From positions 1 to 47,855 of the forward strand of contig CADCHO010000031.1 of NCBI GenBank assembly GCA_902801255.1: 47,855 nt of DNA, in the 5' to 3' direction. This document shows positions 1 through 47,855 of this stretch, piece by piece (positions within the stretch are counted from its first letter, which is position 1; each line of letters begins with the position of its first letter). Source of the DNA: an uncultured Eubacteriales bacterium (GTDB taxonomy: Bacteria > Bacillota > Clostridia > Peptostreptococcales > Anaerovoracaceae). The notes under the pieces are model-generated. The model worked only from the letters and a program-made list of their open reading frames with translations, searched no databases and was not told the origin of the DNA. Position numbers and translations under genes: made by a program.

Positions 1-95
1 CTAAAACCACATTTTCAATATTCAATTGTAAACGCGACCTTAGGCTACGCTTTTGTCGGTTATTCCTACCGTTTTAGGCGTAGAACGTGTCGCAC
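1..95 (-). mobile_element. Group II intron, 5' end (truncated by window edge)
   Basis: Read on the minus strand, the coupling-protein gene is in frame up to the DEFAN motif and then changes abruptly to GTGCGACACG, which matches the GUGYG start shared by group II introns. The family-typical residue after DEFAN is Val, and the exon ends in the G of that codon, as expected for a clean insertion. Only about 95 nt of domain I are present, with no reverse transcriptase. The class cannot be fixed. The other contig end carries domains V-VI of a group II intron, probably from another copy. Confidence 0.72.
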
Positions 96-1332
96 CGTTC
101 GCGAACTCGTCCATCAGAAACTGTACATGCACCGGAAGTGCTCCCCTATACTTCTTGTCTGCAACCTCGAAAAGTTGTTGGAATAGCTGTGTATAAAGGA
201 TGCTGATAAGGAAGTTAAATGATGTGTCATTGTCCGGGATGATAGCAAAGAGTGCAGTCTTCTCTTCTCCGAGCTTCCACAGGTCAAGTTCATCTGTGAT
301 TGTCAGGCCTGCCATGCTCTCTAGATTGAACTTCTCAAGCCTTGCAGCCAGAGTTATCTGGATCGACTTGAGCGTCTTTGCAGACCCTGAATGGTAGGCA
401 TCATAGTATTTCAATGCTATATGATCAGGGTTAGTCTTCCTGAGATCATAGAAGAGTGTATCTAGTGCACTCAGAGCCTTACTGTCTTCCTCATCGACAT
501 CACCCGCTCTTAGCATTTCCATAACCATTGCAAAATTCTGCTCATCATCCGGCGCTTCATACTTAAGATAGAAGATGAGTGCCAGAAGAAGCATCTGGGC
601 GGCAGTATCCCAGAAAGGATCCTGTGATGTCGCTCCTTTAGGAGTAGTCGACTTGAACAGGTTTGTTACAAGCCTCTGAACATCGTTATCATTTCTGAGA
701 TATACAAACGGATTGTAGCAATGACTTCGCTCCATATCTATAAGATCAAGGACGCGAATCTTATATCCTTTGCGTTTCAGTAGCCAGCCTGTAGATCTTA
801 AGTTCTCTCCTTTCGGGTCAAGTATGACCATGCTGCAGTTCGCCTGCATTATGTTCGGCTTCACGTAGAATCTTGTCTTACCTGCACCGGATCCTCCGAT
901 GACTAGAACATTCAAATTTCTCCTGTGCTTATGAGCGTCAAAGCCGATTCTCACGTTCTGAGTAAGGATCTTGTTCATATTAGCAGGATGCTGTCTGTAT
1001 TTGTGGTTCACGACTGCAGCATCGCCCCACTTAGCTGAGCCATGTTCCTCTCCTCGCCGGTAGTTTCGGCGGGTGGATATCCATATGCCAATGCCCATGG
1101 CATATACAAAGAGGCAAAATAAAACAGCCTGCAGGCTGTATCTTGTCCACTCTATATGCCATGGCTCTGCGAAGATTACTTCCATCTGTGTTACAAGCTC
1201 AAACACACTACCATCCCAGTATGGTGCAATCTTCAGCGCTATCCACACGACCGGTAATACTCCGGCAGAAACTATGAGAATGTCATCCCTATGGTTATCT
1301 TGCGTACCCGTAATCTGTTCCTTTCTCAGCAA
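96..1332 (-). CDS. VirD4/TraG-type type IV coupling protein, interrupted by intron
   Basis: Coupling proteins are membrane ATPases that deliver the relaxase-DNA complex to the type IV secretion channel. Two hydrophobic stretches near residues 18-35 and 65-85 are membrane segments. Walker A is GGSGAGKTRF (about residues 145-154), followed by VILDPKGEN. The Walker B region LMDEFAN is at the end. Family members run to roughly 600 residues, but this frame loses homology right after DEFAN, where the intron starts, and closes 17 codons later. A spliced transcript could restore the protein, so it is better called interrupted than dead. The start appears to be TTG without a clear Shine-Dalgarno, and it overlaps the end of the preceding small gene by 38 nt. 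The C-terminal half must lie beyond the window. Confidence 0.82.
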
Positions 1333-1495
1333 CCATCAGATTTCTCGGTCCGTGTTCAATGATCTTCATAATGAGTTCATCTATTGGATCAGTGGGGCGC
1401 TTGTCTCTGATCTGCTGATTGCGAAGGAGATTGAGAGCATTGATTAGGATCCCCTGCTCATACTCATCTATCTCTATCTTTCTGGTTCTTATCAT
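1295..1495 (-). CDS. Small helical protein of the conjugative element
   Basis: This 66-aa protein has no recognised function. It starts at ATG behind GGAGGGACAG, a good Shine-Dalgarno, 2 nt after pcfB, and overlaps the coupling-protein start, so it belongs to the transfer operon. Its core (KIEIDEYEQGILINALNLLRN, then DPIDELIMKII) looks like two amphipathic helices. It resembles the 48-aa protein at 15363-15509 at the far end of the element (KLKMTYDEIRVLVFALNELRN, then DAVDELLIKLV), so the two are probably paralogues. The last part of the reading frame overlaps the coupling gene and may be less conserved. Confidence 0.7.
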   Translation of the reverse strand: MIRTRKIEIDEYEQGILINALNLLRNQQIRDKRPTDPIDELIMKIIEHGPRNLMVAEKGTDYGYAR

Positions 1496-1497
1496 TA

Positions 1498-2325
1498 TTA
1501 TCTGTCCCTCCCCGGTATCGGCACCGCTTTCACAGCATCGCGTGCTGCATCCAGTCCTTTCGAGACCACATCCTTAGCTCTCTCCGCTCTCTCAGCTGCT
1601 ATCTCTGCCTTATATACTCTTAGCTTCTCCCTCACCGATGGTCTCTCAGTTTTCCCATGGAAGCCATTTGAGCGGTTTGTTTGCATTGAGTTTGGCTCGG
1701 ACAGATGGTCTCGGTCTGTCTTTGCCAAAGAGGGGTTTATCTGTGGCTCTTCCTGTTTCGGTCCGTCCATGATCATCTGCCCTTCAATTGGTTCCTCGTT
1801 ATCCGCGGGAGGCAGATCTCTTTCAGGGTCAGGATGCATACTTTCTTCCTCAGGCTTACCGCCTCTGAGTGTGTCCTTTACTGACTTATCTTTTGGAAAC
1901 AGCTTATCCCTATCCCTATGGATATCCAGTGATACATTTGCTCTGTTTACTGTTGCGAGTTTGAACCTCTCAGTGATCCTCTGAATTTTGCTAGCATCCT
2001 CTGCTCTTGCGATAACATCGACTGCCGCATTAGGATCGTTGTTCTTTCTGTCCTTTAGCACACAGTAGAGGACACCATATCGCTTAGCCTCCTGCGAAAA
2101 CTTAGCCAGATCCTTATTCGTTATGGTATATACCTTGAGTTCCTTTCCGGACTTCAGCATGGATGTCAGTCTCGCCTTGCCTTTTGTCTTCTGCTCCTGC
2201 TTTAGAGTCGCATACAAAAGAAGAGCGATGTTCTTCGCTCCATTGCCTGAGATCTTCGCCGCCACCTCAACTCCTTCAAGTGATAGTCTTACAACTTGTT
2301 CTGCTGCATCTCCTCCTGGATTCAT
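1498..2325 (-). CDS. pcfB: PcfB/DUF3801-family conjugation protein
   Basis: The N-terminal part (about residues 1-140: EQVVRLSLEGVEVAAKISGNGAKNIALLLYA, spoken of here only in outline) fits the DUF3801/PcfB family, which accompanies relaxase and coupling-protein genes in Gram-positive conjugative elements. In pCF10, PcfB and the coupling protein PcfC are encoded together, and PcfB is a transfer accessory factor. The C-terminal half is charged and low in complexity (many E, P, R), ending in a helical segment rich in Ala, Arg and Lys. ATG is preceded by AGGAGG, and the start overlaps the upstream 62-aa gene by 4 nt. The exact biochemical role is unknown. Confidence 0.75.
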   Translation of the reverse strand: MNPGGDAAEQVVRLSLEGVEVAAKISGNGAKNIALLLYATLKQEQKTKGKARLTSMLKSGKELKVYTITNKDLAKFSQEAKRYGVLYCVLKDRKNNDPNAAVDVIARAEDASKIQRITERFKLATVNRANVSLDIHRDRDKLFPKDKSVKDTLRGGKPEEESMHPDPERDLPPADNEEPIEGQMIMDGPKQEEPQINPSLAKTDRDHLSEPNSMQTNRSNGFHGKTERPSVREKLRVYKAEIAAERAERAKDVVSKGLDAARDAVKAVPIPGRDR

Positions 2326-2510
2326 CTTTTCTTCTTCCTCCTTTCCCTTGCTCGCTCCTTTACGATCATTTCATGATATGGGCAATAAATGCTGATAACA
2401 CGAAAGCTCTGCTTACATTCCCTGTCACAATCGAGGCAGGTATCACAGTAAGCAAGATCCTTATTGTCATCAAGGAAATATGCCCACTCTCTTTCCTGCC
2501 ATTCAGTCAT
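2322..2510 (-). CDS. Small cysteine-rich protein
   Basis: A 62-aa protein of unknown function lies between relaxase and pcfB. It has cysteine pairs (YCDTCLDCDREC, and YCPYH further on) that could bind zinc, and a very basic C-terminus (KERARERRKKKR). Its ATG shares one base with the relaxase stop (TGATG) and its end overlaps pcfB, so all three are translationally coupled. The coupling, not homology, is the main reason to call it real. Confidence 0.6.
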   Translation of the reverse strand: MTEWQEREWAYFLDDNKDLAYCDTCLDCDRECKQSFRVISIYCPYHEMIVKERARERRKKKR

Positions 2511-3850
2511 CAGCGTTCTCTCTCCTTAGTTCTCTCTCTTTCAACTATCTCCAGATTCTCCCTGACATGAGCTGATCTCTCCTGTATCTCAGCGCTGACC
2601 TTCAGTTCTCGACGCAGCGTCTTTATCTCTGAAGTCAGCTCCTTGATTGCTTCCCTGGAATCATTGATCGTTTCCTCCGGCACAACTCTCTTGATCACAA
2701 GTCTTAGTTCGTCACGTTCTTTGCTGAGCATCTCCATGCGTTCTCCAAGCTTCTCCATGAGATTTGAAAGGTCTTCATCCGTATCCACATGATACTTGCA
2801 CAGAAGCTTCGCCTGTTCTGAGTACTGATCGCACTTTAGAAGATCTTCCTTCAGGACTATATGAAGTCGCGTTGGATTCTGTCTGTACTTCGGCAGATAT
2901 CCAAGCTCATAACAGTATCTGAGGTAAAGCTTTTCAAGACCTGTTCGACCCATTATTCGGTCGATGCGTCTGCGTAGGTTATATTGTTTGGGGATATAGT
3001 ATTGTTGGCGCGGTCTCTCCATCCTGACTGACGGATCATTCTCATATATCCTCCGCTCTATGCTCTCCCGTGTGTAGTTGTCACCTAACTGATGGATCCT
3101 GATTGCCTTAGTCCAGCCAGGAGGTGTGATCGTCCAGTACTTGCGCTGCGGGTCGAATCTGTAGTTGTACCCCCTCTTACGCAGTTCTGACTTGAACTCC
3201 TCAAGATTAAGACTGAGGGCAACAGACTCATCGATAGCTTGACGGGCCACGTTATACCTTGTCGGCATGCCGGCCTTTTCCATCTTATACAGATAGGTGC
3301 TGACACGTTTGCCTTTGGGCTTCCCTATTACCGACAGACCATGCTCCTTGCAGATGCGATCCGACGTGTCACGGAGCCTTGTTGTGTTCTCCCGGCAGCC
3401 GTGCAGCTTCTTCCCATCAACGAATGACACTGAATTTATCACAATATGATTGTGTACATGGGCCCGGTCCAGATGTGTAGCAACCACAATCTGGAATCGG
3501 TCTCCCCACAGCTCTTTCGCAAGCTGTACTCCAATGGCATGCGCCTCGTCCGGGGTGACTTCGCCTTCTTTGAAACTCTGGTAGGCATGATATGCTACAT
3601 TACCTCCCGTCTTGCCGAACCTCAGCTTGGTAGTGTCGAACTGATCACGCGCACAGTCAACGCTGCAGTTGATGCCTGTAGTATAGAAAAGTCTGTCCGT
3701 CTTATCTTCACTGGCTGCATAAGCAATGACATCAGCCAGCGCCTGCCGCTCAGATTCTGTGAACTCACGCTGAGTCTTTTCAGGGTTAGCAACATACTCA
3801 AGCGGACTACCGGCTCTTCCCTTGATGCTCCATATTTTGGTAACTGCCAC
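2510..3850 (-). CDS. Relaxase/mobilisation nuclease (MobA/VirD2-type)
   Basis: The relaxase nicks one strand at oriT through a catalytic tyrosine and leads the DNA into the recipient. The metal-binding three-histidine motif is clear: HLDRAHVHNH at residues 126-135 (H126, H131, H133, H135, with D128). The N-terminal 200 residues form the nuclease, with Y56 or nearby tyrosines (LFYTTG, AYHAYQ) as candidate nucleophiles. The last 100 residues are predicted coiled coil (MEKLGERMEMLSKERDELR). The start is GTG at 3850 behind GAGAGGTGA, sharing one base with the mobC stop (TAGTG). The 446-aa length fits. Together with MobC and the VirD4 protein it defines the transfer module. Confidence 0.9.
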   Translation of the reverse strand: MAVTKIWSIKGRAGSPLEYVANPEKTQREFTESERQALADVIAYAASEDKTDRLFYTTGINCSVDCARDQFDTTKLRFGKTGGNVAYHAYQSFKEGEVTPDEAHAIGVQLAKELWGDRFQIVVATHLDRAHVHNHIVINSVSFVDGKKLHGCRENTTRLRDTSDRICKEHGLSVIGKPKGKRVSTYLYKMEKAGMPTRYNVARQAIDESVALSLNLEEFKSELRKRGYNYRFDPQRKYWTITPPGWTKAIRIHQLGDNYTRESIERRIYENDPSVRMERPRQQYYIPKQYNLRRRIDRIMGRTGLEKLYLRYCYELGYLPKYRQNPTRLHIVLKEDLLKCDQYSEQAKLLCKYHVDTDEDLSNLMEKLGERMEMLSKERDELRLVIKRVVPEETINDSREAIKELTSEIKTLRRELKVSAEIQERSAHVRENLEIVERERTKERER

Positions 3851-4173
3851 TAGCCGTCACCTCTCTTTGGTCTGAGGAATTCCTTCTCGATCGCATTCTG
3901 CAGCATGCGCCATTTCTTAGCCTCACTCATTACTGCAATCATATCTACAGAGTTGTCTGCTTTCATCGCGACCCTGTCGATCTTGTCTGCAAGTTCCCTG
4001 ATGATGTCCATCGCCTGCCAGAACCTTTCGTCTGGTCTGGCAACCGGGTTGTATCCCTTTGCAAGCTGCCTGAAGAACTCAGCTTCAGACAGACATGCTG
4101 CTGCAGCCTTCTTCTTTATCATCAGGTCTTCCTCAGCATTTACCCAGAAACTCTTCTTGATATCTCTTCTCAT
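3850..4173 (-). CDS. MobC-like relaxosome accessory protein
   Basis: A 107-aa protein just upstream of the relaxase and overlapping it by one base. An N-terminal strand-helix region (KSFWVNAEEDLMIKKKAAAACLSEAEFFRQLAKGY, described in pieces) resembles the ribbon-helix-helix DNA-binding domain of plasmid mobilisation proteins. The C-terminal half is helical. Such proteins bind oriT and help the relaxase open the strands. I chose the ATG at 4173 (MRRDIKK), where family similarity begins and AGGAGG-type sequences lie upstream. The frame is open further upstream to 4254, but that stretch is non-family sequence inside the candidate oriT. Confidence 0.75.
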   Translation of the reverse strand: MRRDIKKSFWVNAEEDLMIKKKAAAACLSEAEFFRQLAKGYNPVARPDERFWQAMDIIRELADKIDRVAMKADNSVDMIAVMSEAKKWRMLQNAIEKEFLRPKRGDG

Positions 4174-4369
4174 TGCTCCTATATTGCTCCTCCTATCTTC
4201 AATCATCATGGCACCTGTATGACTCCAATATGACACCTTCGCCGCAGCACCCACCTTGCCCCTGCCTTTCGGGCAGTATTTATAGGGGTTTGGGGACTAT
4301 GTCACCAAGGCTGTATTTTGGCCAGTCGGAGCCAAAATGCTCTGCTTGCTACGAATTGCGGATTCAGGT
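4174..4369. other. Non-coding region with inverted repeats, candidate oriT
   Basis: This is the only sizeable gap in the transfer operon, directly upstream of mobC and the relaxase, where origins of transfer usually sit. It holds a perfect 8-bp inverted repeat (ATTTTGGC at 4315-4322 and GCCAAAAT at 4331-4338, 8-nt loop) and a shorter one (CTGCC/GGCAG at 4262-4276). A G/C-rich run, TAGTCCCCAAACCCC on the minus strand, lies between. I cannot assign the nick site. The position is strong evidence; the sequence evidence is moderate. Confidence 0.45.
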
Positions 4370-4819
4370 CTACCGCGCCTGATCCTGCTCTGCCGGCTCC
4401 TTGCCAGGGTCATACTTGACTGCCTTTATTCCGATTTCTGTTCGGAAGAATTGTTCCGGAAGTTCATATCTTTTCCTGAATTCTTCCTCAAGATCCTCAG
4501 GCATAGACAGAAATCTTTCACTTTCAAGCGGTGCGTAGCAAATAAAAAACGGACCTGCGATCACATCCATCACCTGTCCGTACTCATTTGTTATAGCTCT
4601 ACTTGGCGGCAGTCTCATAAGTTTTCCTTCTTCGTTACAAATGATAGCAACATCATCGTAACGAGGGTCATCGCCAGTGAACGGCATATATTCCTGTATA
4701 TACCCACCGACAAGTTCCTGCATCGCCTCAAGAGTGTCATCAATTTCTACGATTTCTACCTTCTCACCTGGCTTGCACAGGATTACCCTGAGCATTTGAT
4801 TTTCATTATTATCTGTCAA
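4370..4819 (-). CDS. DUF3846-family protein
   Basis: About 149 aa of unknown function. The body matches the DUF3846 pattern: a short strand with a PGE turn, IDDTLEAMQELVGGYIQEY, a PF-DD turn, VAIICNEEGKL, a PPSRAI segment and an end with DVIAGPFFICYAP. DUF3846 proteins are common on mobile elements, next to ArdC- and primase-like genes as here. The start is uncertain. A GTG at 4852 lies inside the previous gene without a Shine-Dalgarno. A TTG at 4819 follows AGGAG at good spacing and is used here. The family-typical N-terminus begins at the ATG at 4795. Confidence 0.72.
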   Translation of the reverse strand: MTDNNENQMLRVILCKPGEKVEIVEIDDTLEAMQELVGGYIQEYMPFTGDDPRYDDVAIICNEEGKLMRLPPSRAITNEYGQVMDVIAGPFFICYAPLESERFLSMPEDLEEEFRKRYELPEQFFRTEIGIKAVKYDPGKEPAEQDQAR

Positions 4820-4835
4820 AACTATCACACTCCTA

Positions 4836-5801
4836 TTATCCTCTGTCTTCACGCATATATCGTTCGGGACGTTTTCTCAGTATAAGTTTCAAGAAATCAC
4901 TACAGTCCTTGCCAACAGGTGGCGGCTCATCTCTAATAACGTATCTTCCGTCTAGCTGCGTTGTTATAGCTGATGCTGCACTCCTACCGGCAAAGTCATT
5001 GTCCAGATGGAGAGCAATCGTATTTATTTGCGTTTGATTTTGCGTCATATTTTCAAGCGCAATTGGAAGTTTCGATTGCCCGCTATTAGTACTTGGTGCA
5101 TATACACCTCCAAGTGACAGCATAGGTTCTGCTCTCCATTCACCTGTTCTCATCTTCATTATCGTCGCGTATGAGAGCAGATCTATAGCACTCTCAAATA
5201 CATGGAGTGTGTTCCCAGCACGGTTGATCCGGAAGGCATATTTCTTGTCGGATCCGGCAGCTTCACCCATGATCCGTTCGCCTGTCGTCGCACGATAACA
5301 TGCATAAGCTGCCTTGCCGGCCTCATCATAGCCAAGGAAAATGCAGTTGCGATACGGTAGTGACTCATAGAGCAGACCTTCATCGATGCACTCTTTGATG
5401 ATATCTCTGTCTATCCCTCGGCCGGTAAGATATCTGATTACTTCGAGATTCGTCTCAGATTTCTCTGGTAAAAGCAGCTTTCTGGTTCCCTTATTTTGAC
5501 TGTGTTCACCAAAAACAAGTGCATTATTGAGGGCAAGTTCGTTATCATCACTCAATATTTTCATTGCATCCATGAATTGCAATCCTTTGACTTTGATCAA
5601 ATAATCAAGTGCTGACGTTCCTCCAAAGCCTCTGCTCCACCACATCCATTTACCATTGGATATCTTCAGGCTGTCGTGTTCCCTGGTGCAATAAGTATTA
5701 CCTCTTACATGCATAAGTTCCGTTGGTTCATATTTCTGAAGATATGTCAGGAGATCTATGGACCTGGCCTTCATGATCTGTTCTTCTGTGTAATATGGCA
5801 T
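4836..5801 (-). CDS. DUF3991/Toprim-domain (primase-like) protein
   Basis: The N-terminal region (RSIDLLTYLQKYEP, then YCTREHDSLKISNGKWMWW and GGTSALDYLIKV) fits the DUF3991/primase-like fold of mobile elements. The second half looks like a Toprim domain, with NTIALHLDNDFAGRSAA supplying the DxD-type acidic residues. Such proteins may prime or process the transferred strand, but activity cannot be read from the sequence. The start is taken as the ATG at 5801, 6 nt after GAGGTG. An earlier ATG at 5807 overlaps the upstream stop (TGATG). The protein is 321 aa. Confidence 0.75.
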   Translation of the reverse strand: MPYYTEEQIMKARSIDLLTYLQKYEPTELMHVRGNTYCTREHDSLKISNGKWMWWSRGFGGTSALDYLIKVKGLQFMDAMKILSDDNELALNNALVFGEHSQNKGTRKLLLPEKSETNLEVIRYLTGRGIDRDIIKECIDEGLLYESLPYRNCIFLGYDEAGKAAYACYRATTGERIMGEAAGSDKKYAFRINRAGNTLHVFESAIDLLSYATIMKMRTGEWRAEPMLSLGGVYAPSTNSGQSKLPIALENMTQNQTQINTIALHLDNDFAGRSAASAITTQLDGRYVIRDEPPPVGKDCSDFLKLILRKRPERYMREDRG

Positions 5802-5806
5802 GGGCA

Positions 5807-6724
5807 TCACCTCGCTTCATTGCGATCAGCTTTCGACTGCTCACGCTTTGCCTGCCGTTCCAGCGACTTGTCTATGCCGGTTATCATCTCATCTGCAGCA
5901 GAGCGGATCCTTTCGAGAGATGCTTTGAGTTCTTTGACCTCTTTACCTGAAGACCAACCTGCAACATATGAGAATGAGTAATCTGACGAGTCCAGACCAT
6001 AATGCTGGCAGATAGTATAAGCTATACTCTCTGCTTCTACTTCTTTGGTGCGTTTGTCCACAGGATGATCTCTGTCCAGATTCTCTTTTGCATGGAGTTT
6101 CTCATGTGCCATCTCATGGATCATTGTCTTGATCGTCTGAAGCTGACTCATATCTGATTTGATGACTATCTTCCTGTCAGCATCGCTGTAGTAACCTTTT
6201 GCTCCGTTCTGTATATCCTCTGTGCATATAGTCACTGGACATATTTCTGTCAAAGCATTGAACAGTTTTCTGTAATCACCGACATCTCCAGTGAGCTCAT
6301 TTACTCCTATGGTCGGCAGATCGGGACCTTCAGTCTGTGATATGTCGAATGTCGTAACTACCTTGAAACCTGTCCGCTCTGCTATCTTCAGCTTGCCGTT
6401 CTCATCCTTTTCATCAAGTTCAACCTTATATTTGCAGGGTGCGATTATTTTGATTCCCTTTTCTCCCTTACGCACTTGTCGGCCATGATCTCGCTGCCAG
6501 CTTGTATAAGATGCACATAATTGGGCGTCCGGACGCTGCAAGGCGATAAGCAGCGTATTATTCAAGCTATAATTGTGAAACTTACTCATGCATTTTAAGT
6601 ATGCTTTGTAAGCTTCGCTCTCAAATACTGCTGCAACACCGGCCTCAAGCTGCTCTGTGATTTCCTTTATTCTCTCCCTCTGCGGCTTTCTATCCGGACT
6701 TCTATTTCGCTTTACTGTCCCCAT
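5807..6724 (-). CDS. ArdC-like ssDNA-binding protein with zinc metallopeptidase domain
   Basis: The N-terminal 120 residues match the ArdC/LtrC ssDNA-binding domain (KCMSKFHNYSLNNTLLIALQ, then SYTSWQRDHGRQVRKGEKGI). The middle contains the zincin signature HEMAHEKLH (about residue 206), followed by a downstream glutamate stretch EVEAESIAYTICQHYGLD that supplies further zinc ligands. ArdC proteins are anti-restriction factors that protect incoming conjugative DNA; that this 305-aa protein does the same is inferred. It sits next to the YdbC/PC4 ssDNA-binding protein and RadC, forming an early DNA-protection cluster. The predicted coil at the C-terminus is basic. Confidence 0.82.
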   Translation of the reverse strand: MGTVKRNRSPDRKPQRERIKEITEQLEAGVAAVFESEAYKAYLKCMSKFHNYSLNNTLLIALQRPDAQLCASYTSWQRDHGRQVRKGEKGIKIIAPCKYKVELDEKDENGKLKIAERTGFKVVTTFDISQTEGPDLPTIGVNELTGDVGDYRKLFNALTEICPVTICTEDIQNGAKGYYSDADRKIVIKSDMSQLQTIKTMIHEMAHEKLHAKENLDRDHPVDKRTKEVEAESIAYTICQHYGLDSSDYSFSYVAGWSSGKEVKELKASLERIRSAADEMITGIDKSLERQAKREQSKADRNEAR

Positions 6725-6733
6725 TTCCTTCGT

Positions 6734-7015
6734 TTACCTTTCCATCGTGTCACGATTTGGCGTTGTAATATTTCTGTCTCTATATCTTTCGCTGAGGATT
6801 TGAGCCAGTTTCTCTGCCTGAGTTTCTGTAAGTGTTATTCCTCTTGTCATCTTCTGATGATCAGGAGACCATGATCTGATATCGATCTTGGGCTTGCCTC
6901 CGTTCCATGCAACAAGATTCACTTCAAGTGCCCAGCCATTATCATTTGGCTTTTCAAGCAATCCGCCTCTCTCCATAATTTCAAAAGTCACTTCTCCGTT
7001 GTTCCTATCTGCCAT
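6734..7015 (-). CDS. YdbC/PC4-family ssDNA-binding protein
   Basis: A 93-aa protein with the PC4-like core: FEIMERGGLLEK, then GWALEVNLVAWNGGKPKIDIRSW, then GITLTETQAEKL. This is the pattern of the YdbC family, whose Lactococcus member has a PC4-type ssDNA-binding fold. It probably coats single-stranded DNA during transfer. ATG is preceded by AAAGGAG at ideal spacing. It ends 9 nt before the ArdC-like gene, so both are co-expressed. Confidence 0.8.
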   Translation of the reverse strand: MADRNNGEVTFEIMERGGLLEKPNDNGWALEVNLVAWNGGKPKIDIRSWSPDHQKMTRGITLTETQAEKLAQILSERYRDRNITTPNRDTMER

Positions 7016-7028
7016 AAATACTCCTTTC

Positions 7029-7523
7029 TTATCTCTCCCATTCTCTGTGTCTTGGTTTCAGCTGATCCAGATCCCCATGTTCACGAAAGCTGTATACATG
7101 AGCTGACTCCCCGGCCACTATGATATGATCCAGCATCTGTATGTTTAAAAGGTCTCCACATTCGAGAAGTCTTCTGGTAATATCTCGATCCTCCTGGCTC
7201 GGCTTCAGACTTCCACTAGGATGATTGTGGATCGCTATAAATGATGCTGCATTGCTCAAAATACTCGATTTAAAGACCTCTCTTGGACTTACCATCGAAG
7301 CATCCAATGTGCCCATGCTACAGATATTAAGATTGATTATCTGTCCGTTTGTTTTGAGGTTCATGACCGCAAACACCTCACGGTCGTATGTCGCCATATC
7401 TTTTGCTATTGCTTTGACGGCATCCTGCGGGCATGTGATTCTGCTTTCGCTATAAATCGAAGGTTCCTTGACCATGCGAATATTCACTACCTGTATCTTT
7501 TCATCATTTCTTTTTCTGCCCAT
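7029..7523 (-). CDS. radC: RadC-like JAB/MPN domain protein
   Basis: A 164-aa protein with the JAMM metal site of the RadC family: an upstream glutamate region, then HNHPSGSLKPSQEDRD (about residues 99-114) with the two histidines and the aspartate. The N-terminal helix-hairpin-helix part of chromosomal RadC is absent, as usual for mobile-element versions. RadC proteins are very common on conjugative elements; their role is still unclear despite the historical DNA-repair label. ATG follows GGAGGTGAT, an excellent Shine-Dalgarno, which lies inside the end of the overlapping 57-aa gene. Confidence 0.88.
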   Translation of the reverse strand: MGRKRNDEKIQVVNIRMVKEPSIYSESRITCPQDAVKAIAKDMATYDREVFAVMNLKTNGQIINLNICSMGTLDASMVSPREVFKSSILSNAASFIAIHNHPSGSLKPSQEDRDITRRLLECGDLLNIQMLDHIIVAGESAHVYSFREHGDLDQLKPRHREWER

Positions 7524-7677
7524 CGGAAATCACCTCCAGATCTATCGAGTAAACAGTTCCATCCGGAAGCTGATCAACCAGTTTTCTTAGACCTTCAAGC
7601 CCCTGCACTTCAATAGTTGTTGGTCTCATATGCCTCGGGGTATACCCCTCCTTCTGCGGTTCTATCATCATCTGCAT
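7504..7677 (-). CDS. Small protein overlapping radC (57 aa)
   Basis: A short reading frame begins at ATG 7677 behind GGAGGAAAG and ends 20 nt inside radC. The sequence MQMMIEPQKEGYTPRHMR continues into a hydrophobic-patterned core (IEVQGLEGLRKLVDQLPDG), which looks like a folded strand-helix-strand protein rather than random translation. It also overlaps the end of the 105-aa gene by 68 nt. Its end carries the radC Shine-Dalgarno, so it is probably coupled to radC. No function is recognised. Confidence 0.6.
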   Translation of the reverse strand: MQMMIEPQKEGYTPRHMRPTTIEVQGLEGLRKLVDQLPDGTVYSIDLEVISDGQKKK

Positions 7678-7927
7678 AGTTTCTTTCCTCCTTTTTCACA
7701 GGCTTTGGATCCTCTCCGTCCATCAGCCAGGCAAGCTCGCTGTGGTTAGCTTTGATCGCATCCTGCAGATCAAATATGTTAGACATCTCGCTTGTGAGAC
7801 CACTCTTGAGTATCAGTCTGCCATCCAGTGTTTTGATCTTATTTGCGGTATCAAAACCCTTTTCCTTCAACTTTTCCATCGTCTTCAGCTTGGACCTGTC
7901 AAGTCCGTTCTTCTTTTCTGCTGTCAT
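7610..7927 (-). CDS. Hypothetical protein of the conjugative element (105 aa)
   Basis: Unknown function. The ATG at 7927 is preceded by GAGGAGGAAAG at good spacing. The frame is open to 7948, but upstream codons lack a ribosome site. The protein is charged and helical (MTAEKKNGLDRSKLKTMEKL, then DAIKANHSELAWLMDGE) with an acidic, disordered-looking C-terminus. The start overlaps the 50-aa cysteine protein and the end overlaps the 57-aa protein: a chain of overlapping genes typical of compact mobile elements. Confidence 0.62.
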   Translation of the reverse strand: MTAEKKNGLDRSKLKTMEKLKEKGFDTANKIKTLDGRLILKSGLTSEMSNIFDLQDAIKANHSELAWLMDGEDPKPVKKEERNYADDDRTAEGGVYPEAYETNNY

Positions 7928-8051
7928 TTCTTTCCTCCTCATAATCATTCTTGTTCAGTATTTCCAGCATGCAATATCCGCAGAATGGTGCGAGTTTATT
8001 ACGGTATCTGCAGTTGTCAGGACACTCGACTTTGATTCCCGGCGCTGACAT
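7899..8051 (-). CDS. Tiny four-cysteine protein (50 aa)
   Basis: The reading frame from ATG 8051 encodes MSAPGIKVECPDNCRYRNKL and continues with FCGYCMLEIL. The spacing CPDNC plus CGYC is a plausible zinc-binding knuckle. The start lies 8 nt after the preceding stop and the end overlaps the next gene by 29 nt. The ribosome site (CGTGAG) is weak, so translation is probably coupled. No known function. Confidence 0.55.
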   Translation of the reverse strand: MSAPGIKVECPDNCRYRNKLAPFCGYCMLEILNKNDYEEERNDSRKEERT

Positions 8052-8059
8052 CTCACGTT

Positions 8060-8395
8060 TCATCCAACACATACCCTATCATCGAGTAAATCTTCGCCGT
8101 AATCAGTAAAGGTGTACCAGTAGGTATGATCGAATTTATCGTCATCAAACACTCCGACTCTGATGATTCCTTTATCAATTAGCTTTCTGACTGAGCGCCG
8201 CACCATATCTTCAGTCAGAAAAGGCATATGAGCTGTCATTCTTTTCTGCGAACACTTTGCCCAGAAATAGCCATGTCTGAACATTGTCTCTTCGCTGGTG
8301 ATCTGTAACTCCCTGATATAGTCCGCTATAACCGCCTCTCTTAGTCCGCATAGCTGAGCGATATCCATATTGAATTTCCTCTCGTTGTAATACAT
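8060..8395 (-). CDS. Winged-helix replisome-organiser-like protein
   Basis: About 111 aa starting at the ATG at 8395, which follows GCGGGAGGG; an upstream ATG at 8422 would place that ribosome site inside the gene. The pattern YYNERKFNMDIAQLCGLREA, followed by YIREL, a conserved tryptophan region, and TEDMVRRSVRKLIDKGIIRV, is that of the winged-helix domain at the N-terminus of phage and plasmid replication initiators. Only that domain is present, so it may be a DNA-binding regulator or replication accessory protein. Its exact role is unknown. Confidence 0.6.
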   Translation of the reverse strand: MYYNERKFNMDIAQLCGLREAVIADYIRELQITSEETMFRHGYFWAKCSQKRMTAHMPFLTEDMVRRSVRKLIDKGIIRVGVFDDDKFDHTYWYTFTDYGEDLLDDRVCVG

Positions 8396-8420
8396 ATTTC
8401 TGTTTCCCTCCCGCAGTCTC

Positions 8421-8457
8421 AAAAGAAAATGGAGCGACTATCTGTCTAGTAGTCGCC
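8421..8457 (-). terminator. Rho-independent terminator after the surface-protein gene
   Basis: On the minus strand a 7-bp stem (GCGACTA/TAGTCGC) is followed by CCATTTTCTTTT. It lies about 45 nt after the end of the pilin-like gene. The gap before it holds a triple tandem TTAGTTA repeat (8466-8486). The T-run is interrupted, so some read-through is likely. Confidence 0.5.
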
Positions 8458-8502
8458 CCATATCAGTTATTAGTTATTAGTTATTAATGTTTACTGCCTC
8501 TA

Positions 8503-11500
8503 TCAGACGAACATCTCTGCGTCTTCCTTAGCCTGTCTGCGCTTCTTTATATACTCCTTGATCACAAGTGCAAGCATACTGCCAAACGCAGCAGTAAAGA
8601 GTCCTACATACAGCCAGAGCATAGTGTTATCACCTGTCTTAGGCGGAGGGCTCACTTCCGGACCGTCCTTTACCAGAACAGTCTGGCCCTCGTCATTCAG
8701 ATTCTTATGCTCTGCGACCTGAGTCAGGGTAGTCTCTGAAAGGTCCTTGCCTTCCTCATAGTCATTGATCCTGTAAGCAGTCTCAAAAGCTACCAGTTCC
8801 TTGCCTTTGAGGTTTCTGGTATCGATCACAAATGTGACCTTTACCTTGCCATTTGACTTCTTCGGTTTGAACGGCTCGCTCCAGACAGTCACCTCGTGGC
8901 CATGCTCAACAAGCGGATCACCGCTGTCCTTGAGCATAAGAGTTCCCTCGATCATATACCATTTGGAAGGATCGAGAGCCTTGTACTCGACCACGTCAGT
9001 CAGAGTTGTCTCTTTGCAAGGATCTACTTCCTTGGCCTTCTTATTGCCTGTCAGGGTGGTTCCTATCTCAGGTGTCTGTACCGGAGTCTGGGCTACATCA
9101 TCCTTAGGATCAAGAGTTCCCGGCTCATCAGGATTATCCGGATTCGGATATGTCACGTTCTCACACTTTGCGGTATTCCAATAACCGTCCTTATCGTCGG
9201 TCTTATTCTTCTGGTATACCCTGTTAGTGTCATGTCCCTTTTCATCCAGCGAATCAGAATCCTTTGCCTTGGTTGCGAGGTATTCCTTAGCAACATCGCT
9301 TACAACAGCCGTGTAAGTAACCACTGCCTTCTCATCAGGCTCAAGAGTGATGTTCGCAATAAACTCATCCTTGCCTTTGTTGTTCCATGTTCCTTCTCCG
9401 TCTAACTTCACATCTTTCAGCTTTGGAACAGTGAAGAACTCAGGGTTCTGTGTGAACTGATCGGATACATCCATTGTGAGAACGATGTTACCGGTGTTCT
9501 CTACATGGACTTCGTATTCAACTTCATCCTGTGCGAAGAATCCATATTTATCGCCCTTGGATGGAGCCTTGGTGGTCCGGATCTTGTACATCTCATATGC
9601 AGGTTTCATAGGTTCCCATGTTACGGTCTGGCCTTCGTCATCGATTTCCTCGTGCTTTGCAGCAACGTGACCCTCACTGTCGTACACCTTCTCAAATACG
9701 ACTGTGTCTTTACCGTAAAGGCTTGTAGCATCGAATGTGAATGTCACTTTGACTTTGCCATTAGTCATGAAAGTCTTGAATTCCTGCTCAGCGGTGATCT
9801 GATTGCCATTTATGTCAAGGACCGGTTCCTTTGTAGCCTTGTCCATCAGGACACCCTTGGCTGTGTATGTCTCACCCTTCTTGAGGTTCTTATACTCGAT
9901 AACGTCAACGAGTGTGATCTCCTTCTGCGGACGGATATCCTTGTTCTTGCCGTGGACAGTTGCAGTAGTCCCGATCTCAGGGACATCATCAGTGATAGTC
10001 TCAAGGTCAACGAATCCGTTCTGGGATTTCTGATCTACCGTGAAATAGAACTTCTGGAGGATATATCCTTCGTTATGCTCGCATGGCATTTCCTCAAGAA
10101 TATATGAATCGTATGGGAGAGCTCCGAACTTGCTGTTCATCTCAGCCTTGTCTCCGAACTCGCCTGTACCGAACCATACTCCGTGTAATATGTCCTTTGA
10201 TCTCTTCTCAAGATCTGATGTCTTGATGTCCTTTGCTTCAAGCAGGTCGTCAAACGGGTTCTGCTTTCTTGCAGTATCAGCATCCTCGTCTTCATCGAGG
10301 TCGCCTGCAGCTCTTCTGTCCTTTGTGGAGAAGAAGCCGTTTTCATCAGTCACGACTGCGTGGGTCTCGCCATTAGTCACGCTGATGATCTTGAAAGGAA
10401 CATATGAGAATCTCTCGGAAGTTGAGTCTGCGATCTTTGTTCCCTGTACATCGGAACGATATACATAGTCATCAAATGTCAGAGCCATCTCGTTCTTGTT
10501 GTCGTCAAATGCTACGATAACTCCATCTTCTCTGATGGTAAACATGTGCTCTGTTTTGTCCGTTCTCTGGTATGTCTCGTTTGTCTTTGACTCTCTAATG
10601 GTGTAAGTACCATAAGAAAGGTCGTCTGCCAGAGTTTCAGCAGTATAGGCCTTCTTCTCTTCGTTCCAGTGGACTGTGATCTTACCTACGTCCTTGCCTG
10701 TAGGGACTCTGAGAACAGTTCCGTCATCAAAGAGCTCTTTCTTTGTCTCAAGTTTCTTCCAGTCGACCTTTACTTCGGGATCCCCAAAGTCTTTTCTTAC
10801 AACTACGTCTCTTCCGGATACGTTCTTGATGGTCATGACGATGTCATCAAGTCTTGCTCCGCCAAGGGCTTCTGACTTTACGAGTTCCTTGTCTCTCTTG
10901 ATGATCTGCACACCGCCTCTGATAACTGCCTCTCTTACCTTGTCTTCTGTAAGGTCAACGATCTTTCCATCCTCACGGATAGTAAATGCCCTAGACCATT
11001 CAGTATTAAGAAGATATCCCTCAGAAGGCTTGGTCTCCTTCACAAGATAGGATCCATAAGGGAGATCATGGTCTCCTGATGTTGCAATTCCATCAGCATT
11101 TGTACTGATTACGAGTGCTGCACCACCCTTTTCGATTTCCTTGCCGCCTACCATAACGGTCTCGGCGGACTGGTTGTAAATAGTGAATTCAGCACCCTTT
11201 AGTGTTGCATCACCCTGGGCATAAACCTCATCAAGGTCATTGTCGATCTTAGCGAGCTTGACTCCGCCTCTCTTGATCGTGTCGTTTCCTTTGATTGACT
11301 CGTTGTAAGTCTTCACATGGAGATTATCCGTGCCATCTTCAGAAATCTCGACCTCAAGGATCTCATCATTGACAAGATAGCCTTCAGGTGCTTTGACCTC
11401 CTGGATCACATAAGTGCCAAGTGGATAGCAGACCTTTCCATCCTTGTCCTTATACAGAGCATCGCTTGTGTAGCCTTCTGCAAATGTCGGGTTCTGACCA

Positions 11501-12681
11501 TCGATCTTGCCGTGCTCGTCAGTTACGAAGTACCAGGTCCTGACAGGTGCGTTAGGTGCTTTAGCTGCCTTTACAGCTCTGAGCATTACCTCCTGATGGA
11601 CATAGTCATAATATTCGAACTTATATACAGCGCCTTTAAGAGTCGCATCACCTTCGCCGTGATCATGAGGATATCCAACCGGGTTCTTTGTAAGCAGGAG
11701 ATCCACGAGGTCAGTGATAGGTTCGTCCTTCGCAGTGAAGGTCGTAGTCTCATCTGAAACGATCTTCACTGTGTATGTTTCAGGATCTTTAGCATACCCC
11801 GGAGGTGCATAGGTTTCTTTGACCGTATATGTGCCTTCCATCAGGTCTACAGTATTACTTTCACCGTTTGCATTGGTGTACAGATACTCAACAGCTTTTC
11901 CGGAAGAATCATACACTGTATATTCAGCATCTCCGAGATAGTAGCAGTCATTGTCATCAGTTATGGAAGTCCTGTTGGACAGCTTCTTCATGTTTGCATG
12001 TCCCGGAGCTTCCAGATATCCGACGATCATGTCTTGTACTCCTGACATATAGCAGATGAATACCTTGAAGCTTGCTGGAACAGCTTCATCTCTTTCAGAA
12101 TCTGCCTGATAAAGCTCATCACCAAGTTTCTTTGCCTTGGTCCATACTGAGCCGAGGTCAGATGCATGAGTGCCTCCGAATGTTGCCATGTCTGAAGGCC
12201 TTCCGGCGTAAACATAAGAGAGTGCCATATGGGCGATTCCCCAGTCCGTGCTGAAAGTACCTGTATAGTATTTGCTGCGGATATTGGTGACATTGTTGTC
12301 ATATCCTGGGTATGAAGGCGAGTAGTAGATGATATTTCTGAGTGCGTTCCATTTACCCTTATCATCGTCATCATCGATGACCTTATCTACTGTCACTGTT
12401 CCTGTTCCCGGTGACAGTTTTGCAGGCTGTACACAGTAGGAATATCTGCTTCCGAGATCATCACCGAGGTCACACTTTCTGGAATTACTGTAGCCGCCTT
12501 CACCGGATCCGTATCTGATCTGGCCTCCATCGTATACAGTGTATTTACTGCCCTTCTTGCCTGTGAATGCCGCGTAAGACTCCTGTGTCATCAGAGGCAT
12601 TGCTGCTCCAAGTACCATGACAAAGGCAAGTGCCATGGTGAGCAGACGCTTGAATGCGCCAAATGCTTTGTTGTCTGTCAT
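8503..12681 (-). CDS. SpaA/VaFE-repeat LPXTG-like surface-anchored protein
   Basis: A 1392-aa cell-wall adhesin. Residues 1-38 are a signal peptide (ends about SYAAF). An N-terminal domain with YCVQP (Cys83) resembles thioester-type adhesin domains, but I cannot place the partner glutamine, so the thioester is unproven. Several SpaA-type domains follow, each with a KET/QEV...PEGY element (about residues 260-890). Two VaFE repeats lie at about 900-1020 and 1205-1345 (VVFE, VAFE; both start EIGTT and end DEGQTV), with a DUF11-like segment between. The C-terminus has the sortase motif PPKTGD (about 1347), a membrane helix and a basic tail. Repeats of this kind form internal isopeptide bonds. Such proteins ride on many conjugative elements and may promote mating-pair contact. 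ATG follows AAAGGAG. Confidence 0.9.
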   Translation of the reverse strand: MTDNKAFGAFKRLLTMALAFVMVLGAAMPLMTQESYAAFTGKKGSKYTVYDGGQIRYGSGEGGYSNSRKCDLGDDLGSRYSYCVQPAKLSPGTGTVTVDKVIDDDDDKGKWNALRNIIYYSPSYPGYDNNVTNIRSKYYTGTFSTDWGIAHMALSYVYAGRPSDMATFGGTHASDLGSVWTKAKKLGDELYQADSERDEAVPASFKVFICYMSGVQDMIVGYLEAPGHANMKKLSNRTSITDDNDCYYLGDAEYTVYDSSGKAVEYLYTNANGESNTVDLMEGTYTVKETYAPPGYAKDPETYTVKIVSDETTTFTAKDEPITDLVDLLLTKNPVGYPHDHGEGDATLKGAVYKFEYYDYVHQEVMLRAVKAAKAPNAPVRTWYFVTDEHGKIDGQNPTFAEGYTSDALYKDKDGKVCYPLGTYVIQEVKAPEGYLVNDEILEVEISEDGTDNLHVKTYNESIKGNDTIKRGGVKLAKIDNDLDEVYAQGDATLKGAEFTIYNQSAETVMVGGKEIEKGGAALVISTNADGIATSGDHDLPYGSYLVKETKPSEGYLLNTEWSRAFTIREDGKIVDLTEDKVREAVIRGGVQIIKRDKELVKSEALGGARLDDIVMTIKNVSGRDVVVRKDFGDPEVKVDWKKLETKKELFDDGTVLRVPTGKDVGKITVHWNEEKKAYTAETLADDLSYGTYTIRESKTNETYQRTDKTEHMFTIREDGVIVAFDDNKNEMALTFDDYVYRSDVQGTKIADSTSERFSYVPFKIISVTNGETHAVVTDENGFFSTKDRRAAGDLDEDEDADTARKQNPFDDLLEAKDIKTSDLEKRSKDILHGVWFGTGEFGDKAEMNSKFGALPYDSYILEEMPCEHNEGYILQKFYFTVDQKSQNGFVDLETITDDVPEIGTTATVHGKNKDIRPQKEITLVDVIEYKNLKKGETYTAKGVLMDKATKEPVLDINGNQITAEQEFKTFMTNGKVKVTFTFDATSLYGKDTVVFEKVYDSEGHVAAKHEEIDDEGQTVTWEPMKPAYEMYKIRTTKAPSKGDKYGFFAQDEVEYEVHVENTGNIVLTMDVSDQFTQNPEFFTVPKLKDVKLDGEGTWNNKGKDEFIANITLEPDEKAVVTYTAVVSDVAKEYLATKAKDSDSLDEKGHDTNRVYQKNKTDDKDGYWNTAKCENVTYPNPDNPDEPGTLDPKDDVAQTPVQTPEIGTTLTGNKKAKEVDPCKETTLTDVVEYKALDPSKWYMIEGTLMLKDSGDPLVEHGHEVTVWSEPFKPKKSNGKVKVTFVIDTRNLKGKELVAFETAYRINDYEEGKDLSETTLTQVAEHKNLNDEGQTVLVKDGPEVSPPPKTGDNTMLWLYVGLFTAAFGSMLALVIKEYIKKRRQAKEDAEMFV

Positions 12682-12705
12682 TGCGTTTTTCTCCTTTCTG
12701 CTAAC

Positions 12706-12879
12706 TTAAATGCACATGAATGCGAGGATGATCACCGGCAGGCTGAGCACTACGCAGATACCTGTCAGGATCCAGCTGAGCCTGTTGGCAGCTTTCTCGC
12801 TGAGATATAGCTGCATACCTGCCTCATCAGTGACCATGATCACGTCGTCATTCGGTTTGTTGTCTTTGGTTTTCGTCAT
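12706..12879 (-). CDS. Small membrane protein (57 aa)
   Basis: Start chosen at ATG 12879 (MTKTKDNK), which follows GGAAAGGACG; the frame is open to 12903 without a ribosome site. A polar N-terminus (about 35 residues) is followed by one C-terminal membrane helix (ILTGICVVLSLPVIILAFMCI). It lies 24 nt upstream of the large surface-protein gene, so the pair is probably co-transcribed. It may assist secretion or anchoring of that protein; this is inference from position only. Confidence 0.65.
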   Translation of the reverse strand: MTKTKDNKPNDDVIMVTDEAGMQLYLSEKAANRLSWILTGICVVLSLPVIILAFMCI

Positions 12880-12901
12880 TTGTCGTCCTTTCCGAGCACG
12901 C

Positions 12902-12935
12902 AAAAAGGCGCCCGCTCATTTCTGATACGGACGCC
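12902..12935 (-). terminator. Rho-independent terminator between parB and the surface-protein genes
   Basis: On the minus strand GGCGTCCG pairs with CGGGCGCC (8 bp with one G-T pair), followed by TTTTTG. It separates the parAB transcript from the surface-protein pair. The rest of 12936-13084 holds an AT-rich tract (repeats of TTATT) and no gene I can support; a promoter for the downstream pair may lie there, but none stands out. Confidence 0.7.
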
Positions 12936-13084
12936 CTATATGATTAGCTCTTATTATTTATTTATTAGTTATATCTACTCTATTATTCTTCTCTTCGGTA
13001 AGTAACTGGTAGTTAGAGAGGTGGGGTTACAGGGGAGGAGACCGTCAAAATTGCTCCTGCTGCAAAACTGTGTGACCGCATATG

Positions 13085-14029
13085 TCACCTTGCATCATCC
13101 CGCTCACGCTGCCTCTGTCTGTGCCTGCCGTAGAATTCCATTGCAGCAGCGATATAGTCCTCGCGTTTTGAAATTGGCAAATCTGACGGGAACAGATTCT
13201 TGAAACGGTCTCCTCTAAGGACTATGCGTTCCCGCTGGTTTGGCTTTTCTTCCAGCATTATCGCTTCGATAACCTCTGGTGCCAGCTTCCCTTCCTCAGC
13301 TAATCGCCTCATCCTGATCGCCTGAGCGTGAGATGGGGTGCACTGCTCCAGTTCTATACGCTGCCAGATCTCACCCTGCTTGAGCTTCGGGATATATGAG
13401 AGCTCGACAGCAGGTCTCAATGCAATCTGTCCTTCATCGACCAAGTCCAGAAGCTCTGGGATAAGCTCTGTGAGGCGTATATATCTTCTTACTTGATCCT
13501 TGCTCTCTCCTACCTTTTCCCCAAGCTCCTTATCAGACCTCCCGAACTTAGTCGCCACTGGCGACGTAGTTAAGTCTGACCTCTGTCCTTGTCTTTTCAT
13601 CGCTTCTAATCTCATCCTATAAGCAAAAGCTTTTTCACTGGGAAGTATCTTTGTTCTCTGAAAGTTCGACTCGACCATGAAAACGGTGGCTTCATCTCGA
13701 GTCATTTCAACAACTTCACATCTGAGTGTATCCAGTCCTGCGATCTCACAAGCTCTCATTCTCCTGTGACCGGATAAGAGCTCATACCTCCCATCTTCCT
13801 TCTTCCTTACTGTAGCAGGAGTAAGAACCCCATTTGCCTTAATCGATTCAGCAAGGTTCATCATGTCCTCGTCATCTTGCACCTTGAAAGGATGCTCAGG
13901 AAACGGATCTATCTCCAATAGAGGGATATCATAGATGCGTTTGAGCTTTGCATCATCTCTCTCCTCCTGTGATGAGAAAAGATCATCTATCGATGGAAGC
14001 CTCATCCCTACGCTTTTCTCGTTCGGCAA
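13085..14029 (-). CDS. parB: ParB/Spo0J-family partition protein
   Basis: A 314-aa DNA-binding CTPase-family protein for partition or stable maintenance. The N-terminal nuclease-like fold includes ELLSGHRRMRAC with the conserved GHRR at residues 87-90, followed by ESNFQR. A helix-turn-helix region (DKELGEKVGESKDQVRRYIRL) follows at about 165-185. The C-terminus is basic. The start is TTG at 14029, with a near-perfect Shine-Dalgarno AAGGAGGTGAT inside the end of parA; the two overlap by 47 nt. Circular, transiently extrachromosomal conjugative elements often carry parAB. No parS palindrome is identified with confidence. Confidence 0.9.
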   Translation of the reverse strand: MPNEKSVGMRLPSIDDLFSSQEERDDAKLKRIYDIPLLEIDPFPEHPFKVQDDEDMMNLAESIKANGVLTPATVRKKEDGRYELLSGHRRMRACEIAGLDTLRCEVVEMTRDEATVFMVESNFQRTKILPSEKAFAYRMRLEAMKRQGQRSDLTTSPVATKFGRSDKELGEKVGESKDQVRRYIRLTELIPELLDLVDEGQIALRPAVELSYIPKLKQGEIWQRIELEQCTPSHAQAIRMRRLAEEGKLAPEVIEAIMLEEKPNQRERIVLRGDRFKNLFPSDLPISKREDYIAAAMEFYGRHRQRQRERDDAR

Positions 14030-14801
14030 GGTTCATCACCTCCTTCGTCAGTGCTTCGTAAGCTTTAGCAGCTTTTGAGTCTTTGCCATATACATAAATG
14101 CTTTGCCCGGCTTTCGAAGCCTCGGCTGTTTTTACAGCAACAGGTATCTGTGCATCGAATATCCTTATTCTCGTGCCGTAATTAGTCCTTATAGCGTCAA
14201 TTACCTCTTTCGCCAGGTTGGTTCTTCCGTCAACCAGTGTCATGACTATTCCGTCGAGCCTGAGGTTTGGATTTGTATGGCTATTGACCCTGCGGAGGCT
14301 TCCCATCAGTTGAGACATTCCTCTGGCTGGCAGGTACTGTGCCTGTACCGGAATTATGACACTGTCCGCTGCAGTCAGCGCATTCACAGTGATCATGCCA
14401 AGCGAAGGCATGCAATCGATCAGGATATAATCGTATTCATCCTTCACATCACCCAGCAGTCTGCCCATTATTCTCTCTCTGCTCATGGCATTAACGAGCT
14501 GGGTCTCCATATTCGAAAGATCCAGATTTGAAGGGATCAGATCCATACCCTCTTCGTGGTGCAGTATCGTATCATGAATATCTTCAGGAAAATCCATGAT
14601 CTCGTAATACATATAGCTGCCGAGTGAGTTCTCTATCTTATCTGAATCCCATCCAAGTGATGCTGTAAGATCGCTCTGCGGATCAGCATCTACAAGCAGA
14701 ACCTTTTTCCCTTGCCTAACGAGACCTGCGCCGAGATTAAGTGCGGTCGTAGTCTTTCCGACACCGCCTTTCTGATTGCATATAGCTATTGTCTTTGCCA
14801 T
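13983..14801 (-). CDS. parA: ParA-family partition ATPase
   Basis: A 272-aa ATPase with the deviant Walker A KGGVGKTTT (residues 11-19), Walker A' DADPQSDLTASLG, and the Walker B region DYILIDCMPSLG. It is a Soj/ParA-type protein that moves DNA bound by ParB. ATG follows GGAAGGAG and the start overlaps the 158-aa gene by 16 nt. It is transcribed as 14786-15262, parA, parB. Length and motifs are typical. Confidence 0.94.
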   Translation of the reverse strand: MAKTIAICNQKGGVGKTTTALNLGAGLVRQGKKVLLVDADPQSDLTASLGWDSDKIENSLGSYMYYEIMDFPEDIHDTILHHEEGMDLIPSNLDLSNMETQLVNAMSRERIMGRLLGDVKDEYDYILIDCMPSLGMITVNALTAADSVIIPVQAQYLPARGMSQLMGSLRRVNSHTNPNLRLDGIVMTLVDGRTNLAKEVIDAIRTNYGTRIRIFDAQIPVAVKTAEASKAGQSIYVYGKDSKAAKAYEALTKEVMNLAEREKRRDEASIDR

Positions 14802-15262
14802 TCACGCAAACTCCTTCCATTCGTAATACCGGGAAACACGAGATAGGCATCTGGTCTTACTATGAGTTCGATCATAATTCCGTCGATCTCATCCGAAGCC
14901 ATAAAGTATTCATGAAACATCTCGAAAAGACCTGGTGCATTTTCAGCACAGTCATAAAGAAAAGCCATATCTTTTGCACGTTCAATCTCTCCCTGCGAAG
15001 CGAATACTGCTTCGAGAATGCTCACATTTACATACGGTTCACACTCTCCCATAACTGACAGTATCCTTCCTGCATCATCTAAGCCGATGGCCTTCACGAT
15101 TTTGATAAATGTTTGCGACGCTCTCTCAGCCATATCATAGGCAATTGTTTCTGTAAGGTAGCCAAGCTTGCTGGACAGATCGTTGTTCTCCCTGCAATAT
15201 TCCGCTGCATTATTCTTTTCCTCTTTAGTGATAACGTCTTTGTCCTTTTTAATCTTTGTCAT
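14786..15262 (-). CDS. Hypothetical protein preceding parAB (158 aa)
   Basis: No family recognised. It is a soluble, acidic, mostly helical protein with a basic N-terminus (MTKIKKDKDVITKEEKNN) and a body such as AERASQTFIKIVKAIGLDDA. ATG is preceded by AGGAAGGAAT. It overlaps parA by 16 nt and is therefore the first gene of the partition operon. It could be a partition accessory factor or a regulator; nothing in the sequence decides this. Confidence 0.6.
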   Translation of the reverse strand: MTKIKKDKDVITKEEKNNAAEYCRENNDLSSKLGYLTETIAYDMAERASQTFIKIVKAIGLDDAGRILSVMGECEPYVNVSILEAVFASQGEIERAKDMAFLYDCAENAPGLFEMFHEYFMASDEIDGIMIELIVRPDAYLVFPGITNGRSLREWQRQ

Positions 15263-15301
15263 TTTGATTCCTTCCTGCCGTTTTTTACGGACTTATCCCA
15301 T

Positions 15302-15331
15302 AAAAAAATCCTGCCCGGTATTGAGCAGGAT
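15302..15331 (-). terminator. Rho-independent terminator after the 48-aa gene
   Basis: On the minus strand ATCCTGC pairs with GCAGGAT around a 10-nt loop, followed directly by seven T. It ends the short transcript of the 48-aa gene before the parAB operon. Confidence 0.8.
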
Positions 15332-15362
15332 ATGTATTAGATATGGAAGAAGTCAGCAGCTG

Positions 15363-15509
15363 TTATCCAACCAGTTTGATTAACAGTTCATCAACTGCAT
15401 CTGTATATCTTCCCTCTTCGATCAGTGAGTTCCTCAGTTCATTCAAAGCGAATACGAGAACTCTTATCTCATCATATGTCATCTTCAGTTTTATAGTATT
15501 TCCAAACAT
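15363..15509 (-). CDS. Small helical protein, paralogue of the 66-aa protein
   Basis: The frame is open up to 15731, but only the last 48 codons look like a gene: ATG 15509 follows AAGGAGG at ideal spacing, and the upstream part has no homology and no ribosome site. The protein (MFGNTIKLKMTYDEIRVLVF, then DAVDELLIKLV) has two amphipathic helices and resembles the protein at 1295-1495. It is the first gene of the element next to the tRNA and has its own terminator, so it may be a regulator; function unknown. Confidence 0.65.
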   Translation of the reverse strand: MFGNTIKLKMTYDEIRVLVFALNELRNSLIEEGRYTDAVDELLIKLVG

Positions 15510-15908
15510 GTCTCGTACCTCCTTGTTACTGCGATAATATATCAGCCGGAGCAAGGCTGCTATTGTGCGAATTAATACCGGTGATAAGGCAATCGCACAT
15601 AGGGGACACTTTTCTGCGATCAGCATTTTTGCCGCAAAAGCCGGGTTCCTCTGAGGACTCTTAACGGGTTGCAATGACTGAAGCAGAGCAATTATACAGA
15701 AATCATTTCTTTTCAGTTTGAAACCCGCCAAATAAAACGTTTTGTTTGGCGAAAAACACGGGACTCATCCCCTAACAGGCTATCGCTCAGACCCTAAACC
15801 AGACCCTTCACCGGTCCTTTGAGCGACCCGGAAACGACCCGCGTATACCCGTGAAAAATTTGCTGTTTTAGTTGGAATTTCATGGCAAATCGCTCAAGTT
15901 GTTGCAAA
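15510..15908. other. Non-coding, repeat-containing junction region
   Basis: About 400 nt without a convincing gene lie between the first gene of the element and the tRNA-Ser terminator. It contains three copies of an octamer-like motif: ATCGCTCAG (15782-15790), TTTGAGCGAC (15818-15827, inverted) and ATCGCTCAAG (15889-15898). It also holds direct repeats of GGGTCT and CGGGTCG on the minus strand. A TATAAT box lies at 15691-15696 (minus), suited to drive the 48-aa gene, but its -35 is weak. Candidate roles are the attachment site, a replication or partition site, or a regulator-binding region. Confidence 0.5.
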
Positions 15909-15940
15909 CAAAAGGCCCCGAGACTTTCATCTCAGGGCCA
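15909..15940 (-). terminator. Terminator of tRNA-Ser
   Basis: A 10-bp stem (GGCCCTGAGA with TCTCGGGGCC, one G-T pair; loop TGAAAG) is followed by TTTTG on the minus strand, 5 nt after the CCA end of the tRNA. Confidence 0.85.
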
Positions 15941-15945
15941 AATTT

Positions 15946-16033
15946 TGGCGGAGGACATGGGACTCGAACCCACGGGGCTGTTACGCCTTACCTGATTTCC
16001 AATCAGGCTCCTTAGCCACTCGGTCAATCCTCC
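15946..16033 (-). tRNA. tRNA-Ser (anticodon GGA)
   Basis: The acceptor arm GGAGGAT pairs with GTCCTCC, and CCA is encoded. The anticodon arm CCTGA-TTGGAAA-TCAGG gives anticodon GGA, which reads UCC/UCU serine codons. A long variable arm follows (GTAAGGCGTAACAGCC region), and the T arm has GGGTTCGAGTCCC. The length of 88 nt with CCA fits tRNA-Ser. Its 3' end faces the conjugative element, the usual arrangement when a tRNA gene is the integration site. Confidence 0.96.
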
Positions 16034-16066
16034 ACGGCGCAACTGAAAGTGCAGGAAAATCTATTC

Positions 16067-17056
16067 TCATTCATTGCGCCTGAAGAACATTCTCATGGAA
16101 TCCGTAATAGATGACGCAATTCCCTCAAGACCTGTCAGAAGGCTTTCAATTTTTGTGTTAAAAGCCTCCTCTGCCATAGGATAGCGTTCAGTAAATGAAT
16201 CTTCTTTGTATTTATCATCAGCCTTATGCTCGTCTTCAAATCCGGCACCGGCAGGAACAAGGAAATAGTCATGTCCTCCCAAGGCGTCATCCCATGTGAT
16301 ATCTATGTAATAGTACTTCCCATAGAGTTTGACTATATTCCATGTGTGTGGTCCCGTAGTTCCATCCGGTGAAAGGCCATCACCGAAAATAATCCTGTTG
16401 TCTATGCCTGCCTCCAGCAAAAGCCTGTACAGGATGACCGAATACCCCTGACACACTGCTCTGCCTTCTATGAGCGCTCCATAGGCTGTCCGTTTGATGT
16501 CATTGTCATCTACTGCCGCCTCATACTCTACATTGTCGCATATATAATCATGTATAGCTGAGATCTTCTCATAATCCATCTTGCTTTCAAGATCAAGATT
16601 CTCCATGATCTCTTCGACTTTTTTATCGACCTCTGCCTCCTGCTCCGCATCATCATAATATGACAGATCATACTCGATCTCCACAACCGGTGATACCCCC
16701 GATATCTGGGTGCTGGCCTTCCCTTTATACGAAGAGTACTGGAACAGGATATAATCGCCTTCATCAGGCTTTCCGGTATGCTCTGTTGCTTTTTCGATCA
16801 GTTCTCCAATGACCTGCTGGAGCCCCTCCTGATTTGTTTTACCTTTTATCCCTATCGCTGAACTGCTCTTCCTCTCTTTCATGTCCTCTCTGAGTTCTGC
16901 AGAGGCTTCGCTTTCGTTCTCATAATAAGTGAAATCCTGCGCATCAGCATAATACGGCATCGCAACAAAAGGCAGATCTAAAGAAAAGATCACTATCATT
17001 AATGCCAATATTGAGATGAAGCGCCCCGAAGGGCGCTTTTTCTTATCCCGTATCAT
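16067..17056 (-). CDS. Secreted/membrane-anchored transglutaminase-like protein
   Basis: A 329-aa protein with an N-terminal signal or anchor helix (FISILALMIVIFSLDLPFVA, residues 13-32). The transglutaminase-like core has the Cys-His-Asp triad: GRAVCQGYS (C about 202), GPHTWNIV (H about 237) and YYIDITWDD (D about 252). Bacterial members act as extracellular proteases or peptidase-like enzymes; substrate unknown. It starts 5 nt after butyrate kinase, but the ribosome site (GGGAG, 18 nt away) is poor. A GCGCCC-UUCG-GGGCGC hairpin lies at codons 6-12. The C-terminus ends 33 nt before the tRNA. Confidence 0.85.
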   Translation of the reverse strand: MIRDKKKRPSGRFISILALMIVIFSLDLPFVAMPYYADAQDFTYYENESEASAELREDMKERKSSSAIGIKGKTNQEGLQQVIGELIEKATEHTGKPDEGDYILFQYSSYKGKASTQISGVSPVVEIEYDLSYYDDAEQEAEVDKKVEEIMENLDLESKMDYEKISAIHDYICDNVEYEAAVDDNDIKRTAYGALIEGRAVCQGYSVILYRLLLEAGIDNRIIFGDGLSPDGTTGPHTWNIVKLYGKYYYIDITWDDALGGHDYFLVPAGAGFEDEHKADDKYKEDSFTERYPMAEEAFNTKIESLLTGLEGIASSITDSMRMFFRRNE

Positions 17057-17061
17057 TTGTT

Positions 17062-18129
17062 TTATTCGTATATCTCCCAGTGTCCTGTTCTGAGCGCCTT
17101 GAGGGCTCCTTCCGCAAGAGCTCTCATTTCCTCTTCGCCAGGGAATCTCATAATAGGAGCTATCTTACCTACGTACGATTCAATCTCATCGCAGAATCTC
17201 TCGGAGTATGCCATTCCGCCTGTAAAGATGATGGCGTCAACGTTGAAACGAAGGACTGCCGACATTGCACCGATATCCTTTGCCAGCTGGTATGCGATAG
17301 CCTTGAATGCCATGAGCATTTTCTCGTCTCCGTCATTGAACGCTGCGTTTTCGACGTCTCTGAAGTCCTTGGTGCCTGTGTATGAATACACACCTGCTTC
17401 CTGTCCGATGATCCTCTTAACGTCTGCCTTCGTCATGCCCTCTTTGAAGCAGAGGTTTACGAGTGCGTTAGCAGGAAGAGCTCCTCCTCTGTCCATGCCC
17501 ATTGCTCCGTCATCCTTAACATTATTGACATCGACGACTCTGCCCTTCTTGTGTGCAGCAACGGATACTCCGCCGCCAAGGTGGCATACTACCAGATTGA
17601 GTTCTTCATATGCTCTGCCAAGGTGCTTTGCAGCCTTACGTGCCACGGACTTGTGATTGAGCGGATGGAAGAAAGACTGTCTTTCAAATCCTTCCAGGCC
17701 GAGGCCGGAATATCTTGCAAGCGGCTCCATTTCGTCTACGCAGACAGGATCGACGAAGAATGCAGGAATGCCTACAGAATCAGCCAGCTCTTTCGAAATA
17801 TATGCTCCGAGGTTAGCAGCATGCTCGCCGTAAGGAGGGTTCTCGATATCGTGGATGACAGCGTCATTAACCTTATATGTACCCGATGGAATGTGTTTGA
17901 AAAGTCCGCCTCTTCCGCAGATCGCATCGAAGTCCTCCAGCTTATAGCCATTCTTTTCGATGGTCTCAAGGATGGCAGCCTTTCTGAATGGCGCCTGGTC
18001 TACCACATGAGGGTATTTAGCGATCTCAGAAGCATCATGATCGATGCCTACGCGCATAACTTCTTCTTCATCCTCAAATACGCAGATCTTTGTCGAAGTA
18101 GCACCCGGGTTGATTACAAGAATTTTCAT
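17062..18129 (-). CDS. buk: Butyrate kinase
   Basis: Butyryl phosphate plus ADP gives butyrate plus ATP, the last step of one butyrate fermentation route. The 355-aa protein has the ASKHA signature of the acetate/butyrate kinase family: INPGATSTKICVF at the N-terminus, then CGRGGL, HLGGGVSVAAH (about residues 183-193), and FTGGMAYSE for the phosphate and adenosine sites. The match to butyrate kinase rather than acetate kinase is based on length and GRGG context. ATG follows AAAGGAG. No phosphotransbutyrylase gene is next to it, unlike the ptb-buk operon of clostridia; it follows typA and a DUF2207 gene. Confidence 0.94.
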   Translation of the reverse strand: MKILVINPGATSTKICVFEDEEEVMRVGIDHDASEIAKYPHVVDQAPFRKAAILETIEKNGYKLEDFDAICGRGGLFKHIPSGTYKVNDAVIHDIENPPYGEHAANLGAYISKELADSVGIPAFFVDPVCVDEMEPLARYSGLGLEGFERQSFFHPLNHKSVARKAAKHLGRAYEELNLVVCHLGGGVSVAAHKKGRVVDVNNVKDDGAMGMDRGGALPANALVNLCFKEGMTKADVKRIIGQEAGVYSYTGTKDFRDVENAAFNDGDEKMLMAFKAIAYQLAKDIGAMSAVLRFNVDAIIFTGGMAYSERFCDEIESYVGKIAPIMRFPGEEEMRALAEGALKALRTGHWEIYE

Positions 18130-18199
18130 TTTTCAGATTCTCCTTTCGGTATCTAATTTAGCTGATCTCTGTCGATACATTTCCCTTTTCCCGGCATGA

Positions 18200-20086
18200 T
18201 CACCTGTTCATGCGATTGTTATATTTACGCCTCTCGAGCTCCGTAAGAAGCTTTTTGCGGAGGCGGATATCTGTCGGTGTGACCTCTACGAGTTCGTCAT
18301 CGTCGATGAATTCGAGCGCTTCCTCCAGAGTGAATGTGCGCGGAGGTGTCAGCTTGATGGTATCATCAGAACCTGCTGCTCTCATATTTGTAGCCTTCTT
18401 GGCCCTGCAAGGATTGACGACCATGTCATCAGACCTTGCGTTCATGCCCACAAGCTGGCCTTCGTAAACATGATCCTGAGGTTTAACGAACATCTGCACT
18501 CTCTCCTGTATGGTGAAGATCGCATAAGCTGTGCAGTTGCCCTCTTCCTGAGCGACTGCAACTCCGTTGATACGGCCCTGTATCTCGCCTTTCCACGGCT
18601 CAAAGCCACTGAATCGCCTTACCATAGTGCCTTCGCCGCGTGTGTCATTTATGAATTCCGAGCGGTATCCCATGAGGCCTCTTGTCGGAGCAGTGAAGAT
18701 TATCCTGGAATAGCCGTTGCCCTCTGACATCATTGCTGTCATCAAAGCCTTGCGGATGTTCAGCTTGGAAATGACCGGACCTGTATATTCATCTGGAACG
18801 CTGACTATTACCTCTTCGACCGGCTCCAGCTTCTCTCCGTTCGGGCCTCGCTTTATGACGACTTCCGGTTTCGATACAGCAAGCTCATATCCCTCGCGGC
18901 GCATGTTTTCTATAAGGATCGACAGGTGGAGTTCTCCTCTGCCCGACACCTTGAAAGAGTCTGTAGTATCTGTCGGTTCTACCAGAAGACCGACGTTTAC
19001 CTCGAGTTCCTTTTCGAGTCTGTCCTTGATATGTCTGGAGGTAACGTACTTGCCCACCTTACCTGCGAAAGGCGAAGTGTTGACCATGAAGTTCATTGAT
19101 AGCGTCGGTTCCTCTATGCTTATGGTGCCAAGCGACTCAGGATGATCAGGATCGCATATCGTGTCACCTATAGAGATATCAGGGATTCCGGATACTACCA
19201 CGATATCGCCTGAGCCGGCTTCCGCTGTAACGGTGCGGCTGAGGCCTCTGTAAACGAAGATCTGGTTTATCTTGTTTTTGGTGACGCTGCCGTCTCCTCT
19301 GGTCACGGAGACCATCTGTGCTTCCTTTATTGTCCCGCGGGTTATACGGCCTATGCCCAGCCTTCCGATATAGTCATCGTATGCGAGTGTCGAAACCTGC
19401 AGCTGAAGCGGTTCATCATCTGCGTCCGGATACGGATCGCAGTGTTTGGTTATGCATTCGAGGAGAGGTTCAATGCTGAGTCCTCCATATCCCTTCGGAG
19501 ACTTGCGGATCTTTGCAGCTCCCTCGCCTATCTGTATGCCTTCTACTTCTGACGGATCGTTAACTGCAATACCCTGTCTGGCTATTCCGTAAAGGATCGG
19601 GAAGTCAAGCTGGTCGTCATTAGCTTCAAGATCCATGAAGAGCTCATATACTTCGTCGACTACTTCATCGATTCTCGCATCCTTTTTATCAATCTTATTT
19701 ATGAAGAGGATCGGATTGATGCCCTGAGCGAGAGACTTGCTGAGCACGAACCTCGTCTGAGGCATCGGTCCTTCGCTGGAATCTACAAGCAGAATTACCG
19801 TGTCAACAGTCTTCATGATACGCTCTACTTCCGAACTGAAGTCCGCGTGTCCCGGTGTGTCAACGATATTGATCTTGTAGTCTTTATACATTATGGAGCA
19901 GTTCTTTGAGTAGATCGTGATGCCGCGCTCCCTTTCGATAGCGTCGGAGTCCATCACGCAATCTACTATCTGCTCGTTATCTCTGAATACATGCGACTGC
20001 GCAAGCAGCGCATCAACAAGCGTTGACTTTCCCGCGTCTACATGCGCTATTACTGCTATATTGATTATCTTTTGTTTATCTGCCAT
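18200..20086 (-). CDS. typA: Ribosome-associated GTPase TypA/BipA
   Basis: A 628-aa translational GTPase involved in ribosome assembly and stress response. The G motifs are AHVDAGKST (G1), a G2 threonine in RERGITI, DTPGHAD (G3) and NKIDK (G4, about residue 130). The EF-G-like domains and the C-terminal BipA domain are full length, ending in basic residues. ATG follows AAAGGATAAC, 13 nt after the DUF2207 gene, so they form an operon with buk 70 nt downstream. Confidence 0.97.
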
Positions 20087-20099
20087 TAGTTATCCTTTA

Positions 20100-21947
20100 T
20101 CAATTGTCAAATGTTCTTATGAATGATCTCAGATCTCTTGCGTAGTCGATCGTCGTAGGTGCGACCCTGAGATTTGAGAAAGCGTGCCCTTCGATATCGT
20201 CGGAGTACCACTCAGGTTCCGGCACATCCAGAGTCAGGAATGATATCGCCCATGCTTCTTCAGCACCAAATGCCAGAGCATAGAGCATCATATCGTAGTA
20301 ATAATCGCTGTCCGCCAGATGGTTCTCGAGGACCTCCTTCGGTGTAGGATGAGAAATAAACTGTCTGAGACGCCTCACCTTGTTTACCAACACCGCATTT
20401 TCCTTGCCTCTCGCTCTCATAATCACAATGAAGAATCCGGCGACAGCTGAAGCTATTATCATCGGAAGTGCTTCATAAGGCTTCCCGGTGTTCTTTACAA
20501 CTCTGAATACCGTGTATAAGACAGGAAGCGCAAATATAATGGCTCCAAGCAGTTCCCCGTATCTTCCGGATTCTATTGTAGAGGAGTCCCTGCCATCTAT
20601 CGCTTTACATAGCAGCATTGATGCGGCAGCTCCTGCAATAGCTATCAGGAGAGCTTCAACGTAATTCGGCGTCCTGTAGTCGTAGTAGTATGAGAACATT
20701 GCCGAAAATCCCAGCGTTAATCCGAGTAAGACGGCTCCGACCGCCCTGAAAGCACGTGACAGCGGTGTGAAAGGTAAGCTCTCGCTTGTTGTAAATCCTG
20801 CAGCAACATCATCGGTGATTGCCGCTCTGATCTTTTCGACTCGCGGTCCGATCTTGTCCATGCTGAGTGCTCTGTTTTTATATACGTCTTCAAAGAGGAT
20901 CTTAAACGCGTTCCGGTACATTCTCTCTTCATTTACAGGCGCCTTGCCTCTTATCAGTTTATATCGCTTCGGCTCGTATTCACTTATAGTGAGATATCCC
21001 TTCTGTGCGAACTGCAGAAGCAGGTTCAGTACGTCTCTCGTTCTTACCTCGCTGTTGAATATGTAGCCGAGTTCTACCGGCGTAAGTCCTTCTATTGGTC
21101 TTGTCACTTTTTCCCTTTTAACTCTAGGGTCTCTGCCTCCGATGATCCACATGATCAGGAGTATGAGCGACAGACCGGTCATCATGAGAGTGATCGCCGT
21201 TATAGACCAGCTTCCGTCAAGAGCATTCTCCCAATAGCCGTCCGGGAGCTGAGCCTTCAGGGTTATTCCGAAGTTCTCCGGAATAAGTTCTCCCTTTATG
21301 CTGACCGTATGCTTTGAGTCTTTTGCTTTGAATTTGATTTTGTTAGTAGCATCCTGTACACCGAATTGTCCGGCATAGCACTGCATATCGTCAAACGGGA
21401 AGTCTTCAGGGAAACTGACATTGATCGCCACCTTGCCTATAGGCTGTTTCCACTCAGGCAGGAGCACATTAAAGTAGAACATGTCCTTCGAGCTGTCGTG
21501 ATCCCGGTACTCTCGGATCTTATATTTGATCGTATAGACATGAGCTCCTTTCGTAAGTTTCTCAGTATCGGAAATCACTATCTTGCTTGCTTCAGAGGCG
21601 GTCTTTGCCTCATACCGCACATTTTCCACCTCTATTTCGCCTATCCGGAAATTTCCGCTCGGTATTGCGAATTCAATACTCTGCAGCTGATCCGGGATGT
21701 TTACGCTTATCTTCTCTTCAACTGTATAAGAATGATCTTTACCTACTACCGCAGTCAGATCGTAATCCGTTACTTCGAAAGCCCCGCCCTGGACGCCCTC
21801 AGCACTGACCGCTGTGTCAGATATGACCTCTTCAGGGCCTGCGAGTGCAATTGCCGCAAGCGGTAATGCAATGACTAAGAGCACGATAGCGATGAGCACC
21901 GTCATATGTAAAACACTGTTTTTATTTGATCTGGTTTTTATGTTCAA
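20100..21947 (-). CDS. DUF2207 membrane protein
   Basis: A 615-aa predicted membrane protein. An N-terminal signal helix (HMTVLIAIVLLVIALPLAAI region) is followed by an extracellular beta-rich domain (residues 55-240; YDLTAVVGKDHSYTVEEKI, INVSFPEDF) typical of DUF2207. A membrane helix follows at about 250-268 (ITLMMTGLSLILLIMWII), then a cytoplasmic winged-helix-like part (TPVELGYIFNSEVRTRDVLN), two or three more helices (about 395-500) and a soluble tail. Function unknown. The start is TTG at 21947 with AAAGGA upstream; the first ATG (21905) lacks a ribosome site. It is divergent from the dCMP deaminase gene. Confidence 0.82.
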   Translation of the reverse strand: MNIKTRSNKNSVLHMTVLIAIVLLVIALPLAAIALAGPEEVISDTAVSAEGVQGGAFEVTDYDLTAVVGKDHSYTVEEKISVNIPDQLQSIEFAIPSGNFRIGEIEVENVRYEAKTASEASKIVISDTEKLTKGAHVYTIKYKIREYRDHDSSKDMFYFNVLLPEWKQPIGKVAINVSFPEDFPFDDMQCYAGQFGVQDATNKIKFKAKDSKHTVSIKGELIPENFGITLKAQLPDGYWENALDGSWSITAITLMMTGLSLILLIMWIIGGRDPRVKREKVTRPIEGLTPVELGYIFNSEVRTRDVLNLLLQFAQKGYLTISEYEPKRYKLIRGKAPVNEERMYRNAFKILFEDVYKNRALSMDKIGPRVEKIRAAITDDVAAGFTTSESLPFTPLSRAFRAVGAVLLGLTLGFSAMFSYYYDYRTPNYVEALLIAIAGAAASMLLCKAIDGRDSSTIESGRYGELLGAIIFALPVLYTVFRVVKNTGKPYEALPMIIASAVAGFFIVIMRARGKENAVLVNKVRRLRQFISHPTPKEVLENHLADSDYYYDMMLYALAFGAEEAWAISFLTLDVPEPEWYSDDIEGHAFSNLRVAPTTIDYARDLRSFIRTFDN

Positions 21948-22038
21948 TTTATCTCTATTCCTTTATGAAGCCATAGTTGTTAGTATTTTAACACCCGGGA
22001 TGCTGTTCTTTCAAGTCCGGGCACCGTTCCCGGCGGGC

Positions 22039-22068
22039 TTGATAACATCCCCCTGCCGGTTGTAAAAT
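22039..22068 (+). promoter_or_regulatory. Sigma-70 promoter of the dCMP deaminase-dapB operon
   Basis: TTGATA (22039-22044), an 18-nt spacer and TAAAAT (22063-22068). The start site would fall about 50 nt before the ATG at 22123. Confidence 0.6.
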
Positions 22069-22122
22069 CACATCGAACGGATAGTGTTTTACCGGCGGAA
22101 AGCCGTGATTCCGGAGGTTGAT

Positions 22123-22614
22123 ATGGTGACCAAGAGAGAAGATTATATTTCATGGGATGAATACTTTATGGGCGTTGCAATTCTGGCAGCCAAGAGGAGC
22201 AAGGATCCTAACACCCAGGTAGGTGCCTGCATAGTGGACAAGAACAATGTCATTCTCACAACAGGCTACAACGGTTTCCCGAAAGGCTGCTCTGATGACG
22301 AGTTCCCATGGGACCGCGAGGGCGAGATAACAAAATATCCTTTTGTGGTGCATGCAGAGCTCAATGCCATACTTAACGCATCGGGCAAGGATCTTAGCGG
22401 ATCCAGAATTTACGTAGCCCTTTTCCCTTGCAATGAATGTGCCAAGGCAATAATCCAGTCGGGTATCAAGGAAGTGATCTATCTCTCCGACAAGTATGCT
22501 GATACGCCGTCGACGCAGGCATCCAAACTGATGCTTACAACGGCAGGTGTAAAGCTGACTCAGATGCACCCGGATATAGATCAGCTGGTGCTCGACTTCA
22601 AGGTCGCAAAATAA
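22123..22614 (+). CDS. Deoxycytidylate (dCMP) deaminase
   Basis: dCMP to dUMP, feeding thymidylate synthesis. The zinc site is present: HAELNAIL (catalytic glutamate, zinc His) and FPCNECAKAI (two zinc cysteines). The N-terminal part with DPNTQVGACIVDKNN is family-typical. The ATG at 22123 follows CCGGAGGTTGAT, an ideal ribosome site; the open frame to 22084 is an artefact. The 163-aa length fits. It is first in an operon with dapB 16 nt later. A dUTPase gene elsewhere in the window complements this step in dUMP supply. Confidence 0.92.
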   Translation: MVTKREDYISWDEYFMGVAILAAKRSKDPNTQVGACIVDKNNVILTTGYNGFPKGCSDDEFPWDREGEITKYPFVVHAELNAILNASGKDLSGSRIYVALFPCNECAKAIIQSGIKEVIYLSDKYADTPSTQASKLMLTTAGVKLTQMHPDIDQLVLDFKVAK

Positions 22615-22630
22615 AGAAGGAGTACCTTAT

Positions 22631-23431
22631 ATGAAGATGATCATTACCGCTCCGCGCGGCAAGATGGCAGGACTTATCGTTGCCGATGCCGCGTCAAGAG
22701 ATGATGTGGAAATAATAGCCGGCATAGGTCCTAAGGGCAGAGACTATATCGGAAAAGATATCGGCGATGTTGCTATGATCGGAAAGGCTGTCGGAGCACC
22801 GGTAGTTGATGACATTGAGACTGTGATCGACAGCGCTGATGTCGTCTGCGATTTCTCAACGGTCGAGCTCGGCATGGAAGTGCTAGATTCCTGCCTTAAA
22901 CATAAAAAGGCTCTGGTAGTCGGCACAACCGGATTCAATGCGGAGCAGCGCGCCCGTCTTGAAGCAGCTGCCACCGAGATCCCTATCATGATAGCGGCCA
23001 ACACAGACCGTATGGTGAATGTGATGAGGAAGCTGCTGATGGACGCTGCCAAAGAACTATATGATGATACAGATATAGAGATAATAGATATGCATGACAA
23101 CACCAAGCTCGATGCGCCGAGCGGCACCGCCCGCGAGCTTATCGAGTCAATGGGCGAAGCGGTCGGCGTCGACCTTGTCGACGATGCCGTATACGGCAGG
23201 CCGCTCGGCCGTCACCCGCGCGAAAAAGGTAAAGTCACCTTCCACGCTGTCCGCGGCGGCGATACCCCGTCAAGCCATACTGTCTACTTCTTCGGTGAAG
23301 GAGAAAGGCTGGAGATCACGCACCACTGCCTTAACTGGAAAGGCTGCGCAAAGGGTGCTGTCAACGCATGCAGATGGATGGCCGGAAAGCCGGTCGGACT
23401 CTATGGGATTCGCGAGTCCATGGGGCTGTAG
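22631..23431 (+). CDS. dapB: Divergent 4-hydroxy-tetrahydrodipicolinate reductase (DapB)
   Basis: DapB reduces HTPA with NAD(P)H in lysine/diaminopimelate synthesis. The family core is present: VVGTTGFNAEQ (residues 95-105), LDAPSGTARELI with the conserved lysine just before, VRGGDTPSSHTVYF and the C-terminal KGAVNACRWM. It departs from the norm in two places. The N-terminal GxxGxMG nucleotide loop reads APRGKMAG. The catalytic di-histidine motif (EAHH or EMHH) reads DMHDNTKLDAP, so one His is replaced by Asp. The ribosome site is AAGAAGGAG. It may be a specialised or altered enzyme. The 266-aa length is normal. Confidence 0.84.
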   Translation: MKMIITAPRGKMAGLIVADAASRDDVEIIAGIGPKGRDYIGKDIGDVAMIGKAVGAPVVDDIETVIDSADVVCDFSTVELGMEVLDSCLKHKKALVVGTTGFNAEQRARLEAAATEIPIMIAANTDRMVNVMRKLLMDAAKELYDDTDIEIIDMHDNTKLDAPSGTARELIESMGEAVGVDLVDDAVYGRPLGRHPREKGKVTFHAVRGGDTPSSHTVYFFGEGERLEITHHCLNWKGCAKGAVNACRWMAGKPVGLYGIRESMGL

Positions 23432-23440
23432 TTCTTATTG

Positions 23441-25015
23441 ATGAGATACAGATTCAAAGGAATAAAAACGAATATTGATGTTCCAATGTCTGATCTCCCG
23501 GCTATCGTTGCTGACAAGCTTCGCATCCCGGCAGCTGACATAAAGGAATTTGAGGTCCGCCGCAAATCGGTGGATTCCAGAAAGAAGCCGTATATACAGT
23601 TCGTGTATACGGTCGATTTCGATACAGTTAAAAAACTTCGCATACCTAAGAAGCTTTCACAGGATACCAGTATCGTTGATATCGAAGCTGAACGCCCTGT
23701 CCCTCCTGTTCCGGGATGTTCTCCTCTTGGTTCACGTCCGGTCGTTGTGGGAATGGGTCCGGCGGGACTTTTTGCGGCTCTGGAGCTGGCAAAAGCAGGC
23801 TACCGGCCTCTGGTGCTGGAGCGCGGACCTGCCATGGCAGGTCGCATCGATGCTGTCGAAAGGTTCAGAAAAGACAGGATACTGGATCCTGAGGCAAACA
23901 TGCTCTTCGGTGAAGGCGGTGCCGGGACTTTCTCGGACGGCAAGATCGGAACAGGTATAAAGGACAGTCTCATCCGTGAAGTGCTCAGGGAGTTCCGCGA
24001 TGCCGGTGCCGGCGATGACATAATGTATCTGGCCAAGCCGCACATAGGAACCGATGTGCTTCGCGAAGTGATCGTTAATATCAGAAAAAAGATAGAAAAC
24101 CTTGGCGGAGAGATCCTTTTTGACACAAAGCTCGAAACGCTCGTGATAGAAGACGGACGGCTGAAGGCGATAGAGATCAGAAGAAAAGCATCCGCAGCTG
24201 AGCGTATTGAGGCATGTGCGCTCATTCTGGCCATCGGTCACAGTGCCAGGGACACCTTTTCCATGATAAACGCCTGTGGTCTCAGCATGCAGCAGAAGCC
24301 ATTCTCCATAGGTGTGCGAATGGAGCATCCGCAGGCCCTTATCGACGAGGCTCAATATGGCAAGGAGAATGCCGGCAAACTGCCGCCTGCTGACTACAGA
24401 ATCAATTACAAGGCTTCAAACGGCCGTGGTGTTTATTCGTTCTGCATGTGTCCCGGTGGAGAAGTCGTTGTCTGCAGCACAAAAGACGGTGAGCTCTGTG
24501 TGAACGGGATGAGTAACAGAAAGCGTGACAGCGGAACAGCCAACAGCGGAATTCTATGCGATGTGAGGACTGAAGACTTTGGCAGCGACGACGTTCTTGC
24601 CGGAGTGAGCTTCCAGGAGAAGTACGAAAGGCTTGCCTTCATAAACGGAGGCGGCGATTTCACTGCGCCGTCCTGCAGCATGGATGCATTTTTAAGCGAG
24701 GCTCCACAGGCAGCAAAAGTCACGGCTTCGCTCCCTGATTTTGCAGCAGAAGCTATCAGAGAAGCCGTACCGGATTTCGCCCGCAGGATACATGGATATG
24801 ATGATCCTTCTGCAGTGGTCACGGCTGTTGAAACAAGAAGCTCATCTCCTGTGCGGATAGTCAGAGATGAGCATGGTGAAAGCAATATAAAAGGCGTATA
24901 CCCTGCCGGAGAAGGCGCGGGTTACGCCGGTGGTATCACGTCTGCCGCTTGTGACGGCATCAGAGCAGCGTGGCATATAATTGAACGATATCATCTGCAG
25001 CAGCAAGACCTGTGA
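23441..25015 (+). CDS. NAD(P)/FAD-dependent dehydrogenase (COG2509-like)
   Basis: A 524-aa flavoprotein. An N-terminal domain (residues 1-85, MRYRFKGIKTNIDVP) precedes the Rossmann motif VVVGMGPAGLFAALELAKAG (about 101-120). Family elements follow: GRIDAVERFRK, ANMLFGEGGAGTFSDGK and, near the end, YPAGEGAGYAGGITSAACDG. This is the family of uncharacterised FAD-dependent dehydrogenases with a GEGGAGTFSDGKL-type box. A TTG at 23438 precedes the ATG used here. There is no clear ribosome site; it lies 9 nt after dapB and is probably coupled. Its 3' end overlaps the convergent gene at 24960 by 56 nt. Confidence 0.87.
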   Translation: MRYRFKGIKTNIDVPMSDLPAIVADKLRIPAADIKEFEVRRKSVDSRKKPYIQFVYTVDFDTVKKLRIPKKLSQDTSIVDIEAERPVPPVPGCSPLGSRPVVVGMGPAGLFAALELAKAGYRPLVLERGPAMAGRIDAVERFRKDRILDPEANMLFGEGGAGTFSDGKIGTGIKDSLIREVLREFRDAGAGDDIMYLAKPHIGTDVLREVIVNIRKKIENLGGEILFDTKLETLVIEDGRLKAIEIRRKASAAERIEACALILAIGHSARDTFSMINACGLSMQQKPFSIGVRMEHPQALIDEAQYGKENAGKLPPADYRINYKASNGRGVYSFCMCPGGEVVVCSTKDGELCVNGMSNRKRDSGTANSGILCDVRTEDFGSDDVLAGVSFQEKYERLAFINGGGDFTAPSCSMDAFLSEAPQAAKVTASLPDFAAEAIREAVPDFARRIHGYDDPSAVVTAVETRSSSPVRIVRDEHGESNIKGVYPAGEGAGYAGGITSAACDGIRAAWHIIERYHLQQQDL

Positions 25016-26288
25016 TCCAGGCATTGCTGAGATTGTAGCCGCCGCACTGGAAATCCCTGTCGGCGAGCTCTCCTGTTATATACAGATTCTTAACGAGAAG
25101 CGACTCAGAAGTCGCTTCATTTATTTCATCCAGAGAAACTCCTCCCATAGTGACCTGAGCATCATTCCAGCCTCGAATCTGTACAGGGTGGAATTCAAGT
25201 GCATGCACGTGATCGGCTATAGCACGCACCTCTTCATCATTGAATGATGAAATCGGTCTGTCTTCGAAAGCTCTGCCGCTTTCATCTGGTCCACTACCTG
25301 CAGACGCTATCACATAGTCTGCCAAAGGCTCCTTGAGTACAGTCCTGAGGATCTCTCCTGCAGGCGTGTCAGCGAAGTTTCCATTCTGTCTGTCCCGTAT
25401 GTACTCAGCTATATCTCCATCCGGGAACAGATCTACCTTCACAAGGAACTCATCAAGGCTCTCGCCTGCCCTCCTGTCATATCTCATGTGCCGGGTCATA
25501 TTGAAGACGCAGATCCCGGACAGTCCGTACTTTGTGAACTGTATCTCACCTGCCTCCTCAAACACTTTGGTTTCTTCGCCGAAGACCTCATCCGGATCCT
25601 TATACAGCGACACCACACCCGCGCTTCTTGTACCACCGAGAGTTATCCCGCACGGTCTGCGCCCGGCATCCCATTCGTCACACTCTATACCTGTCAGAGC
25701 CGGTACAGGTGTCACTATTTTGTGGCCGAGGTTTCTGGCGATCCTGAACCCGTCACCTATTGTTCCGAATGAAGGACCGGCCTTTCCTCCCATCGCCATG
25801 ATCACGAAAGATGTCTGTGTTATGATGCTTCGCATACCGTCACGGTCTTTCAGGACCGTCTCCAGTCTGAACAGATTGCTGCCAGGCAAAGACTCCGATA
25901 CAAGTGATGATGAGATATACTTTATCGACATCAACTCTTCGCCGCACGCGAATTTCACGCCCAGAGAAGCCGCTCGTTCGGTCAGAAGTGTTACCACATC
26001 TGCCGCGGATTCTGAATACGGATATACCAGACCGTTTTCATAGACCCTTGTGACCAGACCTATCTCCCTGAAAAACTCCATTATGCGGCTGAATCCGGCA
26101 GCACCTGTGTTGCTTATATTACAGCGTCCGCTCCCGGTAGCACGTATCTTCCGCCCCGGTTCAGGCATCTTTTCTATTACAAGCACGTCAAGATCCGGGG
26201 CTTTCATCCCCAGCTCTATGGCAGCTGCCAGTCCTGATGCACCGCCGCCCACTATTACAACATCTGCCGATCTTCTTTCTTTTTCCAT
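24960..26288 (-). CDS. HI0933-like NAD(P)/FAD-dependent oxidoreductase (aminoacetone-oxidase family)
   Basis: A 442-aa flavoprotein with the N-terminal FAD motif VVIVGGGASGLAAAIELGMK, then GRKIRATGSGRCNISNTG, a hallmark of the HI0933/BaiN-like family. The C-terminus has GGVSLDEINEATSESLLVKNLYITGELADRDFQCGGYNLSNAW. The physiological substrate is not established. It is the third gene of a run behind metK and dut (5 nt after dut), all downstream of a SAM riboswitch. Its end overlaps the oppositely oriented flavoprotein gene, so two unrelated-strand flavoproteins meet tail to tail. Confidence 0.9.
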   Translation of the reverse strand: MEKERRSADVVIVGGGASGLAAAIELGMKAPDLDVLVIEKMPEPGRKIRATGSGRCNISNTGAAGFSRIMEFFREIGLVTRVYENGLVYPYSESAADVVTLLTERAASLGVKFACGEELMSIKYISSSLVSESLPGSNLFRLETVLKDRDGMRSIITQTSFVIMAMGGKAGPSFGTIGDGFRIARNLGHKIVTPVPALTGIECDEWDAGRRPCGITLGGTRSAGVVSLYKDPDEVFGEETKVFEEAGEIQFTKYGLSGICVFNMTRHMRYDRRAGESLDEFLVKVDLFPDGDIAEYIRDRQNGNFADTPAGEILRTVLKEPLADYVIASAGSGPDESGRAFEDRPISSFNDEEVRAIADHVHALEFHPVQIRGWNDAQVTMGGVSLDEINEATSESLLVKNLYITGELADRDFQCGGYNLSNAWITGLAAADDIVQLYATLL

Positions 26289-26293
26289 TCCGC

Positions 26294-26797
26294 TTATTTG
26301 TCAGTGCTTCCGAATCCGCCGTTTCTTGAGCTGTCAGACTCAGCGCCTTCCGGGACCTCATATCTCACAACTATTCCTTGTGCAAAAGGCTTGCCCTCCG
26401 CGAGCATCACAGTCTTGTCTGAAGGATTTTCCAGGCTGACTATTATATGTCCCTCATTATCTGAATCGCAGTAGTCCGCATCGATAACTCCGACCGTGTT
26501 TGACAGCCTTATGCCGTACTTGAATCCCAGTCCGCTTCTCGGAACCACGAGGAGCACCCTGTCTCTGTCCTCTTCTTTATTGCATACCCAGCGTACACCG
26601 GTCGCTATCCTGAAGCTGCTGCCGCCTTCAAAGTTGAGGCTGAACGGCATAAAGAAGTCGCAGCCTGCTGATGCCGCAGTTGCCTGCTTCGGCAGCTTTA
26701 TGGAGTTATACCACTCCTTCAGTCCTTTTTCAGAAAGTCCCCTGACTCCGCAGTCAGCCTTCCATTGTTCGAATGAAACCTTTTCGAAATGTGACAT
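26294..26797 (-). CDS. dut: dUTPase-family protein
   Basis: dUTP plus water gives dUMP plus PPi, keeping uracil out of DNA and supplying dUMP. Five trimeric-dUTPase motifs can be seen: AGCDFFMPF (motif 1), VPRSGLGFKYGI (2), NTVGVIDADYCDSDNEG (3), EGKPFAQGIVV (4) and RNGGFGST at the C-terminus (5). The N-terminus carries an extra approximately 35 residues compared with the shortest members. The ATG at 26797 follows AGGAGG, 9 nt after metK. The 167-aa length fits. Confidence 0.9.
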   Translation of the reverse strand: MSHFEKVSFEQWKADCGVRGLSEKGLKEWYNSIKLPKQATAASAGCDFFMPFSLNFEGGSSFRIATGVRWVCNKEEDRDRVLLVVPRSGLGFKYGIRLSNTVGVIDADYCDSDNEGHIIVSLENPSDKTVMLAEGKPFAQGIVVRYEVPEGAESDSSRNGGFGSTDK

Positions 26798-26806
26798 TCT
26801 GTCCTC

Positions 26807-27991
26807 CTAGCAGCCTGCTGCTTTTCTGAGTTCGTCTGCCTTGTCTGTATCTTCCCATTTTACTCCGAGAGCTGTCCTGCCCATCTGTCCGTAAGCTGCC
26901 AGCGCTCTGTACTGAGGCTTATTGAGTTCCAGTTTTCTGATGATCGCAGCCGGGCGCATGTCGAAATGATCCAGTATCAGATTTGCTATCTGCTCTTCAT
27001 CGAGCTTACCGGTACCGAAAGTATCGACGCATACCGAGACCGGCTTCGCTACTCCTATAGCATATGCCAGCTGCACCTCGCATTCTGTAGCGATGCCCGC
27101 AGCCACGATATTCTTAGCTATATAACGCGCCATATAGGCTCCTGAGCGGTCCACCTTCGTAGGATCTTTGCCCGAGAATGCTCCGCCTCCGTGCGATGAA
27201 TGACCGCCGTAAGTATCTACAATGATCTTTCGTCCTGTTAAGCCGGAATCCCCCATAGGTCCGCCGATAACGAATCTGCCCGTAGGGTTTATGTAATATT
27301 TTGTCTTCTCATCTATAAGCTCTGCCGGTACTACAGGAGTGATCACGTGAGTCAGTATATCTGACCTGAGCTGCTCAAGCGTCACATCAGCGCTGTGCTG
27401 AGTTGACACTACTATCGTATCTATTCTGGTGATCTTGCCGTCATCGTATTCTACTGTAACCTGAGTCTTTCCGTCCGGTCTGAGGTAAGGCAGTGTGCCG
27501 TCCTTTCTGACCGCAGTAAGCCTCAATGCAAGCACGTGCGCCAGCTTGACCGACAAAGGCATAAGTTCTTCTGTCTCAGAATTTGCATAACCGAACATCA
27601 TGCCCTGATCGCCGGCTCCGATATGCGCGAACTCATCGCTCAGAATGCCTTTTTTTGACTCAAATGACTCGTTTACGCCCATAGCGATATCTGCCGACTG
27701 TTCTTCCATATGTACGATGATTCTGCAGGTGTTGCCGTTGAAGCATGCATCGTCATTGTCATAGCCGATATCACATATGACCTTGCGGGCGATCGCCTCA
27801 TAGTCGACATCAAAATTGCCGGATGCCTCTCCGAATATCATGAGAAAGCCCGTCTTTGCTGCGCATTCGCATGCAACGTGAGCATTAGGATCCTGTGCAA
27901 GGATCGCGTCGAGCACAGCGTCTGATACCTGATCGCATAACTTGTCAGGATGACCCTCAGTGACTGATTCGGATGTAAATAACTTCTTCAT
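26807..27991 (-). CDS. metK: S-adenosylmethionine synthase
   Basis: ATP plus methionine gives SAM. The 394-aa protein starts [17 protein letters not shown]; family signatures are [12 protein letters not shown] and [22 protein letters not shown] (described in part). The frame is open to 28075, but that stretch is the riboswitch leader and lacks family sequence. The ATG at 27991 follows AAAGGACC at slightly long spacing. A SAM-I riboswitch with terminator sits upstream, so expression falls when SAM is high. dut and an FAD enzyme follow closely. Confidence 0.97.
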
Positions 27992-28030
27992 TTTTTTATA
28001 TATGGTCCTTTCACTTCTAACAGGCCAAAT

Positions 28031-28178
28031 AAAAAGATCTCCCTGCCGCACGCAGAGAGAACCATAGATCCTCATCTGCCGGAGCTTGGCCTTCGCCCCG
28101 TGGGAATTGGCACCTTCACTTCCTGTGAGGTTGCCGCGGGATCAAAGGGCCCATTCCCTCCCCCGCTCTTAATAAGGA
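28031..28178 (-). promoter_or_regulatory. SAM-I (S-box) riboswitch with terminator, upstream of metK
   Basis: Read on the minus strand, the leader has the S-box core: TTAAGAGCGGGGGAGGGA, then GGCCCTTTGATCCC, GCGGCAACC, GGTGCCAATTCC and the ATGAG box near 28070. It is followed by a stem CTCTCTGC/GGCAGGGAG and a T-run (28031-28065), the intrinsic terminator. SAM binding should stabilise the terminator and reduce metK, dut and the FAD gene together. Confidence 0.93.
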
Positions 28179-28224
28179 CGTATTTATTATATCCTCGCCG
28201 TGTGCAAAGTCAAGCCTCATCTGC

Positions 28225-28237
28225 TATACTTGATGCA
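28225..28237 (+). promoter_or_regulatory. Extended -10 promoter, possibly giving a leaderless mRNA
   Basis: TGC-TATACT (28222-28230) is an extended -10 element. The ATG starts 7 nt after it, which is where the transcription start is expected. No Shine-Dalgarno lies before the ATG, and an in-frame TGA at 28231 blocks an upstream start. The -35 region is weak, as is usual with an extended -10. Confidence 0.5.
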
Positions 28238-29529
28238 TGGCTGAGCTAAAACTTATTTATGGAAAACAATCCGTAAAATACGATCATTTCAAAGAGTTCG
28301 ACTTCGAGTCCTGCCGCGCCGTATGCACAAGGCTGATGGGAGTCGTAGCTCTTAAAGTGACTTGGCGCAGCAAGACTGACAGGCGCGAGCGCATGTATCA
28401 GGTGATGCACCTCGATTATTCGGAGTATGGCATAGATGAGTATAAGGAGTTCATCTGCACACCCGGCAGTGATGACTTTGCTGACAGGAAAGAAGAGATG
28501 ACGGCTCTGTGGAATCACTTTGTCTATGTCATGGGCGGCAGTATAGAAAGCATTGATGCGTCGTGCATGCTGAGGCTGATCGAAGATGCTCTTCCTCTTG
28601 CTTCTGAAAGCATCTCGCGTGAGTATGATAATGAAGAAAACAGGGAGTTCCGCGCTTATGCAAGGATGCGTCTCGGATTTATGCAGGACGCACTCAACTG
28701 TAAAGGTATCACGTCGGCAGACTGCAGTACCCGGGATGCTATTGAGACTACAGCTCCTCTTAAGCTGTCAGCATACGAGACCATCAACTATTTCATAATG
28801 AGAATGGTCGACAGCGACTTTGATGCTGCATCATATCTCTCATCAATGAAACCGGAAGATCTTCGCAGCTGTGATCTTACCGGAGCCGGCATACAGACGC
28901 TTATCAAATGCGATATACAAAGAAGTGACCGTAAAAAGGATGTTCCTGCTGACAGGTACTCCTTCCCATTCCGCTGCCGCTTAACGACACTTGCAAGGGA
29001 TGCATACTATCACTACACCCTGGTTATATGGCTGAACGGAAATCACAGGGCAAAGAACCCTCTTGTTACAGATATAAAGGTAGGCTCTGTGATAAAGCTT
29101 TCGGATTATGAGGCTGCAATCCAGGTAAGCCGTCCTGAATTTCTAACAGTCTTTGACTGCAAGGACGAGATGATCAGAGGATTCGATCCTAAATATGTCA
29201 GTCTTTTTGCCAACTCCACACAGATGGCGGTTCCGAACGGCTGGCTCTATACGGCGTACAAAGGAGACAATTCGCATGTTGACTCATCATCATACAGATT
29301 AAATGATGATGTATATGGCTTTGCCCTTCTTTCAATAGCCGGTGAGCTCGTACTGATGAGCAATGAACTCAGATATATATCCATGCTCGATGACGCTACT
29401 ATTTTCTCAATGTACTCGCCGTTCATCAGTACCAAGGGAAGGTTCCGTCTGGACACTCCTGTCTTCCAGACACTGTGCAGTGCACCGGGGGTGATGTTCG
29501 ACGACATGGTCGAGCCTGAAGGAGACTGA
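28237..29529 (+). CDS. Protein of unknown function (430 aa)
   Basis: No family recognised. It looks soluble, with mixed alpha/beta content, no membrane segment and no signal peptide. Recognisable features are N-terminal strands (LKLIYGKQSVKYDHF), a helical middle (SCMLRLIEDALPLASESISREYD) and a C-terminal half with many aromatic residues. The first ATG is used because a stop codon lies just upstream. The gene stands alone between metK (opposite strand) and a DnaA-box cluster and has codon use like its neighbours, so it is probably resident rather than transferred. Confidence 0.7.
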   Translation: MAELKLIYGKQSVKYDHFKEFDFESCRAVCTRLMGVVALKVTWRSKTDRRERMYQVMHLDYSEYGIDEYKEFICTPGSDDFADRKEEMTALWNHFVYVMGGSIESIDASCMLRLIEDALPLASESISREYDNEENREFRAYARMRLGFMQDALNCKGITSADCSTRDAIETTAPLKLSAYETINYFIMRMVDSDFDAASYLSSMKPEDLRSCDLTGAGIQTLIKCDIQRSDRKKDVPADRYSFPFRCRLTTLARDAYYHYTLVIWLNGNHRAKNPLVTDIKVGSVIKLSDYEAAIQVSRPEFLTVFDCKDEMIRGFDPKYVSLFANSTQMAVPNGWLYTAYKGDNSHVDSSSYRLNDDVYGFALLSIAGELVLMSNELRYISMLDDATIFSMYSPFISTKGRFRLDTPVFQTLCSAPGVMFDDMVEPEGD

Positions 29530-29840
29530 TCAGGTTTTAATTAAATACAAAAAAACGCATCTTCACATTTTGTTCGTTTTTTTGCCACAGCTTTTTCAAC
29601 AAAACAGGAAAGCTTTTAATTTGCAAGGTTTGCGACTTTTCCACAAAGTTTTGAAAAATCGTATACAATCTTTTCCACGTATGCATGTGGAAAACTCCAA
29701 GTGCTATTTCGTTGAAATTTCAACGTTTGAAACGATTTTTCCTTTGTGTCAACAGGATTTATCCACATATTTTTGATTTTTTATGTCACGCGATTTTGTT
29801 CGATTTTGTGAAACGCGTGAAACATCGGAAAGGATTCGAC
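29530..29840. other. AT-rich intergenic region with DnaA-box-like cluster
   Basis: About 310 nt without a gene. It has one exact DnaA box, TTATCCACA (29759-29767, plus), and three near matches: TTTTCCACA (29637-29645), TTTTCCACG (29671-29679) and TGTGGAAAA (29686-29694, reverse). The middle two form an inverted repeat, TTTTCCAC-N8-GTGGAAAA. A-T tracts surround them. This is an oriC-like architecture, but no dnaA, dnaN or rpmH is near, so a DnaA-regulated promoter or a DnaA reservoir is as likely as an origin. Confidence 0.55.
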
Positions 29841-31076
29841 ATGTCCACAAAAAGGATATACCAGACTGACCAATATGCTTCATCAAACGAAGCTGTGATC
29901 ACCGCGATCCGCGAGAAAAACGGCATGGATGTTATCGCCTGCGATACATCAGTATTCTACCCTGAAGGCGGAGGCCAGCCTTCCGATATAGGAAACGTAT
30001 CCCTCATCGGATCAGAGCAGGTCTTCGGAATAACCCGCGCCTTTGACGAATCACTCGTGGGCGACGTATGGCACATTACTGATGCCCCCGCAGGTACATT
30101 CAGCACAGGCGACAGGGTCATGCTCAGCATCGACCGCGATCTCCGCTTCAGGAACATGCAGCGCCACTGCGGTGAGCACATGCTCAGCGGCACCATGGAT
30201 ACGCTTTTCGGAGGAGTCAATAAGGGCTTTCACATGGGAGATGAATATATCACTATCGATATCGATCTTGGCGGACGCATGCTTACAGACGACGAACTGG
30301 ATCTCGCAGAACGCACTGTCAACGAAGCGATCTGGGCTGACCTTCCTGTAACCGTAACCTGGTTCGACGATTATGAATCATCCCTTGCACTTCCTGTACG
30401 CAAGCAGGTACCTCATGACGGTAAAGTGTCCGTAGTGACGGTCGGAGATCTTAACGACCCTTACGACTGTATCGCCTGCTGCGGCACCCACCCTGCAAGG
30501 TCTTCCGAGGTAGGGCTGCTTGCGATCTATAAGCGTGAGCCTAACAAAGGCATGAACCGCATCTACTTCGACTGCGGAAAGGCCGCATTCGACAGACTCA
30601 GTGCCGACTCAAGGATACTTGCCGAGGCAGCACGGCGTTACTCCTGCTCCCCTGCCGATTTCATAGGCAGACTTGATGCCGAGGCAGAAAGCATATCAGC
30701 TCTCAAGGCGAGACTCGCAGGAATGACAGCATATATAAAGGATGCGGAAAAGGAAAAGATCATTCAGTCTGCCGGAGATGCCGGAGCTTCCGGATACGTA
30801 TACAGCTCAGACGTCCTTAACGCTGACGACCTTCTGAAGCTCGGCTTTTCGGTCATCAACGAAATACCGGGGCTCTTCCTCATTATGAGGCAGCCTGAAT
30901 CACATACCTGCCTGCTTTTGTCCTCTTCGGAGGAGCGCAAGTGCGGAGCAATAGTAAAAGCAAACGTAAAAAATTTCAACGGTAAGGGCGGCGGCCGCGA
31001 CGACAACGCCAGAGCCATCTTCCCTTCCAACGCCGACATGGATGCCTTCATAAAAGAAATATCCTCTCAGAACTGA
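29841..31076 (+). CDS. Alanyl-tRNA editing protein (AlaX-like)
   Basis: Hydrolyses mischarged Ser- or Gly-tRNA(Ala) in trans. The zinc-site motifs of the AlaRS editing domain are present: MQRHCGEHMLSGTM (HxxxH type, about residues 104-117) and DCIACCGTHPARSSEVGLL (CxxxH type). A C-terminal DHHA1-like region (NGKGGGRDDNARAIFP) makes it the longer form, 411 aa. The open frame starts far upstream, but the ATG at 29841 follows GGAAAGGATT and begins the family sequence. The start is directly downstream of the DnaA-box region. Confidence 0.9.
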   Translation: MSTKRIYQTDQYASSNEAVITAIREKNGMDVIACDTSVFYPEGGGQPSDIGNVSLIGSEQVFGITRAFDESLVGDVWHITDAPAGTFSTGDRVMLSIDRDLRFRNMQRHCGEHMLSGTMDTLFGGVNKGFHMGDEYITIDIDLGGRMLTDDELDLAERTVNEAIWADLPVTVTWFDDYESSLALPVRKQVPHDGKVSVVTVGDLNDPYDCIACCGTHPARSSEVGLLAIYKREPNKGMNRIYFDCGKAAFDRLSADSRILAEAARRYSCSPADFIGRLDAEAESISALKARLAGMTAYIKDAEKEKIIQSAGDAGASGYVYSSDVLNADDLLKLGFSVINEIPGLFLIMRQPESHTCLLLSSSEERKCGAIVKANVKNFNGKGGGRDDNARAIFPSNADMDAFIKEISSQN

Positions 31077-31122
31077 GATCACGTGGTACAATTAAGGCAC
31101 AGCATAAATAAGGAGGATCAAC

Positions 31123-31767
31123 ATGAGTGACAAGGTCATCGTAACTATAGACAGAGAATTCGGAAGCGGCGGTCATGAGGTCGCAAAGCGTCTTGCAGAC
31201 AGGCTCGGGGTCCCGTTCTATGATGAAGAGATAATCGCTATGGCTGCAAAAAGCACCGGATACAATGCGGAATACATCCGCGATAACGACGAAAAGGCTC
31301 CTGATTTTTCTTTCAGCAACATGTTCTCCGGATTCGATTCGTTCCAGACCTCACCTTTCGCAAAAGTTCAGGAGGAAGAGTTCAATATTATCAGAGAGAT
31401 CGCAGCCAAAGGCAGCTGTGTCATAGTCGGACGTGCTGCTGACTATATACTCTCGGAAGAAAGGCATGTCAGCATATTCCTCTTTGCACCGTTCGAAGAG
31501 AGAGTCCGGAGAAAACAACAGATACATAATACAGCGGAACCTGAGAACCTCTTCGATGTCCAGACGGTAGAGAAACAGGTAAGACAGATCGATAAGCAGC
31601 GCCGCAGATATTATGAGTTTTATACCGACAATAAATGGGGCGGCCGCGATGAGTATGATCTTCTGATCAACACCAGCCGCGCGGGTGTAGAAGGCGCAGT
31701 GGATATCATCGAAGCGTACATTAAAGGCGGCAAGGATAAAGATCTTATGTCTGACCTGGAGTACTAA
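31123..31767 (+). CDS. Cytidylate-kinase-like protein
   Basis: A 214-aa protein of the AAA/cytidylate-kinase-like family. Near the N-terminus, VTIDREFGSGGHEVAKRLADRLG gives a Walker A-like GSGG loop. VIVGRAADYIL and the C-terminal YYEFYTDNKWGGRDEYDLLINTS are typical of this Clostridia-rich family. Kinase substrate is not known; it is distinct from the housekeeping Cmk. ATG follows AAGGAGGATCAAC. A terminator-like hairpin lies 75 nt downstream. Confidence 0.85.
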   Translation: MSDKVIVTIDREFGSGGHEVAKRLADRLGVPFYDEEIIAMAAKSTGYNAEYIRDNDEKAPDFSFSNMFSGFDSFQTSPFAKVQEEEFNIIREIAAKGSCVIVGRAADYILSEERHVSIFLFAPFEERVRRKQQIHNTAEPENLFDVQTVEKQVRQIDKQRRRYYEFYTDNKWGGRDEYDLLINTSRAGVEGAVDIIEAYIKGGKDKDLMSDLEY

Positions 31768-31840
31768 GATAGAAGTACAGATGTACGGGTTTCATAAACA
31801 CAGTCCGCAAAATACGGATGGCAATCAAACAATGTACGTG

Positions 31841-31869
31841 AACGGCGGAATTTCGCCGTTTTTTCTTTG
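31841..31869 (+). terminator. Rho-independent terminator
   Basis: AACGGCG pairs with CGCCGTT (7 bp) around GAATTT, followed by TTTTCTTTG. It ends the alaX-kinase transcript before the liv operon. Confidence 0.85.
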
Positions 31870-31887
31870 CTCTTTATTTCACGAGTC

Positions 31888-31960
31888 TTGCATTCAAAAA
31901 GATTTAGTGTAAAATTTTAACTATCTTTTATACATTATATTGTCCGGCCTTTTCAGGCCG
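31888..31960 (+). promoter_or_regulatory. livK promoter and leader hairpin
   Basis: A likely promoter is TTGCAT (31888-31893), 16 nt, TAAAAT (31910-31915). The leader then holds a 6-bp hairpin CGGCCT/AGGCCG (31945-31960) of unknown role, without a T-run. The ribosome site ATGGAGGA lies at 31984-31991. Confidence 0.45.
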
Positions 31961-31998
31961 CTCGATATCATCTTGAAAACTAAGATGGAGGAATCAAA

Positions 31999-33180
31999 AT
32001 GAAGAAAATTCTGGTATTGGCACTTTCACTCGTGCTTGCAATGCTGGCACTCGCAGGCTGCGGTGGCGGCGGTGATTCCGGCTCCGGCGGCGGCGACACC
32101 ATCAAGATCGGTGTATTCGAACCTGCTTCGGGAGATAATGGTGCAGGCGGAAAACAGGAGACTCTCGGCATCCAGTATGCTAATAAGATGTGTCCTACAG
32201 TCACAATCGGCGACAAGGAGTATAATGTTGAACTCGCTATCGTAGACAACGAGTCAGATAACTCCAAAGCCGTAACAGCAGCTCAGAACCTCGTATCACA
32301 GAACGTATCCATCGTTCTCGGATCATATGGCTCAGGCGTTTCGATCGCTGCTGCAGATGTATTCGCAGATGCGGGCATGCCTGCCATCGGCGTAACATGC
32401 ACAAACCCTCAGGTAACAGCTGACTGTGAGCAGTACTTCAGAATCTGCTTCCTGGATCCTTTCCAGGGCACAGTACTTGCTAACTACGCATGGGACAGCG
32501 GCTGCAAGAAGGCTTACTGCCTCTCCAAGCTGGGCGATGACTACTCAGTAGGACTTGTCAACTACTTCGTAGAAGCATTCAAGGGACTCGGCGGTGAGGT
32601 CGTTGAAGAGCAGTTCCCAGACAAGAACTCCGACTTCACTTCTTACGTAGCAAACGCTAAGAACAAAGGCTGCGACGTATTCTTCGCACCTGTATCCACA
32701 GAGGCTGCAGCACTGATCATCGACCAGGCTGAAGCTCAGGATCTCGGAATGCCTATCCTCGCAGGAGACACATGGGATTCCAACGTAATCACAGAAGCTG
32801 CCAAGGGCAAGAACGTAGACATCACAGTTACTACCTTCTATCAGGAAGGCGGAAACCCTGAATTCGACGAAGGCATCAAGGCATGGATGGAAGAAGATTC
32901 AACAGCCATGACAAATAACGGCGGCAACACAGATCTCGCAGCTGTAACAGCAATGGGCTATGATGCATACTTCGTAGCACTCGAGGCAATGAAGGCTGCC
33001 GGCTCAACTGATCCAGCTGACATCCTCGCTGCACTTCCTGCTCTGCAGGTAAGCGGTCTGGTATGCGGAGATGTTTCGTTCAACGAGACAGGCGATGCCA
33101 ACAAGACTGAGGCTTTCGTCAAGAGATGCAATACCGAAACAGGCGCCTGGGAGTTCGTAAAGACACAGTCCGCAGAATAA
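31999..33180 (+). CDS. livK: Branched-chain amino acid ABC transporter substrate-binding lipoprotein
   Basis: A 393-aa lipoprotein. The signal peptide (1-20) ends in the lipobox LALAGC (lipidated C21), followed by a Gly/Ser-rich linker GGGGDSGSGGG. The family pattern is IKIGVFEPASGDNGAGGKQET, then VDNESDNSKAVTAAQNLVSQ and FVKRCNTETG. It captures a branched-chain or related amino acid for LivHM. The codon bias is the strongest in the window, so the gene is probably highly expressed. A strong hairpin follows at 33236, which can raise the livK level above the downstream genes. Confidence 0.95.
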   Translation: MKKILVLALSLVLAMLALAGCGGGGDSGSGGGDTIKIGVFEPASGDNGAGGKQETLGIQYANKMCPTVTIGDKEYNVELAIVDNESDNSKAVTAAQNLVSQNVSIVLGSYGSGVSIAAADVFADAGMPAIGVTCTNPQVTADCEQYFRICFLDPFQGTVLANYAWDSGCKKAYCLSKLGDDYSVGLVNYFVEAFKGLGGEVVEEQFPDKNSDFTSYVANAKNKGCDVFFAPVSTEAAALIIDQAEAQDLGMPILAGDTWDSNVITEAAKGKNVDITVTTFYQEGGNPEFDEGIKAWMEEDSTAMTNNGGNTDLAAVTAMGYDAYFVALEAMKAAGSTDPADILAALPALQVSGLVCGDVSFNETGDANKTEAFVKRCNTETGAWEFVKTQSAE

Positions 33181-33235
33181 TACGGGTATAGCAAGGGACA
33201 GATAGAGATCCACGATCTTATGATCAAGTAGAAAT

Positions 33236-33265
33236 GCGGGAAGCCGCGAGGCTTCCCGCGATTTT
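33236..33265 (+). terminator. Intercistronic hairpin after livK (partial terminator)
   Basis: A 10-bp stem (GCGGGAAGCC/GGCTTCCCGC, loop GCGA) followed by GATTTTG. It lies between livK and livH and probably attenuates or stabilises the livK message. Confidence 0.7.
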
Positions 33266-33283
33266 GTAAAAAAAGGAAAAAAA

Positions 33284-34162
33284 ATGTTACAAACCTGGTT
33301 ACCATACATACTCGCCGGCATCGCTGTCGGCGGCCAATACGCACTGATAGCCATAGGATACACGATGGTTTACGGTATCCTGAGGCTCATCAACTTCGCT
33401 CACGGCGACGTATTCATGTGGTCGGGACTCATCATGGTTTACCTGATCACCGTGCTCCCTCTCTGGGTATCGGTCATACTGGTAATAATCTTCGCGATAG
33501 TTCTCGGCACAACTATTGAAAAAGTCGCTTACCGGCCACTGCGTTCCGCACCGCGTATGTCCATAATGATCTCTGCGATCGGCGTGTCATACCTGCTGCA
33601 GAACTTTGCGCTTTACATTACCGGAGGTCTTACAAAGACATATCCTGAGATCGGTTTCCTGCAGAAGACGATAAAGATCGGTTCTGCTACAACAAAGATG
33701 GTCACTGTCATCACACCGGTGCTGACGATCGTTCTCGTGTTCCTGCTGGTAATGCTCATCAAGCATACAAAGATCGGTATGGCAATGCGCGCGGTTTCCC
33801 GTGACTTCGAGACAAGCTCGCTCATGGGTATAGACATCAACAGAGTCATCACAGTCACATTCGTGATCGGCTGTGGACTCGCTGCTATCGGATCAGTTCT
33901 CTACTTCTCCAACTACACAGGCATCAACCCTATGTCGGGAGCTATGCCGGGTCTCAAGGCTTTCGTAGCCGCGGTATTCGGAGGAATCGGTTCTGTACCG
34001 GGAGCTGTTGTCGGAGCCTTTGTAATAGGTATCTGCGAAAACCTCATCAAGGGCGCAGGCTGGACTACTTTCTCTGACGCTTTCACATTCGTTCTCCTGA
34101 TCGTCATCCTGATGGTCAAGCCGACAGGACTCTTCGGCGAGAAGAACATCGACAAGGTATAG
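33284..34162 (+). CDS. livH: Branched-chain amino acid ABC permease LivH
   Basis: A 292-aa inner-membrane permease with 7-8 predicted hydrophobic segments. It starts WLPYILAGIAVGGQYALIAIGYTMVYGILRL (described in part). The EAA-like cytoplasmic loop is MRAVSRDFETSSLMGID (about 165-185), and GAMPGLKAFVAAVFGGIGSVPGAVVGA is the typical C-terminal block. ATG follows AAAGGAAAAA. Ten nt separate it from livM. Confidence 0.95.
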   Translation: MLQTWLPYILAGIAVGGQYALIAIGYTMVYGILRLINFAHGDVFMWSGLIMVYLITVLPLWVSVILVIIFAIVLGTTIEKVAYRPLRSAPRMSIMISAIGVSYLLQNFALYITGGLTKTYPEIGFLQKTIKIGSATTKMVTVITPVLTIVLVFLLVMLIKHTKIGMAMRAVSRDFETSSLMGIDINRVITVTFVIGCGLAAIGSVLYFSNYTGINPMSGAMPGLKAFVAAVFGGIGSVPGAVVGAFVIGICENLIKGAGWTTFSDAFTFVLLIVILMVKPTGLFGEKNIDKV

Positions 34163-34171
34163 GAGGGCGCC

Positions 34172-35479
34172 ATGGAAACGACACTGAACAAGAAAACCAA
34201 ATCGGTTCTCTCCGTAGCGGCCATTGCCCTCTTCCTGGTCTTTGTTTATCTGGGAGACATAATGATTTCTCCGGGATCATCCTGGAAGATGCTGATAACC
34301 GTTATCGAAAAAGGATCCATATACGCACTGGTAGCAGCATCGATGAACCTGCTGAACGGCTTCACGGGACTCTTCTCTCTCGGCCAGGCGGGCTTCATGC
34401 TGATCGGCGCATATACTTATGCCATATTCACCATCCCTGCAGCATCGCACGACGCCGTTTATCAGTACTTTGAAGGCGGCGCAATCAAATGGTCGATCGT
34501 AGAAGCGCTCGAAGGCAGTCTTGGAGTATTCGGCCACTATCTGGGCATGCTGATTCCTATGCTTGGTGCGGGACTTCTGGTTGCCGTTATAGCATTCCTG
34601 ATCGGTATTCCGGTGCTCAGGCTCAAGTCAGACTATCTGGCGATCGCTACACTTGGTTTCGCCGAGATCCTCAGGGCATTCTTCCAGTGGAACACGCTCG
34701 GTCCTGTCACAAACGGATCGAACGTTCTGCGTAAGTACACCACATACGGAAATGCTATATTCCCTGTTCTGATCTCAATGTTATGCATAGCAATAATCCT
34801 GCTGCTGATCAATTCAACCTACGGACGCGCTTTCCGTGCGATCCGCGACGACGAGATCGCTGCAGAGGCAATGGGTATCAACCTCTTCAAGCATAAGGAG
34901 ATATCGTTCGTAATATCATCCTTCTTTGCAGGCATAAGCGGCGCACTTCTGGCGATGTTCCAGACCACTATCAATGCCACACCGTTCAACACCGTAATGA
35001 CTTATGAGATCCTTCTCATTGTAGTCATCGGCGGTATAGGCTCCATCACGGGTTCCGTGATCGGCGCGTTCCTGTTTACAGCCGCGTCTGAATGGTGGCT
35101 CAGAGGTCTCGACGCCGGAAGATGGCTCGGTATTTCGGCATCATTCATGAGACCGGGATTCCGCAAGGTCGTATTCGCCGTGCTCATCATGCTTATCGTG
35201 CTCTTCTACTCGCGCGGTATCATGGGTGACAAGGAATTCAGCTGGGACAGATTCATCTCGGGACTGAAAAACCTCCCTGCGAACCTGAAGGCATGGCCTT
35301 CAAGACGCAAGGCAAAGGCAGCGGCAAAGCGTGAGGCAAGAGCTGCAAACGCCGCAGCAAGAAGCAGAGCAAAGGAAGCAAAGGCCAGCAACGAAGCAAG
35401 AAAGGCTTCAGGAGAAGCTCTCTTCACGCCGCTTGAAGTATCTGACACCGTTATAGTATTTGACAAGGAGGGCAAATGA
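34172..35479 (+). CDS. livM: Branched-chain amino acid ABC permease LivM with Ala/Lys tail
   Basis: A 435-aa permease. Family segments are SLGQAGFMLIGAYTYA, LRLKSDYLAIATLGFAEIL, RAFRAIRDDEIAAEAMGIN (cytoplasmic loop) and EILLIVVIGGIGSITGSVIGA. After the last membrane helix (about 355) the protein has an unusual tail of about 65 residues (KAWPSRRKAKAAAKREARAANAAARSR), basic and Ala-rich, not common in LivM. ATG follows TAGGAGG. The stop overlaps livG (ATGA). Confidence 0.93.
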   Translation: METTLNKKTKSVLSVAAIALFLVFVYLGDIMISPGSSWKMLITVIEKGSIYALVAASMNLLNGFTGLFSLGQAGFMLIGAYTYAIFTIPAASHDAVYQYFEGGAIKWSIVEALEGSLGVFGHYLGMLIPMLGAGLLVAVIAFLIGIPVLRLKSDYLAIATLGFAEILRAFFQWNTLGPVTNGSNVLRKYTTYGNAIFPVLISMLCIAIILLLINSTYGRAFRAIRDDEIAAEAMGINLFKHKEISFVISSFFAGISGALLAMFQTTINATPFNTVMTYEILLIVVIGGIGSITGSVIGAFLFTAASEWWLRGLDAGRWLGISASFMRPGFRKVVFAVLIMLIVLFYSRGIMGDKEFSWDRFISGLKNLPANLKAWPSRRKAKAAAKREARAANAAARSRAKEAKASNEARKASGEALFTPLEVSDTVIVFDKEGK

Positions 35480-36327
35480 TGGACAACAGAGAAGTAGTAC
35501 TCAGGCTCTCCGATATAACAATGCAGTTCGGCGGAGTAGTCGCCGTCGACAATCTCAATCTGGTCGTGCATAAGAATGAGATAGTCGGACTGATCGGTCC
35601 TAACGGTGCCGGCAAGACTACAGCATTCAACTGCATCACAGGCGTATATGAGCCTACCAACGGATCCGTTGAGATCAACGGAAAAGTCGTAATAGAAAAC
35701 CATCCGCAGGGCAAGATGAAAGAAGCCTACAAAGGCCGTAATGCGGGAAAGTACACAAAGGCCATCACAATGCTGCCTGACAAGGTAACAAAGCTGGGCG
35801 TTGCACGTACATTCCAGAACATCAGGCTCTTCAAAGGCATGACCGTTCTGGAAAACGTCATGGTAGCTATGCATATGAATCAGACCGAGTCTGTGTTCGG
35901 AGCTACATTCAGAAGCAAAAAAGCGCGGACTGAAGAAGCCGCAATGAGAGCCGAGGCTGAAGAACTGCTGCGCAAGGTCGAACTTTTTGAGAACAGAAAC
36001 GACCTGGCAACTTCTCTTCCTTACGGAAAGCAGAGGCATCTTGAGATCGCACGCGCACTGGCAACTCACCCTTCTATACTTCTGCTCGATGAGCCTGCTG
36101 CAGGCATGAACCCTCAGGAATCTGACGACCTCATGAAGTTCATAGGCAGGATACGTGATGAGTTCGACCTTTCCATTCTTATGATCGAGCATCACATGCA
36201 GGTCATCATGGGAATTTGCGAACACATTTACGTGCTCAACTACGGCGGCCAGATCGCAGACGGTACTCCGGCTGAGATCCAGGCCAACCCGGCTGTTATT
36301 GAAGCTTATCTGGGAGGTGACGAATAA
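35476..36327 (+). CDS. livG: Branched-chain amino acid ABC ATPase LivG
   Basis: A 283-aa ATPase with Walker A LIGPNGAGKTTAFN (about 37-50), a Q-loop in VARTFQNIRLF, an ABC signature that is weak here (SLPYGKQRHLEIARAL, the LivG form of LSGGQ), Walker B LLLDEPAAGMNP and the switch His in IEHHM. Complete and intact. AAGGAGG precedes the start; a second ATG three bases on is equally possible. It overlaps livM by 4 nt and shares the stop/start base with livF (TAATG). Confidence 0.95.
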   Translation: MMDNREVVLRLSDITMQFGGVVAVDNLNLVVHKNEIVGLIGPNGAGKTTAFNCITGVYEPTNGSVEINGKVVIENHPQGKMKEAYKGRNAGKYTKAITMLPDKVTKLGVARTFQNIRLFKGMTVLENVMVAMHMNQTESVFGATFRSKKARTEEAAMRAEAEELLRKVELFENRNDLATSLPYGKQRHLEIARALATHPSILLLDEPAAGMNPQESDDLMKFIGRIRDEFDLSILMIEHHMQVIMGICEHIYVLNYGGQIADGTPAEIQANPAVIEAYLGGDE

Positions 36328-36967
36328 TGCTGGCAATCAGAAATCTGAATGTACATTACGGCGGTATCCACGCTCTCAGAGGCATCGATAACTCAAGTCG
36401 GTCATGGGACTGGTCCCTAAGAGTGACGGTCATGTATACTGGGACGATACCGAGATCACTTCGCTCAAAACAAAGGATATCGTAGGCGAAGGGATCATCC
36501 TCTGTCCTGAAGGGCGCAGGATATTCCCGGATCTCACGGTAGACGAGAACATCGCTGCCGGCGCTTATCTCCGCAAAGACAAGGCAGAGATAGCAAGAGA
36601 CAGAGATTGGGTCTATGAGCTTTTCCCAAGAATAGCAGAAAGAACATGGCAGCTAGGCGCTACCCTCTCCGGAGGAGAACAGCAGATGCTGGCTGTAGCG
36701 CGTGCGCTTATGTCAAAGCCTAAGCTCCTCATGCTTGATGAGCCTTCACTCGGACTCGCCCCGCTGGTCATTAAAGACATTTTCGCAGTCATCCAGAAAA
36801 TCAAAGAGGACGGCGTCAACATTCTGCTTATCGAGCAGAATGCCAAGGCCGCCCTGGAAATCTCTGACTATGCATATGTAATGGAGACCGGCGTCATAAC
36901 GATGGCCGGTCCGGGCAAAGCCCTGCTCAACGACCCGCGTGTACAGCAGGCATATCTCGGAGAATAA
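36327..36967 (+). pseudogene. livF: livF, frameshifted and lacking Walker A
   Basis: The frame starts normally at ATG 36327 (MLAIRNLNVHYGGIHALRGI) and should continue into Walker A. Instead, after ID the sequence jumps to LKSVMGLVPKSDGHVY in another frame. About 65-70 nt encoding the Walker A region (typically EIVTLIGANGAGKST) are missing. The original frame stops at codon 53. The rest (36404-36967) is intact with LSGGEQQMLAVARALM, Walker B LLMLDEPSLGLAP and the switch His. Without the P-loop it cannot bind ATP normally. Either a true deletion or an assembly error; reads would tell. Confidence 0.85.
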
Positions 36968-36987
36968 AACATCTAAATAACTGCAAT

Positions 36988-37013
36988 AAAAAAGGAGCTT
37001 CGGCTCCTTTTTA
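36988..37013. terminator. Bidirectional terminator between liv operon and rluB
   Basis: AAAAAGGAGC-TTCG-GCTCCTTTTT: a perfect stem with a UUCG loop and A/T tails on both sides, serving the plus-strand liv operon and the minus-strand rluB operon. It overlaps the last bases of rluB. Confidence 0.9.
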
Positions 37014-37712
37014 AATGCGTTTTAACTGCTCTACTTCTGCAGGACTCAGCTTGCGGCACTGTCCGACAGCCAGCCTTCCGATCTCGAGGTTTCCGAGTCC
37101 CGTGCGGCAGAGCTCCAGCACCGGATGCCCTATCGCCTTGAACATTCGCCTTACCTGGCGGTTTTTGCCCTCGTGGATGACTATCTCCGCCAATGTAGAG
37201 TTGCGGTCATGCTTAAGCAAATGTACATCTGCAGGTGAAGTAACAAAACCACCTATGTCTATGCCTTTTTCAAGTCTTGCAGCTTCAGCTCTGGTCACTA
37301 TGCCCTGCGCTCTTACAAGGTATCTCTTGCTGAATTCATGCGACGGATGCATAAGTTTGTTTGACAGCTCACCGTCGTTTGTGAGTATCAGGAGACCGGT
37401 TGTGTTGAGATCGAGCCTCCCAACCGGAAACACCCTCACCTCGTCCGGAACCAGCTCTGTTACAAGGGGTCTTCCTTCCTTGTCTGCTGTCGAAGTCACA
37501 TAGCCCGCAGGCTTGTTGAGCAGGTAATATACCTTGCGCTCAGCCGGAGTGATACGCACACCGTCGACCTCTACTATGTCGCCTTCCTCCACATGATATC
37601 CCGGTGAGTTAAGGATCGCTCCGTTGACTTTCACCCTTCCTTTTTCTATCAACTCATCTGCCTTGCGGCGGCTCGTGATGCCCGCCGAAGCTATATACTG
37701 GTTTATCCTCAT
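37011..37712 (-). CDS. rluB: rRNA pseudouridine synthase RluB/RsuA family
   Basis: A 233-aa enzyme. The S4 RNA-binding domain is at 1-50 (RINQYIASAGITSRRKADELI). The catalytic motif is VGRLDLNTTGLLILTNDG (Asp about 99), then KRYLVRAQG and EGKNRQVRRMFKAIGHPV. Modifies 23S or 16S rRNA. It overlaps scpB by 4 nt and ends the run A24 peptidase-truA-scpA-scpB-rluB. Confidence 0.93.
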   Translation of the reverse strand: MRINQYIASAGITSRRKADELIEKGRVKVNGAILNSPGYHVEEGDIVEVDGVRITPAERKVYYLLNKPAGYVTSTADKEGRPLVTELVPDEVRVFPVGRLDLNTTGLLILTNDGELSNKLMHPSHEFSKRYLVRAQGIVTRAEAARLEKGIDIGGFVTSPADVHLLKHDRNSTLAEIVIHEGKNRQVRRMFKAIGHPVLELCRTGLGNLEIGRLAVGQCRKLSPAEVEQLKRI

Positions 37713-38293
37713 TCCTTGTCCTCAAAATCAATTGCTAACTGCCCGTAGCCTTCTTCTTCACGCTCACGTCTCATCTCTTCATATTCAGGAACCTCAGGGA
37801 GATCCTTGAGTGATGAGAACCCGAACTTCTTCAGAAATTCCTTTGTAGTTGCATATATCAGTGGTCTGCCGACGCCTTCTGACCTTCCGGAGATCTCTAT
37901 CAGACCTTTATCGATAAGTCCGTCAATGACTCTCTCGCTCTTTATACCTCTTATGGAATCGATCTCCGATCTCGTTACCGGCTGACGATAAGCGATTATA
38001 GCGAGCACTTCAAGCGCTGCCTGCGACAGTCTCCTGACTCTTACAGGTGTGCAGAGCTTTTTGAGGAACATGTCGTTTTCTGCCAGCGTTACAAATCCGA
38101 ACGCGTCATCTACTTCACGAATCCTTATGCCGCGGCCTTCCTGCTCGTATTCAGCCTGAAGCTCTCTGAAAAGCCCCCTTATCACATTTTTATCAGCCTC
38201 GAGCACCTCCGCCGCATCCTTTACCTCCAGCGGCTCTCCCCATATGAACATCATGGTTTCGAGAGCGGATTTCATAGTTTTATTGCTGTACAT
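37709..38293 (-). CDS. scpB: Segregation and condensation protein B
   Basis: A 194-aa winged-helix kleisin-associated subunit of the SMC complex. Family elements are ALETMMFIWGEPLEVKDAAE (N-terminal winged helix), LSQAALEVLAIIAYRQPVTRSEID (second winged helix), and GRPLIYATTKEFLKKFGF. GGGAG precedes the ATG at 38293. It overlaps scpA by 14 nt. Confidence 0.95.
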   Translation of the reverse strand: MYSNKTMKSALETMMFIWGEPLEVKDAAEVLEADKNVIRGLFRELQAEYEQEGRGIRIREVDDAFGFVTLAENDMFLKKLCTPVRVRRLSQAALEVLAIIAYRQPVTRSEIDSIRGIKSERVIDGLIDKGLIEISGRSEGVGRPLIYATTKEFLKKFGFSSLKDLPEVPEYEEMRREREEEGYGQLAIDFEDKE

Positions 38294-39038
38294 CTGCGGT
38301 CTCCCTCTTGATAACTTTTATTTCGCCGAAGTTCTCGTTCTGCTCTGCATCATAACCCTGATTCTTTATCATAGAAAGCAGTGACATGAAACTGAGTGTG
38401 ATGTCGTATCTGTCCGGCTTATCAGGCAGAAGCTCATTGAAGAGCACCTTGCCGTTTCCTTCCCTGAACTTTCTTTCGAGGATCTCCGTCATCTCATTGA
38501 TACGTGTTTCTATGGTCTCCTTGCGGCGCCGCACTCTGCTGTAGCGTCTGGTGACTTCCTCGACCTTCCTCTTGCGTGTAAGGAACTGTATGAAAGCTTT
38601 GACCATCTGCTCGTCGCTAACCTGCAGTATCTCGTCGGGCTCATCAAGATAAACCGACATATCCTCTGCAGGCTTCTCATGCACCGCAAGATTGAACTCC
38701 TCTGCAGCCATGAGCAGCTCAGCAGCCTTTTTGATACGCATGTAGTCGAGCAGTCTTCCCCTGAGTTCGATCCTCGGATCTTCTATTATCTCGATCTCGC
38801 CGGCCTCGTTGATCCTCGGCAGCAGCATGCGCGATTTAAGGCGTATAAGCACGGCCGCAAGCACTATAAACTCGGTATCGACCTCTACGTTGAGTTCCTC
38901 CATCTCCTTGAGATAGCCGATATACTGCTCCGTTATCTCGGCGACCTTTATATCATATATATCCATCCTCGCGTTTTCGAGAAGGTATATGAGCAGGTCG
39001 AACGGCCCTTCAAATTTGTCTATTCTGACTTTGTACAA
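38280..39038 (-). CDS. scpA: Segregation and condensation protein A (kleisin)
   Basis: A 252-aa SMC-binding kleisin. The N-terminus has KFEGPFDLLIYLLENARMDIYDIKVAEITEQY, the C-terminus a winged helix (VLFNELLPDK, then TLSFMSLLSM). The start is TTG at 39038 with AGGAG, 5 nt away. It follows truA by 16 nt. Its last codons overlap scpB. Confidence 0.95.
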   Translation of the reverse strand: MYKVRIDKFEGPFDLLIYLLENARMDIYDIKVAEITEQYIGYLKEMEELNVEVDTEFIVLAAVLIRLKSRMLLPRINEAGEIEIIEDPRIELRGRLLDYMRIKKAAELLMAAEEFNLAVHEKPAEDMSVYLDEPDEILQVSDEQMVKAFIQFLTRKRKVEEVTRRYSRVRRRKETIETRINEMTEILERKFREGNGKVLFNELLPDKPDRYDITLSFMSLLSMIKNQGYDAEQNENFGEIKVIKRETADVQQ

Positions 39039-39054
39039 TTTATCTCCTGTCGGT

Positions 39055-39828
39055 TTATTCGAAATATATCTCTTTCAGGTAAAGTCCCTGCGGGGGCGCC
39101 GTGAACCCGGCATTTGAGCGGCTGCGGCTCTCTATGGCTTCGCGGACGCTGTCAGAAGTTCTCTTTCCGGCACCTGCCTCGACAAGCGTTCCGACGATTA
39201 TTCTCACCATATTATACAGGAAGCCGTCACCGGTTATCTCTATCACGACAGACTTTTCATCTTCGGTGATATCCAGCCGGCTTACCGTCCTTACCGTAGA
39301 TTCACGCGGAGTTCCACCCGCTGTTTCAAAGCATTTGAAATCGTGTGTGCCTACTATGTAAGCCGCCGCCTCGCGCATCGCGTCCGTGTCAAGATCGGAC
39401 GCTCCCGGATACTGAAAGGCGCGGTTTCTTACAAAAATATCGCCTGTCTTGTCGATTACATATCTGTACGTCTTGCCCTTGCAGGAATATCTCGCATGGA
39501 AATCATCGGGCATCACTTCTGCTGAGATAATGCGGATATCTCCCGGCGCGCCGCTCCTACCCTCGCCTCCTGCTCCGAATCTCCGGTTCATCACTTCAGG
39601 AAGCTTTTCGACGGGCATATTCGAGTTCCACTCAAAAGTGGCGCATTGGCCGAGCGCATGCACACCGGCATCGGTCCTGCTCGTTCCGTGGATGTGTACC
39701 TCTTCACCGGCGATATACCTGAGCACGTGCTCTATCTCGCCCTGTACGGTGCGGGTATGTGGCTGTATCTGCCAGCCGCTGAAATCCGTGCCGTCATATT
39801 CGATTTTTATCAGTACATTCACACCCAT
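39055..39828 (-). CDS. truA: tRNA pseudouridine synthase A
   Basis: A 257-aa TruA: pseudouridine at tRNA positions 38-40. The catalytic Asp is in GTSRTDAGVHALGQ (about residue 52). The family's other elements are IEYDGTDFSGWQIQPHTRTVQGE at the N-terminus and ITGDGFLYNMVRIIVGTL at the C-terminus. AGGAG precedes the ATG. It is 21 nt after the A24 peptidase. Confidence 0.96.
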   Translation of the reverse strand: MGVNVLIKIEYDGTDFSGWQIQPHTRTVQGEIEHVLRYIAGEEVHIHGTSRTDAGVHALGQCATFEWNSNMPVEKLPEVMNRRFGAGGEGRSGAPGDIRIISAEVMPDDFHARYSCKGKTYRYVIDKTGDIFVRNRAFQYPGASDLDTDAMREAAAYIVGTHDFKCFETAGGTPRESTVRTVSRLDITEDEKSVVIEITGDGFLYNMVRIIVGTLVEAGAGKRTSDSVREAIESRSRSNAGFTAPPQGLYLKEIYFE

Positions 39829-39849
39829 TGTGATAAAGCTCCTGACTTC

Positions 39850-40617
39850 TCAGAAAAGGTTCAGTAAAAGCATATCTCCCGTGCTGAAGAGGAACAGGAA
39901 GTATATCGTCACCGCGGCACATGCCGATGGGAGCATCGGGTTCCTGTCAGTAATGCTTCCCTTCTTTGCAGCGATCATCACTGCCGAATAGACTGCAAAA
40001 AGCAGTGTTGTAAGTATGAATATGATGGCTATGCCCGTTCTGCCTGCTACGAGCCCCATGCATGTGAAAAACTTTATGTCCGCTCCGCCTATGCTTCCGG
40101 TTTTGAAAATCAGCATGCCCAGCAGCAGGACCGCAAGGGATATTCCCAGGCCTAATGCCGCACCGGCGGCAGGCTCCCACCAGTTTTCATGATACTCAAC
40201 AAAGGCTGCCGCGGATATAGCCAGCATAATGCTGAACTCATCGGGCACTACTCTGTACATCTGGTCTGCTATAGCCATCTCCAGCACGATAAACAGCACG
40301 CAGAGCACGGAAATCTCGTATGTGAGGCTCCCGCCCCTAATAGCTAAATAAATGCCTGTAATCGCAAAATATCCGGTAAAAGCGTACTTCCATGGACTGC
40401 TCGGGAGTCTCTGACGGCCGGCATTATCGGCTTCCAGAAGTTTTGGCGGGAGCACCTTGCGCGGCTCTCCCGGCTCCGTGCCTGACTGATCCTCGTCGTA
40501 GTCCTCGAACCACCGCGGTTTTATGCGGTTAAACGCGACAACACTGCCGTTGCCAAATAATATGGCCAGAACGGCAGCGGTGATTATTCGCAATATGAGA
40601 GCAGTACTGTATTCCAT
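39850..40617 (-). CDS. A24-family prepilin peptidase-like membrane protein
   Basis: A 255-aa membrane protein with 6-7 hydrophobic segments. The two aspartate motifs of the A24 aspartyl protease family are DQMYRVVPDEFSIM (first Asp) and GGADIKFFTCMGL (GxGD-type second Asp, here GGAD). It may cleave type IV pilin-like leader peptides, but no pilin genes are in view. The N-terminal 80 residues, with an anchor helix and a charged linker, are longer than in minimal members and lack the methylase zinc cysteines. ATG has only a weak ribosome site. Confidence 0.8.
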   Translation of the reverse strand: MEYSTALILRIITAAVLAILFGNGSVVAFNRIKPRWFEDYDEDQSGTEPGEPRKVLPPKLLEADNAGRQRLPSSPWKYAFTGYFAITGIYLAIRGGSLTYEISVLCVLFIVLEMAIADQMYRVVPDEFSIMLAISAAAFVEYHENWWEPAAGAALGLGISLAVLLLGMLIFKTGSIGGADIKFFTCMGLVAGRTGIAIIFILTTLLFAVYSAVMIAAKKGSITDRNPMLPSACAAVTIYFLFLFSTGDMLLLNLF

Positions 40618-40638
40618 CCGGCATTTGCACAGCGATCC

Positions 40639-41574
40639 CTATTTGAGGCAGCTGTCCAGGAACTCCAGCATGTCTGCGTAAACCTGGTCTTTATCGGTCT
40701 CGTTGAGGATCTCGTGCCTGTCATCATCGTAGATCTTGATGGACACGTCACACTTTGTATTGTCGCTGTAGACCATGAATGTCTTGCGCACGCCCTCGCC
40801 CCATGCTCCTACAGGATCTTCCGCACCCGATGTTATGAGGATAGGAAGTCCTTCAGGAAGTTTCTTCATGCGTTCGATATCGTGTGCCTTCTGCATTCCG
40901 CTGAACATGTGATAGTACGCGTTCGGTGTGAAGTGGAAAGTGCACCACGGCTGTTTTCTGTACCAATCGACGATTTTTTCATCTTTTGTCAGCCAGTCGG
41001 AAATGGTACGCGGATTCTTGATTTTCTTAAGATACGAGCCGAACGACATTCCGTCGATAAGCTTTGCCGGCTTGCCTACCTTGTTGGTGCCGAGCATCTT
41101 TGCGACCGCTTTACCGGCTGCAAGTACAGCTGCCGGCTGCCATCCGGTTCCCATGATTATGACTCCCGAAAGGCCCTTCGCATAGTCAGCGCCGTTCTCG
41201 GTTATGTACTGTCTGATCAGGAATGATCCCATGCTGTGTCCAAGAACAAGATATGGCAGATCAGGAAATTCTTTCTGCATCATCTCTCTTAGGCGGTGGA
41301 TATCTGCGATGACCCATGCATTTCCTTCCTTGCCGAAGAAACCATGGTATTCGTCGGAGCGTACTGAAGCTCCGTGACCTATATGGTCTTCACCTACTAC
41401 CAGATATCCGTGCCCGGTAAGGTATTTTGCAAAGTCATCATACCTGTCGATGAATTCGACCATGCCGTGGATTATCTGCAGTATCGCCTTTGGTTCGCCT
41501 TCAGGTTCCCATCTTATTGCGTGGATCTGAGTGTTGCCATCTGTCGAAGGATAATAGAATTCTTTTTTAGTCAT
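40639..41574 (-). CDS. Alpha/beta hydrolase, monoacylglycerol lipase/lysophospholipase-like
   Basis: A 311-aa serine hydrolase. The oxyanion region is IHGMVEF, the nucleophile elbow YLVLGHSMGSFLIRQY (Ser about 114), the acid in ITSGAEDPVGAWGEG and the His in DDDRHEILNE. Cytosolic, without a signal peptide. Substrate is likely a lysolipid or monoglyceride (family inference). Its ATG overlaps the end of the RNA methyltransferase gene by 8 nt. Confidence 0.9.
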   Translation of the reverse strand: MTKKEFYYPSTDGNTQIHAIRWEPEGEPKAILQIIHGMVEFIDRYDDFAKYLTGHGYLVVGEDHIGHGASVRSDEYHGFFGKEGNAWVIADIHRLREMMQKEFPDLPYLVLGHSMGSFLIRQYITENGADYAKGLSGVIIMGTGWQPAAVLAAGKAVAKMLGTNKVGKPAKLIDGMSFGSYLKKIKNPRTISDWLTKDEKIVDWYRKQPWCTFHFTPNAYYHMFSGMQKAHDIERMKKLPEGLPILITSGAEDPVGAWGEGVRKTFMVYSDNTKCDVSIKIYDDDRHEILNETDKDQVYADMLEFLDSCLK

Positions 41575-42748
41575 GGTTCACCTCGCGTTTTTCAGGTCTA
41601 GTCCCGTGGTATTGATAAAACTGCGTTTCTATTGTTCCATTATACAACTTTCTGCGTCTGTCCGCCTTACGTCCGAGCTCTTTTTCCAGAGACTTATCGG
41701 ATGTGATAAGGAAGAACGACCAGTTAGGACATTCCTCCATTATTTCGCGGATATGCGCGTAGATAGCCTTCAATCCGGCCTCATCTCCTATGCGCTTTCC
41801 GTATGGGAGATTGGATATGACAACGACATGATCATCTTTTGATGCGCCTTTCGGGATCCCCGCGCCGGGCTCCCATGCGGTCATGTCCATTTTTACGATG
41901 TCAATATCATCGGATTCGCCGGTCTCATCAGCATTTTCCTTTGCAGCGCGGACGGCTTTCGGATCTATGTCCATGGCGGTTATGTGAAGCGGTCCGTCCG
42001 CGCCGGTATCGGCTGCCTCATATGCCAGCCGCCGCTCCTCCTTCCAGAGGCCGGCCGGTGTTATATCCCAGCCTTCCGAAGCGAATGACCGCCCAAGGCC
42101 CGGCGCTATATTGCGCGCGATGAGAGCGGCCTCTATAGGTATGGTTCCAGAGCCGCAGCACGGATCCACCAGCACGCGGTCCTTTTTGTAAAAGCTGAGC
42201 TGCACGAGTGCTGCGGCCAGAGTCTCCTTCATCGGAGCCGCCACGTCGCGCACCCTGTATCCGCGCTTATGCAGGCCGGCGCCGCTGGTATCCAGCAGCA
42301 GCAAAAACTGATCCTTATGGGCGATGAACCTTATCCTGTATTCGGCGTCGGTCTCAGGCATCATCTCCCTGCAATAAAACTCGGACAGTCTCACTGAGAC
42401 TGCCTTTTTTATTATCTTCTGACAGGCCGGTACATTATGTAGAACCGATTTGACCGATCCGCCCACTACAGGAAACACTCCTTCGAGCGGGATGATGCTT
42501 TCCCATTCCAAAGCCTTTGTCTGCTGGAAAAGGTCCTCGAATTCAGTCGCCCTGAACTCGCCCATTCGCACATACACCCTGTCTGCCGTACGGAGCCAGA
42601 GGTTAGATCTAACGATCGCCCTCTCATCGCCCATGTACGTGACCCGTCCGTCTTCTGTCTTTATTACTTTATAACCGAGCGCTTCGATCTCACGCCTTAC
42701 TACTGCCTCGAGGCCGAAAGTCGCAGTCGCTACAAGTTCGAGTTTCAT
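41567..42748 (-). CDS. THUMP-domain class I SAM-dependent RNA methyltransferase (RlmL-like)
   Basis: A 393-aa enzyme. The N-terminal THUMP RNA-binding domain (KLELVATATFGLEAVVRREI, then VRMGEFRATEFEDLFQQ) is followed by a methyltransferase with DPCCGSGTIPIEAALIARNIAPG (motif I, about 195) and the catalytic NLPYGKRIG (about 315). It corresponds to the N-terminal half of RlmKL, which makes m2G2445 in 23S rRNA. The fused RlmK half is absent, as usual in Firmicutes. It is probably co-transcribed with the hydrolase. Confidence 0.92.
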   Translation of the reverse strand: MKLELVATATFGLEAVVRREIEALGYKVIKTEDGRVTYMGDERAIVRSNLWLRTADRVYVRMGEFRATEFEDLFQQTKALEWESIIPLEGVFPVVGGSVKSVLHNVPACQKIIKKAVSVRLSEFYCREMMPETDAEYRIRFIAHKDQFLLLLDTSGAGLHKRGYRVRDVAAPMKETLAAALVQLSFYKKDRVLVDPCCGSGTIPIEAALIARNIAPGLGRSFASEGWDITPAGLWKEERRLAYEAADTGADGPLHITAMDIDPKAVRAAKENADETGESDDIDIVKMDMTAWEPGAGIPKGASKDDHVVVISNLPYGKRIGDEAGLKAIYAHIREIMEECPNWSFFLITSDKSLEKELGRKADRRRKLYNGTIETQFYQYHGTRPEKREVNHD

Positions 42749-42766
42749 TTCACGCTGCCTCCGTGA

Positions 42767-43339
42767 CTAGATCTTTATCTCGAAATCGAATCCCGACTTG
42801 TAAGGGATCACCATTCCGATGTCTCCCTCCCTTCTCGCTATTCTTGTCTTCTTCATATCTATTACACGCTGATTCTCGGATCCGCAGTACACGAGAGTCA
42901 GATTGCGCAGCTTCTCGTCGTATCTTCCGTCTACCAGAATGTCGAGCATTTCCAGAAGCTCATCGGTCGCTTTATCATGTCTCGCTTCGAGCTCTTCAAG
43001 CGTATAGCCACTGTAACTCATCAGTGTGAGACCTGCTCCCTTTATATTCTTCGCAAGATCCAGAAGTGCCGGCACCTGCTCAAAAGGCTCTCCGCCTGAA
43101 AAAGTCACACCGCGGAGCCACGGCCTGCCGCATATGTCCTCAAAGACCTCGTTGACTGTCATGTCGTAGCCGGCATCGAAAGCCCATGACTCAGGATTGT
43201 GACATCCGTGGCAGTGATGCGGGCAGCCCTGTACGAAAAGCACATACCTGAAGCCCGGTCCGTCGACTATCGACTCCGGTTCGATACCGCACACTCTTAT
43301 TATTTTGCTCTTGTCCTTGCTTTTGTCCATCTCAACCAT
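42767..43339 (-). CDS. nrdG: Anaerobic ribonucleotide reductase activase
   Basis: A radical-SAM enzyme (190 aa) that installs the glycyl radical on NrdD. The cluster motif is GCPHHCHGCHNPESW (CX3CX2C, about residues 38-52), and GGE in VTFSGGEPFEQ binds SAM. ATG 43339 follows AGAGGTG; the frame is open further but lacks a ribosome site there. A terminator separates it from the 55-aa radical-domain gene. Its substrate glycine is probably on that separate protein. Confidence 0.94.
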   Translation of the reverse strand: MVEMDKSKDKSKIIRVCGIEPESIVDGPGFRYVLFVQGCPHHCHGCHNPESWAFDAGYDMTVNEVFEDICGRPWLRGVTFSGGEPFEQVPALLDLAKNIKGAGLTLMSYSGYTLEELEARHDKATDELLEMLDILVDGRYDEKLRNLTLVYCGSENQRVIDMKKTRIARREGDIGMVIPYKSGFDFEIKI

Positions 43340-43359
43340 TGCAGCACCTCTTCTTTCAC

Positions 43360-43396
43360 AAAAATAGCCGCCCACCTCTATACGGTTAAGGCGGCC
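43360..43396 (-). terminator. Terminator between the radical-domain gene and nrdG
   Basis: On the minus strand GCCGCC pairs with GGCGGC over a 17-nt loop and is followed by TATTTTTG. It makes the 55-aa gene a separate transcript; some read-through into nrdG is likely. Confidence 0.75.
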
Positions 43397-43416
43397 ATTT
43401 GCATTCAGATGGTCAA

Positions 43417-43584
43417 TTAGTTGTGGGACAGTCCGTGCTTAACTCTGTCCTGTACCTCAGCTCTCTTGCCGTTGTTGAATCTGTCGAGTGTACCGACGAG
43501 ATATCCCGTGATCCTTCTGATTCTTTCGAAGCCAACGCCTTCACCGACCTGGCCGTTTACATTCTTTACCACTTTATTATTCAT
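43417..43584 (-). CDS. Separate glycyl-radical domain of NrdD (55 aa)
   Basis: A 55-aa protein, too short for usual gene calling, with ATG 43584 behind GGAGG at 8 nt. Residues 19-50 (FERIRRITGYLVGTLDRFNN, then GKRAEVQDRVKHG) match the extreme C-terminus of NrdD. In E. coli NrdD, Gly681 of the RRVCGYLG segment carries the glycyl radical, and the following FNAGKQEEV...RVKH segment matches too; Gly27 here aligns with it. The large NrdD upstream lacks this segment. It has its own promoter and terminator. It probably docks into NrdD as a radical-bearing subunit, comparable in principle to GrcA/YfiD for pyruvate formate-lyase. Whether it has been described elsewhere I cannot check. Confidence 0.85.
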   Translation of the reverse strand: MNNKVVKNVNGQVGEGVGFERIRRITGYLVGTLDRFNNGKRAEVQDRVKHGLSHN

Positions 43585-43625
43585 ACCGGTACCTCCGTAT
43601 TAATTCTTCTTTTTGGTGCGCAATT

Positions 43626-43673
43626 ATTCTATTCCCTATACAGGGATTTGTAAAGCAATATTAATGTATATTG
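43626..43673 (-). promoter_or_regulatory. Promoter of the separate glycyl-radical-domain gene
   Basis: Reading minus: TTTACA (43649-43654), 17 nt, TAGAAT (43626-43631), a near-consensus promoter about 35-40 nt before the ATG. The spacer contains the palindrome CCCTGTATAGGG. Just upstream, CAATAT-N6-ATATTG (43656-43673) is a further inverted repeat, possibly a degenerate operator. Confidence 0.65.
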
Positions 43674-43703
43674 TTGTTTATTTTAGAGCATACCACAGCA
43701 TCT

Positions 43704-43736
43704 TGTGGATAAATCTGTGGAAAACCCTGTGGAAAT
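43704..43736 (-). promoter_or_regulatory. Three tandem DnaA-box-like sites
   Basis: On the minus strand TTATCCACA (43704-43712, exact consensus), TTTTCCACA (43716-43724) and ATTTCCACA (43728-43736), start to start exactly 12 bp apart. They lie between nrdD's stop and the promoter of the 55-aa gene. DnaA is known to control nrdAB in E. coli, so control by DnaA here is plausible but untested. Confidence 0.6.
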
Positions 43737-43746
43737 CTTTTTCAGA

Positions 43747-46023
43747 TCAATGGATGCAGTCACATGGAACCGGTACGCTCGGGAATCTCATGCGGAGCTC
43801 GTTCAGTCTCTCGATGGTTACAGGTTCACCTTCGCGTCTTCCGCATCTCGGGCAAACGTCATCGATAACTCCCGTATATCCGCATACAGGGTCTCTGTCT
43901 ACCGGATGGTTGACCGAACCGTATCCTACGCCGGCTTCCTTCATGAATCTGATCACAGATTCGAAAGCCTCCGGGTTCTTCGCTGTGTCGCCGTCAAGTT
44001 CAACATAGCTGATGTGACCTGCATTCGTGAGGTCGTGATATGGTGCCTCGATAGCGATCTTCTCGAATGCTCCGATCGGATAGTATACCGGAACGTGGAA
44101 CGAATTGGTGTAGTAATCTCTGTCTGTGATTCCAGGCAGCTTGCCGTATTTTTCTCTGTCGATCTTAACGAATCTTCCGGAAAGTCCTTCAGCAGGAGTA
44201 GCCAGCAGTGTGAAGTTGAGTCCTGTTTCAGCGCTCTTTCTGTCACAGACTTCTCTCATGTGCTTGATGATCGCAAATGCCTGCTCTCTGGCCTTCTCGT
44301 CTTCTCCGTGATGCTTGCCTGTCAGAGCCTTCATAGTCTCTGCAAGTCCGATGAATCCGATCGAGAGTGTGCCGTTCTTGAGGATCTCAGCAACGCTGTC
44401 ATCAGGTCCGATGTTGTCGGAATCGATCCATATTCCCTGTCCCATCAGGAACGGATAGTTGCGGCCCTTCTTGCTGCACTGGATCTTGAATCTGTGGAGC
44501 AGCTGTCTTGCAACGAGATCCATCATCGCATCGAGTTTCTTGTAGAATACGTCAAAGTCTCTGTTTGACTCGATGGCAAGTCTCGGCAGATTGATCGATG
44601 TGAACGAAAGGTTTCCTCTGCCGCATACTACTGCCTTTGTAGGATCGTAGTTGTTGGCCATTACTCTCGTACGGCATCCCATGTATGCAACTTCCGAGTT
44701 ATAGTCGCCTTTTCTGTAGAACTTCTTGTTGAACGGAGCATCCAGAAAGCTGAAGTTAGGGAACAGCCTCTTTGCGCTGCATCTGATAGCCAGCTTGAAG
44801 AGATCGTAGTTAGGATCTCCCTCGTTGTAGTTGATGCCCTCTTTTACTTTGAAGATCGATACAGGGAAGATCGGAGTCTCACCGTTTCCGAGGCCCGCTT
44901 CTGTAGCGAGAAGGAAGTTCTTGATTACCATACGGCCTTCAGGAGTCGTGTCGGTTCCGAAGTTGACCGAGCTGAAAGGCACCTGTGCGCCGGCTCTGGA
45001 GTTCATGGTGTTGAGGTTATGGATGAGAGCCTCCATTGCCTGGTAGGTCATCTTGTCTGTCCTTGCCCATGCTGCCTCTGCAGCCTGAGCACGGCATCTT
45101 TCAAGCTGCTCTCTTGTGAGTCCGCCGGCATCTCCGCCTCTGTCGAACCATTCGCACAGGATCTCTCCGTATGCGCCGTTGGTTGCAAGTGTAGGAGCTT
45201 CAGCCTCAGCCTTGATCCTCTCTGCAACAGCCTTAGCGTCAGGATATGCCATGTCGAGCTTAGCCGCTATGATCTCTGTAAGTGCGGAGAAGAACTCCTT
45301 GATGTAGGTTCTGGCAACGCCCGGAGCCATCGAGTAGTCGAAGTTAGGTACCGACTGACCGCCGTGCATCTCATTCTGGTTTGCCTGGATCGCGATGCAT
45401 GCGAGTGAAGCATAGCTCATGATCGACTGCGGCTCTCTGAGATATCCGTGGCCTGTGCAGAATCCGTCTTTGAAAAGCTTTATAAGGTCGATCTGGCAGC
45501 ATGTCTCGGTGAGCATGTAGAAGTCCTTGTCATGGATGTGGATGTCACCGTTGATATGAGCCTTTGCGATGTCTTTCGGAAGTACATAGTTGTCTACGAA
45601 ATACTTAGCGCCCTCTGAACCATACTTGAGCATGGTTCCCATCGATGTATCACCGTCGATGTTGGCGTTCTCTCTCTTGATGTCTGCATCTTTCGAGTAG
45701 GAGTAAGTGAGCTCGTTGTAGATGTTCATAAGGTCTGATTCAGCCTCACGGATCTTTGCGTGCTCAGCGCGGTAAAGGATGTACGCCTTGGCAGTCTTCT
45801 CCCAGTCATACTTGATGAGCATAGCCTCGACGATATCCTGTACCTGCTCTACTGTGCATGTTTCGCCGTCGAGCTGTTCTACGACTTTCTTAGTCAGATA
45901 AGTAAAGTCAATGCTCGTCATCTTCTCGCCGTCTACCGCCTTGTTAGCTGCATAGATGGCATTGAAGATCTTAGACTCATCGAACGGCATCTCCTTGCCG
46001 TCTCTTTTGATAATGCTTTTCAT
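43747..46023 (-). CDS. nrdD: Anaerobic ribonucleoside-triphosphate reductase, large part lacking the glycyl-radical tail
   Basis: A 758-aa class III reductase reducing NTPs to dNTPs. The ATP-cone is at 1-90 (IIKRDGKEMPFDESKIFNAI). The barrel has FCTGHGYLREPQSIMSYASL, VNFGTDTTPEG, YMGCRTRV and GRGNLSFTSINLPRLA (active-site region). The C-terminus has a cysteine cluster: CGYTGVIDDVCPRCG (C714, C724, C727) and then CDC (C754, C756) before the stop. Classical zinc sites use four cysteines as two CxxC pairs; only one pair is seen, so the CDC tail may complete it. The RxxGY glycyl-radical tail is missing and lies on the 55-aa gene downstream. GGAGAG precedes the ATG. Confidence 0.95.
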   Translation of the reverse strand: MKSIIKRDGKEMPFDESKIFNAIYAANKAVDGEKMTSIDFTYLTKKVVEQLDGETCTVEQVQDIVEAMLIKYDWEKTAKAYILYRAEHAKIREAESDLMNIYNELTYSYSKDADIKRENANIDGDTSMGTMLKYGSEGAKYFVDNYVLPKDIAKAHINGDIHIHDKDFYMLTETCCQIDLIKLFKDGFCTGHGYLREPQSIMSYASLACIAIQANQNEMHGGQSVPNFDYSMAPGVARTYIKEFFSALTEIIAAKLDMAYPDAKAVAERIKAEAEAPTLATNGAYGEILCEWFDRGGDAGGLTREQLERCRAQAAEAAWARTDKMTYQAMEALIHNLNTMNSRAGAQVPFSSVNFGTDTTPEGRMVIKNFLLATEAGLGNGETPIFPVSIFKVKEGINYNEGDPNYDLFKLAIRCSAKRLFPNFSFLDAPFNKKFYRKGDYNSEVAYMGCRTRVMANNYDPTKAVVCGRGNLSFTSINLPRLAIESNRDFDVFYKKLDAMMDLVARQLLHRFKIQCSKKGRNYPFLMGQGIWIDSDNIGPDDSVAEILKNGTLSIGFIGLAETMKALTGKHHGEDEKAREQAFAIIKHMREVCDRKSAETGLNFTLLATPAEGLSGRFVKIDREKYGKLPGITDRDYYTNSFHVPVYYPIGAFEKIAIEAPYHDLTNAGHISYVELDGDTAKNPEAFESVIRFMKEAGVGYGSVNHPVDRDPVCGYTGVIDDVCPRCGRREGEPVTIERLNELRMRFPSVPVPCDCIH

Positions 46024-46167
46024 GATCGTTCTCTCCGTTTGATTGTAGTTTTATATGATATTTTCTTAAGTATTATCTGTTTATGTCTATGGGCGCCAAA
46101 TGCACTGTTTTCATGCTCTTCACGCGCTTCCGGATTTTAAGGCGTAAAAAATAGCGTTCTCTTCCGA

Positions 46168-46215
46168 ACACTATATATTGTAGTCATGGCTCCATTTTGT
46201 GTCAATATATTGTTA
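46168..46215 (-). promoter_or_regulatory. nrdD promoter with two NrdR boxes
   Basis: Minus-strand promoter: TTGACA (46200-46205), 17 nt, TACAAT (46177-46182). Two NrdR-type 16-mers overlap it: ACACTATATATTGTAG (46168-46183, plus-strand reading) over the -10 and TGTCAATATATTGTTA (46200-46215) over the -35. They are 32 bp apart, the typical tandem phasing. The ATP/dATP-sensing repressor NrdR should shut nrdD when dNTPs are ample. The 5' leader is about 150 nt. The rest of 46024-46167 shows no gene. Confidence 0.85.
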
Positions 46216-46290
46216 TATACTTTTTAGTTTTTTTATGTTTTTTAAATCGAACCAGCTGTCTTATCACCGTATTTTGCGCATCCCGCCGCC

Positions 46291-46319
46291 TTGTATTGTA
46301 CTCGTTAATAAGTTATCAT
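46291..46319 (+). promoter_or_regulatory. Putative arginase promoter
   Basis: TTGTAT (46291-46296), 17 nt, TATCAT (46314-46319), followed by the ribosome site GAGGAG before ATG 46342. Moderate match. Confidence 0.45.
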
Positions 46320-46341
46320 CTTTCCCAGAGGAGATGATTCA

Positions 46342-47256
46342 ATGTATAAGCTTCATAAGAAAAAAAACATAGATATAATCGGCGTGCAGATCGACTTCGG
46401 CGCATCACAGAAAGGTGTTGCGATGGGGCCGCTGGCTATACGTTATGCGGGAGTCAGGGAGGACCTTCGCAGGATGGGTTATACAGTCCGTGACAAAGGT
46501 GACATAATACCTCCGCCGGATGGCATGAGCCTCCGCCACATGATCCGCTTTGAGCAGGTGAATGCCACCAACAGGCAGCTGTACAATGCTGTTTATGATA
46601 CTCTTTCAGAAGACCACTTCCCTCTTGTCCTCGGAGGCGATCACAGCATAGCCGCGGGCAGCGTCTCTGCAGTAGCCAAGCACTATGAATCCGAAGGTGA
46701 GATCGGTGTGATATGGATAGACGCTCACGGGGACTGGAACGACGACAAATCTACGCTCAGCGGCAACATGCACGGCATGCCATACTCGGCAATATGCGGA
46801 TGGGGTCCTGCAAGCATGGTGGACTTTGGACAGAAACCACACTATGTTTCTACCGCTCACTGTGTGCAGGTAGGAGGTCATGATTTCGACGAACCTGAGG
46901 CTGCACGCATGAAGGAGGCCGGAATGAATGTCTTCCCTATGGGCGACATTGACCGGCGCGGCATGCATGAGGTAATGAAGGATGCTATCCGGATCGCCGG
47001 CGAAGGTACAGTCGGCATACATCTCAGTTTCGATGTCGATGCCATCACTCCGGAGTATGCTCCCGGCACAGGAACCCCTGTGCCAAACGGTATAACAGCC
47101 AGAGAGGCCTTCCTGGCAGTTGAGATGCTTGCTGACTCCGGCAAGCTGCTGTCTATGGACCTTGTTGAAGTCAACCCTATACTCGATGAACGCAACAAGA
47201 CAGGACAGCTTGCTTCAGATTTAATACAGCTCGCTCTGGGAAAGAAATTCTATTGA
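46342..47256 (+). CDS. Arginase-family ureohydrolase
   Basis: A 304-aa Mn2+-dependent ureohydrolase. The metal ligands are all present: GGDHSIAAG (His), WIDAHGDWND (Asp-His-Asp) and SFDVDAITPEYAPGTGTPVP (Asp-Asp). SGNMHGMP and the N-terminal DFGASQKGVAMGPLAIRYAG look like arginase (arginine to ornithine and urea), rather than agmatinase. DWND differs from the DLNT seen in many arginases, so substrate is uncertain. GAGGAG precedes the ATG. It is monocistronic as far as I can see. Confidence 0.9.
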   Translation: MYKLHKKKNIDIIGVQIDFGASQKGVAMGPLAIRYAGVREDLRRMGYTVRDKGDIIPPPDGMSLRHMIRFEQVNATNRQLYNAVYDTLSEDHFPLVLGGDHSIAAGSVSAVAKHYESEGEIGVIWIDAHGDWNDDKSTLSGNMHGMPYSAICGWGPASMVDFGQKPHYVSTAHCVQVGGHDFDEPEAARMKEAGMNVFPMGDIDRRGMHEVMKDAIRIAGEGTVGIHLSFDVDAITPEYAPGTGTPVPNGITAREAFLAVEMLADSGKLLSMDLVEVNPILDERNKTGQLASDLIQLALGKKFY

Positions 47257-47315
47257 CAGTCATTGTTATCGGTCCTTTCTTGTAAACGTTGATAATACTA
47301 CCCTGTTAACCATTG

Positions 47316-47324
47316 TGGTATAAT
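47316..47324 (+). promoter_or_regulatory. Extended -10 promoter of the yegP-like gene
   Basis: TGG-TATAAT (47316-47324), a perfect extended -10, about 50 nt upstream of the ATG. No convincing -35. Confidence 0.6.
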
Positions 47325-47374
47325 GTAACCAAACTCAAGGCTAAGCGACGTCACAGAGAAAGGGGAACGATACC

Positions 47375-47743
47375 ATGGGGAAATATGTAGTCAGAAAAAC
47401 CAATACAGGAGTCAAATTCGACCTGAAAGCCGGCAACGGTGAAATCATCGCAAACTCTGAAGTATACTCCACGAAGGCAGCATGCCTCAACGGCATTGCC
47501 AGCGTAAAGAAGAACGCACCTGTCGCAGCAGTTGAAGACCAGACTGTAGAAGGCTTCGAAAAGTGCAAACACCCTAAGTTCGAAGTGTATGTTGACAAGG
47601 CAGGGGAATTCAGATTCCGCCTCAAGGCAACAAACGGGGAGATCATCGCAACAGGCGAAGGCTACAAGGCTAAAAAGAGCTGCCTGAACGGCATTGAGAG
47701 CATCAGAAAAAATGCTGATTCCGAGATCTTTGAAGAAGAATAA
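47375..47743 (+). CDS. yegP: YegP/DUF1508-family protein
   Basis: A 122-aa protein with two tandem DUF1508 repeats: residues 1-48 (FDLKAGNGEIIANSEVYSTK, CLNGIASVKKNA) and 62-112 (FRLKATNGEIIATGEGYKAK, CLNGIESIRKNA). Small basic family of unknown function, often strongly expressed under stress. GGGG with A-rich flanks precedes the ATG. The end is 15 nt from the intron boundary on the opposite strand, and no terminator is seen in between; the intron may have separated it from its own. Confidence 0.9.
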   Translation: MGKYVVRKTNTGVKFDLKAGNGEIIANSEVYSTKAACLNGIASVKKNAPVAAVEDQTVEGFEKCKHPKFEVYVDKAGEFRFRLKATNGEIIATGEGYKAKKSCLNGIESIRKNADSEIFEEE

Positions 47744-47757
47744 TAAAAGTCAAATCA

Positions 47758-47855
47758 AATCGAATAGGGGCTAATTTCTAGCCCCTTTCACACCACCGTA
47801 CGTGCCGTTCGGCATACGGCGGTTCAACCCAAATAATAATCTAAACAGCTGAGAA
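47758..47855 (-). mobile_element. Group II intron, 3' end (domains V and VI; truncated by window edge)
   Basis: On the minus strand, domain V is a 32-nt hairpin (47792-47824): ACCGCCGTA with TACGGTGGT, an upper stem TGCC/GGCA and the two-nt CG bulge. The triad at the base reads CGC, the form usual in class C introns. Domain VI follows: GGGGCTA/TAGCCCC with a short loop (47766-47786), then TATTCGATT at the 3' end. It is inserted antisense, just downstream of yegP. The body and reverse transcriptase lie outside the window. Confidence 0.8.

Follow-up and report, generated by a model that had tools for sequence, protein, structure and literature searches.

A class III ribonucleotide reductase with a predicted separate glycyl-radical subunit in a gut anaerobe

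Introduction

Class III ribonucleotide reductases (RNRs) of the NrdDG type, such as those of P. copri (8p23), S. thermophilus (9d3x) and T4 (1h78), carry the radical glycine on the same chain as the rest of NrdD. According to the accessible parts of two reports, a Zn site precedes the glycine loop in the C-terminal glycyl domain of P. copri NrdD, and this domain flips out for activation by NrdG (PMC11226230, PMC12662201). The same portions state that dATP makes the domain more dynamic in the P. copri enzyme, but not in that of S. thermophilus. The NrdD examined here shares the fold family, the finger-loop cysteine and the glycyl motif with these enzymes, and has an ATP cone in common with 8p23 and 9d3x. 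However, its glycyl motif is located on a separate protein of 55 amino acids.

Several described systems resemble this arrangement in part. The PFL spare parts YfiD/GrcA and Y06I of T4 are likewise small free proteins that bear a glycyl-radical domain (GRD) and complete a large subunit without it. In the sections available of the report on these proteins, YfiD and Y06I are the only validated spare parts, and other enzymes are the subject of speculation (PMC8683613). According to the same sections, YfiD and Y06I rescue PFL that has been cut by oxygen, whereas the partner in our locus is an NrdD made without the domain (PMC8683613). The split class II RNR NrdJa plus NrdJb also obtains a C-terminal RNR domain from a separate gene, as far as the available text describes it, although the NrdJb piece is a cysteine-rich domain and ours is the radical carrier (PMC5704485). 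Moreover, NrdJa/b has a B12-dependent catalytic subunit, whereas our large protein is NrdD by both Pfam and NCBIfam. Finally, split phage nrdD genes also encode NrdD in pieces, but the accessible part of that report attributes the pieces to introns, homing endonucleases, inteins or unexplained fragmentation rather than to a conserved separate GRD (PMC3653736). The open-licence literature, as far as it was available and with subscription papers mostly outside its scope, yielded no class III RNR made of two polypeptides, one of them a separate GRD, and no mobile NrdD GRD.

In a natural two-part class III RNR, the radical piece could be made, charged, swapped and labelled separately. The host is a gut anaerobe and the enzyme makes DNA building blocks. 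The system also makes testable an issue that the available sections of PMC8683613 leave unsettled, namely whether exchangeable radical domains are in use among glycyl radical enzymes besides PFL.

The nrdD locus

The window, by which we mean the entire 47,855-nucleotide stretch of DNA analysed, includes an nrdD gene, a small gene and an nrdG gene in that order (Table 1). The initial annotation had claimed that NrdD lacks the RxxGY tail, without any copy in the large subunit, and that a separate open reading frame (ORF) 162 nt downstream encodes it. Domain searches bear out both statements. NrdD matches positions 1-531 of the 562 positions of Pfam NRDD (PF13597; E 3.6e-190), with an ATP cone at residues 3-89 (Pfam, E 9.7e-19), a barrel with finger-loop Cys450 (GCRTRV) and then a DPVCG..CPRCG knuckle. 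The chain terminates in ...CPRCGRREGEPVTIERLNELRMRFPSVPVPCDCIH*, wherein the tail end is PVPCDCIH, and carries no RxxGY glycyl-radical loop. Residues 19-50 of the 55-aa protein match NRDD positions 533-562 (E 2.4e-8), which is above the Pfam cut-off; a GRD match spans only about 32 residues. This protein carries FERIRRITGYLVG, and Gly27 within RRITGYLVG corresponds by homology to the radical glycine. Immediately ahead of FERIRR is the signature GEGV.

A Shine-Dalgarno (SD) sequence precedes the ATG of the small gene. The NrdG protein scores 149.1 bits against TIGR02491 (cut-off 126.1), and its true start may be a later ATG than the GTG used in our reading.

Table 1. Location of the features discussed in the text
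Feature	Location	Strand or placement	Detail
nrdD, large subunit	43747-46023	minus	758 aa
Gene for the predicted glycyl-radical subunit, separate ORF	43417-43584	minus	55 aa
nrdG, radical-SAM activase	42767-43375	minus	202 aa as read from GTG
nrdD/small-gene intergenic region	43585-43746	minus	GGAGG and TTWTCCACA boxes
Presumed NrdR-box-like 16-mer	46168-46183	upstream of nrdD	2 mismatches to the consensus
Extra free GRD loci of the window genome (L003, L004, L005, L006)	contigs 55, 56, 67, 64		

Fit to known NrdD and proposed mechanism

Residues 317-730 of the window NrdD align with residues 283-705 of P. copri NrdD (8p23), and residues 19-50 of the 55-aa protein align with residues 707-738. 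Because the two alignments are consecutive on 8p23, the proteins correspond to opposite ends of a single known enzyme. The split point is located between the Zn knuckle and the glycine loop. Of the 224 columns that are invariant in 33 intact NrdDs, the window pair keeps 217, including Cys450, which is invariant across 34 alignment rows. All 18 invariant columns falling in the small protein are kept. The roles of Cys450 and Gly27 are assigned by homology.

AlphaFold was run on the read-through chain with two alignments, one of 49 mixed rows beside the window and the other of the 33 intact NrdDs. Both models have a good NrdD core, and in both the glycine loop is placed with low confidence (block pLDDT 43-60). 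Therefore, we do not claim docking from these models. A Foldseek search with the AlphaFold model matched solved NrdDs, although the match does not inform the position of the loop.

Judging from sequence comparison, the locus very probably encodes a two-polypeptide class III RNR in which NrdG would load the radical onto a small, exchangeable subunit. The initial annotation had likewise proposed that the radical segment is supplied in trans and that NrdG activates the small protein, a reading that the comparisons support. The large protein would contribute the ATP cone, the barrel, Cys450 as the thiyl-radical residue and the Zn knuckle, and the 55-aa protein would contribute the loop with radical Gly27 and the C-terminal tail. 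NrdG would abstract a hydrogen from Gly27 of the free small protein, which would then dock in the mouth of the barrel as the cis domain of an ordinary NrdD does. Cys450 would subsequently be oxidised and NTPs reduced. Cutting by oxygen would be limited to the small protein, so recovery from damage would be cheap, as a new copy could take its place while the large subunit is retained. We infer activation of the free subunit, docking and replacement after oxygen damage. The best explanation is that the small radical subunit is obligatory and specific for NrdD.

Conservation of the split within the genus

Among the matches listed, a split NrdD with the small ORF is found in 40 of 46 same-genus genomes. 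In all 40, NrdD stops at NRDD position 531, and the small ORF shares a contig with nrdD or part of it. In one of these genomes (G012), nrdD is spread over two contig pieces and carries two internal stops. The six genomes without the split are 59-86% complete; two (G034 and G031) have solely a different, intact-type NrdD and four have no NrdD match (among the matches listed). When 20 same-genus loci were examined, 18 had the conserved NrdD tail and the small ORF, and the remaining two belong to the genomes with the other NrdD.

The small gene has a dN/dS of about 0.03 (mean dN 0.027, mean dS 0.90), as determined from 17 same-genus sequences and 38 codons with 127 of 136 pairs usable. The E-values, the recurrence of the split among the same-genus matches listed and this ratio together indicate that the observation is not due to chance. 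At one same-genus locus (L037, genome G046), two glycyl-radical ORFs flank a single split nrdD, one upstream and one downstream.

Nineteen same-genus genomes among the matches listed are at least 90% complete. The split type is the sole NrdD found in all 19 (in pieces in G012), and none has a joined NrdD. No match to class I/II RNR (PF02867) was detected in 17 of the 19, nor in genome G000. The two matches are a full-length protein in G043 and a contig-end fragment in G021, a genome with 7% contamination. Thus, the split enzyme would have to work. A hidden second NrdD was considered and rejected, since a further large NrdD was found neither in the window genome (78.5% complete) nor in these 19 genomes; a second full-length copy, which the initial annotation had named as a way for its reading to fail, is therefore not in evidence in this set.

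In an alternative reading, the small protein is a spare part that repairs an oxygen-cut enzyme, and the large protein uses another route or a hidden radical site in cis. Spare parts have a precedent in YfiD and Y06I for PFL, as described in the sections available (PMC8683613). In addition, a free GRD coexisting with an intact NrdD is a spare-part arrangement, and this combination is present in eight of the ten intact-type genomes of a 26-genome set, most of which was picked for a GRD locus. The other 16 genomes of this set have a split NrdD (four are same-genus, and G221 also has another NrdD). A free GRD was found in one of three genomes picked for an intact NrdD. However, the enzyme restored by GrcA/YfiD ordinarily carries the domain itself, whereas the same-genus large subunits stop short of the RxxGY loop. 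Moreover, 12 of the 19 near-complete genomes hold a single GRD match at E 0.01, and a joined NrdD was found in none of the 19. We therefore regard the spare-part reading as very improbable for this genus and favour an obligatory subunit.

Split NrdD genes beyond the genus

Split pairs are also present, among the matches listed, in records named Massiliimalia timonensis, Butyricicoccus, Lachnospiraceae, Oscillospiraceae, Erysipelotrichaceae, Desulfovibrio, Fibrobacter and Anaerobiospirillum, and most of these records outside the genus are metagenome-assembled. When species genomes were scanned using the 55-aa protein as query, at least 80 loci were recovered. Of the best 80, 58 have a free GRD accompanied by NrdD, 15 have a free GRD and no NrdD in the locus, and seven have the GRD inside NrdD. 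Of 85 split NrdD ORFs, which include several loci duplicated from the same genome, 79 have a GRD ORF downstream. The gaps of these 79 pairs range from -97 to 284 nt, all three relative frames are used (27/32/20), and the nrdD stop codons are TAA (45), TAG (19) and TGA (15). A loosely SD-like sequence precedes the GRD ORF in 70 pairs. Among the six split NrdD ORFs lacking a downstream GRD ORF, three (L234, L235 and L236) have a GRD on another contig of the same genome, and three on viral contigs (L056, L087 and L103) have one elsewhere in the locus.

These pairs bear on the idea that one NrdD chain is made after transcription, by stop read-through, frameshifting or protein ligation. The small-gene ATG of the window does share the frame of nrdD, but five in-frame stops, including that of nrdD itself, precede it. 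The other pairs vary in frame and spacing, and several genomes have the GRD on a different contig, so we consider joining into one chain very improbable.

Truncated NrdDs were likewise recovered from a phylum sample (139 genomes, 119 over the cut-off) and an order sample without using the small gene as a query. Among the matches listed, eight phylum-sample genomes have an NrdD truncated at 530-540, and a free GRD is present in all eight. The GRDs of G083 and G126, from one genus, score below the Pfam cut-off, and G212 has an intact NrdD alongside the truncated one. The NrdDs of three of the eight (G216, G155 and G188) belong to another subfamily and thus mark an independent split at the same position. 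Small proteins with SRVVGYLSP are found in G216 and G155. In the order sample, a truncated NrdD is present in three genomes (G260, G292 and G302) that belong to the family but to different genera, and each has a free GRD, 93-95 aa long, located on a different contig (among the matches listed). The truncated NrdDs of these three genomes end in the relics FERIPRL, HERIQRLDIR and FERIERILP, respectively, directly before nrdG. The NrdD of G142 terminates in FERIHRITE.

Such relics at the same junction, together with the internal stops in G012, are what one would expect if NrdD were a decayed or mis-assembled, non-functional gene and the small ORF a remnant. However, the low dN/dS, the SD-like sites, the use of all frames and stop codons, and the lack of a class I/II RNR match in most near-complete genomes of the genus make decay extremely improbable. 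Assembly error, a concern raised with the initial annotation, is refuted by the recurrence of the split in many separate assemblies of the genus and of other families and phyla.

A tree of 82 rows requires at least eight changes between split and intact, three of which are forced by well supported branches. It was built by a quick method with a long-branch warning and has split and intact rows intermixed, so that new splits are not separable from re-fusions. The identity limit of the tree (44% over 560 aa) excluded NrdDs of other subfamilies, and the tree omits most of the copies from the genus, L208, L244, L238, L167 and every locus from L249 onward. Judged by eye, the NrdD-type ORFs at L239-L243 and L247 finish with a redoxin-like domain whose motif is CPNC or similar.

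Among the matches to the proteins examined, neither NCBIfam nor Pfam showed a model for free NrdD GRDs. By Pfam, the PFL-type Gly_radical domain was matched neither in the 55-aa protein, for which NRDD is the only match, nor in seven other free GRDs, one of which has a sub-cut-off aRib match. Although free PFL GRDs such as GrcA/YfiD are described in the accessible text of PMC8683613, it is scarcely credible that the small protein serves PFL or another glycyl radical enzyme, because its NCBIfam and Pfam matches are restricted to NrdD models and its gene is located between nrdG and an nrdD whose product lacks exactly this piece.

Free glycyl-radical domains on mobile elements

The window genome has four further free GRDs, whose matches (E 7.7e-6 to 3.0e-5) do not reach the Pfam cut-off. 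Each is in a conjugation-like operon, where the GRD ORF is beside TrbL-like, TrbC-like or TraG genes. TraG/VirD4 matches are above the cut-off in L003 and L006, TrbC-like and TrbL-like matches are below it, and L004 and L005 were assigned by eye from homologous ORFs.

A search of IMG/VR with the 55-aa protein gave 293 matches, the best 80 of which include 74 free GRDs whose locus has no NrdD, four free GRDs with NrdD and two inside NrdD. For 44 of the 74, at least 3 kb of sequence is available on both sides. A query made from the C-terminus of an intact NrdD, which biases toward full-length proteins, returned 43 short ORFs, 36 matches in long ORFs and one cut ORF among its best 80. When GRD neighbours were inspected on six viral contigs, terminase, tail or endolysin genes were present on three (L074, L041 and L039). 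The neighbour on L084 is an MgsA-type ATPase, and thus not all contigs called viral are clearly phage. Four contigs called viral (L048, L056, L087 and L103) carry a split-type NrdD together with a free GRD ORF, which may be phage genes or part of a host fragment. Matches to the 55-aa protein also occur in 24 plasmid and eight phage records.

Many free GRDs carry the signature G-x-G-[VTIAMQR], or a close variant, immediately before FERIRR. It is present in all 19 distinct same-genus copies and all four conjugative copies. In the scan with the intact query, 26 of 39 free GRDs have it versus one of 21 long ORFs; across all fetched sequences, which are biased by the query, the corresponding numbers are 156 of 188 and one of 59.

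The presence of free tips in other bacteria, phages and conjugative elements suggests a swappable radical cartridge, and hints at a radical supply for DNA synthesis that is shared among anaerobes, their phages and conjugative elements. In a broader proposal, which we consider evenly balanced between right and wrong, free NrdD GRDs are mobile cartridges that phages and conjugative elements use to recharge or take over the class III RNR of the host. Many host lineages would have lost their own domain, and their de novo dNTP synthesis would therefore depend on an exchangeable subunit, possibly including copies from mobile elements.

Sequence boxes near the split genes

The gap between nrdD and the small gene in the window carries two exact TTWTCCACA boxes and one imperfect box, spaced 12 nt apart (about 43704-43736). 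We take these boxes to be DnaA-box-like. Across the entire window there are 2 TTATCCACA. Nine of 19 same-genus gaps (the window, L019, L020, L022, L026, L027, L030, L031 and L035) contain two or three TTWTCCACA boxes, usually separated by 12 nt.

A 16-mer that we presume to be NrdR-box-like is located upstream of nrdD in all 19 same-genus loci, with at most three mismatches. No more than one in 100 shuffles was equally good, a comparison made for this 16-mer. The small gene may be under its own control, and in four same-genus loci the NrdR-box-like 16-mer is found inside the gap between nrdD and the small gene.
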